A stretch of 64,000 nt of DNA, taken from the NCBI RefSeq assembly GCF_024508235.1, contig NZ_CP101943.1:434001-498000 (forward strand). The letters are read 5' to 3'. Position 1 is the stretch's first letter. The number at the start of each line of letters is the position of its first letter. Below, piece after piece: positions 1-64,000 of this stretch. Below the pieces are notes generated by a model. That model was not told where the DNA came from. It saw only the letters and a list, made by a program, of their open reading frames with translations, and did no database searches. The translations under genes and the position numbers were made by a program. The DNA is from Halococcus qingdaonensis. Lineage in GTDB: Archaea; Halobacteriota; Halobacteria; Halobacteriales; Halococcaceae.

Positions 1-801
1 CGCATGGTTCGAGACGGCGACAGCATCCTCTTCTTCAACTTCCGTGCCGATCGCGCGCGCCAACTCGTCCGCATGCTCACCGATACGCGGCCGGAGTGGG
101 ACGACGGGACGACCCCGCCCGCAATCGAACTCATGACGATGACGGAGTACGACGAGACCTTCTCGTTCCCGGTCGCGTTCGCACCCCACGAACCCGCCGA
201 CACGCTCGGTGAGGTGCTCGCAGCACGCGGGAAGACCCAACTGCGAATCGCCGAATCCGAGAAGTATCCCCACGTGACATACTTCCTGAACGGCGGGCGC
301 GAGGTCGAGTTCGACGGCGAGCACCGGGAGATCGTCGCGAGTCCAGACGTACCGACCTACGACCAGCAGCCCGAGATGAGCGCCGTCGAAGTGACCAACA
401 CGGCCATCGGCGTCATCGAATCGGAGGATCCGGACGTGCTCGTACTCAACTACGCGAACGCCGACATGGTGGGCCACACGGGCGATTTCCTGGCGGCCGT
501 CGAAGCCGTCGAGACCGTCGACACACAGCTAGCCAGACTGGTCAACACCTGCCGCGAGGCGGGGGCCGACGTGCTCGTGACCGCCGACCACGGCAACGCC
601 GACGACATGGGGACGCCCGACGATCCGGACACGACGCACACGACCAACCCCGTGCCGATCGTCTTCCTCGCCGCCGACGGCAGCGACGGCGGGAAACGCA
701 TCAGGGACGGCGGCGAACTGTCTGATCTCGCACCGACCGTGCTCGAACGCTGTGGGATCGAGGTTCCCGACGCGATGACCGGCCGCTTACTGCTCGACTG
801 A
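1..801 (+). CDS. gpmI: 2,3-bisphosphoglycerate-independent phosphoglycerate mutase, C-terminal part
   Basis: This is the 3' part of a gene that begins before the window; the reading frame is open from base 1. The enzyme interconverts 3- and 2-phosphoglycerate in the cytoplasm (glycolysis and gluconeogenesis). Visible family marks are FNFRADRARQL near the start, the metal-site segments NYANADMVGHTG and VTADHGNADDM, and the HTTNPVPIVF segment before the end. These belong to the alkaline-phosphatase-like, Mn-dependent GpmI family rather than the cofactor-dependent mutases. Only about half of the usual 500 residues is present because of the window edge, not because of a break. It converges with the nad operon. 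Confidence 0.95.
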   Translation, partial: RMVRDGDSILFFNFRADRARQLVRMLTDTRPEWDDGTTPPAIELMTMTEYDETFSFPVAFAPHEPADTLGEVLAARGKTQLRIAESEKYPHVTYFLNGGREVEFDGEHREIVASPDVPTYDQQPEMSAVEVTNTAIGVIESEDPDVLVLNYANADMVGHTGDFLAAVEAVETVDTQLARLVNTCREAGADVLVTADHGNADDMGTPDDPDTTHTTNPVPIVFLAADGSDGGKRIRDGGELSDLAPTVLERCGIEVPDAMTGRLLLD

Positions 802-846
802 AGCCTGCCCGCCCCCTTCCCCCGCTCGGCGGAGTCTCCCCGGGCT

Positions 847-1707
847 TCAGCCCGTCCGAAACGAATAGTCGAGCGCCGGGGCCGAGTGGGTGAGTGAACC
901 GAGTGAAACGACATCGACGCCGGTGGCGGCGTACTCGGGCACCGTCTCGATCGTGATGCCGCCGCTGGCCTCCGCGAGCGTGTCGTCGGATAGTTCCGCG
1001 ACACCCTCGGCGACCGCGTCCGGCGCGAGATTGTCGAACAGCACGATATCCGCGCCGGCATCGGCGGCCCGGCGACCGTCCGCGGGGCGTTCGACCTCGA
1101 CTTCGATCTTCGTGGCGAACGACGCGCGCTCGCGGAAGTGTGCGATGGCGCTCTCGAAGCCCATCTCGGCGATGTGGTTCTCCTTCACCATCACCATCTG
1201 CGAGCAGTCGAGACGGTGCGTGTCGCCGCCGCCCGCGACGATGGCACGCTTTTCGATTCCCCTGAGGCCGGGCGTCGTCTTGCGCGTACCGGCGATCCGT
1301 ACCCCGTCGCCGATCTCCCGGCTGTTCGCCGTTCGATCGTCCGGGGTTCGTCGGGCCGCGCTCGCCTCGCGGGCGGCGTCGACGGCCGCGCGTGTTCGTG
1401 TCGCGATTCCCGAAGCGTGACTCGCGACGTTGACCGCGACGCGCTCGCCGCGGAGAACGGCCCGCGCCGGTCCGTCGACCGCCAGCACTTGCTGGCCCGC
1501 CTCGACGCGATCGCCGGTGTCGACGAGAACTTCCGTCTCGACGTCGAGATGGTCGAAGACGGCCGCGGCGGTTTCGATACCCGCGGTGACGCCGTCCTCC
1601 GTGGCGATCAATCTCCCTGCGGTCTCGCCCGGCACGTGGTTTGTCACGTCGTGATGGCCGAGATCCTCGCGCAGCCAGCGCTCGATGCGACTGCGATCAA
1701 TCGGCAT
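847..1707 (-). CDS. nadC: Nicotinate-nucleotide diphosphorylase (carboxylating)
   Basis: Quinolinate phosphoribosyltransferase, 286 residues, the usual family length. It converts quinolinate and PRPP to nicotinate mononucleotide, CO2 and pyrophosphate, the third step of de novo NAD synthesis. The diagnostic block TRKTTPGLRGIEKRA lies in mid-protein, followed by GGGDTHRLDCSQMVMVKENH, which carries substrate-binding residues. The C-terminal barrel ends with a typical GGIT...VSLGSLTHS segment. Its start lies 11 nt inside the end of nadB, so nadA-nadB-nadC form one translationally tight operon. Confidence 0.96.
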   Translation of the reverse strand: MPIDRSRIERWLREDLGHHDVTNHVPGETAGRLIATEDGVTAGIETAAAVFDHLDVETEVLVDTGDRVEAGQQVLAVDGPARAVLRGERVAVNVASHASGIATRTRAAVDAAREASAARRTPDDRTANSREIGDGVRIAGTRKTTPGLRGIEKRAIVAGGGDTHRLDCSQMVMVKENHIAEMGFESAIAHFRERASFATKIEVEVERPADGRRAADAGADIVLFDNLAPDAVAEGVAELSDDTLAEASGGITIETVPEYAATGVDVVSLGSLTHSAPALDYSFRTG

Positions 1708-3223
1708 GGACCTCGGGATCGTCGGCAGTGTCGACGAGATGATGACAGCCCCGGGAGTCGGTGTTTTCGCGTGCGGCCCGAGTGATCAAAAGTGCTGTCA
1801 CGGTCGCCGCACGGAGTTCGTAGAGCTCTCGCGAGGTACGGGTGCGGACGTAGGCATCGACCTCGCCCTTCAGCCGCCGGATGGCCGCGCTCGCCCTGCG
1901 AAGCCCATCGGGACTCCGCGAGAGGCCGACGAACTCGTCCATCACCCCGCGAAGGCGGGTGAACTTCTCCGCCGCGAACGCTGCCGGGAGTGCGGGATCA
2001 CTGTCGCGCAGGTCGGGTGCATCGACGATCACGGGGTTGACCCCGCTCGCGGCGGCGGTCCGTCCGGCACGGAGTCCCCAGACCAGTCCTTCGAGCAGGC
2101 TCGTCGAGGCCAGCCGATTCGCGCCGTGGACGCCGGTTCGGGAGCACTCGCCGACCGCGAACAGTCGATCGAGGCTCGTCCGCCCACGGGAGTCGACCGC
2201 GATGCCGCCACAGAGGAAGTGCTCGGCCGGCGCGACCGGGATCCCCGATCGGAAATCGACGTCGCGCTCGTCACAGTTCGCCGCGAGATCCGGGAATTCG
2301 GTTTCGAAATCCAGCGGCGAAACGTCCAGCAGAACGTCGTCCGTTCGGTCGCGTTCGGCGGCGACGGCGCGGGCGACCACGTCGCGCGGTGCGAGCTCGG
2401 CGTCGGGATGGTGCTCGGGCATGAACCGATCCCCGCCGTCGTTTCTCAGAATCGCACCCTCGCCGCGGAGCGCCTCGCTCAGCAGGAATGGCTTCGCGGC
2501 TTCGCCGGCGTAGGCCGTCGGATGGAACTGGACGTACTCCATGTCTGCCACATCAGCGCCGGCGAGTGCAGCCATCGCGATCCCGTCGCCAGTCGCGCCG
2601 TCGGGATTGGTCGAGCGCCCGTAGAGCGCGCCGATACCGCCCGTCGCGAGCACGGTCGCCCCGGCGTATATCGGATCGCTATCACCGTCGTGTTCGCAGA
2701 TCGCGCCGTGGACGCGCCCCTCTCGCGTGAGGAGATCGAGCGCCGCAGTGTCTTCTTGGATGGTGACGTTCGGCTGCTCGTCGAGATGCGAGAGGAACGG
2801 GCCGAGGACGTGCCGGCCGGTGCTCGCGTTCACGTGGAGAATGCGTCGCTCGCCGTGGGCGGCCTCCCGACCGTAGTCGAACGTGTCGGGATCGTCCGCC
2901 TCGGTGTCGAACGGCACGTCGAGCGTCTCGATCAGCACGTCGCGGACGGCCTCGTTCGCGTTCTCGACCAGCACGTCGACCGCGTCGGGGTCGGCCGTGT
3001 CGTCGCTCGCCGCGACGATGTCCTGTTTGAACCCCTCGGCGTTGCTCCGCGAGACGGCGACGCCGCCCTGCGCCCACCAGCTCGTCGCGTCCTTCGGCCG
3101 TTCGGCCTTCGTCGCTACCACCACCTCCTTGCCCGCCCGCGCCGCCCCGAGCGCCGCCGCACAGCCCGCGACGCCACTGCCGATCACCAGCACGTCGGTC
3201 GTCGGATCGGATTCGTTAGCCAT
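1697..3223 (-). CDS. nadB: L-aspartate oxidase
   Basis: FAD-dependent enzyme of 508 residues that oxidises L-aspartate to iminoaspartate, the substrate of NadA. The N-terminus carries the dinucleotide-binding pattern VIGSGVAGCAAALGAARAG. Further family marks are TSWWAQGGVAV, GGIGALYGRSTNPDGATGDG, the FHPTAY block and SEALRGEGAILRN. The ATG at 3223 was chosen because it puts the FAD motif about 10 residues from the N-terminus and leaves a 1-nt gap after the nadA stop; the frame is open further upstream, but only antisense-like sequence is added. It overlaps nadC by 11 nt. Confidence 0.96.
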   Translation of the reverse strand: MANESDPTTDVLVIGSGVAGCAAALGAARAGKEVVVATKAERPKDATSWWAQGGVAVSRSNAEGFKQDIVAASDDTADPDAVDVLVENANEAVRDVLIETLDVPFDTEADDPDTFDYGREAAHGERRILHVNASTGRHVLGPFLSHLDEQPNVTIQEDTAALDLLTREGRVHGAICEHDGDSDPIYAGATVLATGGIGALYGRSTNPDGATGDGIAMAALAGADVADMEYVQFHPTAYAGEAAKPFLLSEALRGEGAILRNDGGDRFMPEHHPDAELAPRDVVARAVAAERDRTDDVLLDVSPLDFETEFPDLAANCDERDVDFRSGIPVAPAEHFLCGGIAVDSRGRTSLDRLFAVGECSRTGVHGANRLASTSLLEGLVWGLRAGRTAAASGVNPVIVDAPDLRDSDPALPAAFAAEKFTRLRGVMDEFVGLSRSPDGLRRASAAIRRLKGEVDAYVRTRTSRELYELRAATVTALLITRAARENTDSRGCHHLVDTADDPEVHAD

Positions 3224-3224
3224 C

Positions 3225-4358
3225 TCAGATCTCCAACATCCTGTCGAGCGCCACGGCGGCGCGCTCTTTCTCCCCGGGAGCGACCTCGATGACGTTTCGC
3301 TCCTGGCCCTCACGGAGCCCGTCGAGCACCCACGTCAGGTAGTTGGGGTCGATCTGGCGCATCGCGTTGCAGTCCATGCACGCGTCGCCACAGAGTGGAA
3401 TCACCTCGACCTCGGGATGCCATCGTGCGAGGTGGTTCGCGAGGTGGATCTCGGTGCCGATGGCCCACGTCTCGCCCGCGTCGGCGTCGGCCACCGTGTC
3501 GGTGATCGTACTCGTCGATCCCACCACGTCGGCGGCTTCGACCACCTCGCGCCGACATTCGGGATGGACGACCACGTTCGCGTTGGGGTGCTCGTCGCGG
3601 ATCTGCGTGACGTGGTCTTCGCGGAATCGCTCGTGGACCTGGCAGTACCCCTCCCAGAGCACGATGTCGGCGTCGGCCACCTCGTCCGCGTCCTTTCCTT
3701 CGGGATCCCAGGGGTCCCAAACGGCCGTATCGTCCGCCATGTCGAGTCTGTGGGCGGTGTTCTCGCCGAGGTGTTTGTCCGGGAGGAAGAGCACTTTGTC
3801 GCCGCGCTCGAAGGCCCACTCGAAGGCGCGATGGGCGTTCGAGGAGGTACAGACCAACCCGCCCTGATCGGCACAGAACGCCTTCAGATCGGCGTAGGAG
3901 TTCATGTACGTCACCGGGACGATCGTCTCGTCGGGTGCGGCCGCAGTGATCTCGGCCCACGCGGCGTCGACCTGGAGCGCCTCGGCCATCCCGGCCATCG
4001 GGCACGACGCCTCCATCGACGGGAGCAACACCGTCTGGTCGTCGTCGGTGATGATGTCCGCGGACTCGGCCATGAAGGTCACACCACAGAAGACGACGTA
4101 GTCGGCGTCCGACTCGGCGGCGCGCTGCGAGAGCGCGTAGGAATCGCCGATGAAGTCGGCGTGCTCGACGATCTCCCGGCGCTGGTAGTTGTGGCCGAGC
4201 ACCAGGACGTCGTCGCCGAGCTCGTCACGAGCGGCCTTGATCCGCTTCGAGCGCTCGTGTTCCGACAGGTCGCGGTACTGTGACGGCAGCCGCTCCAGAT
4301 TGTCGTATTTGAAGAGGCTGAGTTCTGTTTCGAGGGATGTAGTTTCGAGTTCTGGCAT
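3225..4358 (-). CDS. nadA: Quinolinate synthase
   Basis: 377-residue iron-sulfur enzyme that condenses iminoaspartate with dihydroxyacetone phosphate to quinolinate. Recognisable features are LVLGHNYQRREIVEHADFIGDS near residue 55, the VFCGVTFMAESA block, TYMNSYADLKAFC, CTSSNA, and cysteines in HPECR and GDACMDCNAM that fit the 4Fe-4S ligands. It is the first gene of nadABC, with nadB starting 1 nt after its stop. About 50 nt upstream lies a small dyad, listed separately, which could be an operator. Confidence 0.96.
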   Translation of the reverse strand: MPELETTSLETELSLFKYDNLERLPSQYRDLSEHERSKRIKAARDELGDDVLVLGHNYQRREIVEHADFIGDSYALSQRAAESDADYVVFCGVTFMAESADIITDDDQTVLLPSMEASCPMAGMAEALQVDAAWAEITAAAPDETIVPVTYMNSYADLKAFCADQGGLVCTSSNAHRAFEWAFERGDKVLFLPDKHLGENTAHRLDMADDTAVWDPWDPEGKDADEVADADIVLWEGYCQVHERFREDHVTQIRDEHPNANVVVHPECRREVVEAADVVGSTSTITDTVADADAGETWAIGTEIHLANHLARWHPEVEVIPLCGDACMDCNAMRQIDPNYLTWVLDGLREGQERNVIEVAPGEKERAAVALDRMLEI

Positions 4359-4397
4359 GGTTCCCGTTCTCCGTCAGCACTAGTCACCAGTACCCGT

Positions 4398-4436
4398 CTT
4401 TGAAAAGAATTTCTGTTCAAACAGTGTTCAGCATAC
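4398..4436 (-). promoter_or_regulatory. Putative nadABC promoter with a small dyad
   Basis: The 150 bp ahead of nadA hold an AT-rich TTCTTTTCAAAG stretch about 45 nt before the start codon. Just upstream is the 12-nt dyad CTGTTCAAACAG (4413-4424, plus strand), with a further GTGTTCAG directly adjoining, giving spaced repeats of TGAACA on the minus strand. Position and symmetry suggest a promoter-proximal operator. No regulator gene for it is visible nearby. Confidence 0.4.
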
Positions 4437-4509
4437 GCTCGACTGTCCAGTACGACATGCGAATGAAACGTGGTTGATCAATCGACAATCGATGGTCGAC
4501 AACCGACTA

Positions 4510-6039
4510 TCAGCGCGCGTCGTGGACGATCGTGCCATCGACGACCGTCATCGCCACGTCGATGGCCGCGATGTCGGCAGCCTCCCACGGCGAGCGATCG
4601 AGAACGGCGAAATCGGCCCTCTTGCCCGGCTCGATCGTTCCGAGTCGATCCTCGTCGAAGCCGGCGTACGCGGCACCCGCGGTGTACGCGCGCAGCGCCT
4701 CGGTCACGGTGAGGCGCTGGCGCTCGTCCGGCGCAGCGACGACCTGCTCGATGCCGAACAGCGGGTCGAGCGGCATGCAGTCGCTGCCGAAGGCGAGGGG
4801 GATGCCGGCATCGAGTAGATTCCGAATAGGATTCGAGCGCGCCCGCCGCTCGGTGCCGAGGCGGGCGTCGTAGAGACCGTCCTCGCCGGCCCACTTCAGG
4901 AAGTTTGGCTGGACCGACGCGACAGCACCCATGTCGGCGAGGCGGTCGATCGCCTCTTCGGAGGGGAGTTCGAGGTGTTCGATGCGGTGGCGCGCCTCGT
5001 CGGCGTCGGTCCGCTCGTAGGCATCGAGCACGGCGTCGATGGCCGCGTCGCCGATGGCGTGGGCGGTCATCTGAAAGCCGGCGTCGTCGACGCGCTCGGC
5101 GAGATCGTCGAGGTCGGCGGGCGGGACGACCCACTGGCCCGTCGCGTCGGGTGCGTCGGCGTACGGCTCGGTGAGCTTTGCCGTTCGCCCGCCCAGGCTA
5201 CCGTCGGTGAACGTCTTGATCGCGCCCGTGCGGACGAACTCGCTGCCGTGATCGGTCGTCAGTCCGACCTCGCGGAGCGCGTCGAGGTGATCCGACCAGT
5301 AGTTGAGGCGCACGCGCACGGCGAGTTCGTCCGCCAGATCGAGGTCGCGGTAGGCCCGCGGTGCGTGTGACTGCCGAACCATGTCGTGGACGCCCGTGAC
5401 GCCGCGTTCGGTGGCGTACTCCTGTGCCGCGAGCAGCAGTTCACGCGTCTCCGCCCGATCGGGGGCAATGGCGTCGCGGATCGGCCCGAGCACGTTCTCG
5501 ACGATCACACCCGTGGGATCCCCGTTCTCGGTCCGTACATCGTCGTCGGGTAGTTGCTCGCCGAGTCGATCCAGGACGACACTGTTGACGCCGGCGGTGT
5601 GCATGTCCTCGCGGAACGCCACGACCGGGCGATCGGTGCTCACGTCGTCCAGATCCGATCGATCGAGATACCGTGGACTCCCCCAGTCGCTCTCGTCGTA
5701 GCCGTAGCCGAGGATCCACTCGCGGTCGGTCGCGTCGGCGCGCTCGGCGAGCAGCGAGACCGCTTCGTCGCGGGCGTCGGCATTCGCGAGATCGGCGTGG
5801 ACGAGGCGCTTGCCGACCGCCGTCATGTGGGTGTGGGCGTCGATGAATCCCGGGAGGAGAACGCGGCCGTCGAGGTCGATCGTGGTCGTCTCGACGCCGT
5901 CGAGGAAGTCGATCTCGTAGGCCGAGTCCACGCGGACGATCTCGCCGTCGCGCACCGCGAGCGCCTCGGCGGTCGTATCGGGGGCGGCGAGCGTGTGGAT
6001 CTCCGCGTTCGTGAGCACGAGATCGGCAGGGTCGGTCAT
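4510..6039 (-). CDS. Amidohydrolase family protein (YtcJ-like)
   Basis: 509-residue metal-dependent hydrolase of the amidohydrolase superfamily, closest in pattern to YtcJ/AepA-like proteins. The first beta-strand metal motif is FIDAHTHM at about residue 60, TAHAIGDAAIDAVLDAY supplies a later metal histidine, HRIEHLE follows, and FGSDCMPLDP carries the strand-8 aspartate. The C-terminus has the usual TAGAAYAGFDEDRLGTIEPGKRADFAVLDRSP composite-domain signature. The ATG at 6039 gives MTDPADLVLTNAEIHT, a normal start for the family. The substrate cannot be told from sequence; YtcJ relatives act on amides or lactone-like compounds. It stands alone, divergent from hmgA. Confidence 0.85.
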   Translation of the reverse strand: MTDPADLVLTNAEIHTLAAPDTTAEALAVRDGEIVRVDSAYEIDFLDGVETTTIDLDGRVLLPGFIDAHTHMTAVGKRLVHADLANADARDEAVSLLAERADATDREWILGYGYDESDWGSPRYLDRSDLDDVSTDRPVVAFREDMHTAGVNSVVLDRLGEQLPDDDVRTENGDPTGVIVENVLGPIRDAIAPDRAETRELLLAAQEYATERGVTGVHDMVRQSHAPRAYRDLDLADELAVRVRLNYWSDHLDALREVGLTTDHGSEFVRTGAIKTFTDGSLGGRTAKLTEPYADAPDATGQWVVPPADLDDLAERVDDAGFQMTAHAIGDAAIDAVLDAYERTDADEARHRIEHLELPSEEAIDRLADMGAVASVQPNFLKWAGEDGLYDARLGTERRARSNPIRNLLDAGIPLAFGSDCMPLDPLFGIEQVVAAPDERQRLTVTEALRAYTAGAAYAGFDEDRLGTIEPGKRADFAVLDRSPWEAADIAAIDVAMTVVDGTIVHDAR

Positions 6040-6118
6040 GGTTTTGGGAGGCACGGCGGGCGCGAAAACGCTTCGGGATAGCGGAACTGGTTAGAACCGC
6101 CCCGCCGAGGGGTGAGCC

Positions 6119-7330
6119 ATGAGCGACGCCGCGGAGCTCGTCGACCGCGTCAGGGACGGCGAGATCGCCCTGCACGAACTGGAATCACACGCCGACGCCG
6201 ATACCGCCACCGCTGCACGCCGGCGGCTCGTCGCGGACGAAGCAGAAACGGCCCTCGATACGGTCGGCGAGTACGCCATCGACGCCGCCGATGCCGAGCC
6301 GAACATCGAGAACATGATCGGCACGGTACAGATCCCGCTCGGCGTCGCCGGCCCGCTACCGGTCGCCGGCGATCGCGCGGATAGCGAGACGCATCTGCCG
6401 CTCGCGACGACCGAGGGCGCGCTCGTCGCCTCGGTCAATCGCGGTTGTGCGGTGCTTCGGGCGGCCGACGGTGCGAACGCCAGGGTCACGAAACGGGCGA
6501 TGACGCGCGCGCCGGTCTTTCGAGTGGCCGATATCGTCGAGGCCGAAGCAGTCGTCGAGTGGGTGCGCGACAACCGCGACGCACTCGCCGACGCCGCCGA
6601 AGCGACGACGAGCCACGGCGAACTCGTCGACATCACGCCCTACGCGGTCGGCGATTCGGTCTTCCTCCGGTTCGGCTACGACACAAAGGACGCGATGGGA
6701 ATGAACATGGCGACGATCGCCACCGGCGAGGCCTGCGAGGTCGTCGAGAGCGAGACGACAGCCGAACTCGTCGCGCTCTCCGGCAACCTCTGTACCGACA
6801 AGAAACCCGCGGCGATCAACGCCGTCGAGGGGCGGGGCCGGAGCGTCACCGCCGACGTGCGGATCCCGAACGACGTCGTCGAGGAGCGCCTGCACGCCAG
6901 CCCCGACGCGATCGCGGAGCTCAACACTCGGAAGAATCTCATTGGGTCAGCTAAAGCGGGGAGTCTGGGTTTCAACGCCCACGCTGCGAACGTCGTCGCC
7001 GCCGCGTTCCTGGCGACCGGCCAGGACGCCGCGCAGGTCGTCGAGGGGGCGAACGCCATCACGACCGTCGAGGCCCGCGAGGACGAACTGTACGCGAGCG
7101 TCTCGCTCGCGAGCCTGGAGGTCGGCACCGTTGGCGGCGGAACGAAACTCCCCACCCAGTCCGAGGGGCTCTCCGTGCTCGGCCTGCGCGGCGGCGGCGA
7201 TCCGCCGGGCGCGAACGCCGACCGGCTCGCCGAGGTGATTGCCGCGGGCGCGCTCGCGGGCGAACTGTCCCTCCTGGGGGCGCTCGCCTCCCGGCATCTC
7301 TCCAGTGCACACGCAGAACTCGGGCGATAG
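6119..7330 (+). CDS. hmgA: 3-hydroxy-3-methylglutaryl-CoA reductase (NADPH)
   Basis: Class I HMG-CoA reductase catalytic domain, 403 residues, without membrane anchor. It reduces HMG-CoA to mevalonate, the committed step to archaeal isoprenoid lipids. Visible signatures are ENMIGTVQIPLGVAGPL (residues 60-77), TTEGALVASVNRG with a catalytic-type glutamate, FDTKDAMGMNM-type KDAMGMNMAT for cofactor binding, TDKKPAAIN with the active-site lysine region, and GTVGGGTKLPTQ near the end. The ATG at 6119 follows directly on a GTGAGCC context and gives the expected N-terminus. It lies divergent from the amidohydrolase gene. Confidence 0.97.
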   Translation: MSDAAELVDRVRDGEIALHELESHADADTATAARRRLVADEAETALDTVGEYAIDAADAEPNIENMIGTVQIPLGVAGPLPVAGDRADSETHLPLATTEGALVASVNRGCAVLRAADGANARVTKRAMTRAPVFRVADIVEAEAVVEWVRDNRDALADAAEATTSHGELVDITPYAVGDSVFLRFGYDTKDAMGMNMATIATGEACEVVESETTAELVALSGNLCTDKKPAAINAVEGRGRSVTADVRIPNDVVEERLHASPDAIAELNTRKNLIGSAKAGSLGFNAHAANVVAAAFLATGQDAAQVVEGANAITTVEAREDELYASVSLASLEVGTVGGGTKLPTQSEGLSVLGLRGGGDPPGANADRLAEVIAAGALAGELSLLGALASRHLSSAHAELGR

Positions 7331-7386
7331 GATGGTCTGGCCGCGGCCAGAGACGACATAAATCAGGAGCGAGAAACGGGGACGCC

Positions 7387-7755
7387 ATGACCGAGATCGA
7401 ACGCGTCGTCCTCGACCCGGACCTGGTCGTCACGGCGCTCCAGCAGAAGTACGTCGAATCGATGCCCGGCGAGCCCGCGATCCGCGTCGACGGCGATGGA
7501 CGGACCGAACTCCTTGCCAACGAAAACGGGTTCACGCAGCCCGAATCGGGCGTCGCGCTGCGGCCCGAACGGTTCGTCGGCGACCTCGATCTGCCCGATC
7601 CCGACGCGGAGCTCGACGACGAAGAAATCGAGAAGCTCGCCGAGCGCCTCGGCTCGGAGGTGCGTCCGGAGCTGAAGGAGGAAGTCGACCTGAACGCCGA
7701 CCGCGAGAGCGACGAACACGTCGTTCCGGTCGAGTACGACGACAGCGATCCCTGA
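7387..7755 (+). CDS. Conserved haloarchaeal protein of unknown function
   Basis: 122-residue soluble acidic protein that I do not assign to a function. It has no signal peptide or membrane segment. The N-terminal half (residues 5-70) looks like a compact alpha/beta domain, followed by an acidic segment rich in D and E and a helical stretch LAERLGSEVRPELKEEVDL. The start at 7387 sits about 55 nt after hmgA on the same strand, so co-transcription is possible. Its TGA is directly adjacent to the end of the convergent ABC permease gene, with no bases between. Confidence 0.75.
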   Translation: MTEIERVVLDPDLVVTALQQKYVESMPGEPAIRVDGDGRTELLANENGFTQPESGVALRPERFVGDLDLPDPDAELDDEEIEKLAERLGSEVRPELKEEVDLNADRESDEHVVPVEYDDSDP

Positions 7756-9000
7756 CTACTCGTAGCGAAGCGCGTCGATCGGATCGACACGTGCCGCGCG
7801 CCACGCCGGATAAAGCCCGGCGACGACGCCGACGAGGATCCCAACGGCCACGGCGATCGCGAACCAGCCGTAGGCCGGCGTGAACGCCACTTCGGCGTAG
7901 ATCGTCGCGCCGTAGCTCACCGCGACCCCGAGCGGGAGTCCGATGATGGCTCCGACAGCGCCCAGAATCGTGGCCTCGGCGAGGAACAATCCCATCACGT
8001 CGCGGTTGCGCGCGCCGACGGCCTTCATGATCCCGATCTCGCGGGTGCGCTCGGCGACGCTGACGAGCATGATGTTGGCGATGCCGATGGCGGCGACGAC
8101 GAGCGCGATCACCGCGATCGCCGTGACGAACCGCGTGACCTGACCGACGATGTCTTGGATCTCCTCGACGAAGTCGCCGCTCGTCTGTGCCGTCAGCTCG
8201 ACCGACTCGGGCTTCAGCTCGGCCGCGTCCGATCCGGCGAGATAGTTCTGGACGCTTCCCTTGACCGTGCTCACCCGCGCGGGGTCGGCGACGACCGTGA
8301 GCTGGGGATAGGCGCGCTGGCTCGCGCCGACGGCCGGGCTTTCGAGGGTGCGCTCGTAGAACGGGTCGGTCGGCACGTAGAACCGCGGCTGGCCGGCGAA
8401 GGAGGCGAAGGGAAGCTGGCCGGCCGTCCGGTTGACGACGCCGACGACGTCGACCGTCGTTGCGTTGCCGTCCTCCGATTCGATCGTGAGTCGATCACCG
8501 ACCGAGAGGTTACCCTCGAAGGCCTGTCTCGCCGAGCGGCTGACGACAGCCTCCTCAGCACCCGAGCGAAAGGCCCGGCCGGCGACGATCGCGTCCTTGG
8601 GGAACGAGGCGGGTGTCGTCGCGGTGATCTGATTTCTCGAAACCGTGTCGTTGGCGTGGGTGAGCGCGCTCACGCGGACGTTTCCGCGAGGAAGGACCTG
8701 TCGAATGCCCGGCGTGTTCTCCAGCTGGCCGACGTCGTGTTCGGTGAACACGGGTTGGCTGACTCCGCCGAAGCCCGGTCCGCCGTCGTCTTCGCCGGCC
8801 GGCGACGGCAGCACGTAGACGTTGCTCGCGCTCGACGACCCGACCTCGCTCACGATGTCCGCCTCGACGCTCGCGCCGACCGAGGCGAAGGTCACGACCG
8901 ACGCGATCCCGATGACCACGCCGATCACCGTGAGCGCCGACCGGAGCTTGTGCGAGCGGATCGACCGCCCGGCCATCCGCAGCGTCTCGCGGGCGTCCAT
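7756..9000 (-). CDS. ABC transporter permease, MacB/FtsX (LolCE) type
   Basis: 414-residue membrane protein. There is one membrane helix near residues 18-40 (SALTVIGVVIGIASVVTFASV), a large extracytoplasmic MacB_PCD-like domain (about 45-275), and three C-terminal helices forming the FtsX domain (280-405) with the family phrase ERTREIGIMKAVGARNRDV and the closing AARVDPIDALRYE. It starts immediately after the stop of the ATPase gene, so the two form an operon. Members of this family move or extract substrates at the outer face of the membrane rather than pump across it. The nearest neighbour upstream, on the other strand, encodes a LolA-like exported protein, which suggests a lipid-, lipoprotein- or envelope-linked role (inference). 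Confidence 0.93.
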   Translation of the reverse strand: MDARETLRMAGRSIRSHKLRSALTVIGVVIGIASVVTFASVGASVEADIVSEVGSSSASNVYVLPSPAGEDDGGPGFGGVSQPVFTEHDVGQLENTPGIRQVLPRGNVRVSALTHANDTVSRNQITATTPASFPKDAIVAGRAFRSGAEEAVVSRSARQAFEGNLSVGDRLTIESEDGNATTVDVVGVVNRTAGQLPFASFAGQPRFYVPTDPFYERTLESPAVGASQRAYPQLTVVADPARVSTVKGSVQNYLAGSDAAELKPESVELTAQTSGDFVEEIQDIVGQVTRFVTAIAVIALVVAAIGIANIMLVSVAERTREIGIMKAVGARNRDVMGLFLAEATILGAVGAIIGLPLGVAVSYGATIYAEVAFTPAYGWFAIAVAVGILVGVVAGLYPAWRAARVDPIDALRYE

Positions 9001-9732
<732 letters not shown>

Positions 9733-9818
9733 TGGGAACGATAGCGGACTCGGCCCAATGAAGATGTCGTCGATCGATACCGAACTGAGAGACGGACGAT
9801 TTGGGCCGCGACCGTGGG

Positions 9819-9824
9819 TATTTA
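9819..9824 (+). promoter_or_regulatory. TATA-like box of the LolA-like gene
   Basis: TATTTA lies 25 nt before the ATG at 9849. This spacing fits a haloarchaeal promoter producing a leaderless mRNA and supports the chosen start. Confidence 0.5.
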
Positions 9825-9848
9825 CTCGTCCAGTGCTAGTAGTTTGCA

Positions 9849-11015
9849 ATGGACGATTCCGGAACTCGTGGGCGCGTCTCGCCCGCCATCGCCCTCGTGC
9901 TGGTCTGCGTCGTGGGGGCGGTCGTCGGCGGCGTGGCGTTCGCCCAGTCGACCGACGGCCCGTCCGGCGAGGCGATTCTCAACGATAGCCACGAGAAGTA
10001 CGAGAGCGCCGAGACGCTCACCGGCAGCGCCGACGTCACGATGTCGAACGCGAGCGCGAACTACAGCGGCACCGTCGAGTACGCCCTCGCCGACGACGAG
10101 GGCGCGCGCGTCGCGCTCACGACGGACGGCCGAACGGTGGCGATGGGTACCAACGGCAGCGTCGCCTGGGTGGATTCGCCCATGCTCCAGCGTTCTTGGA
10201 CTGTCGAGAACGGTTCGGAAAACGCGAGCGAGCTCTGCGAGGCGGCCAGCGAGCGCGCGGCGACGTTCGACGCCAACGACTCGGCATCCGGTACCGACGA
10301 GATGGAGGCGGCTGCCGCGAACCTCTCGACCGTCGACTGCGAGTCGCTGCCGGCGGAGTTGAACGAGACGAAAAGCTCGCTGCCGACGAACCTCTCCGAG
10401 GCGAACCTCAGCGCGACCCGGACCGGCACCGAAACCGTCGACGGAACCGAGGCGTACGTCGTTTCGCTCAGCCACGACAACGAGAGCGTCGATGTCGAGG
10501 GCACGATGTGGGTCGCGACGAACGACTCGCGACTGCTCGAGGCGCGCGTCACCGACGGGGTGAACACGACGACCGTGCGCTACGATGACCAGCGCTTCAA
10601 CGCGAGCGTCCACGAGAGCACGTTCGCGCCGCCGACCGACCGCGCCGCGAGCACGACCGAGAGCTACGACGCGTTCGACGCCACGAACGAGGCCGTCGAC
10701 GGTGATCTCCCGACACTCGCCGCCGACGGGTTCGAGTTCGAAGAGGCGACCATCGCGGGGACCGGCGACGGAACGATCGTCGCCCAGCAGTACGCGGACG
10801 GCGCGACGAACGCCACGCTCGTCACGACCGACGGCGAGCAGGTCCCCTACGAACGGTTGAACGGAACGAGCGTCACCGTCGACGGAGCGGACGCGACCGC
10901 GGCGACGATGGACGATCGGACGGTGGTCGTCTGGACCGACGGGGAGACCACCCACGCGCTCGTGACCGAGGGTTCGACCGACGAGGCGGTCGAGCTCGCC
11001 GAAGCGGTCGAGTAA
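9849..11015 (+). CDS. Exported LolA-like / DUF4367-type protein
   Basis: 388-residue protein with one N-terminal membrane segment (SPAIALVLVCVVGAVVGGVAF, residues 11-31) that serves as signal or anchor. No lipobox cysteine is visible. The rest is extracellular and rich in Asn-X-Ser/Thr sequons (for example NASANYS, NGSENAS, NLSEANLS), suggesting N-glycosylation. Residues 40-260 follow the pattern of haloarchaeal LolA-fold (outer-membrane lipoprotein-sorting-like) domains, including MWVATNDSRLLEARV and an ...FNASVHESTFAPP ending. Residues 290-385 resemble the DUF4367-type tail (TIVAQQYADGATNATLV). It is divergent from the LolCDE-like ABC operon across a 117-bp promoter region. Family placement is by pattern and the ligand is unknown. 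Confidence 0.75.
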   Translation: MDDSGTRGRVSPAIALVLVCVVGAVVGGVAFAQSTDGPSGEAILNDSHEKYESAETLTGSADVTMSNASANYSGTVEYALADDEGARVALTTDGRTVAMGTNGSVAWVDSPMLQRSWTVENGSENASELCEAASERAATFDANDSASGTDEMEAAAANLSTVDCESLPAELNETKSSLPTNLSEANLSATRTGTETVDGTEAYVVSLSHDNESVDVEGTMWVATNDSRLLEARVTDGVNTTTVRYDDQRFNASVHESTFAPPTDRAASTTESYDAFDATNEAVDGDLPTLAADGFEFEEATIAGTGDGTIVAQQYADGATNATLVTTDGEQVPYERLNGTSVTVDGADATAATMDDRTVVVWTDGETTHALVTEGSTDEAVELAEAVE

Positions 11016-11018
11016 GCC

Positions 11019-11543
11019 TCAGAGCGAGCGATATCGTCCCTGATGCTCGCTCGCCGCGCCCCGGCGGACGAGTTTTTCGAGTGCGCGTTCGGTGAAATCC
11101 ATGGGGACGTCACGATCGCGCGCATAGGTGACGACCTCCTCCTCGGTGGGGCGATCGAGATCGGCGAGCGCCGCGCGGACGACGTCTATCCGGCTCTGGT
11201 TTCCGCTTCCCTCGCCACCCTCGGTCGCGCGCTCGCCCGCCTCGCGCACCGTTTCGGCGTCGAGCCCCGACCGTTCGAGATACTCGTCATCACTCATCCC
11301 ACCCCGTTCGGCCTGTGATTCGAGCGCGGTGAACGAGTCCAGCTCGTCGGGCGCGTGTTCGCTACGATCGGCCAGCAGCGCGGTCCGGGCCTGGCGGGCG
11401 GCGTCGGCGGTGTCGGTCTCGGCGAACTTCGCGAGCTGCTCGAAGCGATGGCGCGTGCGACAGCTGGGACAGCTCGTCGTCTCCGGGCGACCCTCGACGA
11501 CCCAGAAGCTCTCGCAGTCACTGCAGCCGACGACCGCGTACAT
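11019..11543 (-). CDS. Zinc-ribbon winged-helix-like protein (DUF5817 type)
   Basis: 174-residue cytoplasmic protein. The N-terminus holds a zinc ribbon, with GCSDC at residues 6-10 and SCPSC about 20 residues later. A helical middle follows (residues 35-115), and the C-terminal 50 residues (VRAALADLDRPTEEEVVTYARDRDVPMDFTERALEKLVRRG) have the look of a winged helix-turn-helix. I associate this architecture with haloarchaeal DUF5817; the DUF number is from memory. The start at 11543 puts the zinc ribbon at the very N-terminus; the frame is open 156 codons further but overlaps the divergent cupin gene. A role in RNA or DNA binding is inferred only. Confidence 0.8.
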   Translation of the reverse strand: MYAVVGCSDCESFWVVEGRPETTSCPSCRTRHRFEQLAKFAETDTADAARQARTALLADRSEHAPDELDSFTALESQAERGGMSDDEYLERSGLDAETVREAGERATEGGEGSGNQSRIDVVRAALADLDRPTEEEVVTYARDRDVPMDFTERALEKLVRRGAASEHQGRYRSL

Positions 11544-11603
11544 GCCCGAATTTGCAGATCGACCCTGTTGAACCTTTAGGTAGCCACGGAACGAGAGAGG
11601 ATC

Positions 11604-11939
11604 ATGGAAATCATCGGCACCGAACGCGAATCGACCGAGGCGATCGACGGCGTCCACCTCGCGATGCTGGCCGGCGGTGAAGAGATGAACGTTCAGCGGT
11701 TCGCGATCGAACCAGGTGCGAGCGTCCCGGCACACAGCCACCCACACGAGCAGGCCGGCTATCTCGTCGCGGGAACGCTGACCTTCCTCCTGGACAATGA
11801 GGAACGCGAACTCGGCCCGGGCGACAGCTACGTGCTCGCCGGCGGGGAGTCCCACGGCGTCGAGAACCGTGGCGAGGACGTCGTCCGCGGCATCGACGTG
11901 TTCAGCCCGCCCAGGGAGAACCCCGACTGGGCTGAGTGA
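11604..11939 (+). CDS. Cupin domain protein
   Basis: Single-domain cupin of 111 residues. Cupin motif 1 is seen as VPAHSHPHEQAGYLVAGTLTFLL (residues 46-68), with two histidines and a glutamate as likely metal ligands. Motif 2 is seen as GDSYVLAGGESHGVENRG with a further histidine. The protein is probably a small metal-binding barrel, either enzyme or sensor; the substrate is unknown. It starts 60 nt after the divergent zinc-ribbon gene. Confidence 0.88.
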   Translation: MEIIGTERESTEAIDGVHLAMLAGGEEMNVQRFAIEPGASVPAHSHPHEQAGYLVAGTLTFLLDNEERELGPGDSYVLAGGESHGVENRGEDVVRGIDVFSPPRENPDWAE

Positions 11940-11974
11940 AAAATAACAATCCGGAGGGTGTTCACTGTCATCAT

Positions 11975-12106
11975 TTAGCCAAATCGTCTTAGAACGACTT
12001 TTCGCGCCCATCTGTAGAGCAGTCCGATAGCCCCACCGACGAGAAAAACGACAAGGAAGAACAGTATCGGCTCAAGCGGACCCGACGGAATACTGGATGC
12101 CGGCAT
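11975..12106 (-). CDS. Small single-span membrane protein (43 aa)
   Basis: A short reading frame of 43 codons fills most of the gap between the cupin and icd genes. After a 12-residue head (MPASSIPSGPLE) comes one strongly hydrophobic segment (PILFFLVVFLVGGAIGLLY, residues 13-31) and a basic tail, RWARKVVLRRFG. A hydrophobic helix with a clear positive-inside tail is unlikely by chance in GC-rich noncoding sequence. Codon use includes several rarer codons (ATA, AGA, CTA). It could be a membrane-stress or complex-associated microprotein; its function is unknown. Confidence 0.6.
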   Translation of the reverse strand: MPASSIPSGPLEPILFFLVVFLVGGAIGLLYRWARKVVLRRFG

Positions 12107-12148
12107 GGCTCATCTTCCGACGCTTCCGTCGTCAATCTTTGGCCTGGT

Positions 12149-13402
<1,254 letters not shown>

Positions 13403-13503
13403 ACCGAAGATTCGCCCGGCCGTACCAAAAGGCCTGTCTTTCGCAAACGTCCGTTGAGGACGGCTTCGGGATCGTTATGCCGGTTGCTGTCGCGTCACGA
13501 ACC

Positions 13504-14352
13504 ATGCAGCTCATCGTTCACGGCGGTGCGGGCGACGAACCCGACGACCCCGAACGGCGACAGTCGGTTCTCGACGAGGCCGCTTCCGTCGGTACGGAGG
13601 CATCGACGCCGGTCGAAGCGGTCGTGCGCGCGATCGACGTCCTCGAATCGAACCCACTATTCAACGCCGGGGTCGGCGGGGCGATCCAGGAGGATGGGGT
13701 CGTCAGAACCGATGCCGGGATCATGACCGACAAGCGCGAGGCGGGTGCGGCCTGTTCGATGGCCGGTGTTCGTCACGCGGTCGGCGTCGCTCGTCGTGTC
13801 ATGGCGGAGACGCCACACGTGCTCCTCGCGGGCGAGCACGCCGCCGCGCTTGCCGAGGGGTTCGACATCGAACCGGAAGAGCTCACGACCGAGCGCACGC
13901 GCGAGCGCTTTAGGGCTGCCGACCCACCCAAGACGGACGAGATCGGAGAGCGCATCGAGTGGGTGCGCGAGCGGTTCGGCGGGGCGGACACGGTCGGTGC
14001 GGTCGCCGTCGACGAGGGGCACGTCGCGGCCGCGACTTCGACCGGCGGGCGGTGGTTCGCCCTTGCTGGCCGAGTCGGCGACGTGCCACAGATCGGCTGT
14101 GGGTTCTACGCCTCGCCGGCCGGCGGGGCGAGCGCGACCGGTGCCGGCGAGGACATCGCCCGGTCGACGCTCGCGCGGGAGGCGGTGCGACGGCTCGAAG
14201 ACGGCGAGCAGCCCGCGGACGCTGCGGCGAACGCCATCGACGAGTTCGAAGTGCTGACCGGTTCCACGGCCGGCGTTATCGTTCTCGACGAGTCGGGGCA
14301 GACGGGGAGCGCGTACAACTCGGCGGCGATGCAGACGAGCACCAATTTCTGA
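13504..14352 (+). CDS. Isoaspartyl peptidase / L-asparaginase (Ntn hydrolase)
   Basis: 282-residue plant-type asparaginase family (T2). It should be cut autocatalytically before the threonine of ADTVGAVAVDEGHVAAATSTGG (around residue 160), leaving that Thr as the nucleophile. Other marks are QLIVHGGAGDEPDD at the N-terminus and NAGVGGAIQEDGVVRTDAGIM. The substrate is L-asparagine or beta-aspartyl dipeptides. The ATG at 13504 places VHGGAG at residue 4, as in the family; the open frame reaches 9 codons further. It lies 40 nt ahead of the methionine aminopeptidase gene on the same strand, so the two protein-processing enzymes may be co-transcribed. Confidence 0.93.
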   Translation: MQLIVHGGAGDEPDDPERRQSVLDEAASVGTEASTPVEAVVRAIDVLESNPLFNAGVGGAIQEDGVVRTDAGIMTDKREAGAACSMAGVRHAVGVARRVMAETPHVLLAGEHAAALAEGFDIEPEELTTERTRERFRAADPPKTDEIGERIEWVRERFGGADTVGAVAVDEGHVAAATSTGGRWFALAGRVGDVPQIGCGFYASPAGGASATGAGEDIARSTLAREAVRRLEDGEQPADAAANAIDEFEVLTGSTAGVIVLDESGQTGSAYNSAAMQTSTNF

Positions 14353-14391
14353 GAACGGCAGACCTTTGGCCCGAACGCCCCATCGCACGGT

Positions 14392-15285
14392 ATGAGCGAC
14401 GTGGACCTCTCGGACGAGGAGCACGAGAAATGTCGCGAAGCGGGCGAGATCCTCGCGCAAGTGCGCGACGAGGCCGCAGAGCGCGTCGAGGTCGGCGTGA
14501 GCCATCTCGAAATCGCCCAGTGGGCCGAGGAGCGTACACGCGAACTGGGCGGCGAACCGGCCTTCCCGGTCAACATCTCGATCGACGAGGAGGCCGCCCA
14601 CGCGACGCCGAGCATCGACGAGGAGACCACCTTCGGCGAGGAGATGGTGAACCTCGACATCGGCGTCCACGTCGATGGCTGGCTCGCCGATACGGCCGTC
14701 ACCGTCGATCTCTCGGGCAATCCCGACCTCGCCGAAGCGCCCGAAGCCGCGCTGGAGGCCGCACTCGAACTCGTCGAGGACGGCGTTAGCACGGGCGAGA
14801 TCGGTGCGCGCATCGAGGAGGTCATCGACGACTACGGCTACAACCCGGTCGTCAATCTCACCGGCCACGGGCTCGCCCACTGGGAGCAACACACCCCGCC
14901 GAACATCCCGAACCGCGCGGTGAGTCAGAGCGTCGAACTCGAAGCCGGCGATGTCGTCGCCATCGAACCGTTCGCTACCGACGGCAGCGGCAAAGTCGGC
15001 GAGGGCAACGAGGCGGAGATCTTCGCGCTCGAAAACGAGCGCTCGGTCAGGAACCACGACGCGCGCGAGGCACTCGATCAGATCACCGAGGAGTTCCGTA
15101 CCCTCCCGTTCGCGACACGCTGGCTCGACGTCGATCGGCCGGAGATGGCGCTGCGCCGGCTCGAACGCCAGAACGTCGTCCACAGCTATCCGGTGCTCAA
15201 GGAGAGCGCAGGCAATCTCGTCAGCCAGAAAGAACACACCGTCATCGTCACTGAGGACGGCTGCGAAGTGACGACCCAGCGCTGA
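14392..15285 (+). CDS. map: Methionine aminopeptidase, type II
   Basis: 297-residue dinuclear metalloprotease that removes initiator methionine. Metal ligands are visible as the Asp in NLDIGVHVDGWLADTAVT (two aspartates), the His in NLTGHGLAHWEQHTPPNIP, the Glu in VAIEPFATDG and the final Glu in KEHTVIVTEDGCEV. The helical insertion after the GHG.. block (residues 165-270) marks the type II archaeal/eukaryotic class. It follows the asparaginase-family gene and is followed by a structured repeat. Confidence 0.96.
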   Translation: MSDVDLSDEEHEKCREAGEILAQVRDEAAERVEVGVSHLEIAQWAEERTRELGGEPAFPVNISIDEEAAHATPSIDEETTFGEEMVNLDIGVHVDGWLADTAVTVDLSGNPDLAEAPEAALEAALELVEDGVSTGEIGARIEEVIDDYGYNPVVNLTGHGLAHWEQHTPPNIPNRAVSQSVELEAGDVVAIEPFATDGSGKVGEGNEAEIFALENERSVRNHDAREALDQITEEFRTLPFATRWLDVDRPEMALRRLERQNVVHSYPVLKESAGNLVSQKEHTVIVTEDGCEVTTQR

Positions 15286-15325
15286 AACGGTGGCCGACAG
15301 CCGCCGGCGGTCCGGTTCCTAGCGT

Positions 15326-15577
15326 CTGCGGTCGCTTTGCGACCGCAGGCTCAGGAGAGCATGGCTCTCCTGGCGGATGAAGGGCGAGGCGTGAGCGACC
15401 GAAGGGAGCGAGTAGCGAACGTAGTGAGCGCGCCGAGGGCTTCAGCGGTGCTGTGCGGTACGGTTTGCGGAGAACAAAGTGTCCGCGCGAGCGTAGCGAG
15501 CGGGTGTTTTTAGCGTAGCTTTTTGCGAGTGGGGGTCAAGCGAGCGAAGCGAGCGCGACCCCCCGAAGTAAAAAGGT
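15326..15577 (+). repeat. Structured intergenic repeat, copy A
   Basis: This 250-bp segment fills the gap between the convergent map and PAC2 genes. It holds a perfect 10-bp hairpin CTGCGGTCGC-TTT-GCGACCGCAG (15326-15348), a perfect 9-bp hairpin CAGGAGAGC-ATG-GCTCTCCTG (15352-15372), and a GGGGGTC/GACCCCC stem (15531-15537 with 15557-15563). A 24-nt block at 15368-15391 recurs exactly at 41328-41351. The block at 15426-15449 recurs at 41356-41379 with one mismatch. Both copies end in a GTAAAAA run next to the stop of a minus-strand gene, so on that strand the end reads as a T-run terminator. No credible gene lies here. Confidence 0.8.
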
Positions 15578-15578
15578 A

Positions 15579-16316
15579 CTATTGGAACATCCGGATCGGT
15601 TCGGCCTGTGAGCTCTCGTCGTCGGCCTGGTGCATTCGTTCGGCGAGGCGTTCGCGCGCTTCCTGGATCTCCTCGGCCTGTTCGACGAGATCCGAGGTGT
15701 CGATCCCGATGCCAGTGAGTGGTTCGATGCCGTGTTCGAGCACCGCGCGGGCGGCTTCGGGATCGGGGAACTGCGGGTTGGTTTCGGCGATGAGGCCGAC
15801 GCTCGTGAGGTCGGTTTGCTCGGCGTGATAGAGCAGCGCGCCGGTCGGGCCGCTCACGAGGCCGCCCTCGGCGGGCGGGACGATGCCGGCGTCGTCGAGC
15901 AGGTCGTTGCCTGAGCCGGTCGAAATTCCATACACTTCGGGTACTTCGTCGGACTGATCGGGCAGGCCGCTGAGGTAGAGCGGCGTGACGTCGTTGTCGG
16001 CGAGCCAGCCGGTGACGCAGTCGGCGAACCCGGTCGCCTCGTTCGGGGAGACCGGGACGTCGCTCTGGAGGACGAGGAGGTCCCGTTCGGCATCGGCGTG
16101 GAGGCGCACGGGTGGTCTGAGGGCGGAGCGCTCGCCGCGATAGACGCCGACCTCCGGGACGCCGCTGCAGTGGATGCCGGCGTAGTAATCCATCTCGAAG
16201 GCATCGACGAGGTGGTCGGCGACGATCTTGCCCACCAGCCCGACGCCCGGCAACCCTTCGACGAGCGTCGGTTCGTCGAGGTCGATATCGTCCGCCGCGA
16301 CGTCGATATGTGCCAT
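15579..16316 (-). CDS. PAC2-family protein (proteasome assembly chaperone-like)
   Basis: 245-residue soluble protein of the PAC2/DUF75 family. The N-terminal motif LVEGLPGVGLVGKIVADHLV (residues 20-39) and the central SPTGALLYHAE-type GPTGALLYHAEQ are characteristic. Archaeal members (PbaA/PbaB group) chaperone proteasome assembly or bind the 20S core. The C-terminal 40 residues are a charged helix and the chain ends in MFQ, resembling the hydrophobic-Tyr-X tail with Phe for Tyr. The ATG at 16316 gives MAHIDVAAD; an ATG 6 nt earlier is possible. It is divergent from the methyltransferase gene. Confidence 0.88.
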   Translation of the reverse strand: MAHIDVAADDIDLDEPTLVEGLPGVGLVGKIVADHLVDAFEMDYYAGIHCSGVPEVGVYRGERSALRPPVRLHADAERDLLVLQSDVPVSPNEATGFADCVTGWLADNDVTPLYLSGLPDQSDEVPEVYGISTGSGNDLLDDAGIVPPAEGGLVSGPTGALLYHAEQTDLTSVGLIAETNPQFPDPEAARAVLEHGIEPLTGIGIDTSDLVEQAEEIQEARERLAERMHQADDESSQAEPIRMFQ

Positions 16317-16396
16317 GCCCACACTTTCGTCGCGGGACGACTTAAGGCTCCCCCGACTCCGAAATCGACAAGCGACCCCGGATGGATGGTTCCCTA

Positions 16397-17305
16397 ATGG
16401 ACGTTCTCGAACGGTACGAACCGCTCGTCGACGATTTCTCGGCGTTCCGCGCGGCCTGTGAGCGCCCGCTTCCGTCGGTCGTCCGGGTGAACGAGATCAA
16501 GGCGACGCCCGAGCGGGCGATGGACGCACTCGACGACGAGGGTGTGGCGTACGAGCCCGTCGAGTGGCATCCGGGCCTTCTCAGACTCGATTCGACCAGT
16601 CCGGGCCGGACGTGGGGAGCCTATCACGGCTGGCTGCACGGCCAGGAGGAGGTCTCGACGCTGCCGGCGCTCGTCTGTGATCCCCAGCCCGACGAACGCG
16701 TCTGGGCGGCCTGTGCAGCCCCCGGCGGGAAGGCGACCCAGCTCGCCGCACTCGCTGACGACGAGGGGACGATCGTCGCGAACGATCGGAGTCTGGGCCG
16801 ACTCTCGGCGCTCCGATTCAACGCCGAACGCCTCGGCGTCACCTCGATGGCAGTGACGAACCGCGATGCACGGAACTATTCGCTCAAACCGTTCGAGTTC
16901 GACGAATTCGATCGCGCGCTCGTGGATGCGCCGTGTTCGTGCGAGGGGACGATCCGGAAGAACCCGGACGCGCTCGACGAGTGGTCGCTCGAATATATCG
17001 ACTCCATCGCCGCAACGCAGGAGTCGATCCTCCGGCGGGCGGTGCAGGCGACCCGCTCTGGCGGGAGCGTGGTCTACTCGACCTGTACGTTCGCGCCCGA
17101 GGAGAACGAGGCCGTGCTCGACAGCGTTCTTTCGGCCGAGGACTGCCGACTCGTCGAGTTCTCCTGTGCGCTCGAAACCCGTCCCGGCGTCACCGAATGG
17201 CAGGGCGAGACGTTCGATCGGCGTGTGCGGAAGGCCAAACGGATCTACCCCCATCTGAACGATACGGGCGGCTTTTTCTGCGCGAAGGTGGAGGTCGGCG
17301 GATGA
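16397..17305 (+). CDS. RsmB/NOP-family RNA m5C methyltransferase
   Basis: 302-residue SAM-dependent methyltransferase. The SAM motif is WAACAAPGGKATQLA (residues 102-116), the motif IV cysteine lies in VDAPCSCEGTIRKNP and the motif VI cysteine in YSTCTFAPEENE. Two such cysteines define RNA 5-methylcytosine enzymes. The N-terminal 75 residues (VVRVNEIKATPERAMDAL) match the pre-domain of archaeal Trm4/NOP2-like proteins. I chose ATG 16397 (MDVLERYEP); an ATG at 16382 is also in frame. It shares an ATGA overlap with the next gene, which may supply the missing C-terminal RNA-binding part. Confidence 0.92.
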   Translation: MDVLERYEPLVDDFSAFRAACERPLPSVVRVNEIKATPERAMDALDDEGVAYEPVEWHPGLLRLDSTSPGRTWGAYHGWLHGQEEVSTLPALVCDPQPDERVWAACAAPGGKATQLAALADDEGTIVANDRSLGRLSALRFNAERLGVTSMAVTNRDARNYSLKPFEFDEFDRALVDAPCSCEGTIRKNPDALDEWSLEYIDSIAATQESILRRAVQATRSGGSVVYSTCTFAPEENEAVLDSVLSAEDCRLVEFSCALETRPGVTEWQGETFDRRVRKAKRIYPHLNDTGGFFCAKVEVGG

Positions 17306-17823
17306 GCGATCGGGTGAACGACGGTTCGCAGCTCGATCGCCTGCCCGCAACCGCCGACGAGCGCGTCGTCGAGGGCCGAGCCACGCGCCAGGAACTCCTC
17401 GATTTCTGGGACGAGCGCTACGCGGTCGCCCCCGGGATCTTCGAGCACTACTCGTTCTGGGAGAAAGGTGGGGGGAAGCTCTGGGCGTTTCGTGGCGAGG
17501 CGGCGAGCCCGCTCGAAGCCGAGGCGCTCGGGATGACGTTTCTCCGCACGCGCCAGGAACACTGGAAACCGACCACGAACGCGGTCCAGCGATTCGGACG
17601 GCATGCCGAGAAAAACGTCGTCGAGTTGGCCGATGCCGAAGCGCGGCGGTTCGTCGCCGGCGAGGACCAGCACGTGGATTGGGACGGCGACTGGGGTTAT
17701 CTGATCGCGGCGCACGACCTCGCCGGTGACGTCGAACCACTTGGCGTTGGCCTCTTCATCGATGGCGAGCTCCGCTCACAGGTGCCGAAGGGTCGACGCC
17801 GCGAACTGATCGATGGAGAGTAA
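17302..17823 (+). CDS. PUA-like partner of the adjacent RNA methyltransferase
   Basis: 173-residue cytoplasmic protein beginning inside the methyltransferase stop (ATGA overlap), so translation is probably coupled. It contains FEHYSFWEKGGGKLWAFRG (residues 48-66), KPTTNAVQRFGRHAEKNVVEL, and a small C-terminal beta domain ending in GVGLFIDGELRSQVPKGRRREL. That closing pattern resembles the PUA-like tail found fused to NOP2/RsmF enzymes, where the phrase GLFI.G.L....P is common. I infer that this is the RNA-binding half of a split enzyme. I recall the haloarchaeal label DUF7122 but am not sure of it. Confidence 0.75.
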   Translation: MSDRVNDGSQLDRLPATADERVVEGRATRQELLDFWDERYAVAPGIFEHYSFWEKGGGKLWAFRGEAASPLEAEALGMTFLRTRQEHWKPTTNAVQRFGRHAEKNVVELADAEARRFVAGEDQHVDWDGDWGYLIAAHDLAGDVEPLGVGLFIDGELRSQVPKGRRRELIDGE

Positions 17824-17999
17824 CCGGACCATCCCACCAGCACCACCATGCTGATGACGGGCGAGACGACGGTAAGCAGGCTCAGCAGGTGTTTCGAGAG
17901 CCCAGGGAATGTTCGAAATCGATGACTCAGCAGCGACTTTCTGTCGTTACTCGGTGTCGGTAACAAAGTATTTGGCGGCTCTCTACATTCGGTGCTGAC

Positions 18000-18809
18000 A
18001 TGGGTGCGATATCCGCAGGACGTCGATCGATCGCCGCAGTGATCAGAAATCCGATTCTCGTTGTCGTCGCGTTGGTGCTCGGACTCGTCCAACTGCCACA
18101 GATATTCATGCAGTCGGTCGATTCACCCACCATCGTGATCGTTTCCGGACTGCTCTCGTTGCTCTTGCTGGTGCTCTATCCGTTCTTCTTCGGCGGCATC
18201 ATCGGCATGGGCAACGAAGCCGTCACGGGAACGACGAGTCTCGGGACGTTCGTGCGTGCCGGCAAGGCGAACTACGTCTCCATGCTCGGTGCCCTTCTCA
18301 TCATGATGGGACTGGGAGTGGTGTACGTCATCGCGTTGTTCCTCATCGGCGCTATCGGCGGTTTTGCCGTCGTTTCCGCAAGCGGTGATGCGTCCGGCGG
18401 AGCCGCGTTTCTCGCCATCGCCGCCGTCGTTCTGGTGGCATTCCTGCTGTACTTCGTGCTGTTCTTCTTCATCCAGTTCTTCGGCCAGGCGATCGTGATC
18501 GACGATCTCGGCGCTGTCGATGGCTTCAAGCGTAGCGTGGGGGCGGTCCGCGGCCACAAACTCAGCACACTCGGCTACATGCTCGTCGTCATGCTCATCA
18601 GCGGTGTTTTCGGTGCGTTCGGGGCTGTACTCGGTCTGGTCGGAACGTTCCCGGCGACCGGGGGCGTACAGACATCTTCGCTCGGCGTCATTGCCGTGGC
18701 CGCAGTGGTGTTTCTCGTACTCACCGGCGTCGTCGGCGCGTTCTCGATGACCTACGGGGTCGCGTTCTATCGCGACATCCGTCCGACCGAATCGAGCGCG
18801 TCGCCGTAG
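18000..18809 (+). CDS. Polytopic membrane protein of unknown function
   Basis: 269-residue integral membrane protein with about six hydrophobic segments (near residues 18-35, 42-65, 95-120, 135-165, 195-220 and 230-255). The sequence between spans 4 and 5, FGQAIVIDDLGAVDGFKRSVGAVRGHKLSTLGYMLV, resembles the DUF7847/GlpQ-membrane-like domain common in Halobacteria, where a polar loop sits between paired helices. No catalytic motif is seen. A TATTTGG stretch about 30 nt upstream could be its promoter. The 176 bp before it hold no gene that I can support. Confidence 0.8.
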   Translation: MGAISAGRRSIAAVIRNPILVVVALVLGLVQLPQIFMQSVDSPTIVIVSGLLSLLLLVLYPFFFGGIIGMGNEAVTGTTSLGTFVRAGKANYVSMLGALLIMMGLGVVYVIALFLIGAIGGFAVVSASGDASGGAAFLAIAAVVLVAFLLYFVLFFFIQFFGQAIVIDDLGAVDGFKRSVGAVRGHKLSTLGYMLVVMLISGVFGAFGAVLGLVGTFPATGGVQTSSLGVIAVAAVVFLVLTGVVGAFSMTYGVAFYRDIRPTESSASP

Positions 18810-18924
18810 TGGCACTCCTGACGATTGGAGCGATGATCCGATCGAGGCGATCGTGATTCGAAGAAACATAGTTCACATCGGTGTCACGTCAACGGTTCGA
18901 TGTCCGGCGTCGGGAAACTGCCGG

Positions 18925-19356
18925 CTACTCCTCGACGACGACCGTGCCGACCATCTTCGAACGTTCGTGTGGGATGCAGAAGTAGCCGTACTGACCAGTC
19001 TACTCGAACGTGTGTTCGGACTGCTCGTCGGGACGAAGCAACCCGCTGTCGACGTTCTCCCGCGCTGCTTGCTCGGAATTCGCGCCGCCGCTGGCGAAAT
19101 ACGTGGCATCGTCTGGAATCTCGTCCTCGTAGGCCGTCACGGTGTGGCTCGCGTCGGTCGTGTTCTCCCAGACGACGGTCGTTTCGACGGAGACGTGTAC
19201 CGTCTCCGGATCGAACTTCAGGTCGTCGGTCATTCCGACCGATTTCGTGTTCGAATCGCCCTGGCTGGAACTTCCGACACAACCGGCCATCGCAACGGTG
19301 ATAATTCCGCCACTGCCGCGGAGGAACGCCCGTCGTGTGGAACTGTCCTTGGTCAT
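18925..19356 (-). pseudogene. Halocyanin (blue copper protein) interrupted by in-frame TAG
   Basis: A Tat-type lipoprotein leader (RRAFLRGSGGIITVAMAGC) is followed by a plastocyanin-like domain with LKFDPETVHVSVETTVVWENTTDASHTV, whose His is the first copper ligand. After EHTFE comes TAG at 19000-19002. Reading on in the same frame gives TGQYGYFCIPHERSKMVG TVVVEE and a second TAG at 18925-18927. That downstream part holds the remaining copper ligands Cys, His and Met. No frameshift is needed: one nonsense codon separates a complete gene of 143 codons. The shortened 118-residue product could not hold type-1 copper. It starts 6 nt after the ZIP gene, so it is third in the oxidase-ZIP operon. 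A sequencing error remains possible. Confidence 0.85.
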
Positions 19357-19362
19357 GGTGGA

Positions 19363-20565
19363 TCAGCCTGCGATCAGACTCGTCCCGTACATGAACACGA
19401 GGCCGATGGCGAATCCCAGCATGTTCGGCGCGGAGCGGATCGATCCCGAGCGACGGACCATGTCGACGATGTCGACGACGACCTGCAACAGCGCGCCGAT
19501 CCCGATCGCGAGGAACAGCGTGCTCAACAGCGGCGACTGGGAGAGACTCCCGATCCAGCCGCCGAGGATGGCGGGTGCGCCTGCGAGCAGGCCGAGCGCC
19601 ACGAAGTGTCTCAGTGCCGGCCGTTTGCCGTCCGCAAGCGGTGCGACGACCACCGGGCCCTCCGAAACGTTGTGGATCATGAATCCGATGATGAGGAACA
19701 CGCCCAGCGCGGAGCGGCCCGTGGCGAACGCGGTGCCGATGGCCAACCCCTCCGCGAGGTTGTGCAGTCCGATCGCAAGCCCTGCCGAGTACGCGATCGA
19801 GAGCCGCGACTCCTCACCGTCGTTTCGCCAGTCCATGATCGCCTGCAGCACCAGCCACGACCCGGCGATCCCGAGCACGGCGATCATCGGTCCCGAAAAG
19901 ACCGACGGCACGTCGCCGGCGCTTTCGAACACGTCGAATCCGGCGTCGAAGACGAGAAAGCCGAGAACGCCGGCCGAGAACGCGAGCACGGCGTTGAGCC
20001 ACTTCTCACTCATCGACTGCATGAACGGGAACCACAACATCCCGAGCGCGATGGGAACGACGCCGATCAGGAACCCGACGAACGCGAGCGTCCCGACGAC
20101 CTGTCCGGTCAGCCCGGTCGTCAGCTGGGCCGCTTCGATGGTTACCGGGAACGTCGTCCCGTCAGCCGCTATCAGCCCCACGTCGTAGTCGTATCCCTCC
20201 ATCCAGTTGTAGGGGATGTCGATCGTGGCGCTTTCGCGCGGGGCGAGCGTGTTGTCACTTCCGCTTATCGAGAAACCCCAGTTCGCCTCGTCGATCCGAA
20301 CCTGTGAGATCGTTATCGGTTCGGGGGCGTTGTTCGTCACCTGGAGACGGATCGTGTGGTCGTTCGGCAGCGACGTCTGGCTGATTCCCACGTCGGGAAG
20401 GGGTTCACCGGTCTGAAGCCCAGCCAGCGGCGTCGTCATCACGAACCCGCCGACGAGCAACACGAGCAACACGATCGGCACGACTCCCATGACCCACCGT
20501 GGAAGGCCGAAGGGCTGTTTCTGTCGCCGTGCAACGCCGCCGTCGGATTTCGGTGTGTCCGTCAT
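19363..20565 (-). CDS. ZIP-family metal transporter with extracytoplasmic beta domain
   Basis: 400-residue membrane protein. The ATG at 20565 gives MTDTPKSDGG. One helix (about residues 26-47) leads into an external beta-rich domain (48-140, LPNDHTIRLQVTNNAPEPITISQVRID...). About seven more helices follow, containing the ZIP metal motifs IGLHNLAEGLAIG and FMIHNVSEGPVVV. HN..EG pairs in two helices form the divalent-metal site of ZIP carriers. The extra N-terminal domain is not usual for ZIP proteins. The gene overlaps the upstream multicopper oxidase by 4 nt and precedes the halocyanin by 6 nt, so oxidase, carrier and copper protein should work together on iron, copper or manganese (inference). 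Confidence 0.88.
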   Translation of the reverse strand: MTDTPKSDGGVARRQKQPFGLPRWVMGVVPIVLLVLLVGGFVMTTPLAGLQTGEPLPDVGISQTSLPNDHTIRLQVTNNAPEPITISQVRIDEANWGFSISGSDNTLAPRESATIDIPYNWMEGYDYDVGLIAADGTTFPVTIEAAQLTTGLTGQVVGTLAFVGFLIGVVPIALGMLWFPFMQSMSEKWLNAVLAFSAGVLGFLVFDAGFDVFESAGDVPSVFSGPMIAVLGIAGSWLVLQAIMDWRNDGEESRLSIAYSAGLAIGLHNLAEGLAIGTAFATGRSALGVFLIIGFMIHNVSEGPVVVAPLADGKRPALRHFVALGLLAGAPAILGGWIGSLSQSPLLSTLFLAIGIGALLQVVVDIVDMVRRSGSIRSAPNMLGFAIGLVFMYGTSLIAG

Positions 20566-21953
20566 TCGGTCACCTCGAAGAAACTCATCCAGCCCTGCTC
20601 GGCGAACTCCGACTGGTGGCCGTGGAACATGTACAGCCCCGGCTGGTGGTCGCTGTAGTCGATCTCGAACAGGCCGCGCTGGGCCTGACACATCATCACG
20701 GTGTCGATGGTGCTCCGGTTCGGGAACAGCGTCGTCCCGGCATCGTAGTAATCGAAGAACTGTGAGTGGGTATGAAACGAGTTCACGAAGTCGTATTCGA
20801 GCGTCTGAATCACGTGCACTCGCTGGAGGTTGTTCTTCTTGATCTCGATGGGGTGTTTCGTTTTGCCGCCTTCCCACTCGCCCTCGTATTTGTGGGTCGT
20901 CGCCGGTGCGTAGGCGAACGCACGGGTGTTGGCCGCGTAGACTTCGTTGTCGGCATCGAAGTTGGTATCGAAGCCGTTCATCATCATCACCATCTCGTCG
21001 ATATCATCGTAGCCGTCGGGAACGTAGTCGGCGTGTGAGATCATGTTCCGACTCTTCGCGCGCTCGACGGCCATCTCACGCACCTCGTCGGTGATCGGCC
21101 CGTGATAATCGATGTAATCCCGCGGGTTCTCACGGACCTTCTCGGGTTTCGGGTCGATGATGATCGTACCGTACATGCCCCGGTGAATGTGCGCCTTCAG
21201 CGGGAGCATGTGGCAGTGGTAGAGATGAGTGCCGGCGGGCCGGGCCTGCCATTCGTAGGTGAACGTCTCGCCGGGTTTGATCGCTCCCGGCCCGTTCTGT
21301 GGCACCCCGTCCATTGCCGGGTTGAGGTTCTGGACGTGTGGATGGATCGTGTGCGCCATATCGGCGAACGCATTCGTGAAATTGATCCGAATGAGGTCCC
21401 CCTCCTCGACGCGGAGCGTTGGCGCAGGAACCTGCCCGTTGTACGTCCACGAGGGGAAGGTGACGCCGGGTGCGATCTCGATCTCCTGGGGGACGGCAAT
21501 GAGATTGAACTCACGAACGGTCTGTCCGTTCTCCTCCGAGACTCCGGCGTTCAGATCGTCCTTTTTGCCGAAGATCGCGTCACGCTTGTTCGTCGAGTCG
21601 CCGGTGTTGAACTCCCGGAGATAGCCGTGTGGGTCGAAGTTCTTCTCGGTGTATTTTCCGGGGGTGCCGAAGCTGGCATCGTGGCCGGAAGTCGCGTTGC
21701 CGCCGCTTTCGTTCCCCGATTGCGCGGCTCCGATGCCCGTGATGGCCGAGCCACCGGCGAGAGCGAGGCCGCCCAGTACCGAGCGGCGCGAGACGCCCTC
21801 GTGGTCCTCGATGGAATCGACCAGCCGGTTCTCGAGCTGCTCGGTCATCGACGCCGCGTCGTCTTCGTTCATCGATGGCATGATACCCCTCGCAGTGACG
21901 CCCACGTCGCAGTGTGGGCAGTCGATCGTTCGTCGACCATTTCGATTGGACAC
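20562..21953 (-). CDS. Multicopper oxidase, Tat-exported
   Basis: 463 residues from GTG 21953, or 439 from ATG 21881 (MPSMNEDDAAS). A twin-arginine leader SRRSVLGGLALAGGSAITGI is present about 55 residues from the first start. The first cupredoxin domain has PAPTLRVEEGDLIRINFTN, HTIHPHVQN, and GTHLYHCHMLPLKAHIHRGMYG with Cys, His and Met type-1 copper ligands. The second has SFHTHSQFFDYY and LYMFHGHQSEFAEQGWMSFFEV. Two-domain oxidases of this kind act as trimers and may oxidise metals or reduce nitrite; NirK activity cannot be excluded. If the GTG is used, the extra head contains CPHC, odd for a Tat substrate, so the ATG may be the true start. It heads the oxidase-ZIP-halocyanin operon. Confidence 0.88.
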   Translation of the reverse strand: MSNRNGRRTIDCPHCDVGVTARGIMPSMNEDDAASMTEQLENRLVDSIEDHEGVSRRSVLGGLALAGGSAITGIGAAQSGNESGGNATSGHDASFGTPGKYTEKNFDPHGYLREFNTGDSTNKRDAIFGKKDDLNAGVSEENGQTVREFNLIAVPQEIEIAPGVTFPSWTYNGQVPAPTLRVEEGDLIRINFTNAFADMAHTIHPHVQNLNPAMDGVPQNGPGAIKPGETFTYEWQARPAGTHLYHCHMLPLKAHIHRGMYGTIIIDPKPEKVRENPRDYIDYHGPITDEVREMAVERAKSRNMISHADYVPDGYDDIDEMVMMMNGFDTNFDADNEVYAANTRAFAYAPATTHKYEGEWEGGKTKHPIEIKKNNLQRVHVIQTLEYDFVNSFHTHSQFFDYYDAGTTLFPNRSTIDTVMMCQAQRGLFEIDYSDHQPGLYMFHGHQSEFAEQGWMSFFEVTE

Positions 21954-21989
21954 GAGTTACCTACCCATTTAGTTGTTTCTGTCTAAACA

Positions 21990-22010
21990 TAGAATTAGCT
22001 TTATCTAATC
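21990..22010 (-). promoter_or_regulatory. Promoter of the oxidase-ZIP-halocyanin operon
   Basis: On the minus strand GATTAGATAAAGC lies about 40-50 nt before the GTG at 21953, in the only AT-rich stretch of this intergenic region. It is a plausible TATA/BRE element, giving a start near 21970. The remaining 130-bp gap holds no gene. Confidence 0.45.
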
Positions 22011-22082
22011 AACGACGAGAGAGCAGGACAGCGCTATCGGAACGATCGGGCCAATACATCGATACGACACGAAACGGACGAA

Positions 22083-23654
22083 TCAGTCCTTCTCGCGCAC
22101 CGTCCCGCCGCTCAACCCCTCCCACTCCACGCGATAGCCGAGCCGCGAAAGCACCGCGCTCGCGTCGTCGATTTCTGACTCGGCGATCCGATCTTCGACC
22201 GTCGAGAACGCCATCCCCGGTTCGATGTCGGCGTCGAGCGCCGAGAGAACGGACGGACGAACGAGCGTCCGGCCGACCAGTTCGTGCTTGGGAAACTCCT
22301 TGCCCTCGATGGCGCTCTCGCTTACGCCGTGCTCGGCGGCGAGCGCCGATAGCGAAACCACCTCGTCCTCCGGGACGAGTTTGTCGGGCAGCGCCGCCGC
22401 ACTCTCCGCGTTCAGACGGTTCTCGTACTCGCGGAGCGCATCGCGGACGTCACGTACCCGCACCGATCCCGAATACGGGATGGCACGCGCGTCGCGGGCT
22501 TCGAGCTCCTCGCCGACGCCGAGCGATTCGTCGACCGCGACGACGAGCTCGACCGACTCCAGCTCCTCGATCTGGGCGAGCTTCTTTTCGACGTAGTCGG
22601 GCGTCCAGAACCCCATGATCTCGAAGAAGACACGGAAATCACGGGGAGACGTCGTCCCTGCTTCCGTGTCACCAGTCGCATCGGCGGGAACCCCATGCTG
22701 CCACTCGAAGGCGAAGTCGGGGATCATCACTCGCGCGCCGGTTTCAAGCGGTTCGGGCTCGCGGGTGAGCTCCCAGTCGAGATCGAGCGCCTCGAACCGC
22801 GTGGCGAAGTCGGCCTCAACCCGGCTGTCGTAGTCGACTTCGATCACCGGCTTGGTTCCCGACGGCTGGAGATCTGCCTGTGTGAGTCGGAGTTCGCGCT
22901 CGGTGCCGCGGTCGTCGATCGTCGCCGCGAGCTCCCACTCGCCCGCTTTCGTGACGCTCCTGAGCAGTCGGGCAAATCGTGTGCCGTACCGTCTGGTCCG
23001 ACGAAAGAGGCTGTCGGGACCCGTTACGCGGACCTCGCGTTCGGAGAGCGCCGTTCCTGACTCGCCTGTCTTCCGGATCTCGTAGAGCAGTCGCAGCCGC
23101 TTGACCGCCGAGACGAGCGCCTTCGGGTCGGCACTCCGCACGCGCAGCTCGGTCGCGTCGAACAGAGCTGTCTGCGCCAGCGAGAGGTCATATTGGGCGC
23201 AGAGCTCCTCGGGGTCCCAGGGAACGTCGAGGTCGACGAGAATCTGCCGCTCGTCGAGATCGGCGTACAGCGAATCCGCGACCGTCTCCGACGTGGCATC
23301 GAGCCCGTCTGCGGCCCGCGACAGCGCGCGTTCGCGGTCGTCTTCGGTCACGACGCCGACGGATTCGGCGGCCGCGAACGCCGTGCTGCGGGCACGCTTG
23401 GGGGCCAGCTCGCTGCGCGTCTCGAAGGTCGCCTCGCGTTCCAGGAGCTTGGCGAACCCGCGAACGAGTTTGAAATCGTCGGCCTCCCCTTCGAGTTCCG
23501 CGAGTGCGTCGTCGAGACCGGCGCGCGACCGGCCGACGTGACCCTGATAGACCCCGATGACCCGTGCCGCGAGCGGGCGATCTTCCCTGCCTGTGAACTG
23601 CGGGTGGTAGCCACCACCCGCCCGCGACACTCGGAGGAGGTCCTTCGTGAGCAC
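22083..23654 (-). CDS. Bax1-type nuclease (DUF790), partner of XPB
   Basis: 523-residue soluble protein of the DUF790 family. The N-terminus MLTKDLLRVSR..GGYHPQF is typical. The C-terminal half carries RVMIPDFAFEW (near residue 310) and a VFFEIMGFWTPDYVEKKLAQ block that matches the PD-(D/E)XK nuclease-like part with Asp and Glu as catalytic candidates. Family knowledge: Bax1 binds archaeal XPB and acts as a structure-specific nuclease in DNA repair. Here the XPB gene lies 139 nt upstream on the same strand, the classical arrangement. It starts at a GTG. Confidence 0.9.
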   Translation of the reverse strand: MLTKDLLRVSRAGGGYHPQFTGREDRPLAARVIGVYQGHVGRSRAGLDDALAELEGEADDFKLVRGFAKLLEREATFETRSELAPKRARSTAFAAAESVGVVTEDDRERALSRAADGLDATSETVADSLYADLDERQILVDLDVPWDPEELCAQYDLSLAQTALFDATELRVRSADPKALVSAVKRLRLLYEIRKTGESGTALSEREVRVTGPDSLFRRTRRYGTRFARLLRSVTKAGEWELAATIDDRGTERELRLTQADLQPSGTKPVIEVDYDSRVEADFATRFEALDLDWELTREPEPLETGARVMIPDFAFEWQHGVPADATGDTEAGTTSPRDFRVFFEIMGFWTPDYVEKKLAQIEELESVELVVAVDESLGVGEELEARDARAIPYSGSVRVRDVRDALREYENRLNAESAAALPDKLVPEDEVVSLSALAAEHGVSESAIEGKEFPKHELVGRTLVRPSVLSALDADIEPGMAFSTVEDRIAESEIDDASAVLSRLGYRVEWEGLSGGTVREKD

Positions 23655-23793
23655 AGAACTGTTCGAACCGCGACGGCCAAAACGCCCTCGTCCTCATACT
23701 GTCTGACGGAGTACGTAAAGGCCGGTTCGTGGCAATCCACAGTATTGCCAACGTTCCGGTTCGCGGGTTTCCGATTGGTTCCGTCCGACAGTA

Positions 23794-25131
23794 TCAATGT
23801 CGGCGCTCGGCGACGCGCTCCTCGGCGGTCGCTTCGGTGACGACCTCGTAGAGCAGCGCCCGCCCGCCGTCTTCTGTGGGGCGTAACACCCGGCCGAGGC
23901 GCTGTGTGAACTCCCGTTCGGAACCGCTGCCCGAGAGGACGACCGCGACGTTCGCGTCCGGAACGTCCACACCCTCGTCCAGAACGTTCGCCGTGACGAC
24001 CCGTGAGTAGCTCCCGTTCCGGAACTTTTCGAGGATCTCGCGGCGCTCGTTCGCCCCTGTCTGGTGGGTGATCGCCGGCAGGAGGAACCGCTCGGAGAGA
24101 CGATAGACGAGATCGTTGTGCGCGGTGAAGACGATGATTCGATCATCCTGATGGCGATCGAGCAGGTCGGCGAGAGTTGCGACCTTGGCGTCGGCGTTCA
24201 TCATCACCTCGCGAGCGCGCTGGTTCGCCAGCAGCGCCTCGCGCGCCGCCGGATCTGAGCCTGAGCGCATGACGAGTTTCCGGTAGTCGCTGCCACTTCG
24301 CATGTCGAGGTTCGACCGCGCGAGATAGTTCGTGAACGTCTCGCGATGCTCGTCGTACTCCGCCCGTTCCTCGTCGGAGAGCGCGACGTCGAGGCGCTTG
24401 ATGTCGTAGGCCGCGAGATGATCGCCGGCGAGCTCGTCGGGCGCGATGCGGTGGACGAGCGGGCCACAGAGCTCTTCGATGACCTCGTGTGCGTCGTCGG
24501 GTCGCTCGAAGGTCGCCGTCAGGCCCAATCTGGCGGGTGCGGCGAGCAGGCGGGCGATGTCGCGATAGCCCGCGCCGCCGAGGTGGTGGACTTCGTCGAA
24601 GACGACGAGTCCGAACCGGTCGCCGATGTCCTCGGCACGCAGGTACGCCGAATCGTAGGTCGCGACAGTGAGCGCCTCGACACGCTGCTCGCCACCTCCG
24701 AGCTGGCCGATCGGCACCCCGAACTCGGTTTCGAGCTCGCGCCGCCACTGCTCCAGGAGATCGATCGTGGGGACGACGACCAGCGCCGCGGTCCCCAGCT
24801 CCTCGATGGCTTCGATGCCGATGACTGTCTTGCCGCTGCCCGTGGGGAGTTCGAGCACTCCCCGATGGTCGTTCGTGCGCCACGCCTCGAGCGCCGTTCG
24901 CTGGTACTCCCGGAGTTCGTAGGCCGAGGAGACGTCGAGCGCTGGCGCGGCGAGAACGCGGTCGTCGTAGTCGATACCGCGATCGTCGAGCGCCGCGACG
25001 AGCGCCGCGTAGCGCACGGCGGGCGCACGACCGGTCTTCGATCGCGGATCGCGGTCGATGGGGAGATCGAGATCGGCACCGCCCGCGACGCGGATGGTGC
25101 CGTCCTCGAAGCTGAGCGTGACGTCCGCCAC
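23794..25131 (-). CDS. XPB-type DNA helicase/translocase
   Basis: About 445-residue superfamily 2 helicase. After an N-terminal damage-recognition-like domain (residues 1-85) come AYELREYQRTALEAW, Walker A ELPTGSGKTVIG, motif II VVFDEVHHLGG, motif III LGLTATFER, the RAREVMMNADAK thumb-like region and motif VI EREFTQRLGRVLRP. DEVHH rather than DEAH is normal for XPB. The GTG at 25131 (VADVTLSFEDGTIRVAGG) was chosen because the open frame beyond it has antisense-like composition (serine-rich) and would enter grpE. It forms a pair with Bax1 for nucleotide excision-type repair. Confidence 0.92.
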   Translation of the reverse strand: MADVTLSFEDGTIRVAGGADLDLPIDRDPRSKTGRAPAVRYAALVAALDDRGIDYDDRVLAAPALDVSSAYELREYQRTALEAWRTNDHRGVLELPTGSGKTVIGIEAIEELGTAALVVVPTIDLLEQWRRELETEFGVPIGQLGGGEQRVEALTVATYDSAYLRAEDIGDRFGLVVFDEVHHLGGAGYRDIARLLAAPARLGLTATFERPDDAHEVIEELCGPLVHRIAPDELAGDHLAAYDIKRLDVALSDEERAEYDEHRETFTNYLARSNLDMRSGSDYRKLVMRSGSDPAAREALLANQRAREVMMNADAKVATLADLLDRHQDDRIIVFTAHNDLVYRLSERFLLPAITHQTGANERREILEKFRNGSYSRVVTANVLDEGVDVPDANVAVVLSGSGSEREFTQRLGRVLRPTEDGGRALLYEVVTEATAEERVAERRH

Positions 25132-25231
25132 GGCCGCCGTACGGGTGCGCGTCGTTAATCGCTGTCCATCCGCTCGCCGCTGCGCAGCGGCTTTCTGAAT
25201 CCTTTTGTCCGTGTGTCGACTCGGTTCGAGC

Positions 25232-25858
25232 ATGAGCGACAACGACGTCGGGGTCGACGAGTCGGCCGCCGAAGCGCCAGTGGACGAGGAGGACGCGGGC
25301 ACCGACGGCGTGAGCGAGGACGAAGAGGGGTTCGAGAGCCTCGAAGCGCGCATCGCAGAGGCGACGACCGACGAGCTCGCGGCGGAGGTACGCACACTGC
25401 GCGAGCGCGCCGCGACCGCCGAGCGGCGCATCGAGGAACAGGACGCGGCAATCGACGAGCTCGAATCGAAACTGAAGCGCAAACAGGCGGACTTCCAGAA
25501 CTACAAGCAGCGCACCGAGCGCCAGCAGGAAGAACTACGCGAGCGCGCCACCGAGGATCTCGTCGAGCGCCTGCTCGACGTCCGCGACAACCTCTCACGG
25601 GCGCTCTCGCAGGACGCAGACGCGGACATCCGCCCGGGCGTCGAGAGCACGCTGGAGGAGTTCGACCGAATTCTCGACGAGGAGAACGTCACGGCGATCG
25701 AACCCGACGCGGGCGACGCGGTCGATCCGCAGCGCCACGAGGTCATGCTGCGCGTCGACAGCGAGCAGCCCGAAGACACGATCGCCGAACTCTACCGCCC
25801 AGGCTACGAGATGGGTGAGAAGGTGCTCCGCCCGGCACAGATCACCGTCAGCGAGTAG
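25232..25858 (+). CDS. grpE: GrpE nucleotide exchange factor
   Basis: 208-residue DnaK co-chaperone. It has an acidic N-terminal tail (residues 1-40), a long coiled coil (45-115, including KLKRKQADFQNYKQRTERQQEEL) and a C-terminal beta domain with EVMLRVDSEQPEDTIAELYRPGYEMGEKVLRPAQITVS, the GrpE signature. The ATG at 25232 starts MSDNDVGVD; the open frame goes 9 codons further. The dnaK gene lies 900 bp downstream on the same strand, separated by an antisense-oriented gene. The stop overlaps the convergent DUF2071 gene by 11 nt. Confidence 0.95.
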   Translation: MSDNDVGVDESAAEAPVDEEDAGTDGVSEDEEGFESLEARIAEATTDELAAEVRTLRERAATAERRIEEQDAAIDELESKLKRKQADFQNYKQRTERQQEELRERATEDLVERLLDVRDNLSRALSQDADADIRPGVESTLEEFDRILDEENVTAIEPDAGDAVDPQRHEVMLRVDSEQPEDTIAELYRPGYEMGEKVLRPAQITVSE

Positions 25859-26561
25859 CGTTTTTTCGCACTCGACTCGGCGACGCGGTGATGTCGACGC
25901 CGGGGCTGTAATAACAGACCGGCTCCCCGGGTGGGTCGGCGAAGCCGTTCGCGCGAAAGAGCGTGTTCTCCTCGATCGTCACGTCGGCGGGATACAGCGG
26001 CCAGGGATCGTGGTTCACGTTCGAGTAGCGAACGCTCCCGTCCGGCGCTTCGGTGTAGAACCGGTAGCGTTCGGTAAGAAACGTCGCCAGCGAGCCGGGA
26101 GTTAGATCGAGTCGTTCGCTGGTGGGTTCGGGCTCGTAGCTCGCCCGGAACCCGACGGGTCTGGCTCCTGGATGGAGGCGTCGGCTCTCGAAGCGGTTGC
26201 GGCTGTTCCCGTCGTGCTCGTGGCGCATGCGCGCGTAGTAGTACGGAAGATGATGGAAGAGGCGTGCGCCGATCACGCCGAGCAGCCCCTCGGCGTCGAG
26301 GCTGAAGAAGTAGACGCTGGGCGTGTCGTCGACGGTGACGTAGGTTCGTAGATTGAGCTCGGGGAGATCGATCCCGAGTCGGCTCGGCAGCCGACGCGGG
26401 CGAACGGCGGCGTTGGTGAACGGCACGACGGAGAGCCAGGCGCTGCCGTCGTGGCTATCGACGGCGAGCGCGTCGGGGAGGTGTGCCGAGACGACGTCGG
26501 GATCCACGGGCCAGTTGGCGAACAGGAGCTCCCGCCACTCCATCGCGAGCGCGACGACCAT
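25848..26561 (-). CDS. DUF2071 / YqjF-family protein
   Basis: 237-residue soluble protein. EWRELLFANWPVDPDVVSAHLPDAL at the N-terminus and ELNLRTYVTVDDTPSVYFFSLDA in the middle are characteristic of the YqjF (DUF2071) family, related in fold to acetoacetate decarboxylase. No catalytic lysine can be assigned with certainty. The start may be the second methionine at 26543. It is inserted on the opposite strand between grpE and dnaK. Confidence 0.85.
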   Translation of the reverse strand: MVVALAMEWRELLFANWPVDPDVVSAHLPDALAVDSHDGSAWLSVVPFTNAAVRPRRLPSRLGIDLPELNLRTYVTVDDTPSVYFFSLDAEGLLGVIGARLFHHLPYYYARMRHEHDGNSRNRFESRRLHPGARPVGFRASYEPEPTSERLDLTPGSLATFLTERYRFYTEAPDGSVRYSNVNHDPWPLYPADVTIEENTLFRANGFADPPGEPVCYYSPGVDITASPSRVRKNATR

Positions 26562-26718
26562 GCTCGATCGAGGGCGGCGAGCGGTTTGGCCCTTTCCGAT
26601 CGATCCGACGAGCGGTCGTGTTGCGGTCCGATTTATACGCCGTGGGTCGGCAGTGGGGATGGCCCGAAAACCGCAGCAGGGGAGACCAGCGCGCGGTGGG
26701 ATGAGTCGGCGTATCTAG

Positions 26719-26728
26719 CAACTTTTAA
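26719..26728 (+). promoter_or_regulatory. Promoter of dnaK
   Basis: CAACTTTTAACC lies about 30-38 nt before the ATG at 26758, in an otherwise GC-rich region. A TATA-like TTTTAA at this distance fits a haloarchaeal promoter with a very short leader. Confidence 0.45.
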
Positions 26729-26757
26729 CCGGCCCAAAGCGATAGTTGGGGGCAACA

Positions 26758-28680
26758 ATGGCGAGCAACAAGATCCTCGGTATCGACCTCGGGACGACGA
26801 ACTCGGCGTTCGCGGTGATGGAAGGCAGCGATCCTGAAATCATCGTCAACGGCGAGGGCGACCGCACCACACCCTCCGTGGTGGCGTTCACCGACGACGA
26901 GCGCCTCGTCGGCAAACCCGCGAAGAACCAGGCCATCCAGAACCCCGACCGAACTGTCGAATCGATCAAACGGTTCATCGGCGAGGACCACACCGTCGAG
27001 ATCGACGGTGAGGACTACACGCCCGAGGAGATCTCGGCGCTCATCCTCGGCAAGATCAAGCGCGACGCTGAGGAGTATCTCGGCGACGAGATCGAGAAAG
27101 CCGTCATCACCGTCCCCGCTTACTTCTCCGACAGCCAGCGCCAGGCGACGAAGGACGCCGGCGAGATCGCCGGCTTCGACGTCGAGCGCATCATCAACGA
27201 GCCGACCGCGGCGTCGATGGCCTACGGGCTCGACGACGACTCCGACCAGACTGTGATGGTCTACGATCTCGGTGGGGGGACCTTCGACGTCTCGGTGCTC
27301 GATCTCGGTGGGGGCGTCTACGAGGTCGTCGCCACCAACGGCGACAACGACCTCGGTGGCGACGACTGGGACGAGGCCATCATCGACCACCTCGCCGAGG
27401 AGTTCGAATCCGAACACGGCTTCGACCTCCGCGAGGACCGCCAGGCGCTCCAGCGGCTGAAGGACGCCGCCGAGGAGGCCAAAATCGAGCTCTCCAACCG
27501 GAAGGAGACGACGATCAACCTCCCGTTCATCACGGCGACGGATTCGGGCCCGGTCCATCTGGAGGAGAAACTCACCCGTGCGACGTTCGAATCGCTTACC
27601 TCCGACCTGATCGACAGAACTGTGGACCCGACCCAGCAGGCGCTCGACGACGCGGACTACGACGCCGACGACATCGACGAGGTGATCCTCGTCGGCGGGT
27701 CGACGCGAATGCCCCAGGTCCAGGAACAGGTTTCGGAGATCGTCGGTCAGGACCCCCAGAAGAACGTCAACCCCGACGAAGCCGTCGCCCTCGGCGCGGC
27801 CATCCAGGGTGGCGTGCTCGCGGGCGACGTCGACGACATCGTGCTGCTCGACGTGACGCCGCTCTCGCTGGGGATCGAGGTCAAGGGTGGCCTCTTCGAG
27901 CGCCTCATCGACAAAAACACGACGATCCCGACCGAGGAGTCGAAGGTGTTCACGACCGCGGCCGCGAACCAGACTCAGGTTCAGGTGCGCGTGTTCCAGG
28001 GCGAGCGCGAGATCGCCGACGAGAACGAACTCCTCGGCGAGTTCCAGCTCTCTGGCATCCCGCCCGCGCCCGCCGGAACGCCCCAGATCGAGGTGACGTT
28101 CAACATCGACGAGAACGGCATCGTCAACGTCGAGGCCCACGACCAGGGCTCGGGCAACTCCGAGGAGATCACCATCGAGGGCGGTGCGGGGCTCTCGGAC
28201 GACGAGATCGACCGGATGCAAGAGGAAGCCGAGGAGTACGCCGAGGAGGACGAGCAGCGCCGCGAGCGCATCGAGGCGCGCAACGAGGCCGAGAGCTCGG
28301 TCCAGCGCGCGAACACGCTCCTCGAAGAGAACGAGGAAGAAGTCGAGGACGACCTCCGGACGGACATCGAGGACGCCATCGAGGACGTCGAGGAAGTCTT
28401 GGAGGACGAGGACGCGACGACCGAGGAGCTCCAAGACGCCACCGAGGAGCTCTCGACGGAGCTTCAGGAGATCGGCAAGCAGATGTACCAACAGCAGGAG
28501 GCCGCCCAGCAGGCCGCTGGCGGTGCGGGCGGCGCTGGCGGTGCGGGTGCAGCAGGTGCCGGCCCCGGCGGGATGGGCGACATGGGCGGTGCTGGCGGCG
28601 ACGGTGACGACGAGGAGTACGTCGACGCCGACTTCGAGGACGTCGACATCGACGACGAGGACGACGAGTCGTCGGCCTAA
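26758..28680 (+). CDS. dnaK: Molecular chaperone DnaK (Hsp70)
   Basis: 640-residue Hsp70. The ATPase domain (1-370) carries [54 protein letters not shown] and [14 protein letters not shown]. The substrate domain begins with [16 protein letters not shown]. The linker is followed by an acidic helical lid and a Gly/Ala-rich tail (GGAGGAGGAGAAGAG) ending in D/E repeats. The ATG at 26758 gives [12 protein letters not shown]; a TTG 4 codons upstream is less likely. GrpE is encoded nearby, but no dnaJ follows in this window, unlike many dnaK loci. Confidence 0.97.
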
Positions 28681-28770
28681 GCCAGTCTCGCCGTTCGTTC
28701 GAACAGGAATCACCGGTCACAAACCGACATACCAACACACCCTTACCGCCCTGCATCGTACGGATGCGGG

Positions 28771-29058
28771 ATGGCCACCATTCGCCAACTCGTTATCGAC
28801 GTTCTCAAGCCCCACGAGCCGACCATGCTTGCGGTCGCCGACGAGATCGCCGATCTGGACGGTATCGATGGCGTCAACGCCGTGCTCCTGGAGATGGACG
28901 AGGAGGTCCGTAACATCAAGTTCACCATCGAGGGCGAGGACATCGATTTCGAGACGGTAAGTGCGACAGTCGAGGACACCGGCGCACGGATTCACTCGAT
29001 CGATCAGGTCGCCTGCGGCGAGTACATCGTCGAAGACGTCCCGACGGCACAGGACTGA
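28771..29058 (+). CDS. DUF211 family protein
   Basis: 95-residue ferredoxin-like-fold protein. The pattern IRQLVIDVLKPHEPTMLAVADEIADLDGIDGVNAVLLEMDEEV matches archaeal DUF211 proteins, small oligomeric proteins of unknown role with possible metal or ligand binding. The ATG at 28771 and the stop share a base with the next gene (TGATG), so the two are translationally coupled. It lies 90 bp after dnaK. Confidence 0.88.
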   Translation: MATIRQLVIDVLKPHEPTMLAVADEIADLDGIDGVNAVLLEMDEEVRNIKFTIEGEDIDFETVSATVEDTGARIHSIDQVACGEYIVEDVPTAQD

Positions 29059-29639
29059 TGGCCGACGACGAGACGTCGTTGACCGACCGGGTCGACACCG
29101 ATATGGTGGGCCCGATCGCCCGCCGCTATTTCGTTTCGAACGGGTTCGACGGCGCGCTCACCGGCGTCGGCGTCACCGTCGGGGCGTATCTCTCGGGCAT
29201 CTCCGACGGGCTCACGGTGATCAGCCTCGGTCTCGCCGCGGCCGTCGGTCTCACCACCTCCGGGGTGTGGAGCGTCTGGGAGATCGAGCGTGCGGAGATG
29301 CGCGCCGAGATCCAGGAGACCGAGGAGGCGATGCTCGCCGACCTGAGCGACACGCGCATCGAGCGCGACAAGATGAGCAATCAGGTCGTCAACGCGCTCA
29401 TGAGCGGGCTCGGCCCGCTGCTCGGGCTCATCGTCCCGCTCGTGCCGTTCCTGTTCGAGGGCACGGTCTTCTCGCTGTTGCAGGCGACGCTCGTCTCCGT
29501 CGCGATGGCCGTTGGCATCCTCTTCACGTTTGGGGCATATATGGCCTCTATCTCCCGCCAGCGCTGGTATGTCGCCGGCATTCGCATGGGGCTCGCTGGC
29601 GTCGTCGTCGCCGTTCTCAACGTCTTCCTCCCCGGCTGA
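29058..29639 (+). CDS. VIT1/CCC1-like membrane protein (TIGR00267-type)
   Basis: 193-residue integral membrane protein with about five hydrophobic segments. SNGFDGALTGVGVTVGAYLSG in the first span resembles the D-G-..T signature of VIT1/CCC1 iron-manganese carriers. A cytoplasmic helical hairpin rich in Glu (EIERAEMRAEIQETEEAMLADLSDTRIERDK, residues 77-108) follows and could bind metal. The gene overlaps DUF211 by one base, so DUF211 may act with it. Transport of divalent metal is inferred from the distant similarity. Confidence 0.78.
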   Translation: MADDETSLTDRVDTDMVGPIARRYFVSNGFDGALTGVGVTVGAYLSGISDGLTVISLGLAAAVGLTTSGVWSVWEIERAEMRAEIQETEEAMLADLSDTRIERDKMSNQVVNALMSGLGPLLGLIVPLVPFLFEGTVFSLLQATLVSVAMAVGILFTFGAYMASISRQRWYVAGIRMGLAGVVVAVLNVFLPG

Positions 29640-29648
29640 CCCGGGATC

Positions 29649-30068
29649 CTATTCGACGAGATCGCGGTAGAGCCGCCCGAACGCCTGCCGGCGCAGGGTC
29701 TCGACGGCTGCGCGTTCCTCGTTGGCGAACGTCGCTGCGACGGCCTGTTCGGAAAAGGGGACGGTGTGCCAGGCGATTCGGGGAACGTTCTCGTTACCGA
29801 TGACGTGGGTCTCGTACTCGGAATGCTCCGCCCGCCAGTCGTCGAACGCCTCGCGCTGGCCGACCGAGACCTCGAGTTCCGAAGCGAACAGCGCGTTGCG
29901 CGCCCGCTCGACGACCGTGCTCGTCACGCGCTCGTCGTACTCCGGCTTGTCGAACTCCATCGCGGTCGCGACCTCCCGAACGACGGTCTGGGCCGTCGGG
30001 CCGAGCGCCTCGTAGCGCTCGCGGGCGGCCTCCTCGGTGCTCGGCGCGAACCGTCCAACCGTGTGCAT
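29649..30068 (-). CDS. Conserved haloarchaeal protein (DUF5809 type)
   Basis: 139-residue soluble protein of unknown function. The N-terminus MHTVGRFAPSTEEAARERYEALGPTAQTVVREVATAM begins a mainly helical protein, followed by DDWRAEHSEYETHVIGNENVPRIAWHTVPF, a segment conserved in related haloarchaea as I recall. Its neighbour upstream on the same strand is a DUF5810-like zinc-ribbon protein, and these two usually go together. The DUF numbers are from memory. Confidence 0.75.
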   Translation of the reverse strand: MHTVGRFAPSTEEAARERYEALGPTAQTVVREVATAMEFDKPEYDERVTSTVVERARNALFASELEVSVGQREAFDDWRAEHSEYETHVIGNENVPRIAWHTVPFSEQAVAATFANEERAAVETLRRQAFGRLYRDLVE

Positions 30069-30092
30069 ACGAGCGGTTCGCCCGGCGGACGG

Positions 30093-30539
30093 TTACTCGT
30101 TTTCGTCCGCGTCGCCACCATTGTCGCCGCTCTCGTCGCTCGCTGCAGTTCCGTCGCCCATCTCGCTCTCGTCGCCTGTGTCCTCGGTCATCGCGCGCGC
30201 CTGTTCGACCGCGGCGGCGGTCTCGGCGTCGAGGCTCCCTTCATTCGACGGCCCGCGCGTCGGTCGCTCGTCGAAGAGCTCGCCCGGCCGTGGCTCGTCG
30301 CCGTGGTGATGGTCGTGACCGGTCGTGTCCTCGAAGACCTGGGGGAACTCGACCTCGGCAGCGCCCTCCTCGACTCGCTCGGCGAGTTCGTCCTCGCCGG
30401 ACTGCTCCCAGCCCGGTGCGTGCTCGTCGAGCCACGACTCGTGGTCGTCGTCGCCGAGCAGCGCGGTGAACGCGAGGTGGTTGGCGAGGTGGCGCGCGTC
30501 GGCCTGCGGCGTCTCACAGACGGGACAGGCATAGCCCAT
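30093..30539 (-). CDS. Zinc-finger protein (DUF5810 type)
   Basis: 148-residue protein. The N-terminus MGYACPVCETPQADARHLANHLAFTALL contains CPVC followed by two histidines (H-X3-H), a C2H2-like zinc finger. HESWLDEHAPGW follows, then a long acidic disordered region (from residue 55) with HDHHHGDE, which could bind metal. It probably binds nucleic acid or protein. It lies 24 nt upstream of the DUF5809-type gene and in the same direction, so an operon is likely. Confidence 0.8.
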   Translation of the reverse strand: MGYACPVCETPQADARHLANHLAFTALLGDDDHESWLDEHAPGWEQSGEDELAERVEEGAAEVEFPQVFEDTTGHDHHHGDEPRPGELFDERPTRGPSNEGSLDAETAAAVEQARAMTEDTGDESEMGDGTAASDESGDNGGDADENE

Positions 30540-30576
30540 ATCGGTTCTTGGCCCTCGACGCGCTTCTATCCCGCGC

Positions 30577-30993
30577 TCATTCGTCGGCCGCGAGCGGTTC
30601 GGTACACCACTGGCAGAACTCGAGATCGGCGTCGGTCTCGCGCCCGCAGTTCGGGCAACGCTGCTTGCCGTCGGCAGCGGTCGATTGCTCGGTTCGGGAG
30701 CCCTGGGCGATGCGGTAGGCGTCGACCGTGTTGAGCACGAAGAGGACGAAGATCGCGATCTCGGCCTCCATCGGGAGCGCCTCGCTCGCCTGCATCACCG
30801 CGTCGAGGCTGAACCCCGCCCCGTTCTCGGGGATCGCCGAGGCCGGCAGCGCGATCGCGACGGTCGCGAACGTCAGCCCGAACCAGGTGAGGGCACGCAG
30901 CCACTCGCGCAGGTAGAGGTGGCCGAGTCCCGGGTAGAGAAGCGCCAGCGCGGCGGCGAGCAGCGGGCGTTTCCCCGAACGATGTCCGTTCAT
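30577..30993 (-). CDS. Membrane protein with C-terminal zinc ribbon
   Basis: 138-residue protein. The head LLAAALALLYPGLGHLYLREWLRALTWFGLTFATVAI forms two hydrophobic spans with the TM2-like phrase PGLGHLYL. A third span covers AEIAIFVLFVLNTVDAYRIA. The C-terminus has CPNCGRETDADLEFCQWC, a zinc ribbon of the kind fused to many haloarchaeal membrane proteins. The ATG at 30993 was chosen because it places the first span at the N-terminus. Function unknown. Confidence 0.82.
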   Translation of the reverse strand: MNGHRSGKRPLLAAALALLYPGLGHLYLREWLRALTWFGLTFATVAIALPASAIPENGAGFSLDAVMQASEALPMEAEIAIFVLFVLNTVDAYRIAQGSRTEQSTAADGKQRCPNCGRETDADLEFCQWCTEPLAADE

Positions 30994-31087
30994 CGCCCCC
31001 ACGTAGCTCGTGGGGGTTCCTGAACGTTCGGGTCCACGACGCCGCCCGGATCGGAGTGCGTTTAGTCGCCGGCGCGGTAACACCGGC

Positions 31088-31795
31088 ATGGCGTGGGTGA
31101 GCCTGTTCTCCGGCGGGAAGGACTCCGCGTGGGCGCTCCATCGCGCGCTCGACGACGGACTGCCGGTCGAGCGACTCGTCACCGTCCATCCCGACGAGGA
31201 TTCCTTTCTCTACCACGTCCCGGCGACCGAGCTCGCTGGACTGGCCGCCGAGAGCATCGGCATCGAGCTGCTCGAAGTCGAATCGGGCGGCCACGAGGGG
31301 ACTGATTCCAGCGCGCGCGGCGATGCCGAGCTCGAACCGCTCGAATGCGCGCTCCGCGAGCTCGACGCCGACATGGACGACGGACTCACGGGCGTGGTTG
31401 CCGGTGCGATTGAAAGCGAGTTCCAGACCAGCCGGATCGAGGCGATGTGCGAACGCCTCGACATCGAGCTGTTCGCCCCGCTCTGGCAGCGCGATCCCCG
31501 AGCGCTCGCCGACGCGATGCTCGCTACCGGTTTCGAGATCCGTGTGATCGCCGTGGCGGCCGCCGGGCTCGACGAGTCCTGGCTCGGGCGCACGCTCGAT
31601 GCCGAGGCCTTCGACGAACTCGAAGCCATCGGCGACGACTACGGCGTTCACCTCCTCGGCGAGGGTGGCGGGTTCGAGACGCTCGTGACTGACAGTCCGC
31701 AGATGGAGCGGCCGCTGAAGCTCGAGTACGAGACCGAATGGGACGGCGTTCGCGGCCAGTTGCAGGTTACCGATGCGTGGCTCGGCGACTCCTGA
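31088..31795 (+). CDS. dph6: Diphthine--ammonia ligase
   Basis: 235-residue ATP-dependent amidase of the PP-loop family. It has SLFSGGKDSAWAL at residues 5-17. FAPLWQRDPRALADAMLATGFEIRVIAVAAAGLDESWLGR in mid-protein and GEGGGFETLVTDSP near the end match Dph6/MJ0570-type proteins. The enzyme amidates diphthine to diphthamide on elongation factor 2. The ATG at 31088 follows a GTTTAGT box 28 nt upstream. The longer open frame before it lies in the divergent gene's upstream region. Confidence 0.9.
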   Translation: MAWVSLFSGGKDSAWALHRALDDGLPVERLVTVHPDEDSFLYHVPATELAGLAAESIGIELLEVESGGHEGTDSSARGDAELEPLECALRELDADMDDGLTGVVAGAIESEFQTSRIEAMCERLDIELFAPLWQRDPRALADAMLATGFEIRVIAVAAAGLDESWLGRTLDAEAFDELEAIGDDYGVHLLGEGGGFETLVTDSPQMERPLKLEYETEWDGVRGQLQVTDAWLGDS

Positions 31796-31798
31796 GGC

Positions 31799-31927
31799 TT
31801 ATTCGTCGCTGTCGAGCAGCGCGGGCTTGCCGACCGGCAGCGACCCGAACAGTGCGTAGTGGACGGCGAACGAGACGGTGATCAGCAGTGCGATACCCGT
31901 GACGAGTTTCGTCGAACGCGATGCCAT
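31799..31927 (-). CDS. Small membrane protein (42 aa)
   Basis: Short gene, MASRSTKLVTGIALLITVSF..., with one membrane span (LVTGIALLITVSFAVHYALFG, residues 8-28) and a short outer tail ending LLDSDE. It ends 3 nt beyond dph6 on the opposite strand and starts 60 nt after the nucleotidyltransferase gene, whose transcript could include it. Small single-span proteins of this kind are frequent in Halobacteria; the function is unknown. Confidence 0.65.
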   Translation of the reverse strand: MASRSTKLVTGIALLITVSFAVHYALFGSLPVGKPALLDSDE

Positions 31928-31986
31928 ACCCGCGCGAGGGCGGCGGTGCAAAAGAGAGCTGCGGTCGGTCGCGGGTGCCCGCGAGC

Positions 31987-32952
31987 TCAGTCGCCGTCGG
32001 GCAGTTTCGTGTGTGTGCCGACGAGCGCGCCCGTGAGCTCGGTGCCGGCGACGTCGACCTCCTCGTCGAGGATCGAATCCCGCACCGTACAGTCCTCGAC
32101 GGTTGCGTTCGGGAAGACGACCGAGCGCTCGACCGTCGAGTTCCGCACGACCGCGCCGTCCATGACGTGGACGCCGCTGCCGATCTCGCTGTTCTCGACG
32201 GTGGCGTCGGCGTCGATCGCGGCGTCGCCGTCGAGCGCCCACGCGACGGTTTCGAGGTAGCTCTCGGGCGTGCCGATGTCGAACCACGCGCCGTCGAATG
32301 TGTAGGCGTAGACCGCGCGGGTGGCTTGCAGCCACTGGACGAACCAGCCCGGCTCGTCGGGATTGTTGTCGCCAGCGAGATATTCGTCGAAGGCGAGCGC
32401 CTCGGCGGGGAAGGCGTAGCAGGCGATCGAGACGAGGGTGCTGTTCGGTTCGTCGGGCTTCTCCTGGAAGTCCACCACCCGATCGCCGTCGAGCTCGACC
32501 AGCCCGTAGGAACTCGCGCGCTCCTTCGAGCCGACGTCGTAGGCCGCGATCGTCGGCGCGCCCCGGGACTCGAACTCGTCGACGAAGTCGCTGAGCGGGA
32601 AGCTGATGAGATTGTCGCCGGCGATCACCAGCAGGTCGTCGTCGATCCCCTCGCGCTCGACGAGCTGGGCGAGCGCGCCGACGACGCCGAACTTCTCGTC
32701 CTCGTCGCTGGTCTCCTCGACGCTGAGGCGTGGCTTCGTGAACTCGCTCTCCGCGATGTGGCGCTCGAACTCCGGGGCGAAGCGCTCGTTCGTGCTCACG
32801 TAGACGTCCTCGATACGGTCGTCGGTCTCCAGTTCGTCGAAGATCCGGTCGATCACGTCAGCCCCGCCAACCGGCAGGAACATCTTCGGCCGGTGTTTCG
32901 TAATCGGCCAGAGACGTGTCGCGTAGCCTCCGGCGAGTACGATTGCATCCAT
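31987..32952 (-). CDS. Sugar nucleotidyltransferase
   Basis: 321-residue enzyme of the glucose-1-phosphate thymidylyl/uridylyltransferase family. The N-terminus MDAIVLAGGYATRLWPITKHRPKMFLPVGG carries the nucleotide-binding motif. VIAGDNLISFPL contains the metal aspartate and DFQEKPDEP follows. The C-terminal 80 residues form a left-handed beta-helix-like tail (ENSEIGSGVHVMDGAVVRNSTVERSVV). Products would be NDP-sugars for S-layer or archaellin glycosylation or for polysaccharide. The ATG at 32952 was chosen over a much longer antisense-like open frame. Confidence 0.92.
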   Translation of the reverse strand: MDAIVLAGGYATRLWPITKHRPKMFLPVGGADVIDRIFDELETDDRIEDVYVSTNERFAPEFERHIAESEFTKPRLSVEETSDEDEKFGVVGALAQLVEREGIDDDLLVIAGDNLISFPLSDFVDEFESRGAPTIAAYDVGSKERASSYGLVELDGDRVVDFQEKPDEPNSTLVSIACYAFPAEALAFDEYLAGDNNPDEPGWFVQWLQATRAVYAYTFDGAWFDIGTPESYLETVAWALDGDAAIDADATVENSEIGSGVHVMDGAVVRNSTVERSVVFPNATVEDCTVRDSILDEEVDVAGTELTGALVGTHTKLPDGD

Positions 32953-33035
32953 GCAAATTCGCTCTCGGCGGCCGGATAAGTCCCTTTCCATTGCCCACTC
33001 CGGTGACGGTCGCCACCATCCGATGAGGACGGCCC

Positions 33036-34118
33036 TCAGACCGGTTCCGGAGTGCTCGGGAAGCGCGACTCGACGATGGCGAACGCGAGCGTGCTGACGA
33101 GCCCCAACAGCGTGCCGGCGGTGAGCGCGACCGCCATGTAGGTCAGTCCCACCTCGCCGAGGAGGAACGCGCTGACGGCGTAGAGCACGGCCGCGATGGC
33201 GAGCACGTAGAAGGGGGCGTTGAGATACCGCCAGCGAAAGCGCTCGGCGAGATAGGTGTCGGTGATGCGGCCGACGCTGCTGGTGATGCCCGCGGCCGCG
33301 AACCAGGGCGTCGCGCCGACGATGAAGGCGGCGATCGCCTCGACGAGGCTGAGCGCTGCCACGGCGCTGTGAGCGTCGAACGTCGTCATCCCGCGGACGC
33401 CGCCGATGGCGAGCAGCGCCGCCGCAACCACCGTCGTGATGAGCATCACTCGGCCGGCGTAGAGCCCGCGCCGCGCCCGCGCGACCGCCTCGTCGATGGC
33501 ACGTTCGAGACCGAGACCGCGAAAGAGAACGTAGAGCCCGAGCAGCGCCGAGATGAAGCCGAACACCGCCGCGCCGGGCACGCCGAGCTGACTGGCGATC
33601 TCGGCAAGCGGGTAGATGAGCAGGAGAATGCCGAGCGGAACGAGGATCGTGCCTCTCGTCTCGGGATCGTCGAGCACCTGCTTCATCGTGTAGTACATCG
33701 ACTCCAGGTTCTGGGCCTGCCGGACGACGACCCGCTGGACGCCGTCGATCGGGAGCCGTGAGCGGATCACCGGGATCACCGACTCGTCCTGTGCGCCGTC
33801 GGTGACCACCAGTGCGTGAACGTCCTCGCCGGTGGTCAGCCCCGCGAGGATGTGGTCGATCTCCTCGCCGACCTTCCTGTTGGCCGCAACGCCGCCGCTC
33901 TCGACGCCGGTGACGGCCGCGACCGCGACCTGCTCGTCGGTGATGTCGTCGTGGATGTGCAACCCCTCGAAGAGTACGTTCGAGTCGGAGTCCTCCGGAT
34001 CGGCCGTGGCGAGCGAAACGGCGGCGCTCTCGACCGCTTCCCGACCCACGACGGGCGTCTCGACGCCGGCCTTTCGCCCGAGGTCGTCGTCGAGGTCGAT
34101 ACACAGCACCAGCAGCAT
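33036..34118 (-). CDS. DUF373 family membrane protein
   Basis: 360-residue archaeal protein. MLLVLCIDLDDDLGRKAGVETPVVGRE at the N-terminus is the DUF373 signature. The soluble N-terminal domain (1-145) contains HALVVTDGAQDESVIPVIRSRLPIDGVQRVVVRQAQNLESMYY. About six membrane helices follow. DUF373 is archaea-specific and uncharacterised. The ATG at 34118 fits the family start. It lies 83 nt upstream of the nucleotidyltransferase gene and may be co-transcribed with it. Confidence 0.9.
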   Translation of the reverse strand: MLLVLCIDLDDDLGRKAGVETPVVGREAVESAAVSLATADPEDSDSNVLFEGLHIHDDITDEQVAVAAVTGVESGGVAANRKVGEEIDHILAGLTTGEDVHALVVTDGAQDESVIPVIRSRLPIDGVQRVVVRQAQNLESMYYTMKQVLDDPETRGTILVPLGILLLIYPLAEIASQLGVPGAAVFGFISALLGLYVLFRGLGLERAIDEAVARARRGLYAGRVMLITTVVAAALLAIGGVRGMTTFDAHSAVAALSLVEAIAAFIVGATPWFAAAGITSSVGRITDTYLAERFRWRYLNAPFYVLAIAAVLYAVSAFLLGEVGLTYMAVALTAGTLLGLVSTLAFAIVESRFPSTPEPV

Positions 34119-34262
34119 ACGGCCGGCTACGCGACCCGCCGTTAACTGCTTTCGGTGCTGGCCGCTACGCACCTAATACGTCCTAACCCACACAGGAGTT
34201 TTAGTACATGTTCTATCATTACATTTATTGGGGCCGGCCGGATCAGTGGTTCGTGTCGAACG

Positions 34263-34439
34263 ATGGCGCACTCGTCGCCGTCGTTCGCAGGACAACAGAT
34301 GTACACGGATATCGAGAACACCGGCGCGCCGATGGTGCCCGAGATCAGCCGCAACGACTCTGACGACCGAACCGACGCGCGACGCTTCCGCGAGGAGATG
34401 GTGTTGAGCCACCGACTGCCCGATCGATATCGGGAGTAG
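34263..34439 (+). CDS. Possible small acidic protein (58 aa)
   Basis: Candidate gene in the 414-bp gap between DUF373 and the radical SAM gene. The product MAHSSPSFAGQQMYTDIENTG... is hydrophilic and charged, ending REEMVLSHRLPDRYRE. A TTTATT box lies about 35 nt upstream and the GC-rich, third-position-biased stretch starts at the ATG, both in favour. No family is recognised. The rest of this gap holds an AT-rich segment (34190-34240) that probably carries the promoters. Confidence 0.4.
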   Translation: MAHSSPSFAGQQMYTDIENTGAPMVPEISRNDSDDRTDARRFREEMVLSHRLPDRYRE

Positions 34440-34532
34440 CAGTCGTCCCGGGCGCTGTCTCGCTCGAACACTGAGGACGGCCGATCCAAGCCGTACGCCT
34501 TTTCAGGACTGCGCCCCCAGTCGTTTCAACGA

Positions 34533-35525
34533 ATGATCTCGAAGGGCTGTGAACAGTGTGCCAAGGGCGGGAAGATGGTGCTGTTCGTCTACGGCTACTG
34601 CGACCAGCGCGACTGCTTTTACTGTCCGCTCGGCGAGAACCGGAAGAACGTCACCGACGTCTACGCCAACGAGCGCCTCGTCGAGGACGACAGCGACGTG
34701 ATCGAGGAGGCCCACCGGATGGAGGCGCTCGGGACCTCGATCACCGGTGGCGAGCCCCAGGAGGCGATGGCCAAGACCTGCCGCTATCTTTCGATGCTCA
34801 AAGACGAGTTCGGCGAAGATCACCACACCCATCTCTACACGGGTATCACCGGTGGACGCGAGAACATGCGCCGGCTCTCCGAGGCCGGATTGGATGAGAT
34901 CCGTTTCCATCCGCCCTACGAACTGTGGGGCGACATGCACGGCACCGAATGGGAGGAGATCCTCTATATCGCCCGCGAAGAGGGTCTGACGCCAGCGTTC
35001 GAGATCCCCGGCATCCGGGCCGAGGAGGAGTTCATCGAGTTCCTCGACGAGGGCGCGGCCGACTTCTGCAACATCAACGAATTCGAGATGAGCGACGGCA
35101 ACTACGAACGGATGCAGGAGCAGGGCTTCGAGCGCCGCGAGGGCCACATGAGCGCCGTCGAGGGTTCCCACGACATCCTCGACGCGATGGGCGATCACGA
35201 GAAGGTCTACTTCTGTACGAGCGTGTTCAAGGACGCCGCCCAGCACCGCAATCGTCTGAAGCGGATGGCGAAGGTCATCAGGCGCGAGTTCGACGAAGTG
35301 ACCGACGACGGCACTCTCGTCTACGGCAAGGCCTGGGAGAGCGGCGACCGACTGGCGGAGCTCGGCGTCCCTGAGGAGTTCTACAGCCAGAAATCCGAAC
35401 ACGTCGAACTCGCCTGGTGGCTCCTCGAAGAGATGATCGACGAGGGCGACGTGAACAGGGGCGAGATCGTCGAGCAGTACCCGACCGCCGACGGCACCGT
35501 GGTCGAGCGAACGCCGCTGGCCTGA
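34533..35525 (+). CDS. Radical SAM protein with CX4CX2C motif
   Basis: 330-residue cytoplasmic enzyme. The cluster-binding segment reads GYCDQRDCFYCPLG, with four residues between the first two cysteines instead of the usual three. SAM-binding features follow: TSITGGEPQEA (GGEP), then HHTHLYTGITGG and LDEIRFHPPYELW on later barrel strands. A second pair CEQC lies at residues 6-9. The substrate is not known. The protein resembles archaeal radical SAM proteins near pyruvate formate-lyase activase by annotation, but I cannot assign a reaction. The ATG at 34533 is directly before the CEQC pair. Confidence 0.88.
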   Translation: MISKGCEQCAKGGKMVLFVYGYCDQRDCFYCPLGENRKNVTDVYANERLVEDDSDVIEEAHRMEALGTSITGGEPQEAMAKTCRYLSMLKDEFGEDHHTHLYTGITGGRENMRRLSEAGLDEIRFHPPYELWGDMHGTEWEEILYIAREEGLTPAFEIPGIRAEEEFIEFLDEGAADFCNINEFEMSDGNYERMQEQGFERREGHMSAVEGSHDILDAMGDHEKVYFCTSVFKDAAQHRNRLKRMAKVIRREFDEVTDDGTLVYGKAWESGDRLAELGVPEEFYSQKSEHVELAWWLLEEMIDEGDVNRGEIVEQYPTADGTVVERTPLA

Positions 35526-35621
35526 TTCTCACGTCGGTTTTTGCGACCGTGAGTCGCCGACGGAACGGAATCGTGGTCGTATCACCACGTTCATACGGCG
35601 TTCTCCCCCATTCCAGATCGA

Positions 35622-36848
35622 ATGGAGGCGTCGTTCGAATCGCTCAGAAATCGTGTGCGACGGACGGCGCAAGTGCTGCGCGGCGACGGGCGTGGCTGGA
35701 CGCTCGCGGTCGTGGCCGCCGGCTGGCTGACGGTGCTCGGCGGGCGCTATCTCTTTCCGGCGATCCTCCCGCAGGTCAAGGAGTTCTTCGCCGTCTCGAA
35801 CGCGACGGCGGGCGTGGCGGTCACGACCGTCTGGGCGGCCTACGCGCTGATGCAGTTCCCGGCCGGCATGCTAACCGATCGCTTCGGCGAGCGCGCGCTG
35901 CTCGGGACGAGCCTCGCGGTCTCGGCGGGTGCGGTCGTCGCGGTGAGCCTCGCGCCGACGTTCGTGCTGTTTCTCGGCGGCTGTGCGCTGTTCGGCCTCG
36001 GGACTGGACTGTACGGCCCGGCGCGCGGCACCGCCCTCTCGGCAACGTTCGGCGAGCACGACGGCACCGCCATCGGCCTCACGCTCGCGGCGGGCAGCGT
36101 CGGTTCGGCGCTGTTGCCGTTCGCCGCCAGCGTGCTCGTCGGTCCGCTGGGCTGGCAGACGACCGTCGTGTTGCTCGCGATTCCCTACCTCGCCGTTGCG
36201 GTCGCCATCCGACGGGTGCTTTCACGACGTACGCCGACCGCCAGCCCGTCGGGTCGTCCCTCGATTCGCGGGCTGCTGCGCGCGCTCTGGACCGCCGTCT
36301 CGCGGCGCACGGTGACGGCGGTGAGCGCTGCCACGCTCTCGCTGTTCGTGATGCAGGGATTGACCTCCTTTTTACCAACATACTTCATCGCGGTCAAGGG
36401 GTTCTCCCAGGAGCGCGCCGCCGCCCTGTTCGCGCTTTTCTTCGTCGGCGGGGCGCTCGCCCAGTCGGTCGCCGGCAACGCCGCCGACTACTACGGCGAT
36501 CGCACGGTGTTGCTCGCGACCGCCGGCTTCGGCGTCCTCCCGCTGCTCGCGCTGCCGTTCGTCGATGGACTCGTCCCGGTTGCACTATTGACGGTCCTGC
36601 TCGGTTCGCGGCTCGCGATCAATCCCGTGAGCAACGCCTACATCATCGCCGTCGTCCCGAACGCGGTCCAAGGCACCGCATGGGGCTTCTTCCGGACGAC
36701 GTTCTTCCTGATCGCTGCGACCGGCTCAACTGTAGTCGGACTCTTCTTCGATGCCGGACTCGCCGACGAGTCGTTCGTCGTGCTGGCTGCGCTCACGGCA
36801 CTCGCGGTCGTCTGTTACGTCTTCCTTCCGGCACGAACGCGCGCGTAG
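35622..36848 (+). CDS. MFS transporter
   Basis: 408-residue carrier with twelve hydrophobic segments. The loop 2-3 motif MLTDRFGERALLGTS matches the conserved MFS G-X3-D-R-X-G pattern, and NAADYYGDRTVLLAT is its repeat in the second half. A cytoplasmic loop of about 40 basic residues (RRVLSRRTPTASPSGRPSIRG) separates the halves. The substrate is unknown. No regulator or enzyme partner is adjacent. Confidence 0.92.
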   Translation: MEASFESLRNRVRRTAQVLRGDGRGWTLAVVAAGWLTVLGGRYLFPAILPQVKEFFAVSNATAGVAVTTVWAAYALMQFPAGMLTDRFGERALLGTSLAVSAGAVVAVSLAPTFVLFLGGCALFGLGTGLYGPARGTALSATFGEHDGTAIGLTLAAGSVGSALLPFAASVLVGPLGWQTTVVLLAIPYLAVAVAIRRVLSRRTPTASPSGRPSIRGLLRALWTAVSRRTVTAVSAATLSLFVMQGLTSFLPTYFIAVKGFSQERAAALFALFFVGGALAQSVAGNAADYYGDRTVLLATAGFGVLPLLALPFVDGLVPVALLTVLLGSRLAINPVSNAYIIAVVPNAVQGTAWGFFRTTFFLIAATGSTVVGLFFDAGLADESFVVLAALTALAVVCYVFLPARTRA

Positions 36849-36877
36849 AGGAATCGAGCGTGTGAGAAATCGACCGT

Positions 36878-37786
36878 TCAGACGCCGCGACCCTGCAGTT
36901 TCTCTTCTTCTGGCAGGTCGGCGTTCGCGTCGCCTTTCATGCCCGAACCGGCGTTCGTCGCGATGGCCGCGAGCCTCTCGGGATCGTCCCAGCTGTTGGT
37001 CGCCTCGACGATCGCCTCGCCCATCGCTTCGGGGTTCTCGGCACCGAAGATGCCCGAACCGACGAAGATCCCGTCACAGTCGTGGTGCATCATGAGCGCG
37101 GCGTCGGCGGGCGTCGCGATGCCGCCGGCGGCGAAGTTCACGACCGGGAGGCGGCCGGCGTCGGCGGTCTCGTGGACCAGTTCGGCGGGGGCCTCGATCT
37201 CACGGGCGTAGGCCTCGCGCTCCTCGTGGGTCATCCCCTCCAGTTTGCGGATCGCGCCGCGGATGTTGCGCTGGTGGAAGACGGCCTGGTTCACGTCTCC
37301 CGTCCCGGCTTCGCCCTTCGTCCGGATCATCGCCGCGCCCTCGCCGATCCTTCTGAGTGCCTCGCCGAGATTACGCGCGCCACAGACGAACGGCGCGGTG
37401 AACTCTCGCTTGTCGATGTGGTAGTCATCGTCGGCAGGCGTGAGGACTTCGCTCTCGTCGATCATGTCGACGCCCGTGGCTTCGAGGATCTGGGCCTCCT
37501 TGGTGTGGCCGATCCGTGATTTCCCCATCACCGGGATCGAGACCTCTTCGATGATCTCGGTGATGTCGGCGGGGTCGGCCATCCGTGCGACGCCGCCGCG
37601 CTTTCTGATGTCGGCCGGCACGGCTTCGAGCGCCATCACGGCGACTGCACCCGCGTTCTCAGCGATGCGGGCCTGTTCGGCGTTGACGACGTCCATGATG
37701 ACTCCGCCCTGCTGCATCCGTGCGAACCCGCGTTTGACGAGTTCGGTACCCCGCTTCAGCTCCTCTAAATCGGTCTCGTCGGCCAT
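36878..37786 (-). CDS. pdxS: Pyridoxal 5'-phosphate synthase, PdxS subunit
   Basis: 302-residue synthase subunit that condenses ribose-5-phosphate, glyceraldehyde-3-phosphate and ammonia to PLP. Characteristic segments are [71 protein letters not shown] with the two catalytic lysine regions, and [32 protein letters not shown]. The glutaminase gene pdxT is not adjacent. The ATG at 37786 gives [10 protein letters not shown]; an ATG 24 nt earlier is less likely. Confidence 0.97.
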
Positions 37787-38020
37787 GTCACGAGTTGAAT
37801 CCCCACTCACTTAACGCCGTTCTTTGATCAACTCTCACTGATGGTGGCGTTGATGGCTGAATAACTAGCTCGATCCTTGAAACTCAATTTATAATCAATT
37901 AAGGGAGTGATAGTCGAACGAACGCCGAACGTTTTCCCTTATTGTCATCGTACACGTCCCCCCACTCTCCCTCGTCAACCGATCAGCACCGTTTTGTCGC
38001 GGCCGGTCGATTCTTGGCCA

Positions 38021-38740
38021 ATGGCCGAACGACGGGTTGGCCCACTCCGTCGCTTGCTCGATGGGGCGGTGCCCGACCGCGAGGCGCTGCCGCGGTACGT
38101 CGCGCCGGTGCCGAAAGCGATCGAGGATCTGGGGCTGCGGCTCGGCTGGCTCGTCGTCGCGATCAACCTCGCGGGCACGGCCTTCGGCTTCTGGTACTAC
38201 CGCTTTCAGTTCGGTCTCGAACCCGCTCTTGCGTGGCCGTTCGTCCCCGATAGCCCGGTGGCGACGCTGTTCATCGCGCTGTCGATCGCGAGCTGGAAAC
38301 TCGGCCACTCTCGAGAGTGGCTCGACGCGCTCGCCTTCTTCGGCTGCCTCAAACTCGGGCTCTGGACCCCCTACACGCTGCTCGTCTTCCAGGATGCGTT
38401 CCTCGCGAGCACCCCGCTGTGGCTCTACGTCTTCCTCTTTTTCAGCCATCTCGCGATGGCGCTCGAAGGGTTCGTGATCCACCGCTACTCCGACTTTCCC
38501 GTGTGGGCGGTCGCCGTTGCGCTCGCGTGGTACGGACTGAACGACCTCGTCGACTACTTCGTCCCCGTCGTCGGCACGTACCACCACACGACTCTCCCCG
38601 TCCAGCCGATCGTCGACGGCGTCATCGAGCACGTCGTGCCCGCCCACCAGTACGTCGCGGCGGGTGCGCTCGCGCTGACGCTGCTCGCGACCTTCCTCGC
38701 GCTGGCGACGCGGGTGAAGAAGCTCGAAGCACGGGCTTGA
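38021..38740 (+). CDS. DUF1405 membrane protein
   Basis: 239-residue integral membrane protein with six or seven spans. Conserved-looking phrases are GFWYYRFQF after span 1, KLGLWTPYTLLVFQDAFL, LWLYVFLFFSHLAMALEGFV and NDLVDYFVPVVGTYHHTTLP, which match DUF1405. Several His and Tyr lie at membrane edges. The role is not known. The 234-bp gap before it contains TTTATAATC (37888-37896), about 125 nt upstream and possibly a promoter. Confidence 0.85.
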   Translation: MAERRVGPLRRLLDGAVPDREALPRYVAPVPKAIEDLGLRLGWLVVAINLAGTAFGFWYYRFQFGLEPALAWPFVPDSPVATLFIALSIASWKLGHSREWLDALAFFGCLKLGLWTPYTLLVFQDAFLASTPLWLYVFLFFSHLAMALEGFVIHRYSDFPVWAVAVALAWYGLNDLVDYFVPVVGTYHHTTLPVQPIVDGVIEHVVPAHQYVAAGALALTLLATFLALATRVKKLEARA

Positions 38741-38781
38741 GTTCGTCGTCGCCGCTGGCGAGCACTCGGCCCGAGGTGGAG

Positions 38782-38788
38782 TTAAATA
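38782..38788 (+). promoter_or_regulatory. TATA-like box of the enolase-superfamily gene
   Basis: TTAAATA lies 26 nt before the ATG at 38810, the spacing expected for a leaderless haloarchaeal transcript. Confidence 0.5.
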
Positions 38789-38809
38789 GTCGGTGGGCGT
38801 ACCGCGGGC

Positions 38810-39859
38810 ATGCTCTACGACCGGGTCGCCGATCTCGATCTCACCATCGACGACTACGAACTGGCCCAGCGCGAACGGGACACGTCGAGCGGCTTCACCC
38901 GCACGACGACCGTCGTCTCGCTGCACGGCGACGGCGAGACCGGGCAGGGCGAGGACGTCATCTACGACAATGAAGCCCACTACGCGCTCCGCGACTCGAC
39001 GGCGACGTTCCCCGTCGCGGGCGAGTACACGCTCGATTCGTTCTCCGAGCAGCTGGCCAGGATCGATCTTTTCCCCGATAACGAGCCCGACCAGCCGACC
39101 GCCCGCGACTACCGGCGGTGGGCGTTCGAGAGTGCAGCGCTCGATCTCGCGCTGAAACAGGCCGGGACGACCCTCGCCGAGCGCCTCGATCGCTCGTACG
39201 ATCCCGTCCGGTTCGTCGTGAGCACGCGGTTGGCGGAGCCACCGACCGGCGAGCGCGTCGACGACTGGCTCGACCGGAACCCGGCGCTCGAGTTCAAGCT
39301 CGATCCCACGTCGGACTGGTCGACCGAACTCGTCGAACGGCTGGCGGCGACCGATGCCGTTCGGATTCTCGATCTCAAGGGCCAGTACCACGGAACGATG
39401 GTCGACCAGCCGCCCGATCCCGATCTCTACAAGCGGATCATCCAGGGGTTTCCCGAGGCACTTGTCGAGGATCCGGCGCTGACCGACGAGACACGGGAGC
39501 TGTTCGCGGGTCACGAGTCACGCGTGACGTGGGACTACCCGATCCAGGGCGTCGACACGATCGAGGACCTCCCGTGGGAACCGGACTGGCTCAACATCAA
39601 ACCCTCGCGGTTCGGCTCGGTGGAGTCCGTACTCGACACGATCGACTACTGTCGAGAGAACGACATCCGGATGTACGGCGGCGGCCAGTTCGAACTCGAT
39701 GTCGGCCGCGAGCATATCCACGCGCTCGCGTCACTGTTCTATCCGGACGGGCCGAACGATGTCGCCCCGCGGGCGTACAACGATCCCGACCCGAGCGGCG
39801 ACCTGCCGACGAGCCTGCTCACCCCGCCGGCGTCGCCGCACGGGCTGAAGTGGGTCTGA
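38810..39859 (+). CDS. Enolase-superfamily protein of unknown substrate
   Basis: 349-residue protein with a capping domain (1-110) and a TIM-barrel part. Strand-end motifs typical of the muconate lactonising/OSBS group are seen: LEFKLDP (catalytic-type lysine), RILDLKG, EALVEDPAL (metal-type Glu-Asp), LNIKPSRFGSVESVLDTIDYC with a second lysine, and MYGGGQFELDVGR at the last strands. Canonical menaquinone OSBS motifs are not all present. It could be an epimerase, dehydratase or cycloisomerase. The gene is alone, with its own promoter. Confidence 0.75.
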   Translation: MLYDRVADLDLTIDDYELAQRERDTSSGFTRTTTVVSLHGDGETGQGEDVIYDNEAHYALRDSTATFPVAGEYTLDSFSEQLARIDLFPDNEPDQPTARDYRRWAFESAALDLALKQAGTTLAERLDRSYDPVRFVVSTRLAEPPTGERVDDWLDRNPALEFKLDPTSDWSTELVERLAATDAVRILDLKGQYHGTMVDQPPDPDLYKRIIQGFPEALVEDPALTDETRELFAGHESRVTWDYPIQGVDTIEDLPWEPDWLNIKPSRFGSVESVLDTIDYCRENDIRMYGGGQFELDVGREHIHALASLFYPDGPNDVAPRAYNDPDPSGDLPTSLLTPPASPHGLKWV

Positions 39860-39928
39860 CGACGATAGCCGACTCGCAGTCCCTCGATTTTCCTCTTCTC
39901 TCATCCTCGGATTCGATTCTCGTCCCGC

Positions 39929-40813
39929 TCACGTCTCCCTGTCCGCATGCGAGCGTACCCAGAGCTCGCCGATGCGCGAGAGGCGCGTCCGGTGGGACTT
40001 CCCGTGGGCGTCCTGCTCGACGTAGCCCTTGCCGCCAGGCCCCAGCCGATCGACGTTGTAGATGACCTTCGAGCGGAAGCTGTCGGTGTACTCCTCGCTC
40101 AGCTCGCGCGCGAGCGCCTGGGCGAGCTCCGAGACGCTCTCGAAGGGGCCGTCCTCGCCGAGTTTGAACAGGATGAGCTCCTCGAACGGTTTGACGTTCG
40201 AGAACGACGCTACGGGGATCTCGAGGATGTGTTCGCCGTCGATCGCCTTCGCGCCGATCGTCGTCCCGCGCTCGTCGAACTCCGCAAGCAGGTCCCGCGC
40301 GCTGTGGAGGCGTTCGTCGATGCGCTCGTCGTCATCGTCGAGATCGGCCAGCAAGTCGATCTGCTGGCGGAGCTCCTCGGCAAGTTCGGTTTCGAGGTAT
40401 TTCTCGGGGATCGTGTAGTAGGTGTGGATCCGATCCCTGTCCTCGCTCCGTTCGACGCCGATCGAGTGGGCAGCGGTGGCGAAGGCGAAGCTCACGGTTC
40501 GGGGCATCGCGCTGACGTTCGCCCAGACCCCGTGGCCGGCGTCGAGCTCGTCGTTGATGAGCGCGTAGGCCTGTTCGAAGGCCCCGTCGTAGTCGTAGAC
40601 GTCCTCGACGACGAACCGCTCGGTCTCCGCGCCGAGCAGGTTCGTGAAGTCCTGTTCGAGCTTCGCCGCGAGCTTGCGCGAGTATTCGACGTTCGCCTCG
40701 CTCCCGACCGCGCCTTCGAGGAGGATCACCCTGTCGACGTCGCGTTTGTCCCGAACGAGCGGCGCGATGAGCCGGTCGTAATCGAAGCCGACCGGCACGA
40801 TGTGGGTCTGCAT
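39929..40813 (-). CDS. DUF6293 / HFX_2341-type regulator with CARF-like domain
   Basis: 294-residue protein. The N-terminal part, MQTHIVPVGFDYDRLIAPLVRDKRDVDRVILLEGAVG, followed by VWANVSAMPRTVSFAFATAAHSI, has the pattern of a CARF-like nucleotide-binding domain as in Csa3 regulators. The C-terminal 110 residues (FEELILFKLGEDGPFESVSELAQALARELSEEYTDSFRSKVIYNVDRLGPGGKGYVEQD) look like a winged helix-turn-helix. I recall the haloarchaeal family name HFX_2341. No CRISPR array or cas gene is in this window. The ATG at 40813 was taken; 17 more codons are open upstream. Confidence 0.8.
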   Translation of the reverse strand: MQTHIVPVGFDYDRLIAPLVRDKRDVDRVILLEGAVGSEANVEYSRKLAAKLEQDFTNLLGAETERFVVEDVYDYDGAFEQAYALINDELDAGHGVWANVSAMPRTVSFAFATAAHSIGVERSEDRDRIHTYYTIPEKYLETELAEELRQQIDLLADLDDDDERIDERLHSARDLLAEFDERGTTIGAKAIDGEHILEIPVASFSNVKPFEELILFKLGEDGPFESVSELAQALARELSEEYTDSFRSKVIYNVDRLGPGGKGYVEQDAHGKSHRTRLSRIGELWVRSHADRET

Positions 40814-40881
40814 ACCCGTTCTATCGGTGAACCACGAATAAGGGTTGTCGAGTCGGATCGCCATCCGCTACCCGTTTCGAC

Positions 40882-41223
40882 TCAGTAGACGCGCGTGCCG
40901 TTTTCGACCGGCTGCTCCGGTTGGAGGTGGACCACGCCCTCGTCGCCGTCGACGCCGGTCACGAGACACTGGCTCTCGAAGCCCGCGATCGAGACCGTGC
41001 CGACGTTCACGACCGCGACCACCTGCCGGCCGAGCAGTTCCTCGTGCTCGTACATCGTCAACCCGGCGGCCGATCGGAGTGTCTCGTCGCCGAACTCCAC
41101 TTCGAGTTTGTAGACGTCCTTTCTAGCTTCGGGGAACGCCTCGACGGCGACGATCTCGCCGATGCGCATTTCGATGTCGTCGAGAAAGCGTTCAGGATCG
41201 ATATCGGGTTCGTCGATGCCCAT
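40882..41223 (-). CDS. tRNA-binding OB-fold protein (MetRS-C/CsaA-like)
   Basis: 113-residue protein consisting of one EMAPII-type OB fold: EMRIGEIVAVEAFPEARKDVYKLEVEFGDE, AAGLTMYEHEELLGRQVVAVVNV and SQCLVTGVDGDEGVVHLQPEQPVENGTRV. The family includes CsaA, Trbp111 and the C-terminal part of MetRS and PheRS beta. It could bind tRNA for aminoacylation. It lies between the CARF-like regulator and repeat copy B. Confidence 0.92.
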   Translation of the reverse strand: MGIDEPDIDPERFLDDIEMRIGEIVAVEAFPEARKDVYKLEVEFGDETLRSAAGLTMYEHEELLGRQVVAVVNVGTVSIAGFESQCLVTGVDGDEGVVHLQPEQPVENGTRVY

Positions 41224-41327
41224 GTCATCGTTGGACGTGCAATATGCATCATTCCAGCGAAAGCGATGTGCGGCCGGCAGCCACGGGGCGGATGCGGTGC
41301 GGCCGCCGTGCGGGTGCGGCCGCGGTT

Positions 41328-41526
41328 TCCTGGCGGATGAAGGGCGAGGCGCGCGGAGCGCGCCGAGGGCTTCGGCGGTTGCGGTGCGTCGTAGGTGGCG
41401 TTGCTCTCCGCGCGAGTGGAGCGAGCGCGGTTCACCGCTCGCGCGGTTTGCGAGCGGGGATTTTTAGTCCAGGTTTTTGGACGGGGTTCGACTGAGCGGA
41501 GCGAAGGAGGACCCCGTGTAAAAAAG
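41328..41526 (+). repeat. Structured intergenic repeat, copy B
   Basis: Second copy of the element at 15326-15577. The 24-nt block 41328-41351 is identical to 15368-15391. Other shared blocks are 41356-41379 and the pattern GAGCGGG-N2-TTTTTAG followed by an AG-N-TTTTTG segment (41452-41479). A CCGCGCGAG/CTCGCGCGG stem spans 41408-41416 and 41438-41446, and a GACGGGG...CCCCGT stem spans the end. A GTAAAAAA run abuts the hemA stop as in copy A. The preceding 41240-41327 is repeat-like GC-rich sequence with GCGGCCGC palindromes. No gene is seen. Confidence 0.75.
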
Positions 41527-41533
41527 TGGGGTT

Positions 41534-42868
41534 TCAGTCATCGAGATGTTCACGAACGGCCGAGGCGAGCGCGTACTGCGTTTCCTGGGGAACGTCGTTC
41601 GTGCCGAGGGTTGCCGGTGTGTCGTCGGCGTCGAACGACGGGTCGAACAGCCGGAGCGCGCTGTTGATCGTCGCCCAGTCGTCGTCCTCGGCGGCGTCGC
41701 GCAGGCTCTTGGTGGGGGCGGCGAGCAGTTGACTCACGAGCGTGTCGGCGAGCGATTCGACGACGGCGTGCTGGTCGTCGGTCATCCCATCGGTGTCGAG
41801 CTTCGAGAGCGCCCGCGAGAGTTCGCGTTCCTTCATCCGTTCGGCGTTCTCGTACATCGCAGCGATGACGGCGTCGGCGCGCTGGCGCTTGTAGCGGGCG
41901 AGCAGATTGTCGAACTCGCGGTCGATCATCGCCTCGACGCGCTCGGCGGCCTCCTGTCGGCGCTCGCGCGTCGCCTCCGTGACGGATTCGAGCGCGTCGA
42001 GATCGTAGTGGGTAACGGTCGGGAGTTCGGCGGCGGCCTGTGTCGCGTCGCGCGGCTGGGCGATGTCGATGAGCAGGGTTTCGCCGGCGGATGCGAGCGC
42101 TTCGCGATCGAGCACGGGAACGGGGCTGCTCGTCGCCGAGACGACGACATCGGCGAGCGAGAGCGCCTCGGGGAGGTCGTCGAGGTCGAGCGCCGCGCCG
42201 TCGGCTTCGACCTGGTCGGCGACGTGAGCGGCCTTCTCCTCGGTGCGGTTGGCGACGAACAGGTGGTCAACCGAGCGGCCGAGCGACTGGGCGGCGAGCG
42301 TCCCCATCTCGCCCGCACCGACGACCAGCCCCGTGGCGTCGGCGAGCGTGCGCTCCTCGTCGGCGAGCCGTGCGGCGGCGCTGCCGAGCGAGACCACGCC
42401 CTCGTCGATGGCGGTCTCGGTGCGTGCGCGCTCGCCGACGTGGATGGCCTTCTGGATGCCTTCCTCGAACATCGAGCCGATCCCGCCGACCGCACGGGCG
42501 TTCGTGTAGGCGTCCTGCAACTGGCCGAGAATCTGGTCCTCGCCGAGTACGAGCGACTCCAGCCCGCAGGCGACTCGCATGAGATGGCGGAGGCTTTCCT
42601 CGTGGCCGAGCTCGCGGACGACCTCGTCGGGACTGTCGGCGACGATCGACGAAAGGCTCTCGCGGCCGTGATCGGGATCGTCAGCGACGACGTAGAGCTC
42701 CGCCCGATTACACGTCTGGAGCGAGAACGCCTCGCGAACGCCCTCGTGAGCGCACAGCGCTTCGACGGTCTCGCGCTCGTCGCGCGCACAGGCCGCTTCG
42801 ATCTGCTCGACGCTCGCGCGCTGATGGGCGATGCTCACGCCGGAAATGATCCCCGTGGCGACAGTCAT
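41534..42868 (-). CDS. hemA: Glutamyl-tRNA reductase
   Basis: 444-residue enzyme that reduces glutamyl-tRNA to glutamate-1-semialdehyde, first step of tetrapyrrole synthesis. LQTCNRAELYVV contains the catalytic cysteine (about residue 53). CGLESLVLGEDQILGQLQDAY, LVVGAGEMGTLAAQSL (NADPH site) and a long C-terminal helical dimerisation domain match the family. It overlaps the upstream precorrin-2 dehydrogenase gene by 4 nt (ATGA). Its stop is followed on the minus strand by repeat B, which probably acts as terminator. Confidence 0.96.
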   Translation of the reverse strand: MTVATGIISGVSIAHQRASVEQIEAACARDERETVEALCAHEGVREAFSLQTCNRAELYVVADDPDHGRESLSSIVADSPDEVVRELGHEESLRHLMRVACGLESLVLGEDQILGQLQDAYTNARAVGGIGSMFEEGIQKAIHVGERARTETAIDEGVVSLGSAAARLADEERTLADATGLVVGAGEMGTLAAQSLGRSVDHLFVANRTEEKAAHVADQVEADGAALDLDDLPEALSLADVVVSATSSPVPVLDREALASAGETLLIDIAQPRDATQAAAELPTVTHYDLDALESVTEATRERRQEAAERVEAMIDREFDNLLARYKRQRADAVIAAMYENAERMKERELSRALSKLDTDGMTDDQHAVVESLADTLVSQLLAAPTKSLRDAAEDDDWATINSALRLFDPSFDADDTPATLGTNDVPQETQYALASAVREHLDD

Positions 42869-43524
42869 CGTTCGTTCATCCCCGAGAGCACGTCGCTGAT
42901 CACCGATTGGGCCTCTTGCTCCGCGGTATGGGTTCCATCACCTAAAGCCTTCCAAACCCGATCGGAGCGCACGACCGCCCGGACGGCCGCCCGTCGCTGT
43001 TCGGCCGGCGTGTCCTCGCGCAACTGCTCGCGTAGCTCCCCCGTGAGCGTCGCCATCGCGCCCACACCGGCGAACTCCTCCTCGAAGCGCTCGCGCAGAT
43101 ATCGGCTGAGCGCCGGGCTCGTTCCACCGGTGGCGACCGCCATCAGGACGGGATCGTCGCGAACCGTCGCTGGCACGGTCACGTCAAGATGGCTCCGCTC
43201 GACGGCTCCGCCGCTCCGATCGGCACGATTGTGGAGGGTTCCGCGCTCGCGCGCGACCCGTGCCACGGCGTCGTTCACCGCCTCGTCGTCCGTCGCCGCG
43301 ATCGCGAGCGCCGGGGCGATCCGCTCGAACCACTCAGGCACGTCGTCGGGCGACGGCGCGGCACGCACGCGTTCCGCATCGCCGAACTCGGCGTCGGTGA
43401 ACGCCGGGCTCACCACCACGACCCGTGCCTCGCGCGCGAATCGGCGTGCCTTGCGCGCGCCGACCGGCCCGCCGCCGAAAATCAGTACTGCCTCCCCGCT
43501 GAAATCGTGCAGCAGCGGAATCAT
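42865..43524 (-). CDS. Precorrin-2 dehydrogenase / siroheme synthase N-domain
   Basis: 219-residue NAD-dependent enzyme. MIPLLHDFSGEAVLIFGGGPVGARKARRF is the characteristic N-terminus (SirC/Met8). A Rossmann domain with AIAATDDEAVNDAVARVARERGTLHNRAD and DVTVPATVRDDPVLMAVATGGTSPALSRYLRERFE follows. It oxidises precorrin-2 to sirohydrochlorin; ferrochelation is possible, as in Met8. It lies first in an operon with hemA. The ATG at 43524 was preferred to the GTG two codons earlier. Confidence 0.93.
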   Translation of the reverse strand: MIPLLHDFSGEAVLIFGGGPVGARKARRFAREARVVVVSPAFTDAEFGDAERVRAAPSPDDVPEWFERIAPALAIAATDDEAVNDAVARVARERGTLHNRADRSGGAVERSHLDVTVPATVRDDPVLMAVATGGTSPALSRYLRERFEEEFAGVGAMATLTGELREQLREDTPAEQRRAAVRAVVRSDRVWKALGDGTHTAEQEAQSVISDVLSGMNER

Positions 43525-43535
43525 CCCCACCCACC

Positions 43536-43669
43536 TTTTTTACGCTCGGGTGCGCTGACGCGCACCGCTCGCGTAAAAAATCTGGACCAAAAAAACCGCT
43601 CACTCGCCGCTACGCGGCTCGCTCGCGGTCTGAGTGCTTCGACCGCACCGCACGCTGCTCGACGCTGGC
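43536..43669 (-). repeat. Structured intergenic repeat, copy C (inverted)
   Basis: Shorter relative of copies A and B in the opposite orientation. It begins with the 10-bp inverted repeat TTTTTTACGC (43536-43545) and GCGTAAAAAA (43571-43580). Within this lies a perfect GGTGCGC-TGAC-GCGCACC hairpin (43549-43555 with 43560-43566). TCTGGACC and an A-run with CCGCTCACTCGC follow, matching the reverse complement of copy B (AAAAACCTGGAC, CCCCGCTCGC). It lies between the siroheme synthase start and the AhbAB stop and can act as a bidirectional terminator. The 24-nt core is absent. Confidence 0.65.
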
Positions 43670-44749
43670 TCACGTCTCGCTTTCCTCGGTGTTCGCCGCG
43701 GCGCGTTCGTCCATCCTGATGCCCGTCTTCTTCAGGATACGCGTCGAGAACAGCGTGTCCCAGTCCTCGTCGCCGACGTCGAAGAAGTCGCCCATCCGCT
43801 CTCGCACCTGCTCGATCCGGCGCTCGCTTTCTTCTTCGGAGCGGCCGTGCGTCATCGCGAAGAAGTCGTACGGCCAGACGCCCTCGTGGCGCGGGCGCTC
43901 GTAGCAGTGGGTGACGAACTCTAGTTCGGCGATCGCCGGTCCGACCTCAGAAACGAGGTCGTCGGGCACGTCCCAGACGGTCATGCCGTTCTCGGTGTAG
44001 CCGAGCGCGTAGTGGTTCGGCACGACGCCGACACGCCGGAGTCTCCCCTCGGCGAGGAATCGGTTGATCGTCTCGGCGACCCACTCGACGTCCTGATCGA
44101 TCGCGTCGGCGACGTCCGCGTAGGGCGTCTCGGTGAGCGGCAGCCCGCCCTGAAGTTCGATGACGAGATCACGCTCGGCCGGCGTTAGCGATCCTCGTCC
44201 ACTGGGTTCGACGTCGGGACCGAGATCCGACAGATCGAGATCCCCCTGGGAGATCGGGCCGTCGAGCAGGAACTTCGCCTCGACGCGGAACTCGTGCTGT
44301 TTCGGGAGGTTGTAGGTCTCCTGTCCGGTTTCGTCCTCGATGGCCTCGAGCACGCCCTCGACGTCCTCGTCGTCGGCGACCGAGACGACGAACCACATAT
44401 TGAGATGCGGATGCTCGCGCTCGTAGTTGTGCGCGACCTCGCGGTGGGCGTTCACCTGCTCGGCAATCTCGTCGAATCGATCTTCGGGTGCGTGCATCGC
44501 CACCAGAGTGGCCGTCCCGCCGATCGCCTCGGCGTCGATCAGTGCGCCGAATCGCGAGAGCGTCCCCTCTTCGTCGAGTCGTCGGATCGTGTCGAGCAGT
44601 TCGTCGGCGGTGGCGTCGATGCCGCGCTCGGCGAGGGCGCGTGCGGCCGGCTCGAACGGGCGTTCGACGACCGGGAATCCACCCTGAAAGGCGTTGATGA
44701 TGGCGCGCTCGCGCTCGTCGAGCGCGACCGTCGCGTCCGCGTTCGTCAT
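43670..44749 (-). CDS. Siroheme decarboxylase, AhbA-AhbB-type fusion
   Basis: 359-residue Lrp/AsnC-like protein made of two similar halves. Half one has RERAIINAFQGGFPVVERPF at residue 12, and half two has ERDLVIELQGGLPLTETPY at residue 198. Each half holds a winged helix plus an AsnC-type ligand domain. Conserved motifs include HNYEREHPHLNMWFVV and THCYERPRHEGVWPYDFFAMTHG, with the RHEGVWPYDFFAM block known for AhbB/NirDL. Siroheme decarboxylase removes two acetate carboxyls to give didecarboxysiroheme, en route to heme. A gene regulator function is less likely given the flanking heme genes. Confidence 0.9.
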   Translation of the reverse strand: MTNADATVALDERERAIINAFQGGFPVVERPFEPAARALAERGIDATADELLDTIRRLDEEGTLSRFGALIDAEAIGGTATLVAMHAPEDRFDEIAEQVNAHREVAHNYEREHPHLNMWFVVSVADDEDVEGVLEAIEDETGQETYNLPKQHEFRVEAKFLLDGPISQGDLDLSDLGPDVEPSGRGSLTPAERDLVIELQGGLPLTETPYADVADAIDQDVEWVAETINRFLAEGRLRRVGVVPNHYALGYTENGMTVWDVPDDLVSEVGPAIAELEFVTHCYERPRHEGVWPYDFFAMTHGRSEEESERRIEQVRERMGDFFDVGDEDWDTLFSTRILKKTGIRMDERAAANTEESET

Positions 44750-44785
44750 ACAGTCTCTCGGCTCGCGGCGGCCATAAACGCCCCG

Positions 44786-45181
44786 CTACTCGGGAACGCC
44801 GGTTACCGTGTAGCCTTCCGCCTGGAGGTCGTCGACGATCCCCTCGTGGTCGGCGCTCGTCTCGTAGTAGAACACGACGTCGTAGGTTCCCTCGCGGAGA
44901 AGCTGCTGGCACTCCCAGACGAACTCGTCGCCCTCGATGGTGAGTCCCTGATGCTGATTGAGGCCGAAATCGGGATCGTCGGTGCCCGAGTAGACGTAGG
45001 TGTCGTCCGTCTCGGCGTGTTCGGCGATCGTGTCGCCGATCTCGATGGTCGCGCGGTGGAGCATGCTCTCCTCGTTCGAATCGTACTCGGTGTGGACGAT
45101 CAGCCCCTGCAACTCGATCTCGCCGGGTTCGAGCAGCGCTTCGGTCCGTCGTCTGAGCTCGTCGTCGAGCGTCTCGCTCAT
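44786..45181 (-). CDS. DUF5778-type haloarchaeal protein
   Basis: 131-residue soluble, acidic protein of unknown function. It has an N-terminal helical part (DDELRRRTEALLEPGEIELQGLIVHTEYDSNEES), an HRATIEIGDTIAEHAETDDTYVYSGTDDPDFGLNQHQGLTIEGDEFVWECQ stretch, and a C-terminal alpha/beta segment. I link it with DUF5778 from memory. The ATG at 45181 (MSETLDDEL) was chosen. It lies just downstream of the tandem cold-shock genes on the same strand. Confidence 0.7.
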   Translation of the reverse strand: MSETLDDELRRRTEALLEPGEIELQGLIVHTEYDSNEESMLHRATIEIGDTIAEHAETDDTYVYSGTDDPDFGLNQHQGLTIEGDEFVWECQQLLREGTYDVVFYYETSADHEGIVDDLQAEGYTVTGVPE

Positions 45182-45256
45182 ACCCGTCGCTCGCACCCGA
45201 TAAAGATACGCTCCCCGGTCGCCGCTGCGCCGAGGAGTCGAAAAGTCGTCCGTCGT

Positions 45257-45451
45257 TTACAGTCGTTCGAGGTTCTCGGCGCGCGGGCCCTTGTCGGCCT
45301 GCACGATGTCGAACTCGACTTCCTGGCCTTCTTCGAGGTCGGGGCCGCCGACGTCTTCCATGTGGAAGAAGACGTCCTCGTCGGCTTCGTCGGTCTCGAT
45401 GAAGCCGTAGCCGCCCGTGTCGTTGAAGAAGTCCACTTGTCCTTCAGCCAT
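45257..45451 (-). CDS. Cold-shock domain protein, second of tandem pair
   Basis: 64-residue CspA-type single-strand nucleic-acid-binding protein. RNP-1 is seen as GGYGFIETDE and RNP-2 as DVFFHMEDV. It starts 2 nt after the stop of its upstream paralog. The two products differ at only a handful of positions near the N-terminus, yet their codons differ at many silent sites. It acts as an RNA chaperone in the cytoplasm. Confidence 0.96.
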   Translation of the reverse strand: MAEGQVDFFNDTGGYGFIETDEADEDVFFHMEDVGGPDLEEGQEVEFDIVQADKGPRAENLERL

Positions 45452-45453
45452 GT

Positions 45454-45648
45454 TTACAGCCGCTCCAGGTTCTCCGCCCGCGGTCCCTTGTCAGCCTGCA
45501 CGATGTCGAACTCTACCTCCTGTCCTTCCTCCAAGTCGGGGCCGCCGACGTCTTCCATGTGGAAGAAGACGTCCTCGTCCGCGTCGTCACTTTCGATGAA
45601 CCCATAGCCGCCCGTGTCGTTGAAGAAGTCAACCGTACCTGACGCCAT
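45454..45648 (-). CDS. Cold-shock domain protein, first of tandem pair
   Basis: 64 residues. The start MASGTVDFFNDTGGYGFIESDD is followed by a body identical to its downstream neighbour from DVFFHMEDV on. RNP-1 and RNP-2 are intact. The ATG at 45648 lies 26-28 nt after a CATAAAAA (45674-45681) box on the minus strand, so the mRNA is probably leaderless and carries both copies. Confidence 0.96.
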   Translation of the reverse strand: MASGTVDFFNDTGGYGFIESDDADEDVFFHMEDVGGPDLEEGQEVEFDIVQADKGPRAENLERL

Positions 45649-45673
45649 TGCACTCGATGGGATGCACCGGTAA

Positions 45674-45681
45674 CATAAAAA
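45674..45681 (-). promoter_or_regulatory. TATA-like box of the tandem cold-shock operon
   Basis: On the minus strand TTTTTATG lies 26-33 nt before the ATG at 45648. The position suits a leaderless haloarchaeal promoter. Confidence 0.5.
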
Positions 45682-45772
45682 CCTGCGCAATGGTCGCCCG
45701 GCCTGTCCCGCCGTCGCACGATCCGTCCGCATGCCAGAAGATTCATTTCACCCCCCCGGTTATGAGCCATGA

Positions 45773-46702
45773 ATGGCCTCGCGCACGCACAGCCTGCTGA
45801 ACCAAGCCTACGAGCGCCTTCTCGAACGCGAGATCGACGGCGCACCCACGCACGTCGCCGTCATTCAGGACGGCAACCGACGCTACGCGGACGAACACGG
45901 CCAGGACGCCGCCGACGGCCACCGTGCCGGTGCCGAAACCACCGAGGCGGTGCTCGACTGGTGTGCACAGATCGGCGTCGAGGAGCTCACCCTCTACACG
46001 TTCTCGACGGAGAACTTCGACCGCTCGGCCGACGAGCGCGACCATCTCTTCTCACTGCTCGAAGAGAAACTCCGCGAATTCGCCGACGCCGAGCGCGTCC
46101 ACGAACGCGAAGTGCGGATCCGGGCCATCGGCGAGACCGACCGACTGCCCGACGATCTCCGTGACGCCATCGACTACGCCGAGACGAAGACTGCCGACTA
46201 CGACGCTCTCCAGCTCAACATCGCGCTCGCCTACGGCGGCCGTGCCGAACTGTTGAGCGCGGCCCGCGACGTCGCACGCACGGTCGAAGCCGGTGATACT
46301 GCCCCGGGTGACATCGACGCCGAGACGATCGAGCGCCGCCTCTACGCCGGTCCCGCCCGCGACGTGGACCTCATCATCCGCACGGGGGGCGACGAGCGCA
46401 CCTCGAACTTCCTGCCGTGGCACGCCAACGGCAACGAGGCGGCGGTCTTCTTCTGCACACCCTACTGGCCCGCTTTCGCCAAGAAGGACTTCCTGCGCGC
46501 GATCCGCACCTACGAATCACGCGAGCAGTCGTGGCGACGCACCCGCGCGCGGCGCGCGCTCGCACTGGTTCGTGCGGTGGGCGGCGCGGAACTCGACGAG
46601 GCGCGCGCCATCGTCGATCGCTTCCGCGAATATCTCCCACGCGGCGAACTCGACGGTGTCGAGCACAACGCGAACGAGACCGAACCGACGACGGCCGACT
46701 GA
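45773..46702 (+). CDS. uppS: cis-Prenyltransferase (undecaprenyl/dolichyl diphosphate synthase)
   Basis: 309-residue cis-prenyltransferase. The catalytic N-terminal motif THVAVIQDGNRRYADEHG (residues 24-41) includes the Asp, Asn and Arg of the active site. TLYTFSTENFDRSADE and LNIALAYGGRAEL follow. The C-terminal motif DLIIRTGGDERTSNFLPWHANGNEAAVFF keeps RTGG..R but departs from the common WQ..Y.E..F pattern. It elongates farnesyl or geranylgeranyl diphosphate with isopentenyl units to make the dolichol carrier for glycosylation. A second, altered paralog lies 480 bp downstream on the other strand. Confidence 0.93.
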   Translation: MASRTHSLLNQAYERLLEREIDGAPTHVAVIQDGNRRYADEHGQDAADGHRAGAETTEAVLDWCAQIGVEELTLYTFSTENFDRSADERDHLFSLLEEKLREFADAERVHEREVRIRAIGETDRLPDDLRDAIDYAETKTADYDALQLNIALAYGGRAELLSAARDVARTVEAGDTAPGDIDAETIERRLYAGPARDVDLIIRTGGDERTSNFLPWHANGNEAAVFFCTPYWPAFAKKDFLRAIRTYESREQSWRRTRARRALALVRAVGGAELDEARAIVDRFREYLPRGELDGVEHNANETEPTTAD

Positions 46703-46723
46703 ACCGGTGACGACGGAGGGACG

Positions 46724-47122
46724 CTATTTTGCGACGCCCGATCGGCGCGATTCGATGGTCAGCAGAGCTGCGGCGACAACCGACAGCGCAGCGAACGGGA
46801 CGATCGCTCGCCCGATACTGAACAACGAAAGCACTGCGAGCGTCGACACCGCTACTGCGAGCGCCCAGACGCGCCATAGCCGTTCCGTCCACGTCCAGTA
46901 GCCGACTCCGAGCGAGAGGGCAACGACGACGATCGACCAGAATAGGATCAGTGGCGCGTTCGCTACTGCGAGGCTTTCGCCCTCAACGAACAGGTATGGG
47001 ATCACCGCCGTTACGAGCAGGTAGCCGGCCCCGAGTAACCCGGCGACCATTGCGAGCAGTCCGGCACCTCGGGCGAGCGTCGATCCGGATTCATCGCGAT
47101 CGCGATCGTTCGCGACGCTCAT
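46724..47122 (-). CDS. Four-helix membrane protein of unknown function
   Basis: 132-residue membrane protein with four predicted spans (about residues 18-45, 52-73, 80-100 and 103-124). The N-terminal 15 residues are charged. No conserved motif is recognised. It lies between the two cis-prenyltransferase genes, 62 nt upstream of the degenerate paralog's stop side, and both are on the minus strand in the order paralog then this gene. Confidence 0.7.
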   Translation of the reverse strand: MSVANDRDRDESGSTLARGAGLLAMVAGLLGAGYLLVTAVIPYLFVEGESLAVANAPLILFWSIVVVALSLGVGYWTWTERLWRVWALAVAVSTLAVLSLFSIGRAIVPFAALSVVAAALLTIESRRSGVAK

Positions 47123-47184
47123 TGTGTTCGATTCTTCGCTTCAATCGAGCATAACTCTTGTCGCAACCAGAGAACGTCGATGCT

Positions 47185-47817
47185 TTACTGTCCGTACCGG
47201 CGCTGTCGGCTTTGATAATCCCGCAGCGCGCGGAGATACTCGCGCTTGCGGAAATCGCGCCAGTTCACGTCGGTGAAGTACAGCTCCGAGTAGACCGACT
47301 GCCAGATCATGAAATCCGAGAGCCGTTCGGCACCCGTCTTGATGACGAGATCGGGGGCGGTCGGAAAGACGAGTCGATCCTCGATCGTCTCGGCGTCGAT
47401 CTCCTCGGGTGCGAGCGTACCGGCCTCGACAGCCGTGGCCGCGCCGCGAACGGCCGCCGCGAACTCGTGTTTGCCGCCGAGACCGATGCTCACGTTGATC
47501 GGTGCGTCGGCGCGCTCGTCGTCGTCCGGACCGCGAACGGCGAGTTCGCGCGGGGCGTCACAGCGCTCGAACACCCGACGGATGGCCGGCACCGCGCCCG
47601 TATCGAGCACGCTCACGTAGACCAGCACGCAGTCGGCGTCGTACTCGAAGGCCCACTCGAAGAACTCCTCGACCGTTCGATAGGCACCGTCTTCAAGCAG
47701 ATCGCGCTCGGCGATGACGACCGCGACACAGCCCGGCAGCGGGGCCTCGGTGCGGCGGATGCGAGCGGCGAGATAGCGGTCGTACAGTCCCACGGTGAAA
47801 CGGAGCGGTTGATTCAC
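47185..47817 (-). CDS. Degenerate cis-prenyltransferase paralog
   Basis: 210-residue protein of the UppS family. The N-terminal active-site motif is gone: where a family enzyme has DGNRRWA it has CVAVVIAERDLLEDGAYRTVEEFFEWA. In contrast, the C-terminal half keeps DLVIKTGAERLSDFMIWQSVYSELYFTDVNWRDFRKREYLRAL, the classical dimer and substrate signature. Thus it probably has no activity alone. In eukaryotes a catalytic cis-prenyltransferase (DHDDS) works with an inactive relative (NgBR/Nus1). A similar heteromer with the product of 45773-46702 is a reasonable hypothesis. It starts at a GTG. Confidence 0.85.
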   Translation of the reverse strand: MNQPLRFTVGLYDRYLAARIRRTEAPLPGCVAVVIAERDLLEDGAYRTVEEFFEWAFEYDADCVLVYVSVLDTGAVPAIRRVFERCDAPRELAVRGPDDDERADAPINVSIGLGGKHEFAAAVRGAATAVEAGTLAPEEIDAETIEDRLVFPTAPDLVIKTGAERLSDFMIWQSVYSELYFTDVNWRDFRKREYLRALRDYQSRQRRYGQ

Positions 47818-47924
47818 CTAAGCCTTCACGTTTCGTCGACGAAATTATCGTTTATCGCTCTCAGGATTCATTCTCGGTTGGTGATTACAGCAGCGACGAC
47901 GGAATGTAGACGACAATGAGAGAC

Positions 47925-48060
47925 CGCAACCGCCCCGCACAGCCCACATACCTCCCCAACCGATTTGCTCACTCCCTTCGGTCGTTCGCTCATCCCTCGC
48001 GCGTTCTCCGGCCTCCGGCCGGATTCATCGCGCGCCACAGCGGTCGATTTCAGTTGGGAA
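47925..48060 (-). repeat. Degenerate intergenic repeat, copy D
   Basis: The 307-bp gap between the prenyltransferase paralog and the DUF92 gene has no convincing gene. It has the segment GCTCACTCCCTTCGGTCGTT near 47967, which is close to the reverse complement of the middle part of copy A (15390-15418), and a CCGGCC-TCC-GGCCGG hairpin (48008-48022). It appears to be a remnant of the same intergenic element family. Confidence 0.4.
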
Positions 48061-48124
48061 TGGCTGACGGGCAGTCGCTGGCGGCTTCGGGAGCGTTAAG
48101 TAGCTATCGGGGAAACGACGGGCA

Positions 48125-49489
48125 GTGACGTGGCCTCTCCGGCGGGCGGGCGCGTTCGCGCTCGTCGGCGCGCTCTCGCTCGCCGCCCCGCTGTTGGGAC
48201 CGGCCGCCGCCGCTCCCTTCGTGGTCGTCGCCGCGCTCGCGGCGTTCGTCGTCGAGGACGGGCCGGCCTTCGAACTGTTCGCCCGGCCCGGCGATCACGA
48301 GGAGCGCACGCTCTATGGCCTGGCGGGCTTCGCGCTCGCGGCGGCCGGCCTCGCGCTGTTCGTCCCCCTGTTCGGCATGCCCGTCTTCGTCTTCGTCGCC
48401 AGCGTGCTCGTACTCTCCGGTGGCAACCTCGCCGAGGCGGCGGCTCGCCAGCGCCGACACGAACCCGTCGCCGCCACGGTCGCGTTCGTCGTTGGCGGAA
48501 CACTCGCAGGCGTGCTCGGCCAGTTCGTCGTCGGGCTCGCCGCCCCGGCACCGTCGCCCGCGCTCGCGGTCTTCTTCGCCGCGAGCGCCGCGCTGCTCGG
48601 CGCGCTGGTTCGCCTCGCGCTGTTCGTCCGCGACGACCCGCTCGTGCTGTTCTCGATGGGATTGTTGCTCTGGCTGCTGGCCGCGCTCGAACCGACGATC
48701 AGCCCGATCGGTGTCGCGCTCGCGCTCCTCGTCACGGCCGGTTTCGGCGCGCTCGCCTACGCGCTCGACACCGCGTCGATCACCGGGATGGTGACGGGCG
48801 TGCTCGCGGGACTGCTGATGGTCGTTCTCGGCGGGTTCGGCTGGTTCGCGCTGCTCATCACATTCTTCGGCGGCGGCGGGCTCGCCGGCAAGTTCCGCTA
48901 CGATCGGAAGCGAAAGCGCGGACTGGCCGAGGGCAACGACGGCGCGCGTGGCAGCGCCAACGTGCTCGCGAACTCCGCGGTCGCGCTCGGTGCCGTGCTG
49001 GCCTACGCCGCGAGCCCGATGTTGCCGCTCACGGCCAGCCCCTTCGTGTTCGCCTTCGCCGGCTCGCTCGCCGCGGCGATGGCCGACACGCTGTCGAGCG
49101 AGATCGGCGGGCTGTTCGACACGCCCCGACTCATCACGACGTTCGAACCCGTCCCACCGGGCACCGACGGCGGCGTGACGTGGCAGGGGGTCGTCGCAGG
49201 CCTGTTCGGCGCGGTGCTCATCGCCGTTCTCGGCTTCCTCTTCCTCCCGATCTCGCCAGCGGGCGCGATCGTCGTCGCACTCGCGGGCATCGCCGGCATG
49301 GTCGTCGACAGTCTACTCGGTGCGCGCTTCGAGAACCGAGCGGTCGGCGATCTGTTCGCCGGTGTGCTCGCCGGTCTCGCGTTCGCCGACCGCCGTATCG
49401 GCAATCAGACGGTGAACTTCCTCGCCACGCTCGCGGCCGCGCTGGTCTGTGCAGCGCTCGCCGCGGCTACCGGTCTCGCGGCGCTATGA
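48125..49489 (+). CDS. DUF92 membrane protein (TMEM19/VTE6-like)
   Basis: 454-residue polytopic membrane protein with about twelve spans. The second half has the DUF92 signature: FFGGGGLAGKFRYDRKRKRGLAEGNDGARGSANVLANS, SLAAAMADTLSSEIGGLF, GTDGGVTWQGVVAG and DSLLGARFENR. The first half (1-220) is an additional membrane domain. Family knowledge: plant VTE6 with this domain makes phytyl diphosphate from phytyl phosphate. With a cis-prenyltransferase nearby, a polyprenyl-phosphate kinase role is plausible but not shown. It begins at a GTG and shares an ATGA overlap with the GNAT gene. Confidence 0.88.
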   Translation: MTWPLRRAGAFALVGALSLAAPLLGPAAAAPFVVVAALAAFVVEDGPAFELFARPGDHEERTLYGLAGFALAAAGLALFVPLFGMPVFVFVASVLVLSGGNLAEAAARQRRHEPVAATVAFVVGGTLAGVLGQFVVGLAAPAPSPALAVFFAASAALLGALVRLALFVRDDPLVLFSMGLLLWLLAALEPTISPIGVALALLVTAGFGALAYALDTASITGMVTGVLAGLLMVVLGGFGWFALLITFFGGGGLAGKFRYDRKRKRGLAEGNDGARGSANVLANSAVALGAVLAYAASPMLPLTASPFVFAFAGSLAAAMADTLSSEIGGLFDTPRLITTFEPVPPGTDGGVTWQGVVAGLFGAVLIAVLGFLFLPISPAGAIVVALAGIAGMVVDSLLGARFENRAVGDLFAGVLAGLAFADRRIGNQTVNFLATLAAALVCAALAAATGLAAL

Positions 49490-49902
49490 GCCATCGGATC
49501 AGATCGGCCACGCCCGCCGATCGCCCGCGCCTGCTCGCCATCCAATCGGCATCGCTCGCATCGACCTGGCCGGAGCTGCTCGAAACGGCGATCACCGGAC
49601 CCGGACGCGTGCTCGTTTCGGGTCAGACGGCCGTCGGCTACGCACTCGCGGTCGGCAGTGATCCGACGCATCTCGCCGAGCTCGCCGTCGCGCCCGGCCA
49701 TCGCAACGCGGGCCACGGCTCGGCGCTGCTGAAGGCCGTTCTCGACGATGCTGACGACTGTCGGCTCACCGCACGCGCGGACGACGAGCGTGCGCGACGG
49801 TTCTACGAGCGCCACGGCTTCCGAATCGATCGTTTCCTTCCCGATCACTACGAACACGGCGACGGCGTGGCAATGGTGTATCAGTCGGACGACCGGAGCT
49901 GA
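49486..49902 (+). CDS. GNAT-family N-acetyltransferase
   Basis: 138-residue acetyltransferase. The CoA-binding motif ELAVAPGHRNAGHGSALLKAVLDDA (residues 65-90) and the final RRFYERHGF block are characteristic of GNAT; RimI-like by length. The substrate is unknown. It starts within the DUF92 stop codon and its end overlaps the convergent dnaG gene by 22 nt. Confidence 0.9.
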   Translation: MSHRIRSATPADRPRLLAIQSASLASTWPELLETAITGPGRVLVSGQTAVGYALAVGSDPTHLAELAVAPGHRNAGHGSALLKAVLDDADDCRLTARADDERARRFYERHGFRIDRFLPDHYEHGDGVAMVYQSDDRS

Positions 49903-51290
49903 TCGGCGGTCCGCACGCGCACGTCGGTCGGTCGCTTGACGAATTCGCCGGTCGAGCGTGCGACGATCTGCTCGACGCCGCGCTGGGCGGCCACGTCGAG
50001 CACGCGCTGGTCGAGCTCGCCGTCGATCACCACTGCCACGGGCACCGCCGACGCCTCCGCGACCGCGTCGAACGTCTCCGCGGCCGGGACGGTCCCAATG
50101 ACGGAAAAATCGCCGTCGAGCAGCCGTGCCTGATCGGTTTCGTCGTCGATGACGCCCCGGACGTGTGCGCCGAGCGTCGCCGGTTCGTCGGTCTCCTCGA
50201 CCGCTTCCTCCGACGAAGGTTCGCTCTCGGCCGCCGATTCGTCCTCGTCGACCGATTCGGTCGGGTCGGCTGTCGCTTCGCCGGTCGGTTCGACGGCCGA
50301 CTCGACGGCTGCCCCGCTCCCGGCGTCCGTCGGGGGTGGGCGAGCGGGTGATGGCTCGCCCTCGGCGGTCGTCGTTTCTCCAGGTTCCGAAACCGCCGGC
50401 TCGGCCGTCGCGGGTGCGGCGCGGTCGGTCGCGGGCGCGGGTCGTGCGCTGCCGTCGGTCGCGGCGACGGCCTCGCGGGGGCTGCCCGCCTCGGCGACGA
50501 GCTCGTGGGCGACCTTTCCGCGCAGCGCCTCGTGGACCTCCTCGCGCGAGAGGTCCTCGACGCTCTTGCCGGCGGGTGCGACCGCGACGTACTCCACCTC
50601 GCCGACCTGGGCGAGCTCCTTCAGGATGAGATCGCCGCCGCGGTCGCCGTCGAGAAACGCCGTCGTCGTGCGCTCGGTCGTGAGCGCCGCGACCGCGTCG
50701 GGCACGTTGGTCCCCTCGACGGCGACGGCGTTCTTGATGCCGTACTCGAGGAGGACGACCACGTCGGCGCGCCCCTCGACGACGGTGATCGCGTCGCCGT
50801 CGGCCACTCGTGGCCCGGCCGGTAGCCCCTCGTATTCGACGACCTCGCCGGTGCGTGAGCTCTCGCGGACCTGTTCGACGAGTTCGGCCGAACTCATCGT
50901 GCTCTCCTCGAAGGCCCCGAGGAGCCCTTTGGCGCGCTCGACGACCTCGCGGCGTTTCGCGGCCCGGACGTCCTCGATGCGCTCGACGTCGACCGTCGAG
51001 CGACAGGGGCCGATGCGTTCGATCGTTTCGAGCGACGCCGCGAGAATGGCGGTCTCGACCCTGTCGAGTCCGCTGGCGATGGTGATGCGGCCGAACGACT
51101 GGCCGTTCTGTGAGTTGATGCTGACGTCGATCCGGCCGACCTTCGAGGACTGCTGGAGCGTCCGTAAGTCGAGATCGGTGCCCAGGAGTCCCTCCGTCTG
51201 GCCGAAGATCGCACCGACGACGTCGTTGCGCTCGACGACCCCGTCGGCGGTGACGTCCGCGTGAATCAGGTATTTGTCCGTATCCTCCAT
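49881..51290 (-). CDS. dnaG: DNA primase-like protein DnaG
   Basis: 469-residue archaeal DnaG. The N-terminal domain (1-165) starts DKYLIHADVTADGVVERNDVVGAIFGQTEGLL, followed by RIDVSINSQNGQS. The TOPRIM domain has AITVVEGRADVVVLLEYGIKNAVAVEGTNVP and AFLDGDRGGD (catalytic Glu and Asp). A long acidic Ala/Pro/Thr-rich linker (300-385) precedes a conserved C-terminal domain ending RTADQLRSSD. Archaeal DnaG is known to associate with the exosome. It is divergent from the pterin dehydratase gene. Confidence 0.95.
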   Translation of the reverse strand: MEDTDKYLIHADVTADGVVERNDVVGAIFGQTEGLLGTDLDLRTLQQSSKVGRIDVSINSQNGQSFGRITIASGLDRVETAILAASLETIERIGPCRSTVDVERIEDVRAAKRREVVERAKGLLGAFEESTMSSAELVEQVRESSRTGEVVEYEGLPAGPRVADGDAITVVEGRADVVVLLEYGIKNAVAVEGTNVPDAVAALTTERTTTAFLDGDRGGDLILKELAQVGEVEYVAVAPAGKSVEDLSREEVHEALRGKVAHELVAEAGSPREAVAATDGSARPAPATDRAAPATAEPAVSEPGETTTAEGEPSPARPPPTDAGSGAAVESAVEPTGEATADPTESVDEDESAAESEPSSEEAVEETDEPATLGAHVRGVIDDETDQARLLDGDFSVIGTVPAAETFDAVAEASAVPVAVVIDGELDQRVLDVAAQRGVEQIVARSTGEFVKRPTDVRVRTADQLRSSD

Positions 51291-51441
51291 GAGTGAGTGG
51301 TGTTCCCCTGTCGGGGCCGGTTTGTGACCGTGATGAACTGCGACACTGATACGTTTCGTACTCGCCTTCCTGAACGGATATACCTACCGCCATGCCCCCT
51401 CTCCGTCCGACGTCCGTCGGTCGTTACACCCGACGGCCAAC

Positions 51442-51447
51442 GCTTAT
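51442..51447 (+). promoter_or_regulatory. TATA-like box of the pterin dehydratase gene
   Basis: CTTATT lies 25-30 nt before the ATG at 51472 and marks a likely leaderless start. Confidence 0.45.
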
Positions 51448-51471
51448 TCGTTTCCTGATCCATGATCGGAC

Positions 51472-51747
51472 ATGGCAGACGTTCTGACCGACGAGGAGAT
51501 CGACGATCGCACACCGGAGGGATGGAACCAAGAGGGCGACGAGATCGTCCGCACCTACGAGTTCGACGAGTATCTCGACGGGGTCGAATTCGCGAGCGAG
51601 GCCGCCGAGATCGCCGACGAGGAGTTCCACCATCCCGAGATCACGATCCGCTACGACGAGGTGGCGATCGCGCTGACGAGCCACGAGGAGGGTGGCGTCA
51701 CCGATCAGGACATCCAGATGGCCGAACACTTCGACGACGCACGGTGA
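51472..51747 (+). CDS. Pterin-4a-carbinolamine dehydratase
   Basis: 91-residue PCD/DCoH protein. EIADEEFHHPEITIRYDEVAIALTSHEEGGVTDQDIQMA carries the three histidines of the active site. The N-terminus is typical (LTDEEIDDRTPEGW). It recycles or dehydrates carbinolamine pterins; in archaea it may belong to molybdopterin or folate-related metabolism. A CTTATT box (51442-51447) lies about 25 nt before the ATG. Confidence 0.93.
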   Translation: MADVLTDEEIDDRTPEGWNQEGDEIVRTYEFDEYLDGVEFASEAAEIADEEFHHPEITIRYDEVAIALTSHEEGGVTDQDIQMAEHFDDAR

Positions 51748-51802
51748 GCGCGTGCTGCCGGCAGAACAGCTATGAGGTTCCCGCACATACCTGATAAGTC
51801 CG

Positions 51803-52426
51803 ATGGAGCTACCCCAGTACGATTTCTGGCTGTGCGACCTCGACGGCACGCTCGTCGACGTCGAATGGACGTACGTCCGTCGGCTGTTCGACCGCGTGGG
51901 TGAGCGCCTCGGCTACACTTTCGACGACCGCGAGGCGCACACGCTCTGGAACGGCCTCGGCGGGTTCCGCGACGAACAGCTCCGTGAGTGGGGTCTCGAC
52001 GCCGAGCGGTTCTGGTCGACGCTCCACGCGATCGAAGACCCGAGCGCCCGCGCGGCGGCGACCTTCGTCTACGACGACGCCGCCGCATTCCTCGCGTCAC
52101 TCGACGTCCCGGTCGGCATCGTCACTCACTGCCAGCGCTATCTCACCGAGCCGGTTCTCTCCGAACTCGATCTGCACGGCCGATTCGAGACGGTCGTCTG
52201 CTGTACGAGCGATCTCGGCTGGAAACCCGATCCCGAACCCGTCCGTCTGGCGATCGAGGAGATGGGCGTCGCCGGTGACGAGGGCGTGCTCGTCGGCGAC
52301 GGGCCCCACGACGTCGGCGCGGCGTGGAACGCCGGTCTCGACGGCATCCATCTCGAACGCCACGGCCACGAGCGTCGCGGGCGCTGTGTCCGTGGTGATC
52401 ACCGTATCTCACGGTTCCCGGTCTGA
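51803..52426 (+). CDS. HAD-superfamily hydrolase
   Basis: 207-residue haloacid dehalogenase-like phosphatase. Motif I is LCDLDGTLVDVEW at residues 11-23 with two aspartates. Motif II is the threonine in VGIVTHCQRYL, motif III the lysine in DLGWKPDPEPVRLA, and motif IV VGDGPHDVGAAWNAG. The helical cap lies between residues 25 and 90. It resembles phosphoglycolate phosphatase-like enzymes, but the substrate is open. Confidence 0.92.
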   Translation: MELPQYDFWLCDLDGTLVDVEWTYVRRLFDRVGERLGYTFDDREAHTLWNGLGGFRDEQLREWGLDAERFWSTLHAIEDPSARAAATFVYDDAAAFLASLDVPVGIVTHCQRYLTEPVLSELDLHGRFETVVCCTSDLGWKPDPEPVRLAIEEMGVAGDEGVLVGDGPHDVGAAWNAGLDGIHLERHGHERRGRCVRGDHRISRFPV

Positions 52427-52473
52427 TCCGGATCGATCGGGAGTTTTAGGCGACTCGCTCGCCCGGTGTCGGT

Positions 52474-53304
52474 ATGGTCCACAGCGATTGGGACGACTGG
52501 CTCGTTCGCGAGATCGACACCGCCGACCCCGACGGCGTCGCGATCTGGTATCTCGGCTGCAACGGTTTCGCGCTCACGGACGGCGCGACGACGCTGTTCA
52601 TCGACCCGTATCTCGGTACGGGCGATCCGCCGCGGACCGTGCGCATGATCCCTGTTCCGTTCGCGCCGAGCGACGTCAGGGCGGCCGACGCAATCCTCGC
52701 CACGCACGAACACACCGATCACGTCCACGGCCCCTCGCAGGCCCCGATTCTCGAAGCCACCGATGCCACGTTCTACGGCCCCGCCGACAGCATCGCGGTC
52801 GCGCGCGAGGAGGAAGCCTGGACCGACGAGTGGGACGTTGCAGCCGACCAGCTCGCCGAACTGGCGGTCGAGGACACGGTCGAACTCGGCGAATTCACCG
52901 TCACGGTCGAGACGGCACACGATCCCGACGCCACCCAGCCGGTGAGCTACGTCGTCGATCACCCGGCGGGGACCTTCTTCCACGGCGGCGACACGAAACC
53001 CGACGCGAGCCTCGAAGCCGTCGGCGAGCGCCACGATATCGACCTCGGCGCGCTCGCGTTCGGTTCGACCGGGCTGCTTCCCGACAAGCACACGGGTGAG
53101 TTGGCCGAGAAACGCTGGTACTGCGACGAAAACGAGATCGTCGAGGCCGCCGGACAGCTCCGGATCGATCGACTCGTCCCGACGCACTGGGACATGTGGA
53201 AGGGGCTGACGGCCGATCCGACGGCGCTGTCTCACCACGCTCGGAGCTACGACGACCCCGCGGATCTCGAAATCGTCGAGATCGGCGATCGTATCGAACT
53301 CTGA
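52474..53304 (+). CDS. UlaG-like metallo-beta-lactamase-fold hydrolase
   Basis: 276-residue protein. IWYLGCNGFALTDGATTLFIDPYLG opens the fold, and LATHEHTDHVHGPSQAP (about residue 75) is the H-X-H-X-D-H metal motif. FFHGGDTKPD and the later DRLVPTHWDMWKG supply more metal ligands. The length and final HWD..K pattern resemble UlaG, L-ascorbate-6-phosphate lactonase, and related enzymes. The substrate is not known. A GTTTTAGG box is located about 26-32 nt upstream. Confidence 0.88.
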   Translation: MVHSDWDDWLVREIDTADPDGVAIWYLGCNGFALTDGATTLFIDPYLGTGDPPRTVRMIPVPFAPSDVRAADAILATHEHTDHVHGPSQAPILEATDATFYGPADSIAVAREEEAWTDEWDVAADQLAELAVEDTVELGEFTVTVETAHDPDATQPVSYVVDHPAGTFFHGGDTKPDASLEAVGERHDIDLGALAFGSTGLLPDKHTGELAEKRWYCDENEIVEAAGQLRIDRLVPTHWDMWKGLTADPTALSHHARSYDDPADLEIVEIGDRIEL

Positions 53305-53357
53305 GGACCGGTGATACGGCGCTGAACGTTTAAGAGGATCGTGGCCGATCGTTCGGT

Positions 53358-54527
53358 ATGAGTGATTCTGACACGGATGAACGGACGATCTCCGAGGACG
53401 GGATCACGCTCACGAAATCGTACGAAACCGAGGAGTTCCCCGTCCCGACGGTCGACTTCCGCCTCCACTCGGAGCGCGACGACGAGGCGACGGTCCGGCT
53501 GGTCGATCCCATCCCCGAGGGCGTTCCGGCGGCGGATCTCGGCTTCCATCCCGACTACGGCGGCGACGACTGGACCGTCGAGGGCGACAGCGCGATCTTC
53601 GAGCACCGCCTCACGGCCGACGAGGAGTATCGAACGGTCTACGGCGTGCGAACCGACGATCACGACCCCGAACGGTTCATGACCGATCCGACGGTCGAGA
53701 TCGGCGATCCCGATGGCGAGAGATCGACTACCGAAGTGGCCGACGCCGAGAGTGGGGCCGATACCGACGACACCGCTGCCGAACCCGCCGCCGACGGATC
53801 GGATGGCGACGACACTTCGGCCGCCACGTCGGGTCGCGACAGCAGCCAGGCTGCCCGCGACGTCATCGCTGGCGATCGCGACGTTGCGGGTCCCGATGGC
53901 GACGACACCATCGAGGAAGTCGACATCTCGGGAGCCGAAGCGGCTGCGGCGGACGGAGCCGGAGAGTCCGGCGGAACGAACACGGCAGATGGCCAGCCAC
54001 GTGACGGTGAGGTCGATACGGGCGACATCGGCGTTACCGAGGGCGACGTCGGGGCGGCGCTGGCGGCCGAACTCCGCGCCGGCGACCTCGCGGAGGCGGA
54101 TCGCGAGCTACTCGCCGAGGAACTCGATACCGACGACGCCGGCAGCGAGGTGCGTCTCACCCACCTCCAGTCACGGATCAGCGATCTCGAAGCCTACACC
54201 GACGCCCTAGAGGAGTTCATCGATGAGAACGGGCCGGCCCGCCAGCTCATCGAGGATCTGACCGATCAGGTCGCGACCATCGAGGACGAACTCGCGGCGC
54301 TCGACGAGCGGACGAGCGAGACCGAAGACGCCATCGAGCGCCTCGATGCGGCCGTCGAGACGAACGCCGACGACATCGCGGCGCTCGACGAGAACATCGA
54401 CGACACCGAGGCTGCCGTCGATACGACCCAGGAGTCGGTCGCGGAGCTCCGGGCGGACGTCGAGGAGATCGAGGAGTGGCGCGAGCGGATTTCGAGCGTG
54501 CTCGGCGGCGTCTCCGAGGAGTCCTGA
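53358..54527 (+). CDS. Acidic coiled-coil protein of unknown function
   Basis: 389-residue soluble protein with three parts. Residues 1-115 form a small beta-rich domain (ISEDGITLTKSYETEEFPVPTVDFRLHSERDDEATVRLVDPIPE...). Residues 120-230 are a disordered acidic linker of D, G, A and T. Residues 255-385 are a long heptad-rich coiled coil, LQSRISDLEAYTDALEEFIDENG and onward, with repeated DE-I-AALDE units. No catalytic motif is seen. It may be a scaffold or a structural protein. A TTTAA box (53329-53333) lies about 25-29 nt before the ATG. Its stop is 1 nt from the end of the convergent oxidase gene. Confidence 0.75.
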   Translation: MSDSDTDERTISEDGITLTKSYETEEFPVPTVDFRLHSERDDEATVRLVDPIPEGVPAADLGFHPDYGGDDWTVEGDSAIFEHRLTADEEYRTVYGVRTDDHDPERFMTDPTVEIGDPDGERSTTEVADAESGADTDDTAAEPAADGSDGDDTSAATSGRDSSQAARDVIAGDRDVAGPDGDDTIEEVDISGAEAAAADGAGESGGTNTADGQPRDGEVDTGDIGVTEGDVGAALAAELRAGDLAEADRELLAEELDTDDAGSEVRLTHLQSRISDLEAYTDALEEFIDENGPARQLIEDLTDQVATIEDELAALDERTSETEDAIERLDAAVETNADDIAALDENIDDTEAAVDTTQESVAELRADVEEIEEWRERISSVLGGVSEES

Positions 54528-54528
54528 C

Positions 54529-56295
54529 TCAGTCGTCGTCGGGATCGCCGCCGTCGGTGCCGTAGCGGTCGGCGAGTTTCTCCTCGAACCACTGCCACTC
54601 CCGGGTGAAGGCGTCGTCACGTTTGAGCTGCCAGACGTCGGCGTCGCGGACGCGCGGGCCGACGCGATAGGACTGCACCATGTTCCACAGCCAGAGCAAC
54701 ACGCCGATGCCGATGATGAACGCGCCGACGGAGGCGATCTGCTGGAGCAGGGCGAACTGGTCGGGGTAGTTGGCGTAGCGCCGTGGCAGGCCGAGCGCGC
54801 CCATGATGAGCATCGAGCCGAACGTTATCGGGACGCCGACGATGGTGAGCACCGCCTGCAGCCGGGCGAGGAGCTGATCGTACATCCGCCCCGTGATGAT
54901 CGGATACCAGTAGTAGCTCGCCGCGAACATCATCATCGGGATGATCCCCATGACGATGAAGTGGAAGTGGCCGACGACGAAGTAGGTGTCGTGGACCACG
55001 AGATCGATGGGGATCGCCGCCAGGAAGACGCCCGTGACGCCGCCGAGGATGAACGTCCCGATCGAGCCGACGGCGAAGATCATCGGCGCGGTCAGACGGA
55101 TCCGGCCGTCGTACATCGTCGAGATCCAGTTGAACACCTTGACGGCGCTCGGGACGGCGATCGCGAGCGAGACGAACATGAAACTCGCTCGCACGCGTGG
55201 GTCGATACCGGTCGAGAACATGTGGTGTGCCCAGACGCCGAAGGAGAGCACGCCGATGGCCAGCGTCGAGTAGACGATGAACTTGAAGCCGAACAGTTTG
55301 CGAGAGGAGAACTTCGGGAGGATCGTGCTCACCAGCCCTGTGGCCGGCAGGAAGATGATGTACACCTCCGGATGGCCGAAGAACCAGAACAGATGTTGCC
55401 AGAGGATCGGCCCGCCGCCTTCGATGAGATAGAACGTCGTCCCGAAGTTGCGATCGAGCAGCATCATGATGACGGCGCTGCCGAGCAGCGGGAAGGCGAA
55501 CAGGACGATGCCGCTGGTCGAGAGCATCGTCCAACTGAAGATATCGATATCGGGCCAGCCGATGTCGTCGCCGCGCTCGGAGACGACGGTGATGATGAAG
55601 TTGATCGCGCCAAGGGTGGTCGCGATACCGCTCAGATGCAGGCCCAACAGGAGCAGGTCGACCTGCGGGTTTCCGCTCTGAATCGACAGCGGTGCGTACA
55701 GCGTCCAGCCGGTCTCTGGGGGATGGAGCGCTTCGAGAAACGGGATCTTCACGCCGACGGTCGAGAGGAGCTTGCCGAGCGCGTCGGCGGGCAGCCCCGC
55801 CCGCGCGAGCAGCAGCGACGGCGGCAGCATCCAGAAGGCGATGGCGTTGATCCGCGGGAACGCCATGTCGTCGGCGTTGAGCAAAAGCGGCAGGAAGTAG
55901 TTGGCGATGCCGAAGAAGACGGGCGTGACGAAGAAAAACAGCATCGTGATGCCGTGGGTCGTGAAGAGGCCGTTGTAGGTGGCTGCGGTCCAGACGTCGG
56001 CCGTCGGCGTCAGCAGCTCGGTCCGAATCATCATCGCTTCCGTACCACCCCATAGCGCCGCCACGGTGCCGAAGACGAGATAGAGAACGCCGATGTCCTT
56101 GTGATCGACGGTCGTCAGCCAGCGCAGCAGGCCCGACTGTTTCTCGGCGTGTTCGGTGTCGGTTTCACCGCCGGAGAGATAGCCGCCGTCGGGGCGCGGG
56201 ATCGGCGCGGACCAGCCCTTGGTTTGCAGGAACCGTGTCCCGACTGCAACCAGCAGGACGGCGATGACCGTCAGCACGATCCCACCGCCGATCAT
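54529..56295 (-). CDS. coxA: Cytochrome c oxidase subunit I (heme-copper oxidase, A type)
   Basis: 588-residue terminal oxidase subunit with a first span (MIGGGIVLTVIAVLLVAVG) before the classical twelve. TTVDHKDIGVLYLVFG marks the start of the conserved part. The low-spin heme histidine is in TTHGITMLFFFV. The CuB histidine and cross-linked tyrosine are in FFGHPEVYIIFLPA, the other CuB histidines in VWAHHMF, and the high-spin heme and remaining histidines in HDTYFVVGHFHFIVMG. The Tyr in HPEVY makes it A-type. Subunits II and III are not adjacent. It reduces oxygen at the membrane and pumps protons. Confidence 0.96.
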   Translation of the reverse strand: MIGGGIVLTVIAVLLVAVGTRFLQTKGWSAPIPRPDGGYLSGGETDTEHAEKQSGLLRWLTTVDHKDIGVLYLVFGTVAALWGGTEAMMIRTELLTPTADVWTAATYNGLFTTHGITMLFFFVTPVFFGIANYFLPLLLNADDMAFPRINAIAFWMLPPSLLLARAGLPADALGKLLSTVGVKIPFLEALHPPETGWTLYAPLSIQSGNPQVDLLLLGLHLSGIATTLGAINFIITVVSERGDDIGWPDIDIFSWTMLSTSGIVLFAFPLLGSAVIMMLLDRNFGTTFYLIEGGGPILWQHLFWFFGHPEVYIIFLPATGLVSTILPKFSSRKLFGFKFIVYSTLAIGVLSFGVWAHHMFSTGIDPRVRASFMFVSLAIAVPSAVKVFNWISTMYDGRIRLTAPMIFAVGSIGTFILGGVTGVFLAAIPIDLVVHDTYFVVGHFHFIVMGIIPMMMFAASYYWYPIITGRMYDQLLARLQAVLTIVGVPITFGSMLIMGALGLPRRYANYPDQFALLQQIASVGAFIIGIGVLLWLWNMVQSYRVGPRVRDADVWQLKRDDAFTREWQWFEEKLADRYGTDGGDPDDD

Positions 56296-56359
56296 GGCCG
56301 CTCCTCCCCGGCTGCCGGCCGTCGATCCGGAACCATGGCTCGCCTACTCGCCCCCCGTG

Positions 56360-56365
56360 TATAAA
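56360..56365 (-). promoter_or_regulatory. TATA-like box of coxA
   Basis: On the minus strand TTTATA lies within CACGTTTATACAC, about 65 nt before the ATG at 56295. It suggests a promoter with a leader of about 40 nt. Confidence 0.45.
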
Positions 56366-56408
56366 CGTGAGTTCACCCGTTGGTTTGACCGGTTCCATCG
56401 ATGACCGT

Positions 56409-56900
56409 TCAGCCAGCGAGCCGGCCGTAGATGCTGCCGAACGCGAAGCCGTAGGCGAGATGGGCGAGCACGGAAAAGCCGACGTAGATGACGAGGATCG
56501 GGCCCGTGATCGAGCCGCGGCCGACGACGACGAAGACGATCCCGATGACGGCGGCGAAGGCCACCGCCCGGGCTGCAGGATCGGGACCGAACGGGAGATA
56601 CTCCTCGACGGCGACGAACAGCGCCGGCCAGACGACGACGGTGACGACCGCGAACAGCGCGATGGCGATCAGCGGCCGGCCATCGATGCCGAGAAAGCGG
56701 CCGACGACGGCCGCGACCGACAGTGTGCCGCGTGCCTGCGTGTCGAGAACGAGCAGGAATCCACCCAACACCACCGTTCCGACGAGGCCGCCGGTGATCG
56801 CACGCAGCGCCCTGTGCATGACCGGCCCTCGGTCGAGGGGAGGAAAAAGTCCGGTCATCCGTGCCGGCCGCGCCGCTTCGTCCATCGTCTCCCCGTCCAT
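56409..56900 (-). CDS. DUF6789-type membrane protein
   Basis: 163-residue membrane protein with four spans starting near residue 32 (RALRAITGGLVGTVVLGGFLLVLD). The closing segment HLAYGFAFGSIYGRL is characteristic of this haloarchaeal family (DUF6789 from memory). It is usually located next to heme-copper oxidase genes, as here with coxA 113 bp downstream. The start at 56900 is supported by a TATA box about 28 nt upstream; an internal ATG (MTGLFPP) is possible. Function unknown. Confidence 0.8.
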   Translation of the reverse strand: MDGETMDEAARPARMTGLFPPLDRGPVMHRALRAITGGLVGTVVLGGFLLVLDTQARGTLSVAAVVGRFLGIDGRPLIAIALFAVVTVVVWPALFVAVEEYLPFGPDPAARAVAFAAVIGIVFVVVGRGSITGPILVIYVGFSVLAHLAYGFAFGSIYGRLAG

Positions 56901-56927
56901 CGCCTACCCCCATGCTACCGTCCGACA

Positions 56928-56970
56928 TTTATATCCGTTAGATGCCTTCCGCATCGCAAAACCATCTAAT
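56928..56970. promoter_or_regulatory. Divergent promoter region with inverted repeat before aceA
   Basis: The TTTATA at 56928-56933 reads on the minus strand as the TATA box for the DUF6789 gene, whose ATG is 28 nt away. Beside it is a perfect 7-nt inverted repeat TTAGATG/CATCTAA (56938-56944 with 56963-56969, 18-nt spacer). AT-rich GAATATTATCATAAAAGATC follows (56971-56990) and may be the aceA promoter, giving a leader of about 80 nt. The inverted repeat fits an operator that could control the glyoxylate genes on acetate. Confidence 0.5.
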
Positions 56971-57088
56971 GAATATTATCATAAAAGATCATAACAGTTT
57001 TTACCCTCCTTGCTGTCGGTGCCGATGCGGTCGGCGAGCGGATCGCGCCGTCCCCGTCTGGGGTCCGTTCGCCGCCACGAGACCAACC

Positions 57089-58144
57089 ATGCCAACGCCG
57101 AAAGAACTCATCGGAGACACGGACGTCTTCACGAAGGACGTCGACAACCCCGCAGCCCGCGAGCTGCGCGAAATGCTGGACGAACAGGACTACGTCTTCG
57201 CGCCGGGGATGTACCACGCTCTCGACGCCCGGCTCGCGGAGATGGCCGACCACGACGCCGCCTACATGAGCGGTTACTCGACCGTTCTGGGCCAGTTCGG
57301 CTTCCCCGACCTGGAGATGGTGACGATGACCGAGATGGTCGAGAACGCCAAACGAATGGTCGAGGCCACCAACCTCCCCGTGATCGCCGACTGCGATACG
57401 GGCTACGGTGGCATCCACAACGTCCGCCGCGCCGTCCGCGAGTACGAGAAGGCCGGCGTCGCGGCGATCCATATCGAGGATCAGGTGACGCCGAAGCGAT
57501 GTGGCCACATCGCGGGCAAGCAGATCGTCTCGCGCGAGGACGCACAGGCGCGCTTCGAGGCCGCCGTCGACGCCAAACAGTCCGACGACACGGTGATCAT
57601 CGCGCGTACGGACGCCTACGGCTCGGCGAACGGTGACTGGGAGGAACATCTCGAACGCGGGCGGCTGTACGCCGACGCCGGCGTCGACATCGTCTGGCCC
57701 GAGATGCCCGACCCCAGTCGCGAGGACGCCGTCGACTACGCCGAGACGATCCACGAGACCCACCCGGAGCTCGATCTGGCGTTCAACTACTCCAGCTCGT
57801 TCGCGTGGTCCGAGCAGGACGACCCGCTCACGTTCCAGGAGCTGGGCGATCTCGGCTACAGCTACCAGTTCATCACGCTGTTCGCGCTGCACTCGGGGGC
57901 GCACGCCGCCTATGAGGACATGAAGAACCTCGCGGAGAACGCCGAACAGGGTCAGTTCGATCTGGAGGAGAAATATCTCGGCCACGAGACCGAGAGCCAC
58001 CACGAGCTCTCGTTCGTCGACAAGTTCCAGGACATCGAGATGGAGTTCGATCCCGAGGCGCGCTCGCGCATCGAGGGGTCGGAGGGCTTCTCGGAGGACG
58101 AGCGCGACCCGCTGACGGCCGAGGCCGACGGCGACGACGACTGA
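57089..58144 (+). CDS. aceA: Isocitrate lyase
   Basis: 351-residue isocitrate lyase/PEP mutase family enzyme that cleaves isocitrate to glyoxylate and succinate. [36 protein letters not shown] with the metal aspartates, [20 protein letters not shown] with the catalytic cysteine loop KRCGH, and [10 protein letters not shown] are visible. The ATG at 57089 ([17 protein letters not shown]) was chosen; the open frame 49 codons upstream has poor coding character. Malate synthase follows 141 bp later, so this is the haloarchaeal glyoxylate operon. Confidence 0.95.
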
Positions 58145-58285
58145 ACGCCACGAACGGCGTTCGCGTCGCCGGATCGAAACAGACAGTACCCCATCGGTCC
58201 ACTGGGTAACTGTCCATGCGACGTGGCAGCGAATGCACGTATAGCCAGCCAGCGACGCCCGGCGGCGATACAGCCATCTACTGAT

Positions 58286-59602
58286 ATGAAACAAAAAGAA
58301 CACGACAAGCGACTCCACGAGCGGAAGTTCGTGCGGACGTTTTTCACCTCGCCGACGGCGGTCGAGGGCGAGGAGGACTCGGCGAAGATGATCCGCAGCG
58401 CGAGCCAACTCCGTGGAATGCAGGCACCGGACGTGTGGGTGCCGGACAACGAAGACGCGACGGCACCGTCGATGCGCGACGAGGGTGCGGCGAACATCGT
58501 CGAGGTAGTCTCGGAGAACGGCGCGGAGTTCCCCGGCGAGATCCACCCGCGGGTGGTCTGGCATCGCGACAGTCCCGAGACGCGCCATCAGGGGCTCAAG
58601 CGCATGCTGTCGATCGCCGACCCGGAGAAGGGAGCCGTCGAGCACCTCGACGGGTTCGTGATCCCGGAAGTGGGTGGGATCGACGACTGGAAGAAGGCCG
58701 ACGAGTTCGTCACGATCGTCGAGCACGAGCACGGCCTCGAAGAAGGCTCACTGGCGATGTCGGTGATCGTCGAGTCGGGTGCCGCCGAACTCGCGATGGG
58801 CGAGCTGCGCGAAGAGATGGGCAAACCCACGAACAACCTCGAACGGCTGTTCATGCTCGTCGACGGCGAGGTCGACTACACGAAGGACATGCGCGCGATC
58901 ACGCCGACAGGCAATCTGCCGGCGTGGCCGGAGCTGCGTCACAACACCTCGCGCGGTGCGAGCGCGGCGGGTCTGATCTCGGTCGACGGTCCCTACGACG
59001 ACATCCGCGACGTCGAGGGCTACCGCGAGCGCATGACCGCCAACCAGGCCAAGGGGATGCTCGGCATCTGGTCGCTCACCCCTGGGCAAGTGGTCGAAGC
59101 GAACACGTCGGGCCTGCCGCCGGCGACGGGGTCGTGGCTGCTCGACGACGGTAGCCAGCAGGTCGCCCTCGACAGTGAGGACGGCAAAGAAATCTACACG
59201 GGCGACCGACTCTCGCTCTCCGAAGACGGCGACGGCTACGTGCTGACGGTCGGCAGCGACGAGCGCCACCTCGACGAGGAGGAACTCAGCGAGGAACTGC
59301 TCGACATGGTCGAGTACGTCCCGAGCATGGACGACATCGTCGACTCGATGGAGCAGTTCGAAGAGGCCCGCGATGCGGGAACGGGTGCGATCGCGATGGA
59401 GCGCGCCGCGACCATCGAGATCGACGGCGTCACAGTGGATGTCGCCAACGACCGGATGTGGGACGAGGCGACCTATCAGGCGTCGATGACGCCCGTCAGC
59501 CTCTTCCAGGACGTCTACGAACACCGTCCGGACCAGCACGACGACCTCGAGGAGCTCTACAGCCCCGATGTCGTCGAGCGTGCCACCGACGTCGGCAACT
59601 GA
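58286..59602 (+). CDS. aceB: Malate synthase, haloarchaeal type
   Basis: 438-residue malate synthase of the short haloarchaeal class (isoform H), much shorter than the A and G types. It condenses glyoxylate with acetyl-CoA to malate. Features are RKFVRTFFTSPTAVEGEEDSAKMIRSASQLRG at the N-terminus, DVWVPDNEDATAPSMRDEG, VIVESGAAELAMGELREEMG and MLGIWSLTPGQVVEANTSGLPP. The catalytic residues cannot be assigned by eye with certainty. The ATG at 58286 gives MKQKEHDKRLHERKF. It follows aceA. Confidence 0.94.
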   Translation: MKQKEHDKRLHERKFVRTFFTSPTAVEGEEDSAKMIRSASQLRGMQAPDVWVPDNEDATAPSMRDEGAANIVEVVSENGAEFPGEIHPRVVWHRDSPETRHQGLKRMLSIADPEKGAVEHLDGFVIPEVGGIDDWKKADEFVTIVEHEHGLEEGSLAMSVIVESGAAELAMGELREEMGKPTNNLERLFMLVDGEVDYTKDMRAITPTGNLPAWPELRHNTSRGASAAGLISVDGPYDDIRDVEGYRERMTANQAKGMLGIWSLTPGQVVEANTSGLPPATGSWLLDDGSQQVALDSEDGKEIYTGDRLSLSEDGDGYVLTVGSDERHLDEEELSEELLDMVEYVPSMDDIVDSMEQFEEARDAGTGAIAMERAATIEIDGVTVDVANDRMWDEATYQASMTPVSLFQDVYEHRPDQHDDLEELYSPDVVERATDVGN

Positions 59603-59630
59603 AACCGGCCCGATCCGAACCGAACACCGT

Positions 59631-59636
59631 TTTTAT
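59631..59636 (+). promoter_or_regulatory. TATA-like box of the AIR-synthase-like gene
   Basis: TTTTAT lies 26 nt before the ATG at 59657, showing that this gene has its own promoter and probably a leaderless mRNA. Confidence 0.5.
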
Positions 59637-59656
59637 CGGTAGCGAGTAACGCCGTC

Positions 59657-60658
59657 ATGCCAGCATACGGTAAAGTCGATAGCGCCTTCTTCGACGAACA
59701 CATCTACCCACATCTCGGTGCCGAGCGCGAGGAAGTCGCCGTCGGCCCACAGCACGGCGTCGACTTCGGGGTCGTCGATCTCGGCGAGCGCTCGCTGGTC
59801 GTCGCCACCGATCCGATCTCCGTTCTCCCGGAGCTCGGCTTCGAGCATGCGGGTCGGTTCGCCTTCGAGGTCGTTTGTGCCGACGTCGCGGTCTCGGGGC
59901 TCCCGCCAGCCTATCTCTCGCTCGATTTCACGCTCCCGCCGTCGATGACCGACGCGGAATTTGCTACTTTCTGGCAGGCGTTCGACCGCGAGGCCAGTGA
60001 TCTGGGTGCGAGTGTCGTCGCGGGCCACACCGCCCGCTACGAGGGCTGTTCGTTCCCTTGGGTCGGCGGCGCGACGGTGATGGGTGTCGGCGATCGGGAC
60101 GAGATCGTTCGCCCGGACGGCGCGCACCCCGGTGACACGCTCCTGTTGACGACCGGTCCCGCGGTCGAGGCGGTCGGTCTGCTGACGACGCTGTTCGGCG
60201 ACGAGATGGAGCTGCCCGAATCGACGATCGATACAGCCCGCGAGTGCCTCGACGATGCGCGGGCCGTGCGCGACGCGCTTGCGGCCGCGGCTGCCGGCCC
60301 GGTGACGGCGATGCACGACGTGACCGAAGGCGGACTCCGCGGCGCGCTCTGCGAGATGACCGCGAGCACGGGCGTGCGCTTCGATGTCGACCGCGAGCGC
60401 GTGCCGATGCGTCCTGGCGTCGAACCCGTCTGCGAGTTCCTCGACATCGACCCGTGGGCGGCGACCAGCGCCGGCTCACTCTTGATCGCGGTCGATCCTT
60501 CGGGCGTCGACCCCGTTCTCGACGCGCTCGCATCCCGCGGGACGACCGCGGCCGTCGTCGGCGAGGTTTCCGCGGGTAGCGGGGCATACGTCGACGGCGA
60601 GCGGATCGAACCGCCCGCCGCGGACCCGTCGTGGGACGTCTACGCCGACTACGTTTAG
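59657..60658 (+). CDS. AIR synthase-related protein (PurM/HypE/SelD-like ATP-binding)
   Basis: 333-residue protein of the PurM-like superfamily. It has GVDFGVVDLGERSLVVATDPIS (ATP-binding Asp-X-Asp-P segment) near residue 35, VCADVAVSGLPPAYLSLDFTLPP, GATVMGVGDRDEIVRPDGAHPGDTLLLT and MHDVTEGGLRGALCEM, all in HypE/PurM order. The SelD cysteine/selenocysteine head is missing. No hydrogenase genes are nearby. A phosphate-transfer reaction on an unknown substrate is the best guess. Confidence 0.85.
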   Translation: MPAYGKVDSAFFDEHIYPHLGAEREEVAVGPQHGVDFGVVDLGERSLVVATDPISVLPELGFEHAGRFAFEVVCADVAVSGLPPAYLSLDFTLPPSMTDAEFATFWQAFDREASDLGASVVAGHTARYEGCSFPWVGGATVMGVGDRDEIVRPDGAHPGDTLLLTTGPAVEAVGLLTTLFGDEMELPESTIDTARECLDDARAVRDALAAAAAGPVTAMHDVTEGGLRGALCEMTASTGVRFDVDRERVPMRPGVEPVCEFLDIDPWAATSAGSLLIAVDPSGVDPVLDALASRGTTAAVVGEVSAGSGAYVDGERIEPPAADPSWDVYADYV

Positions 60659-60784
60659 TGACTCAGACGGGCCGACGAATGCAGGCGACAGTTCTATACT
60701 TTCGTGCTGTGAGGTGATTGACGAACGGCACGCGATCGAGTGGATCGTGGCGATGGAACGACAGCGGCTCAGCAGAACCCATTC

Positions 60785-61825
60785 ATGTCAGACACTGATC
60801 TCGAACTCGGCATCGTCGGATTGGGAAAGATCGGCGGCAACCTCGCGAAACAGGCCGTCGAGAAGGACGTCCGGGTGGTCGGTTTCGATACGGCCGACCG
60901 TCCGGAGCTCGAAGAGGAAGGCGTCGAGGTCTACGACGCGGGCGCGTACGACACGCTCGTCGACGAACTCGACGCGCCACGGGTGATCTATCTCTCGCTG
61001 CCCGCCGGCCCGATGATCGACGACGAACTCGACGACCTGCTCGATCACCTGGCGGAGGGTGACGTCGTGATGGACGGCGGCAACTCCTTCTGGCGCGACT
61101 CGATCCGCCGCGAGGAGCGCGCGTGGGACCAGGGGATCTACTACCTCGATACGGGCACCAGTGGCGGCCCGCCGCGCGCGAGCGAAGGGGCTTGCTTCAT
61201 GGTCGGCGGCAAGGAGGACGGGTTCGAGATCGCCGAACCGTATCTCGATCTGCTCTCGGTCGACGGTGGACTGCTCCACGTCGGTCCGCCGGGTAGCGGC
61301 CACTTCGTCAAACTCGTCCACAACGGTATCGAGTTCGGCATGCTCCAGTCGATCGCCGAGGGTGTCGAGTTGTTGGAGGCGGGGCAGTTCGATCTCGACA
61401 TGGCAGACGTTTTCCACAACTGGTCGAACGGGGCGGTCATCGAGAGCTGGCTCGTCGAACTGATGGAGAAGGGCCTGCGCAAGGAGGACCAGCAGTCCGA
61501 CGCGCCCGATTTCGACGACATTCCGAACTACATCGAGGACACCGGCGAGGTGAACTGGCTCGTGAGCGAGGCGTACAAGGGCGAGACGCCGATCCCAGTC
61601 ATCAGCCAGTCGGTCACCGAACTGTTCAAATCACGTGGCAACCAACGCCACGCCTACCGGGCCATCGCGATGATGCGCCACGGCTTCGGCGAACACCCCT
61701 TCGGCGAGGACGAGGGTATCAGGAGCGAACGCCTGCACGGGCGGGTCGACAACGAGGCGCGTCACGATCTCCGCGACGACGAGGACGTCGACCCGGTCGG
61801 ACCGCTCGCCGACGAAGAGGACTGA
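60785..61825 (+). CDS. gnd: 6-phosphogluconate dehydrogenase (decarboxylating)
   Basis: 346-residue short-form enzyme of the oxidative pentose phosphate pathway. LGIVGLGKIGGNLAKQAVEK (NAD(P) site), VVMDGGNSFWRDSIRRE, YLDTGTSGGPPRASEGACFMVGG with the substrate loop, and GSGHFVKLVHNGIEFGMLQ with catalytic lysine are all present. It oxidises and decarboxylates 6-phosphogluconate to ribulose-5-phosphate. The ATG at 60785 gives MSDTDLELGIVG. The rpiA gene starts 3 nt after it, which supplies the following step. Confidence 0.95.
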   Translation: MSDTDLELGIVGLGKIGGNLAKQAVEKDVRVVGFDTADRPELEEEGVEVYDAGAYDTLVDELDAPRVIYLSLPAGPMIDDELDDLLDHLAEGDVVMDGGNSFWRDSIRREERAWDQGIYYLDTGTSGGPPRASEGACFMVGGKEDGFEIAEPYLDLLSVDGGLLHVGPPGSGHFVKLVHNGIEFGMLQSIAEGVELLEAGQFDLDMADVFHNWSNGAVIESWLVELMEKGLRKEDQQSDAPDFDDIPNYIEDTGEVNWLVSEAYKGETPIPVISQSVTELFKSRGNQRHAYRAIAMMRHGFGEHPFGEDEGIRSERLHGRVDNEARHDLRDDEDVDPVGPLADEED

Positions 61826-61828
61826 ACC

Positions 61829-62698
61829 ATGGCAAAGGAATTCATCGACGACGAGAACGATATCCACGTTTGGGCCGCAACCGAGGACGAAGTGGTCGAA
61901 AACGCTCACGAGGAACTCGACGCGGCGGGCGTCGAGACGGACGAATCGGCGATCCGCGAGCAGATCGCCATCATCCCGTCGCCGCGGCGCATCAAGAGCG
62001 GCACCGACGGCGTCTTCGACGAGCGCCGGCGGCGGGGTGGCGAGCGCACAGCACAGGACATCGTCGAGAGCGGGATGGACGTCGGTCTCGGCACCGGTAG
62101 CACGACCGCGTGGGCGGTCGCCGAGATCGGGCGGCTGCTCCGCGCGGGCGAACTGGAGGGCGTCCGCGGCGTCGCCACGTCGCTCCAGAGTCACGAACTC
62201 GCCAAGGAGACGGGCATCCCGCTCGTCAACCTCGACGAAGTGACCGAACTCGACGTGACGATCGACGGCGCGGACCAGTATTCCGAGGAGGAGCCCACGG
62301 TGATCAAGGGTGGCGGTGGCGCGCACGCCCGCGAGAAGATCATCGACGCGATGGCCGATCGACTCGTCATCGCCACCGACGAGGAGAAAGCCACCGACCC
62401 GCTCGACTATCCCGTGCCTGTGGAGGTGATGCCCGACGCACGCGAGGTCGTCGCCGAGAATCTCCGAGCAGTTGGCGGCGACCCCGAACTCCGGATGGCC
62501 GAGCGCAAGGACGGGCCCCTATTCACCGCCAACGGCAACCTCGTCATCGACTGCGACTTCGGCGGGCTCGACGACACCAGCGGGACCGCCCGCGACATCG
62601 AGCAGATCCCCGGCGTGCTCGAACACGGGATCTTCCTCGACATGGTCGACGACGTCTATCTCGGGACCGACGACGACGTCGACACGGTCTCGTTCTGA
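61829..62698 (+). CDS. rpiA: Ribose-5-phosphate isomerase A with N-terminal extension
   Basis: 289 residues, about 60 more than usual for RpiA. The RpiA body begins about residue 68 with RGGERTAQDIVESGMDVGLGTGSTTAWAV (GTGSTT phosphate loop), then TSLQSHELAKETGIPLV, LDVTIDGADQYSEEEPTVIKGGGGAHAREKI with the catalytic Asp, Glu and Lys region, and GNLVIDCDFG. It converts ribulose-5-phosphate into ribose-5-phosphate. The extension (FIDDENDIHVWAATEDEVVENAHEELDAAGVETDESAIREQIAIIP) is acidic and helical and is read directly after gnd with a 3-nt gap, so the long start is credible. An internal start is the alternative. Confidence 0.92.
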   Translation: MAKEFIDDENDIHVWAATEDEVVENAHEELDAAGVETDESAIREQIAIIPSPRRIKSGTDGVFDERRRRGGERTAQDIVESGMDVGLGTGSTTAWAVAEIGRLLRAGELEGVRGVATSLQSHELAKETGIPLVNLDEVTELDVTIDGADQYSEEEPTVIKGGGGAHAREKIIDAMADRLVIATDEEKATDPLDYPVPVEVMPDAREVVAENLRAVGGDPELRMAERKDGPLFTANGNLVIDCDFGGLDDTSGTARDIEQIPGVLEHGIFLDMVDDVYLGTDDDVDTVSF

Positions 62699-62699
62699 A

Positions 62700-63566
62700 C
62701 TAAACCGGTGTTACCCCATTTTCGAGCCGACCGACGTTCTCGATCCCGATGGCGATCTCGTCGTCGGCTTCGAGCGTGAACTCTTCGGGAACCAGCGACG
62801 TGCCCGTGAGCAGGACGGCGAGTTCGGGCGTCGCGTTGTGGCGATTCAGATACGAGACGAGTTCCTCGGGCGAGCGCACGAGCTGGGTGGTCGAGGTGCT
62901 ATCGTTGAACATGACCTCCTCGCCGCGTTCGATTCGCATCGAGAGTTCGAGATCCTGTGGATCGCCGACGGTTTCGGGCGAGGCGATCGCGGGCCCGATG
63001 GCACAGCAGCGGTCGTAGATCTTGGCCTGCGGGAGATACAGTGGATTGTCGCCCTCGATCGAGCGACTGCTCATATCGTTGCCGATGGTGTAGCCGACGA
63101 TGTCGCCGCGGTGGACGACGACCGCGAGTTCGGGTTCGGGCACGTCCCAGTCGGAATCGCCGCGGATCCCCACTTTCTCGCCCGGTCCCACCGTCCGGGA
63201 TGCGGTGGCTTTGAAGAACAGCTCCGGCCGGTCGCCCTCGAAGACGCCCTGATAGATCTCGCCGCGGCCGCTCTCCTCCTCGCGGGCGTCGCTGCTGACC
63301 TGATAGGTGACGCCGGCGGCCCACACCTCGTCGGGGGCGGCTGGCATCGCCGCGCGCTCGGCGACCGAGTCGGCGTCGAGCAGCGGCGCGTCAGCGGTCA
63401 ACCCCTCCACGACGCCGTCGATGCCCGTGCCGAGCACGTCGGCGACGTTCGCCAGCGCGGCGAACGAGTCGAGTCCCTCGCGGGCGGCCGTGAGATCGTA
63501 GGCTTTCTCGCCGTCGCGGGCGACGAGCCGCGCCGCACCGTCCTGGATCGTGCGGTAGTAGCGCAT
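62700..63566 (-). CDS. FAH-family protein, 2-keto-3-deoxypentonate dehydratase-like
   Basis: 288-residue member of the fumarylacetoacetate hydrolase family. ATASRTVGPGEKVGIRGDSDWDVPEPELAVVVHR contains the metal-binding E-P-E segment, and YTIGNDMSSRSIEGDNPLYLPQAKIYDRCCAIGPAI continues the fold. Both phrases resemble archaeal 2-keto-3-deoxy-D-arabinonate/xylonate dehydratases, which make 2-oxoglutarate semialdehyde. The divergent gene is an aldehyde dehydrogenase that could oxidise it. An acylpyruvase role remains possible. The ATG at 63566 gives MRYYRTIQDGAARL. It ends 1 nt from the rpiA stop. Confidence 0.87.
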   Translation of the reverse strand: MRYYRTIQDGAARLVARDGEKAYDLTAAREGLDSFAALANVADVLGTGIDGVVEGLTADAPLLDADSVAERAAMPAAPDEVWAAGVTYQVSSDAREEESGRGEIYQGVFEGDRPELFFKATASRTVGPGEKVGIRGDSDWDVPEPELAVVVHRGDIVGYTIGNDMSSRSIEGDNPLYLPQAKIYDRCCAIGPAIASPETVGDPQDLELSMRIERGEEVMFNDSTSTTQLVRSPEELVSYLNRHNATPELAVLLTGTSLVPEEFTLEADDEIAIGIENVGRLENGVTPV

Positions 63567-63662
63567 ACCGGACCGTGGTGGGCCGTCCACAAAGTTTCAC
63601 GGGGTGGGGCTTGCTATCGAAGCCGAAAGAACGGTATGCCCTGGACCCGTAGGGGTTTGGAG

Positions 63663-64000
63663 ATGGCAGATACTTACGAGAACTACGTCGATGGCGAGTG
63701 GCGCGCGAGCGAAACTGGTGACACCTTCGAGGTACGCAACCCATCGGACACGACACAGATCGTCGCCGAGGTCCAGCAATCGAGCGAGGCCGACGCCAAT
63801 GGAGCTGTCGAGGCGGCCGCGGCCGCACAGGACGAGTGGGCCGACACGCCCGGTCCCGCACGCGGGAAGTTCCTGCGCGAGACGGCCAAACGGATGGACC
63901 AGCGCCGCGACGAACTCGCCGAGACGCTCGCGAGCGAGGAGGGGAAGACGCTCTCCGAGGCGTCCGGGGAAGTGGGTCGCGCGGTCAACATCTTCTACTA
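63663..64000 (+). CDS. Aldehyde dehydrogenase, N-terminal part
   Basis: The first 112 codons of an NAD(P)-dependent aldehyde dehydrogenase that runs past the window end. TYENYVDGEWRASETGDTFEVRNPSDTTQIVAEVQ and the helix KFLRETAKRMDQRRDELAETLASEEGKTLSEASGEVGRAV are typical of the family. The catalytic cysteine lies beyond the window. With the FAH-type gene on the opposite strand it suggests 2-oxoglutarate semialdehyde dehydrogenase of an oxidative pentose pathway (inference from neighbourhood). Confidence 0.9.
   Translation, partial: MADTYENYVDGEWRASETGDTFEVRNPSDTTQIVAEVQQSSEADANGAVEAAAAAQDEWADTPGPARGKFLRETAKRMDQRRDELAETLASEEGKTLSEASGEVGRAVNIFY

Follow-up and report, generated by a model that had tools for sequence, protein, structure and literature searches.

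Why should an archaeal genome carry, side by side, two genes of the cis-prenyltransferase family, only one of which encodes a recognizable active site? The window analysed here, a stretch of 64,000 nucleotides from Halococcus qingdaonensis, contains both open reading frames where the initial annotation had placed them, with the peptides that it quoted, and we refer to their products as CatA and DegB (Table 1). A genome-wide search found no other PF01255 gene in the 2.70 Mb genome. The initial annotation has to be corrected as regards orientation: DegB lies on the minus strand and CatA on the plus strand, so that the pair is convergent, which rules out an operon. The ORF that separates them is unrelated to either and has no match in Pfam or NCBIfam and no relative at the other loci compared; in a close relative the two genes almost abut. 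DegB matches just the C-terminal half of the PF01255 model because the catalytic motifs have been lost from its N-terminal half. In a profile–profile comparison its whole length is aligned with CatA (hhalign probability 99.9, 201 columns), the chain following the cis-prenyltransferase domain of CatA from residue 5 onward. The analysis indicates that the two genes annotated as ‘uppS’ in haloarchaea encode two halves of one enzyme, not two enzymes.

Table 1. Features of the CatA/DegB locus (positions in the window; residue equivalents numbered on E. coli UppS)
Feature	Position	Strand	Evidence
CatA, predicted catalytic cis-prenyltransferase subunit, 309 aa	45773..46702	+	PF01255 model 1-216, 235.5 bits; TIGR00055 uppS 234 bits, above its cut-off
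CatA active-site motif DGNRRYA	45869..45889	+	D26/G27/N28/R30 equivalents in 106/106 homologues
CatA altered interface segment SNFLPWHANGNEAAVFF	46403..46453	+	L206 replaced by P in 103/106; 98/106 retain the E213 equivalent; group consensus
CatA C-terminal extension replacing the RXG ending	46529..46699	+	Aligned columns without RXG; median 54 residues beyond the E. coli 241 column
ORF between CatA and DegB, 132 aa	46724-47122	-	
DegB, predicted non-catalytic cis-prenyltransferase subunit, 210 aa	47185..47817	-	PF01255 model 115-219 only, 92.2 bits; below the uppS equivalog cut-off
DegB RXG motif RYG (R207-Y208-G209), one residue short of the C-terminus	47191..47199	-	R242 equivalent in 86/88, G244 equivalent in 88/88
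DegB retained interface segment WQSVYSELYFTDV	47266..47304	-	Sequence; E213 equivalent in 88/88, W207 equivalent in 87/88
DUF92 membrane protein, divergent neighbour of DegB	48125..49489	+	PF01940, 199.5 bits

In homodimeric cis-prenyltransferases the terminal RXG motif of each chain crosses the dimer interface into the active site of the other subunit. The sequences bear out that CatA retains its active site and that DegB has lost its own, and also that DegB retains the dimer segment singled out by the initial annotation (WQSVYSELYFTDV). The C-terminal segment of CatA that had been described as unusual (PWHANGNEAAVFF) is indeed altered, but it still has the counterpart of the E. coli glutamate E213. 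The clearest complementary loss, and in our reading of the sequences the decisive one, was omitted from the initial annotation: DegB ends in RRYGQ-COOH (residues R207-Y-G-Q210), whereas RXG is absent from CatA.

This comparison was extended to about 55 haloarchaeal genera, whose loci were read, and to about 45 further genomes of Halobacteriota, with residue columns numbered on E. coli UppS (a reference sequence whose core matches that in the PDB alignment). In the CatA-type sequences (n = 106), the equivalents of N74, R77, R194, R200 and S202 are, like those of D26, G27, N28 and R30, present in every one. Their RXG columns are mostly S/E, W/K and R/Q; the arginine column holds an arginine in only four of the 106, and glycine is not among the common residues at its own column. 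In the 88 DegB-type sequences, the equivalents of R30 and R77 are gone, the interface and RXG columns are kept (Table 1), and the chain invariably ends one residue past the RXG glycine, four past the E. coli 241 column. Both sets of features are found nearly complete in one chain in 43 single archaeal enzymes (Asgard, Thermoproteota, DPANN). Homodimeric UppS, as in E. coli and M. luteus, belongs to the same fold family, sharing its catalytic residues with CatA and its interface and RXG with DegB; there, as in the single enzymes of Asgard and Thermoproteota, the DGN active site and RXG are in one chain, whereas in CatA/DegB they are split. As far as sequence can tell, this partition is far beyond chance, since it is the same in 106 CatA-type and 88 DegB-type homologues.

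Strict co-occurrence of the two genes, which the initial annotation had proposed to survey, is borne out. A PF01255 search found two genes in nearly all of 292 haloarchaeal genomes; DegB, scored with its own profile and with the weakest matches followed up, has a match in all 292 and CatA in 291, and most of the phylum behaves likewise, the same pattern recurring in about 20 further families of Halobacteriota. The frequent loss of the second gene that had been named as evidence against a heteromer is not seen in these 292 genomes. The exceptions are few. One haloarchaeal genome has DegB and no CatA was found in it, and in another genome (G365) CatA is present and DegB was not found; both are probably assembly gaps. 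DegB is cut at a contig end in one genome closely related to that of the window. Two incomplete Halobacteriota genomes have one PF01255 match each among the matches listed, and in one of them a different contig carries a DegB-like fragment. Finally, three genomes of a single Halobacteriota family (f18) gave no PF01255 match at all, even with E values up to 1. Judged by gene content and residue pattern, Halobacteriota as a phylum are fixed for the complementary split.

The loss of the N-terminal catalytic motifs might by itself suggest that DegB has no function and is either decaying or an accidental paralog, but its rate of change makes this scarcely conceivable. Against a relative of the same genus, DegB has a dN of 0.009 and a dS of 0.13 (NG86), a dN/dS of about 0.07 that is comparable to that of CatA (about 0.06) and that rules out a degenerating gene. 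Mean identity between genera is 0.66 for DegB and 0.65 for CatA, and DegB is present in every haloarchaeal genome sampled. The purifying selection on DegB is the same as that on CatA.

On the strength of their sequences, CatA and DegB thus very probably form an obligate heteromer, a single two-subunit cis-prenyltransferase that makes polyprenyl diphosphate for dolichol-type carriers. This reading is supported by the homology of the two proteins, by their complementary residue losses, by their co-occurrence, by purifying selection and by the single-gene state elsewhere in archaea. We infer a physical complex in which CatA would bind the allylic primer and isopentenyl diphosphate and carry out the chemistry, while DegB, devoid of an active site, would pack on CatA through its conserved WQSVYSELYF face. 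The C-terminal R-Y-G-Q of DegB would then enter the active site of CatA, supplying in trans the RXG motif that CatA has lost. The product would be a medium or long polyprenyl diphosphate, later converted into a dolichyl-phosphate-type carrier for N-glycosylation. Counted against a heteromer is the arrangement of the genes, which are convergent rather than in an operon and are unlinked in several Halobacteriota families. A single-sequence AlphaFold model of DegB had a mean pLDDT of 38.9, too poor for use.

The loss of RXG alone is no proof that CatA needs a partner, because MM_0014 of Methanosarcina mazei, which also lacks RXG, is a working homodimer (PMC8131916). In three third copies of the MM_0014 type, from relatives of Methanosarcina, the active site is present and the chain ends in TLGG. 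CatA might likewise act alone as a homodimer, its altered C-terminus replacing RXG, with DegB serving separately, for example in regulating or presenting polyprenyl phosphates. The C-terminal extension of many CatA proteins would fit such a role, but in some families CatA has no extension and RXG is still absent. Moreover, what DegB has kept is precisely its interface and its RXG, which have a role only in trans; its C-terminus is of invariant length, and its co-occurrence with CatA is strict. We therefore consider an autonomous CatA quite improbable.

A heteromeric enzyme of this kind is already known in archaea. According to PMC8131916, which cites Emi et al. (2019; doi 10.1016/j.bbrc.2019.09.143) on this point, MM_0618 and MM_1083 of M. 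mazei form a heteromeric cis-prenyltransferase with C45-50 products. A Methanosarcina-type genome in our set (G413) has exactly one CatA, one DegB and one MM_0014 ortholog; as the third of its three paralogs is the MM_0014 ortholog, CatA/DegB is by elimination the counterpart of MM_0618/MM_1083. Methanosarcina-type sequences also sit inside the CatA and DegB clades of a tree built on the C-terminal half that the two proteins share, and CatA/DegB is likely, from these comparisons, to be the ortholog of the M. mazei enzyme. Both systems consist of two cis-prenyltransferase-family paralogs from the same phylum; they differ in that the haloarchaeal genes are neighbours and that many CatA proteins have a longer tail. 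Archaeoglobus fulgidus reportedly has a further heteromeric cis-prenyltransferase, AF1219/AF0707, said to have appeared in J Biochem in 2022. In genome G380 of our set, CatA lies at 1.09 Mb and DegB at 0.64 Mb, positions that fit the A. fulgidus locus numbers; here the genes are unlinked and CatA has no C-terminal extension, unlike those in the window. What is added here to the known archaeal enzyme is its phylum-wide fixation and the complementary residue accounting.

The tree was computed after removal of the RXG columns, and its deep branching is not settled because only 114 columns were kept. DegB forms one clade in it (SH-aLRT 99), as does CatA save for two divergent rows from one family (f20). 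The most economical interpretation is that a single duplication and split took place close to the base of Halobacteriota. Across four loci of family f20, the CatA sequences are very divergent and the DegB sequences short, with RXG divided between them in the usual way; their position in the tree is unclear, and an independent split is therefore possible there.

The resemblance to the eukaryotic dolichol synthase is close. In human DHDDS/NgBR the RXG motif occurs solely in the inactive NgBR, which ends in R290-L-G-K293; this tail enters the active site of DHDDS, with which its last residues make contact (PMC7573591). Since DegB ends in RXG-x and CatA has no RXG, the division of labour is the same, down to a C-terminus of invariant length in DegB, and CatA keeps the equivalents of DHDDS E81, N82, R85 and R37, residues that contact the tail of the partner. 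The main difference is that NgBR has an N-terminal membrane domain and the short DegB has none. The alignment of the CatA profile with DHDDS reaches residue 274, inside the helix-turn-helix C-terminal domain through which DHDDS makes tetramers.

It is nevertheless unlikely that the archaeal heteromer and DHDDS/NgBR descend from one ancestral split. DHDDS is the top PDB match of the CatA profile, and nearly the full length of the DegB profile aligns with NgBR, which is matched up to its last residue. Yet a profile of single archaeal enzymes, mostly Asgard, scores human DHDDS at 270 bits, more than the 238 bits of the CatA profile, and NgBR much as the DegB profile does (about 44 against 42-46 bits), so that no specific kinship of CatA with DHDDS or of DegB with NgBR was found. 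In addition, PF01255 is matched in 74 of 79 Asgard genomes, almost always by just one full-length gene, and all but a few of the Asgard genes that were read retain DGN together with an RXG-like end. One Asgard genome has a second cis-prenyltransferase-like gene that lacks DGN and ends in RRFSH, with the intact copy elsewhere in the genome. Because most Asgard genomes have one intact gene and the single-enzyme profile scores as it does, convergence with eukaryotes, that is, an independent origin of the two pairs, is favoured by the sequence comparisons; these are profile scores rather than a rooted tree, and the sample lies outside Methanobacteriota and Thermoplasmatota. The description of the pair as DHDDS/NgBR-like accordingly holds as an analogy, the residue partition being the same, and not as shared descent. 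The possible archaeal heteromer put forward by the initial annotation itself gains support from co-occurrence, from this partition and from the Methanosarcina-type pair. It is likely that a single split at the base of Halobacteriota, fixed phylum-wide, gave the active site and the RXG tail to the same kinds of subunit as in eukaryotes, independently of them, which would make it a case of parallel evolution of the dolichol-synthase heteromer. The eukaryotic heteromer, which is mutated in human disease, would thereby gain a soluble and, it appears, convergent counterpart in archaea that are genetically tractable, in which one could ask directly why such a split evolves.

The association of DegB with its DUF92 neighbour is conserved. 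The DUF92 gene lies head to head with DegB at 41 of 44 haloarchaeal DegB loci and at 15 of 44 in other Halobacteriota, and this adjacency persists even where CatA lies elsewhere. DUF92 includes the plant phytyl-phosphate kinase VTE6, which makes a link to isoprenoid phosphate metabolism plausible; the neighbour probably acts in isoprenoid metabolism, possibly as a polyprenyl-phosphate enzyme. Upstream of CatA (45257-45732), two near-identical cold-shock proteins are encoded in tandem, and up to four copies of the cold-shock gene are found at other haloarchaeal loci.
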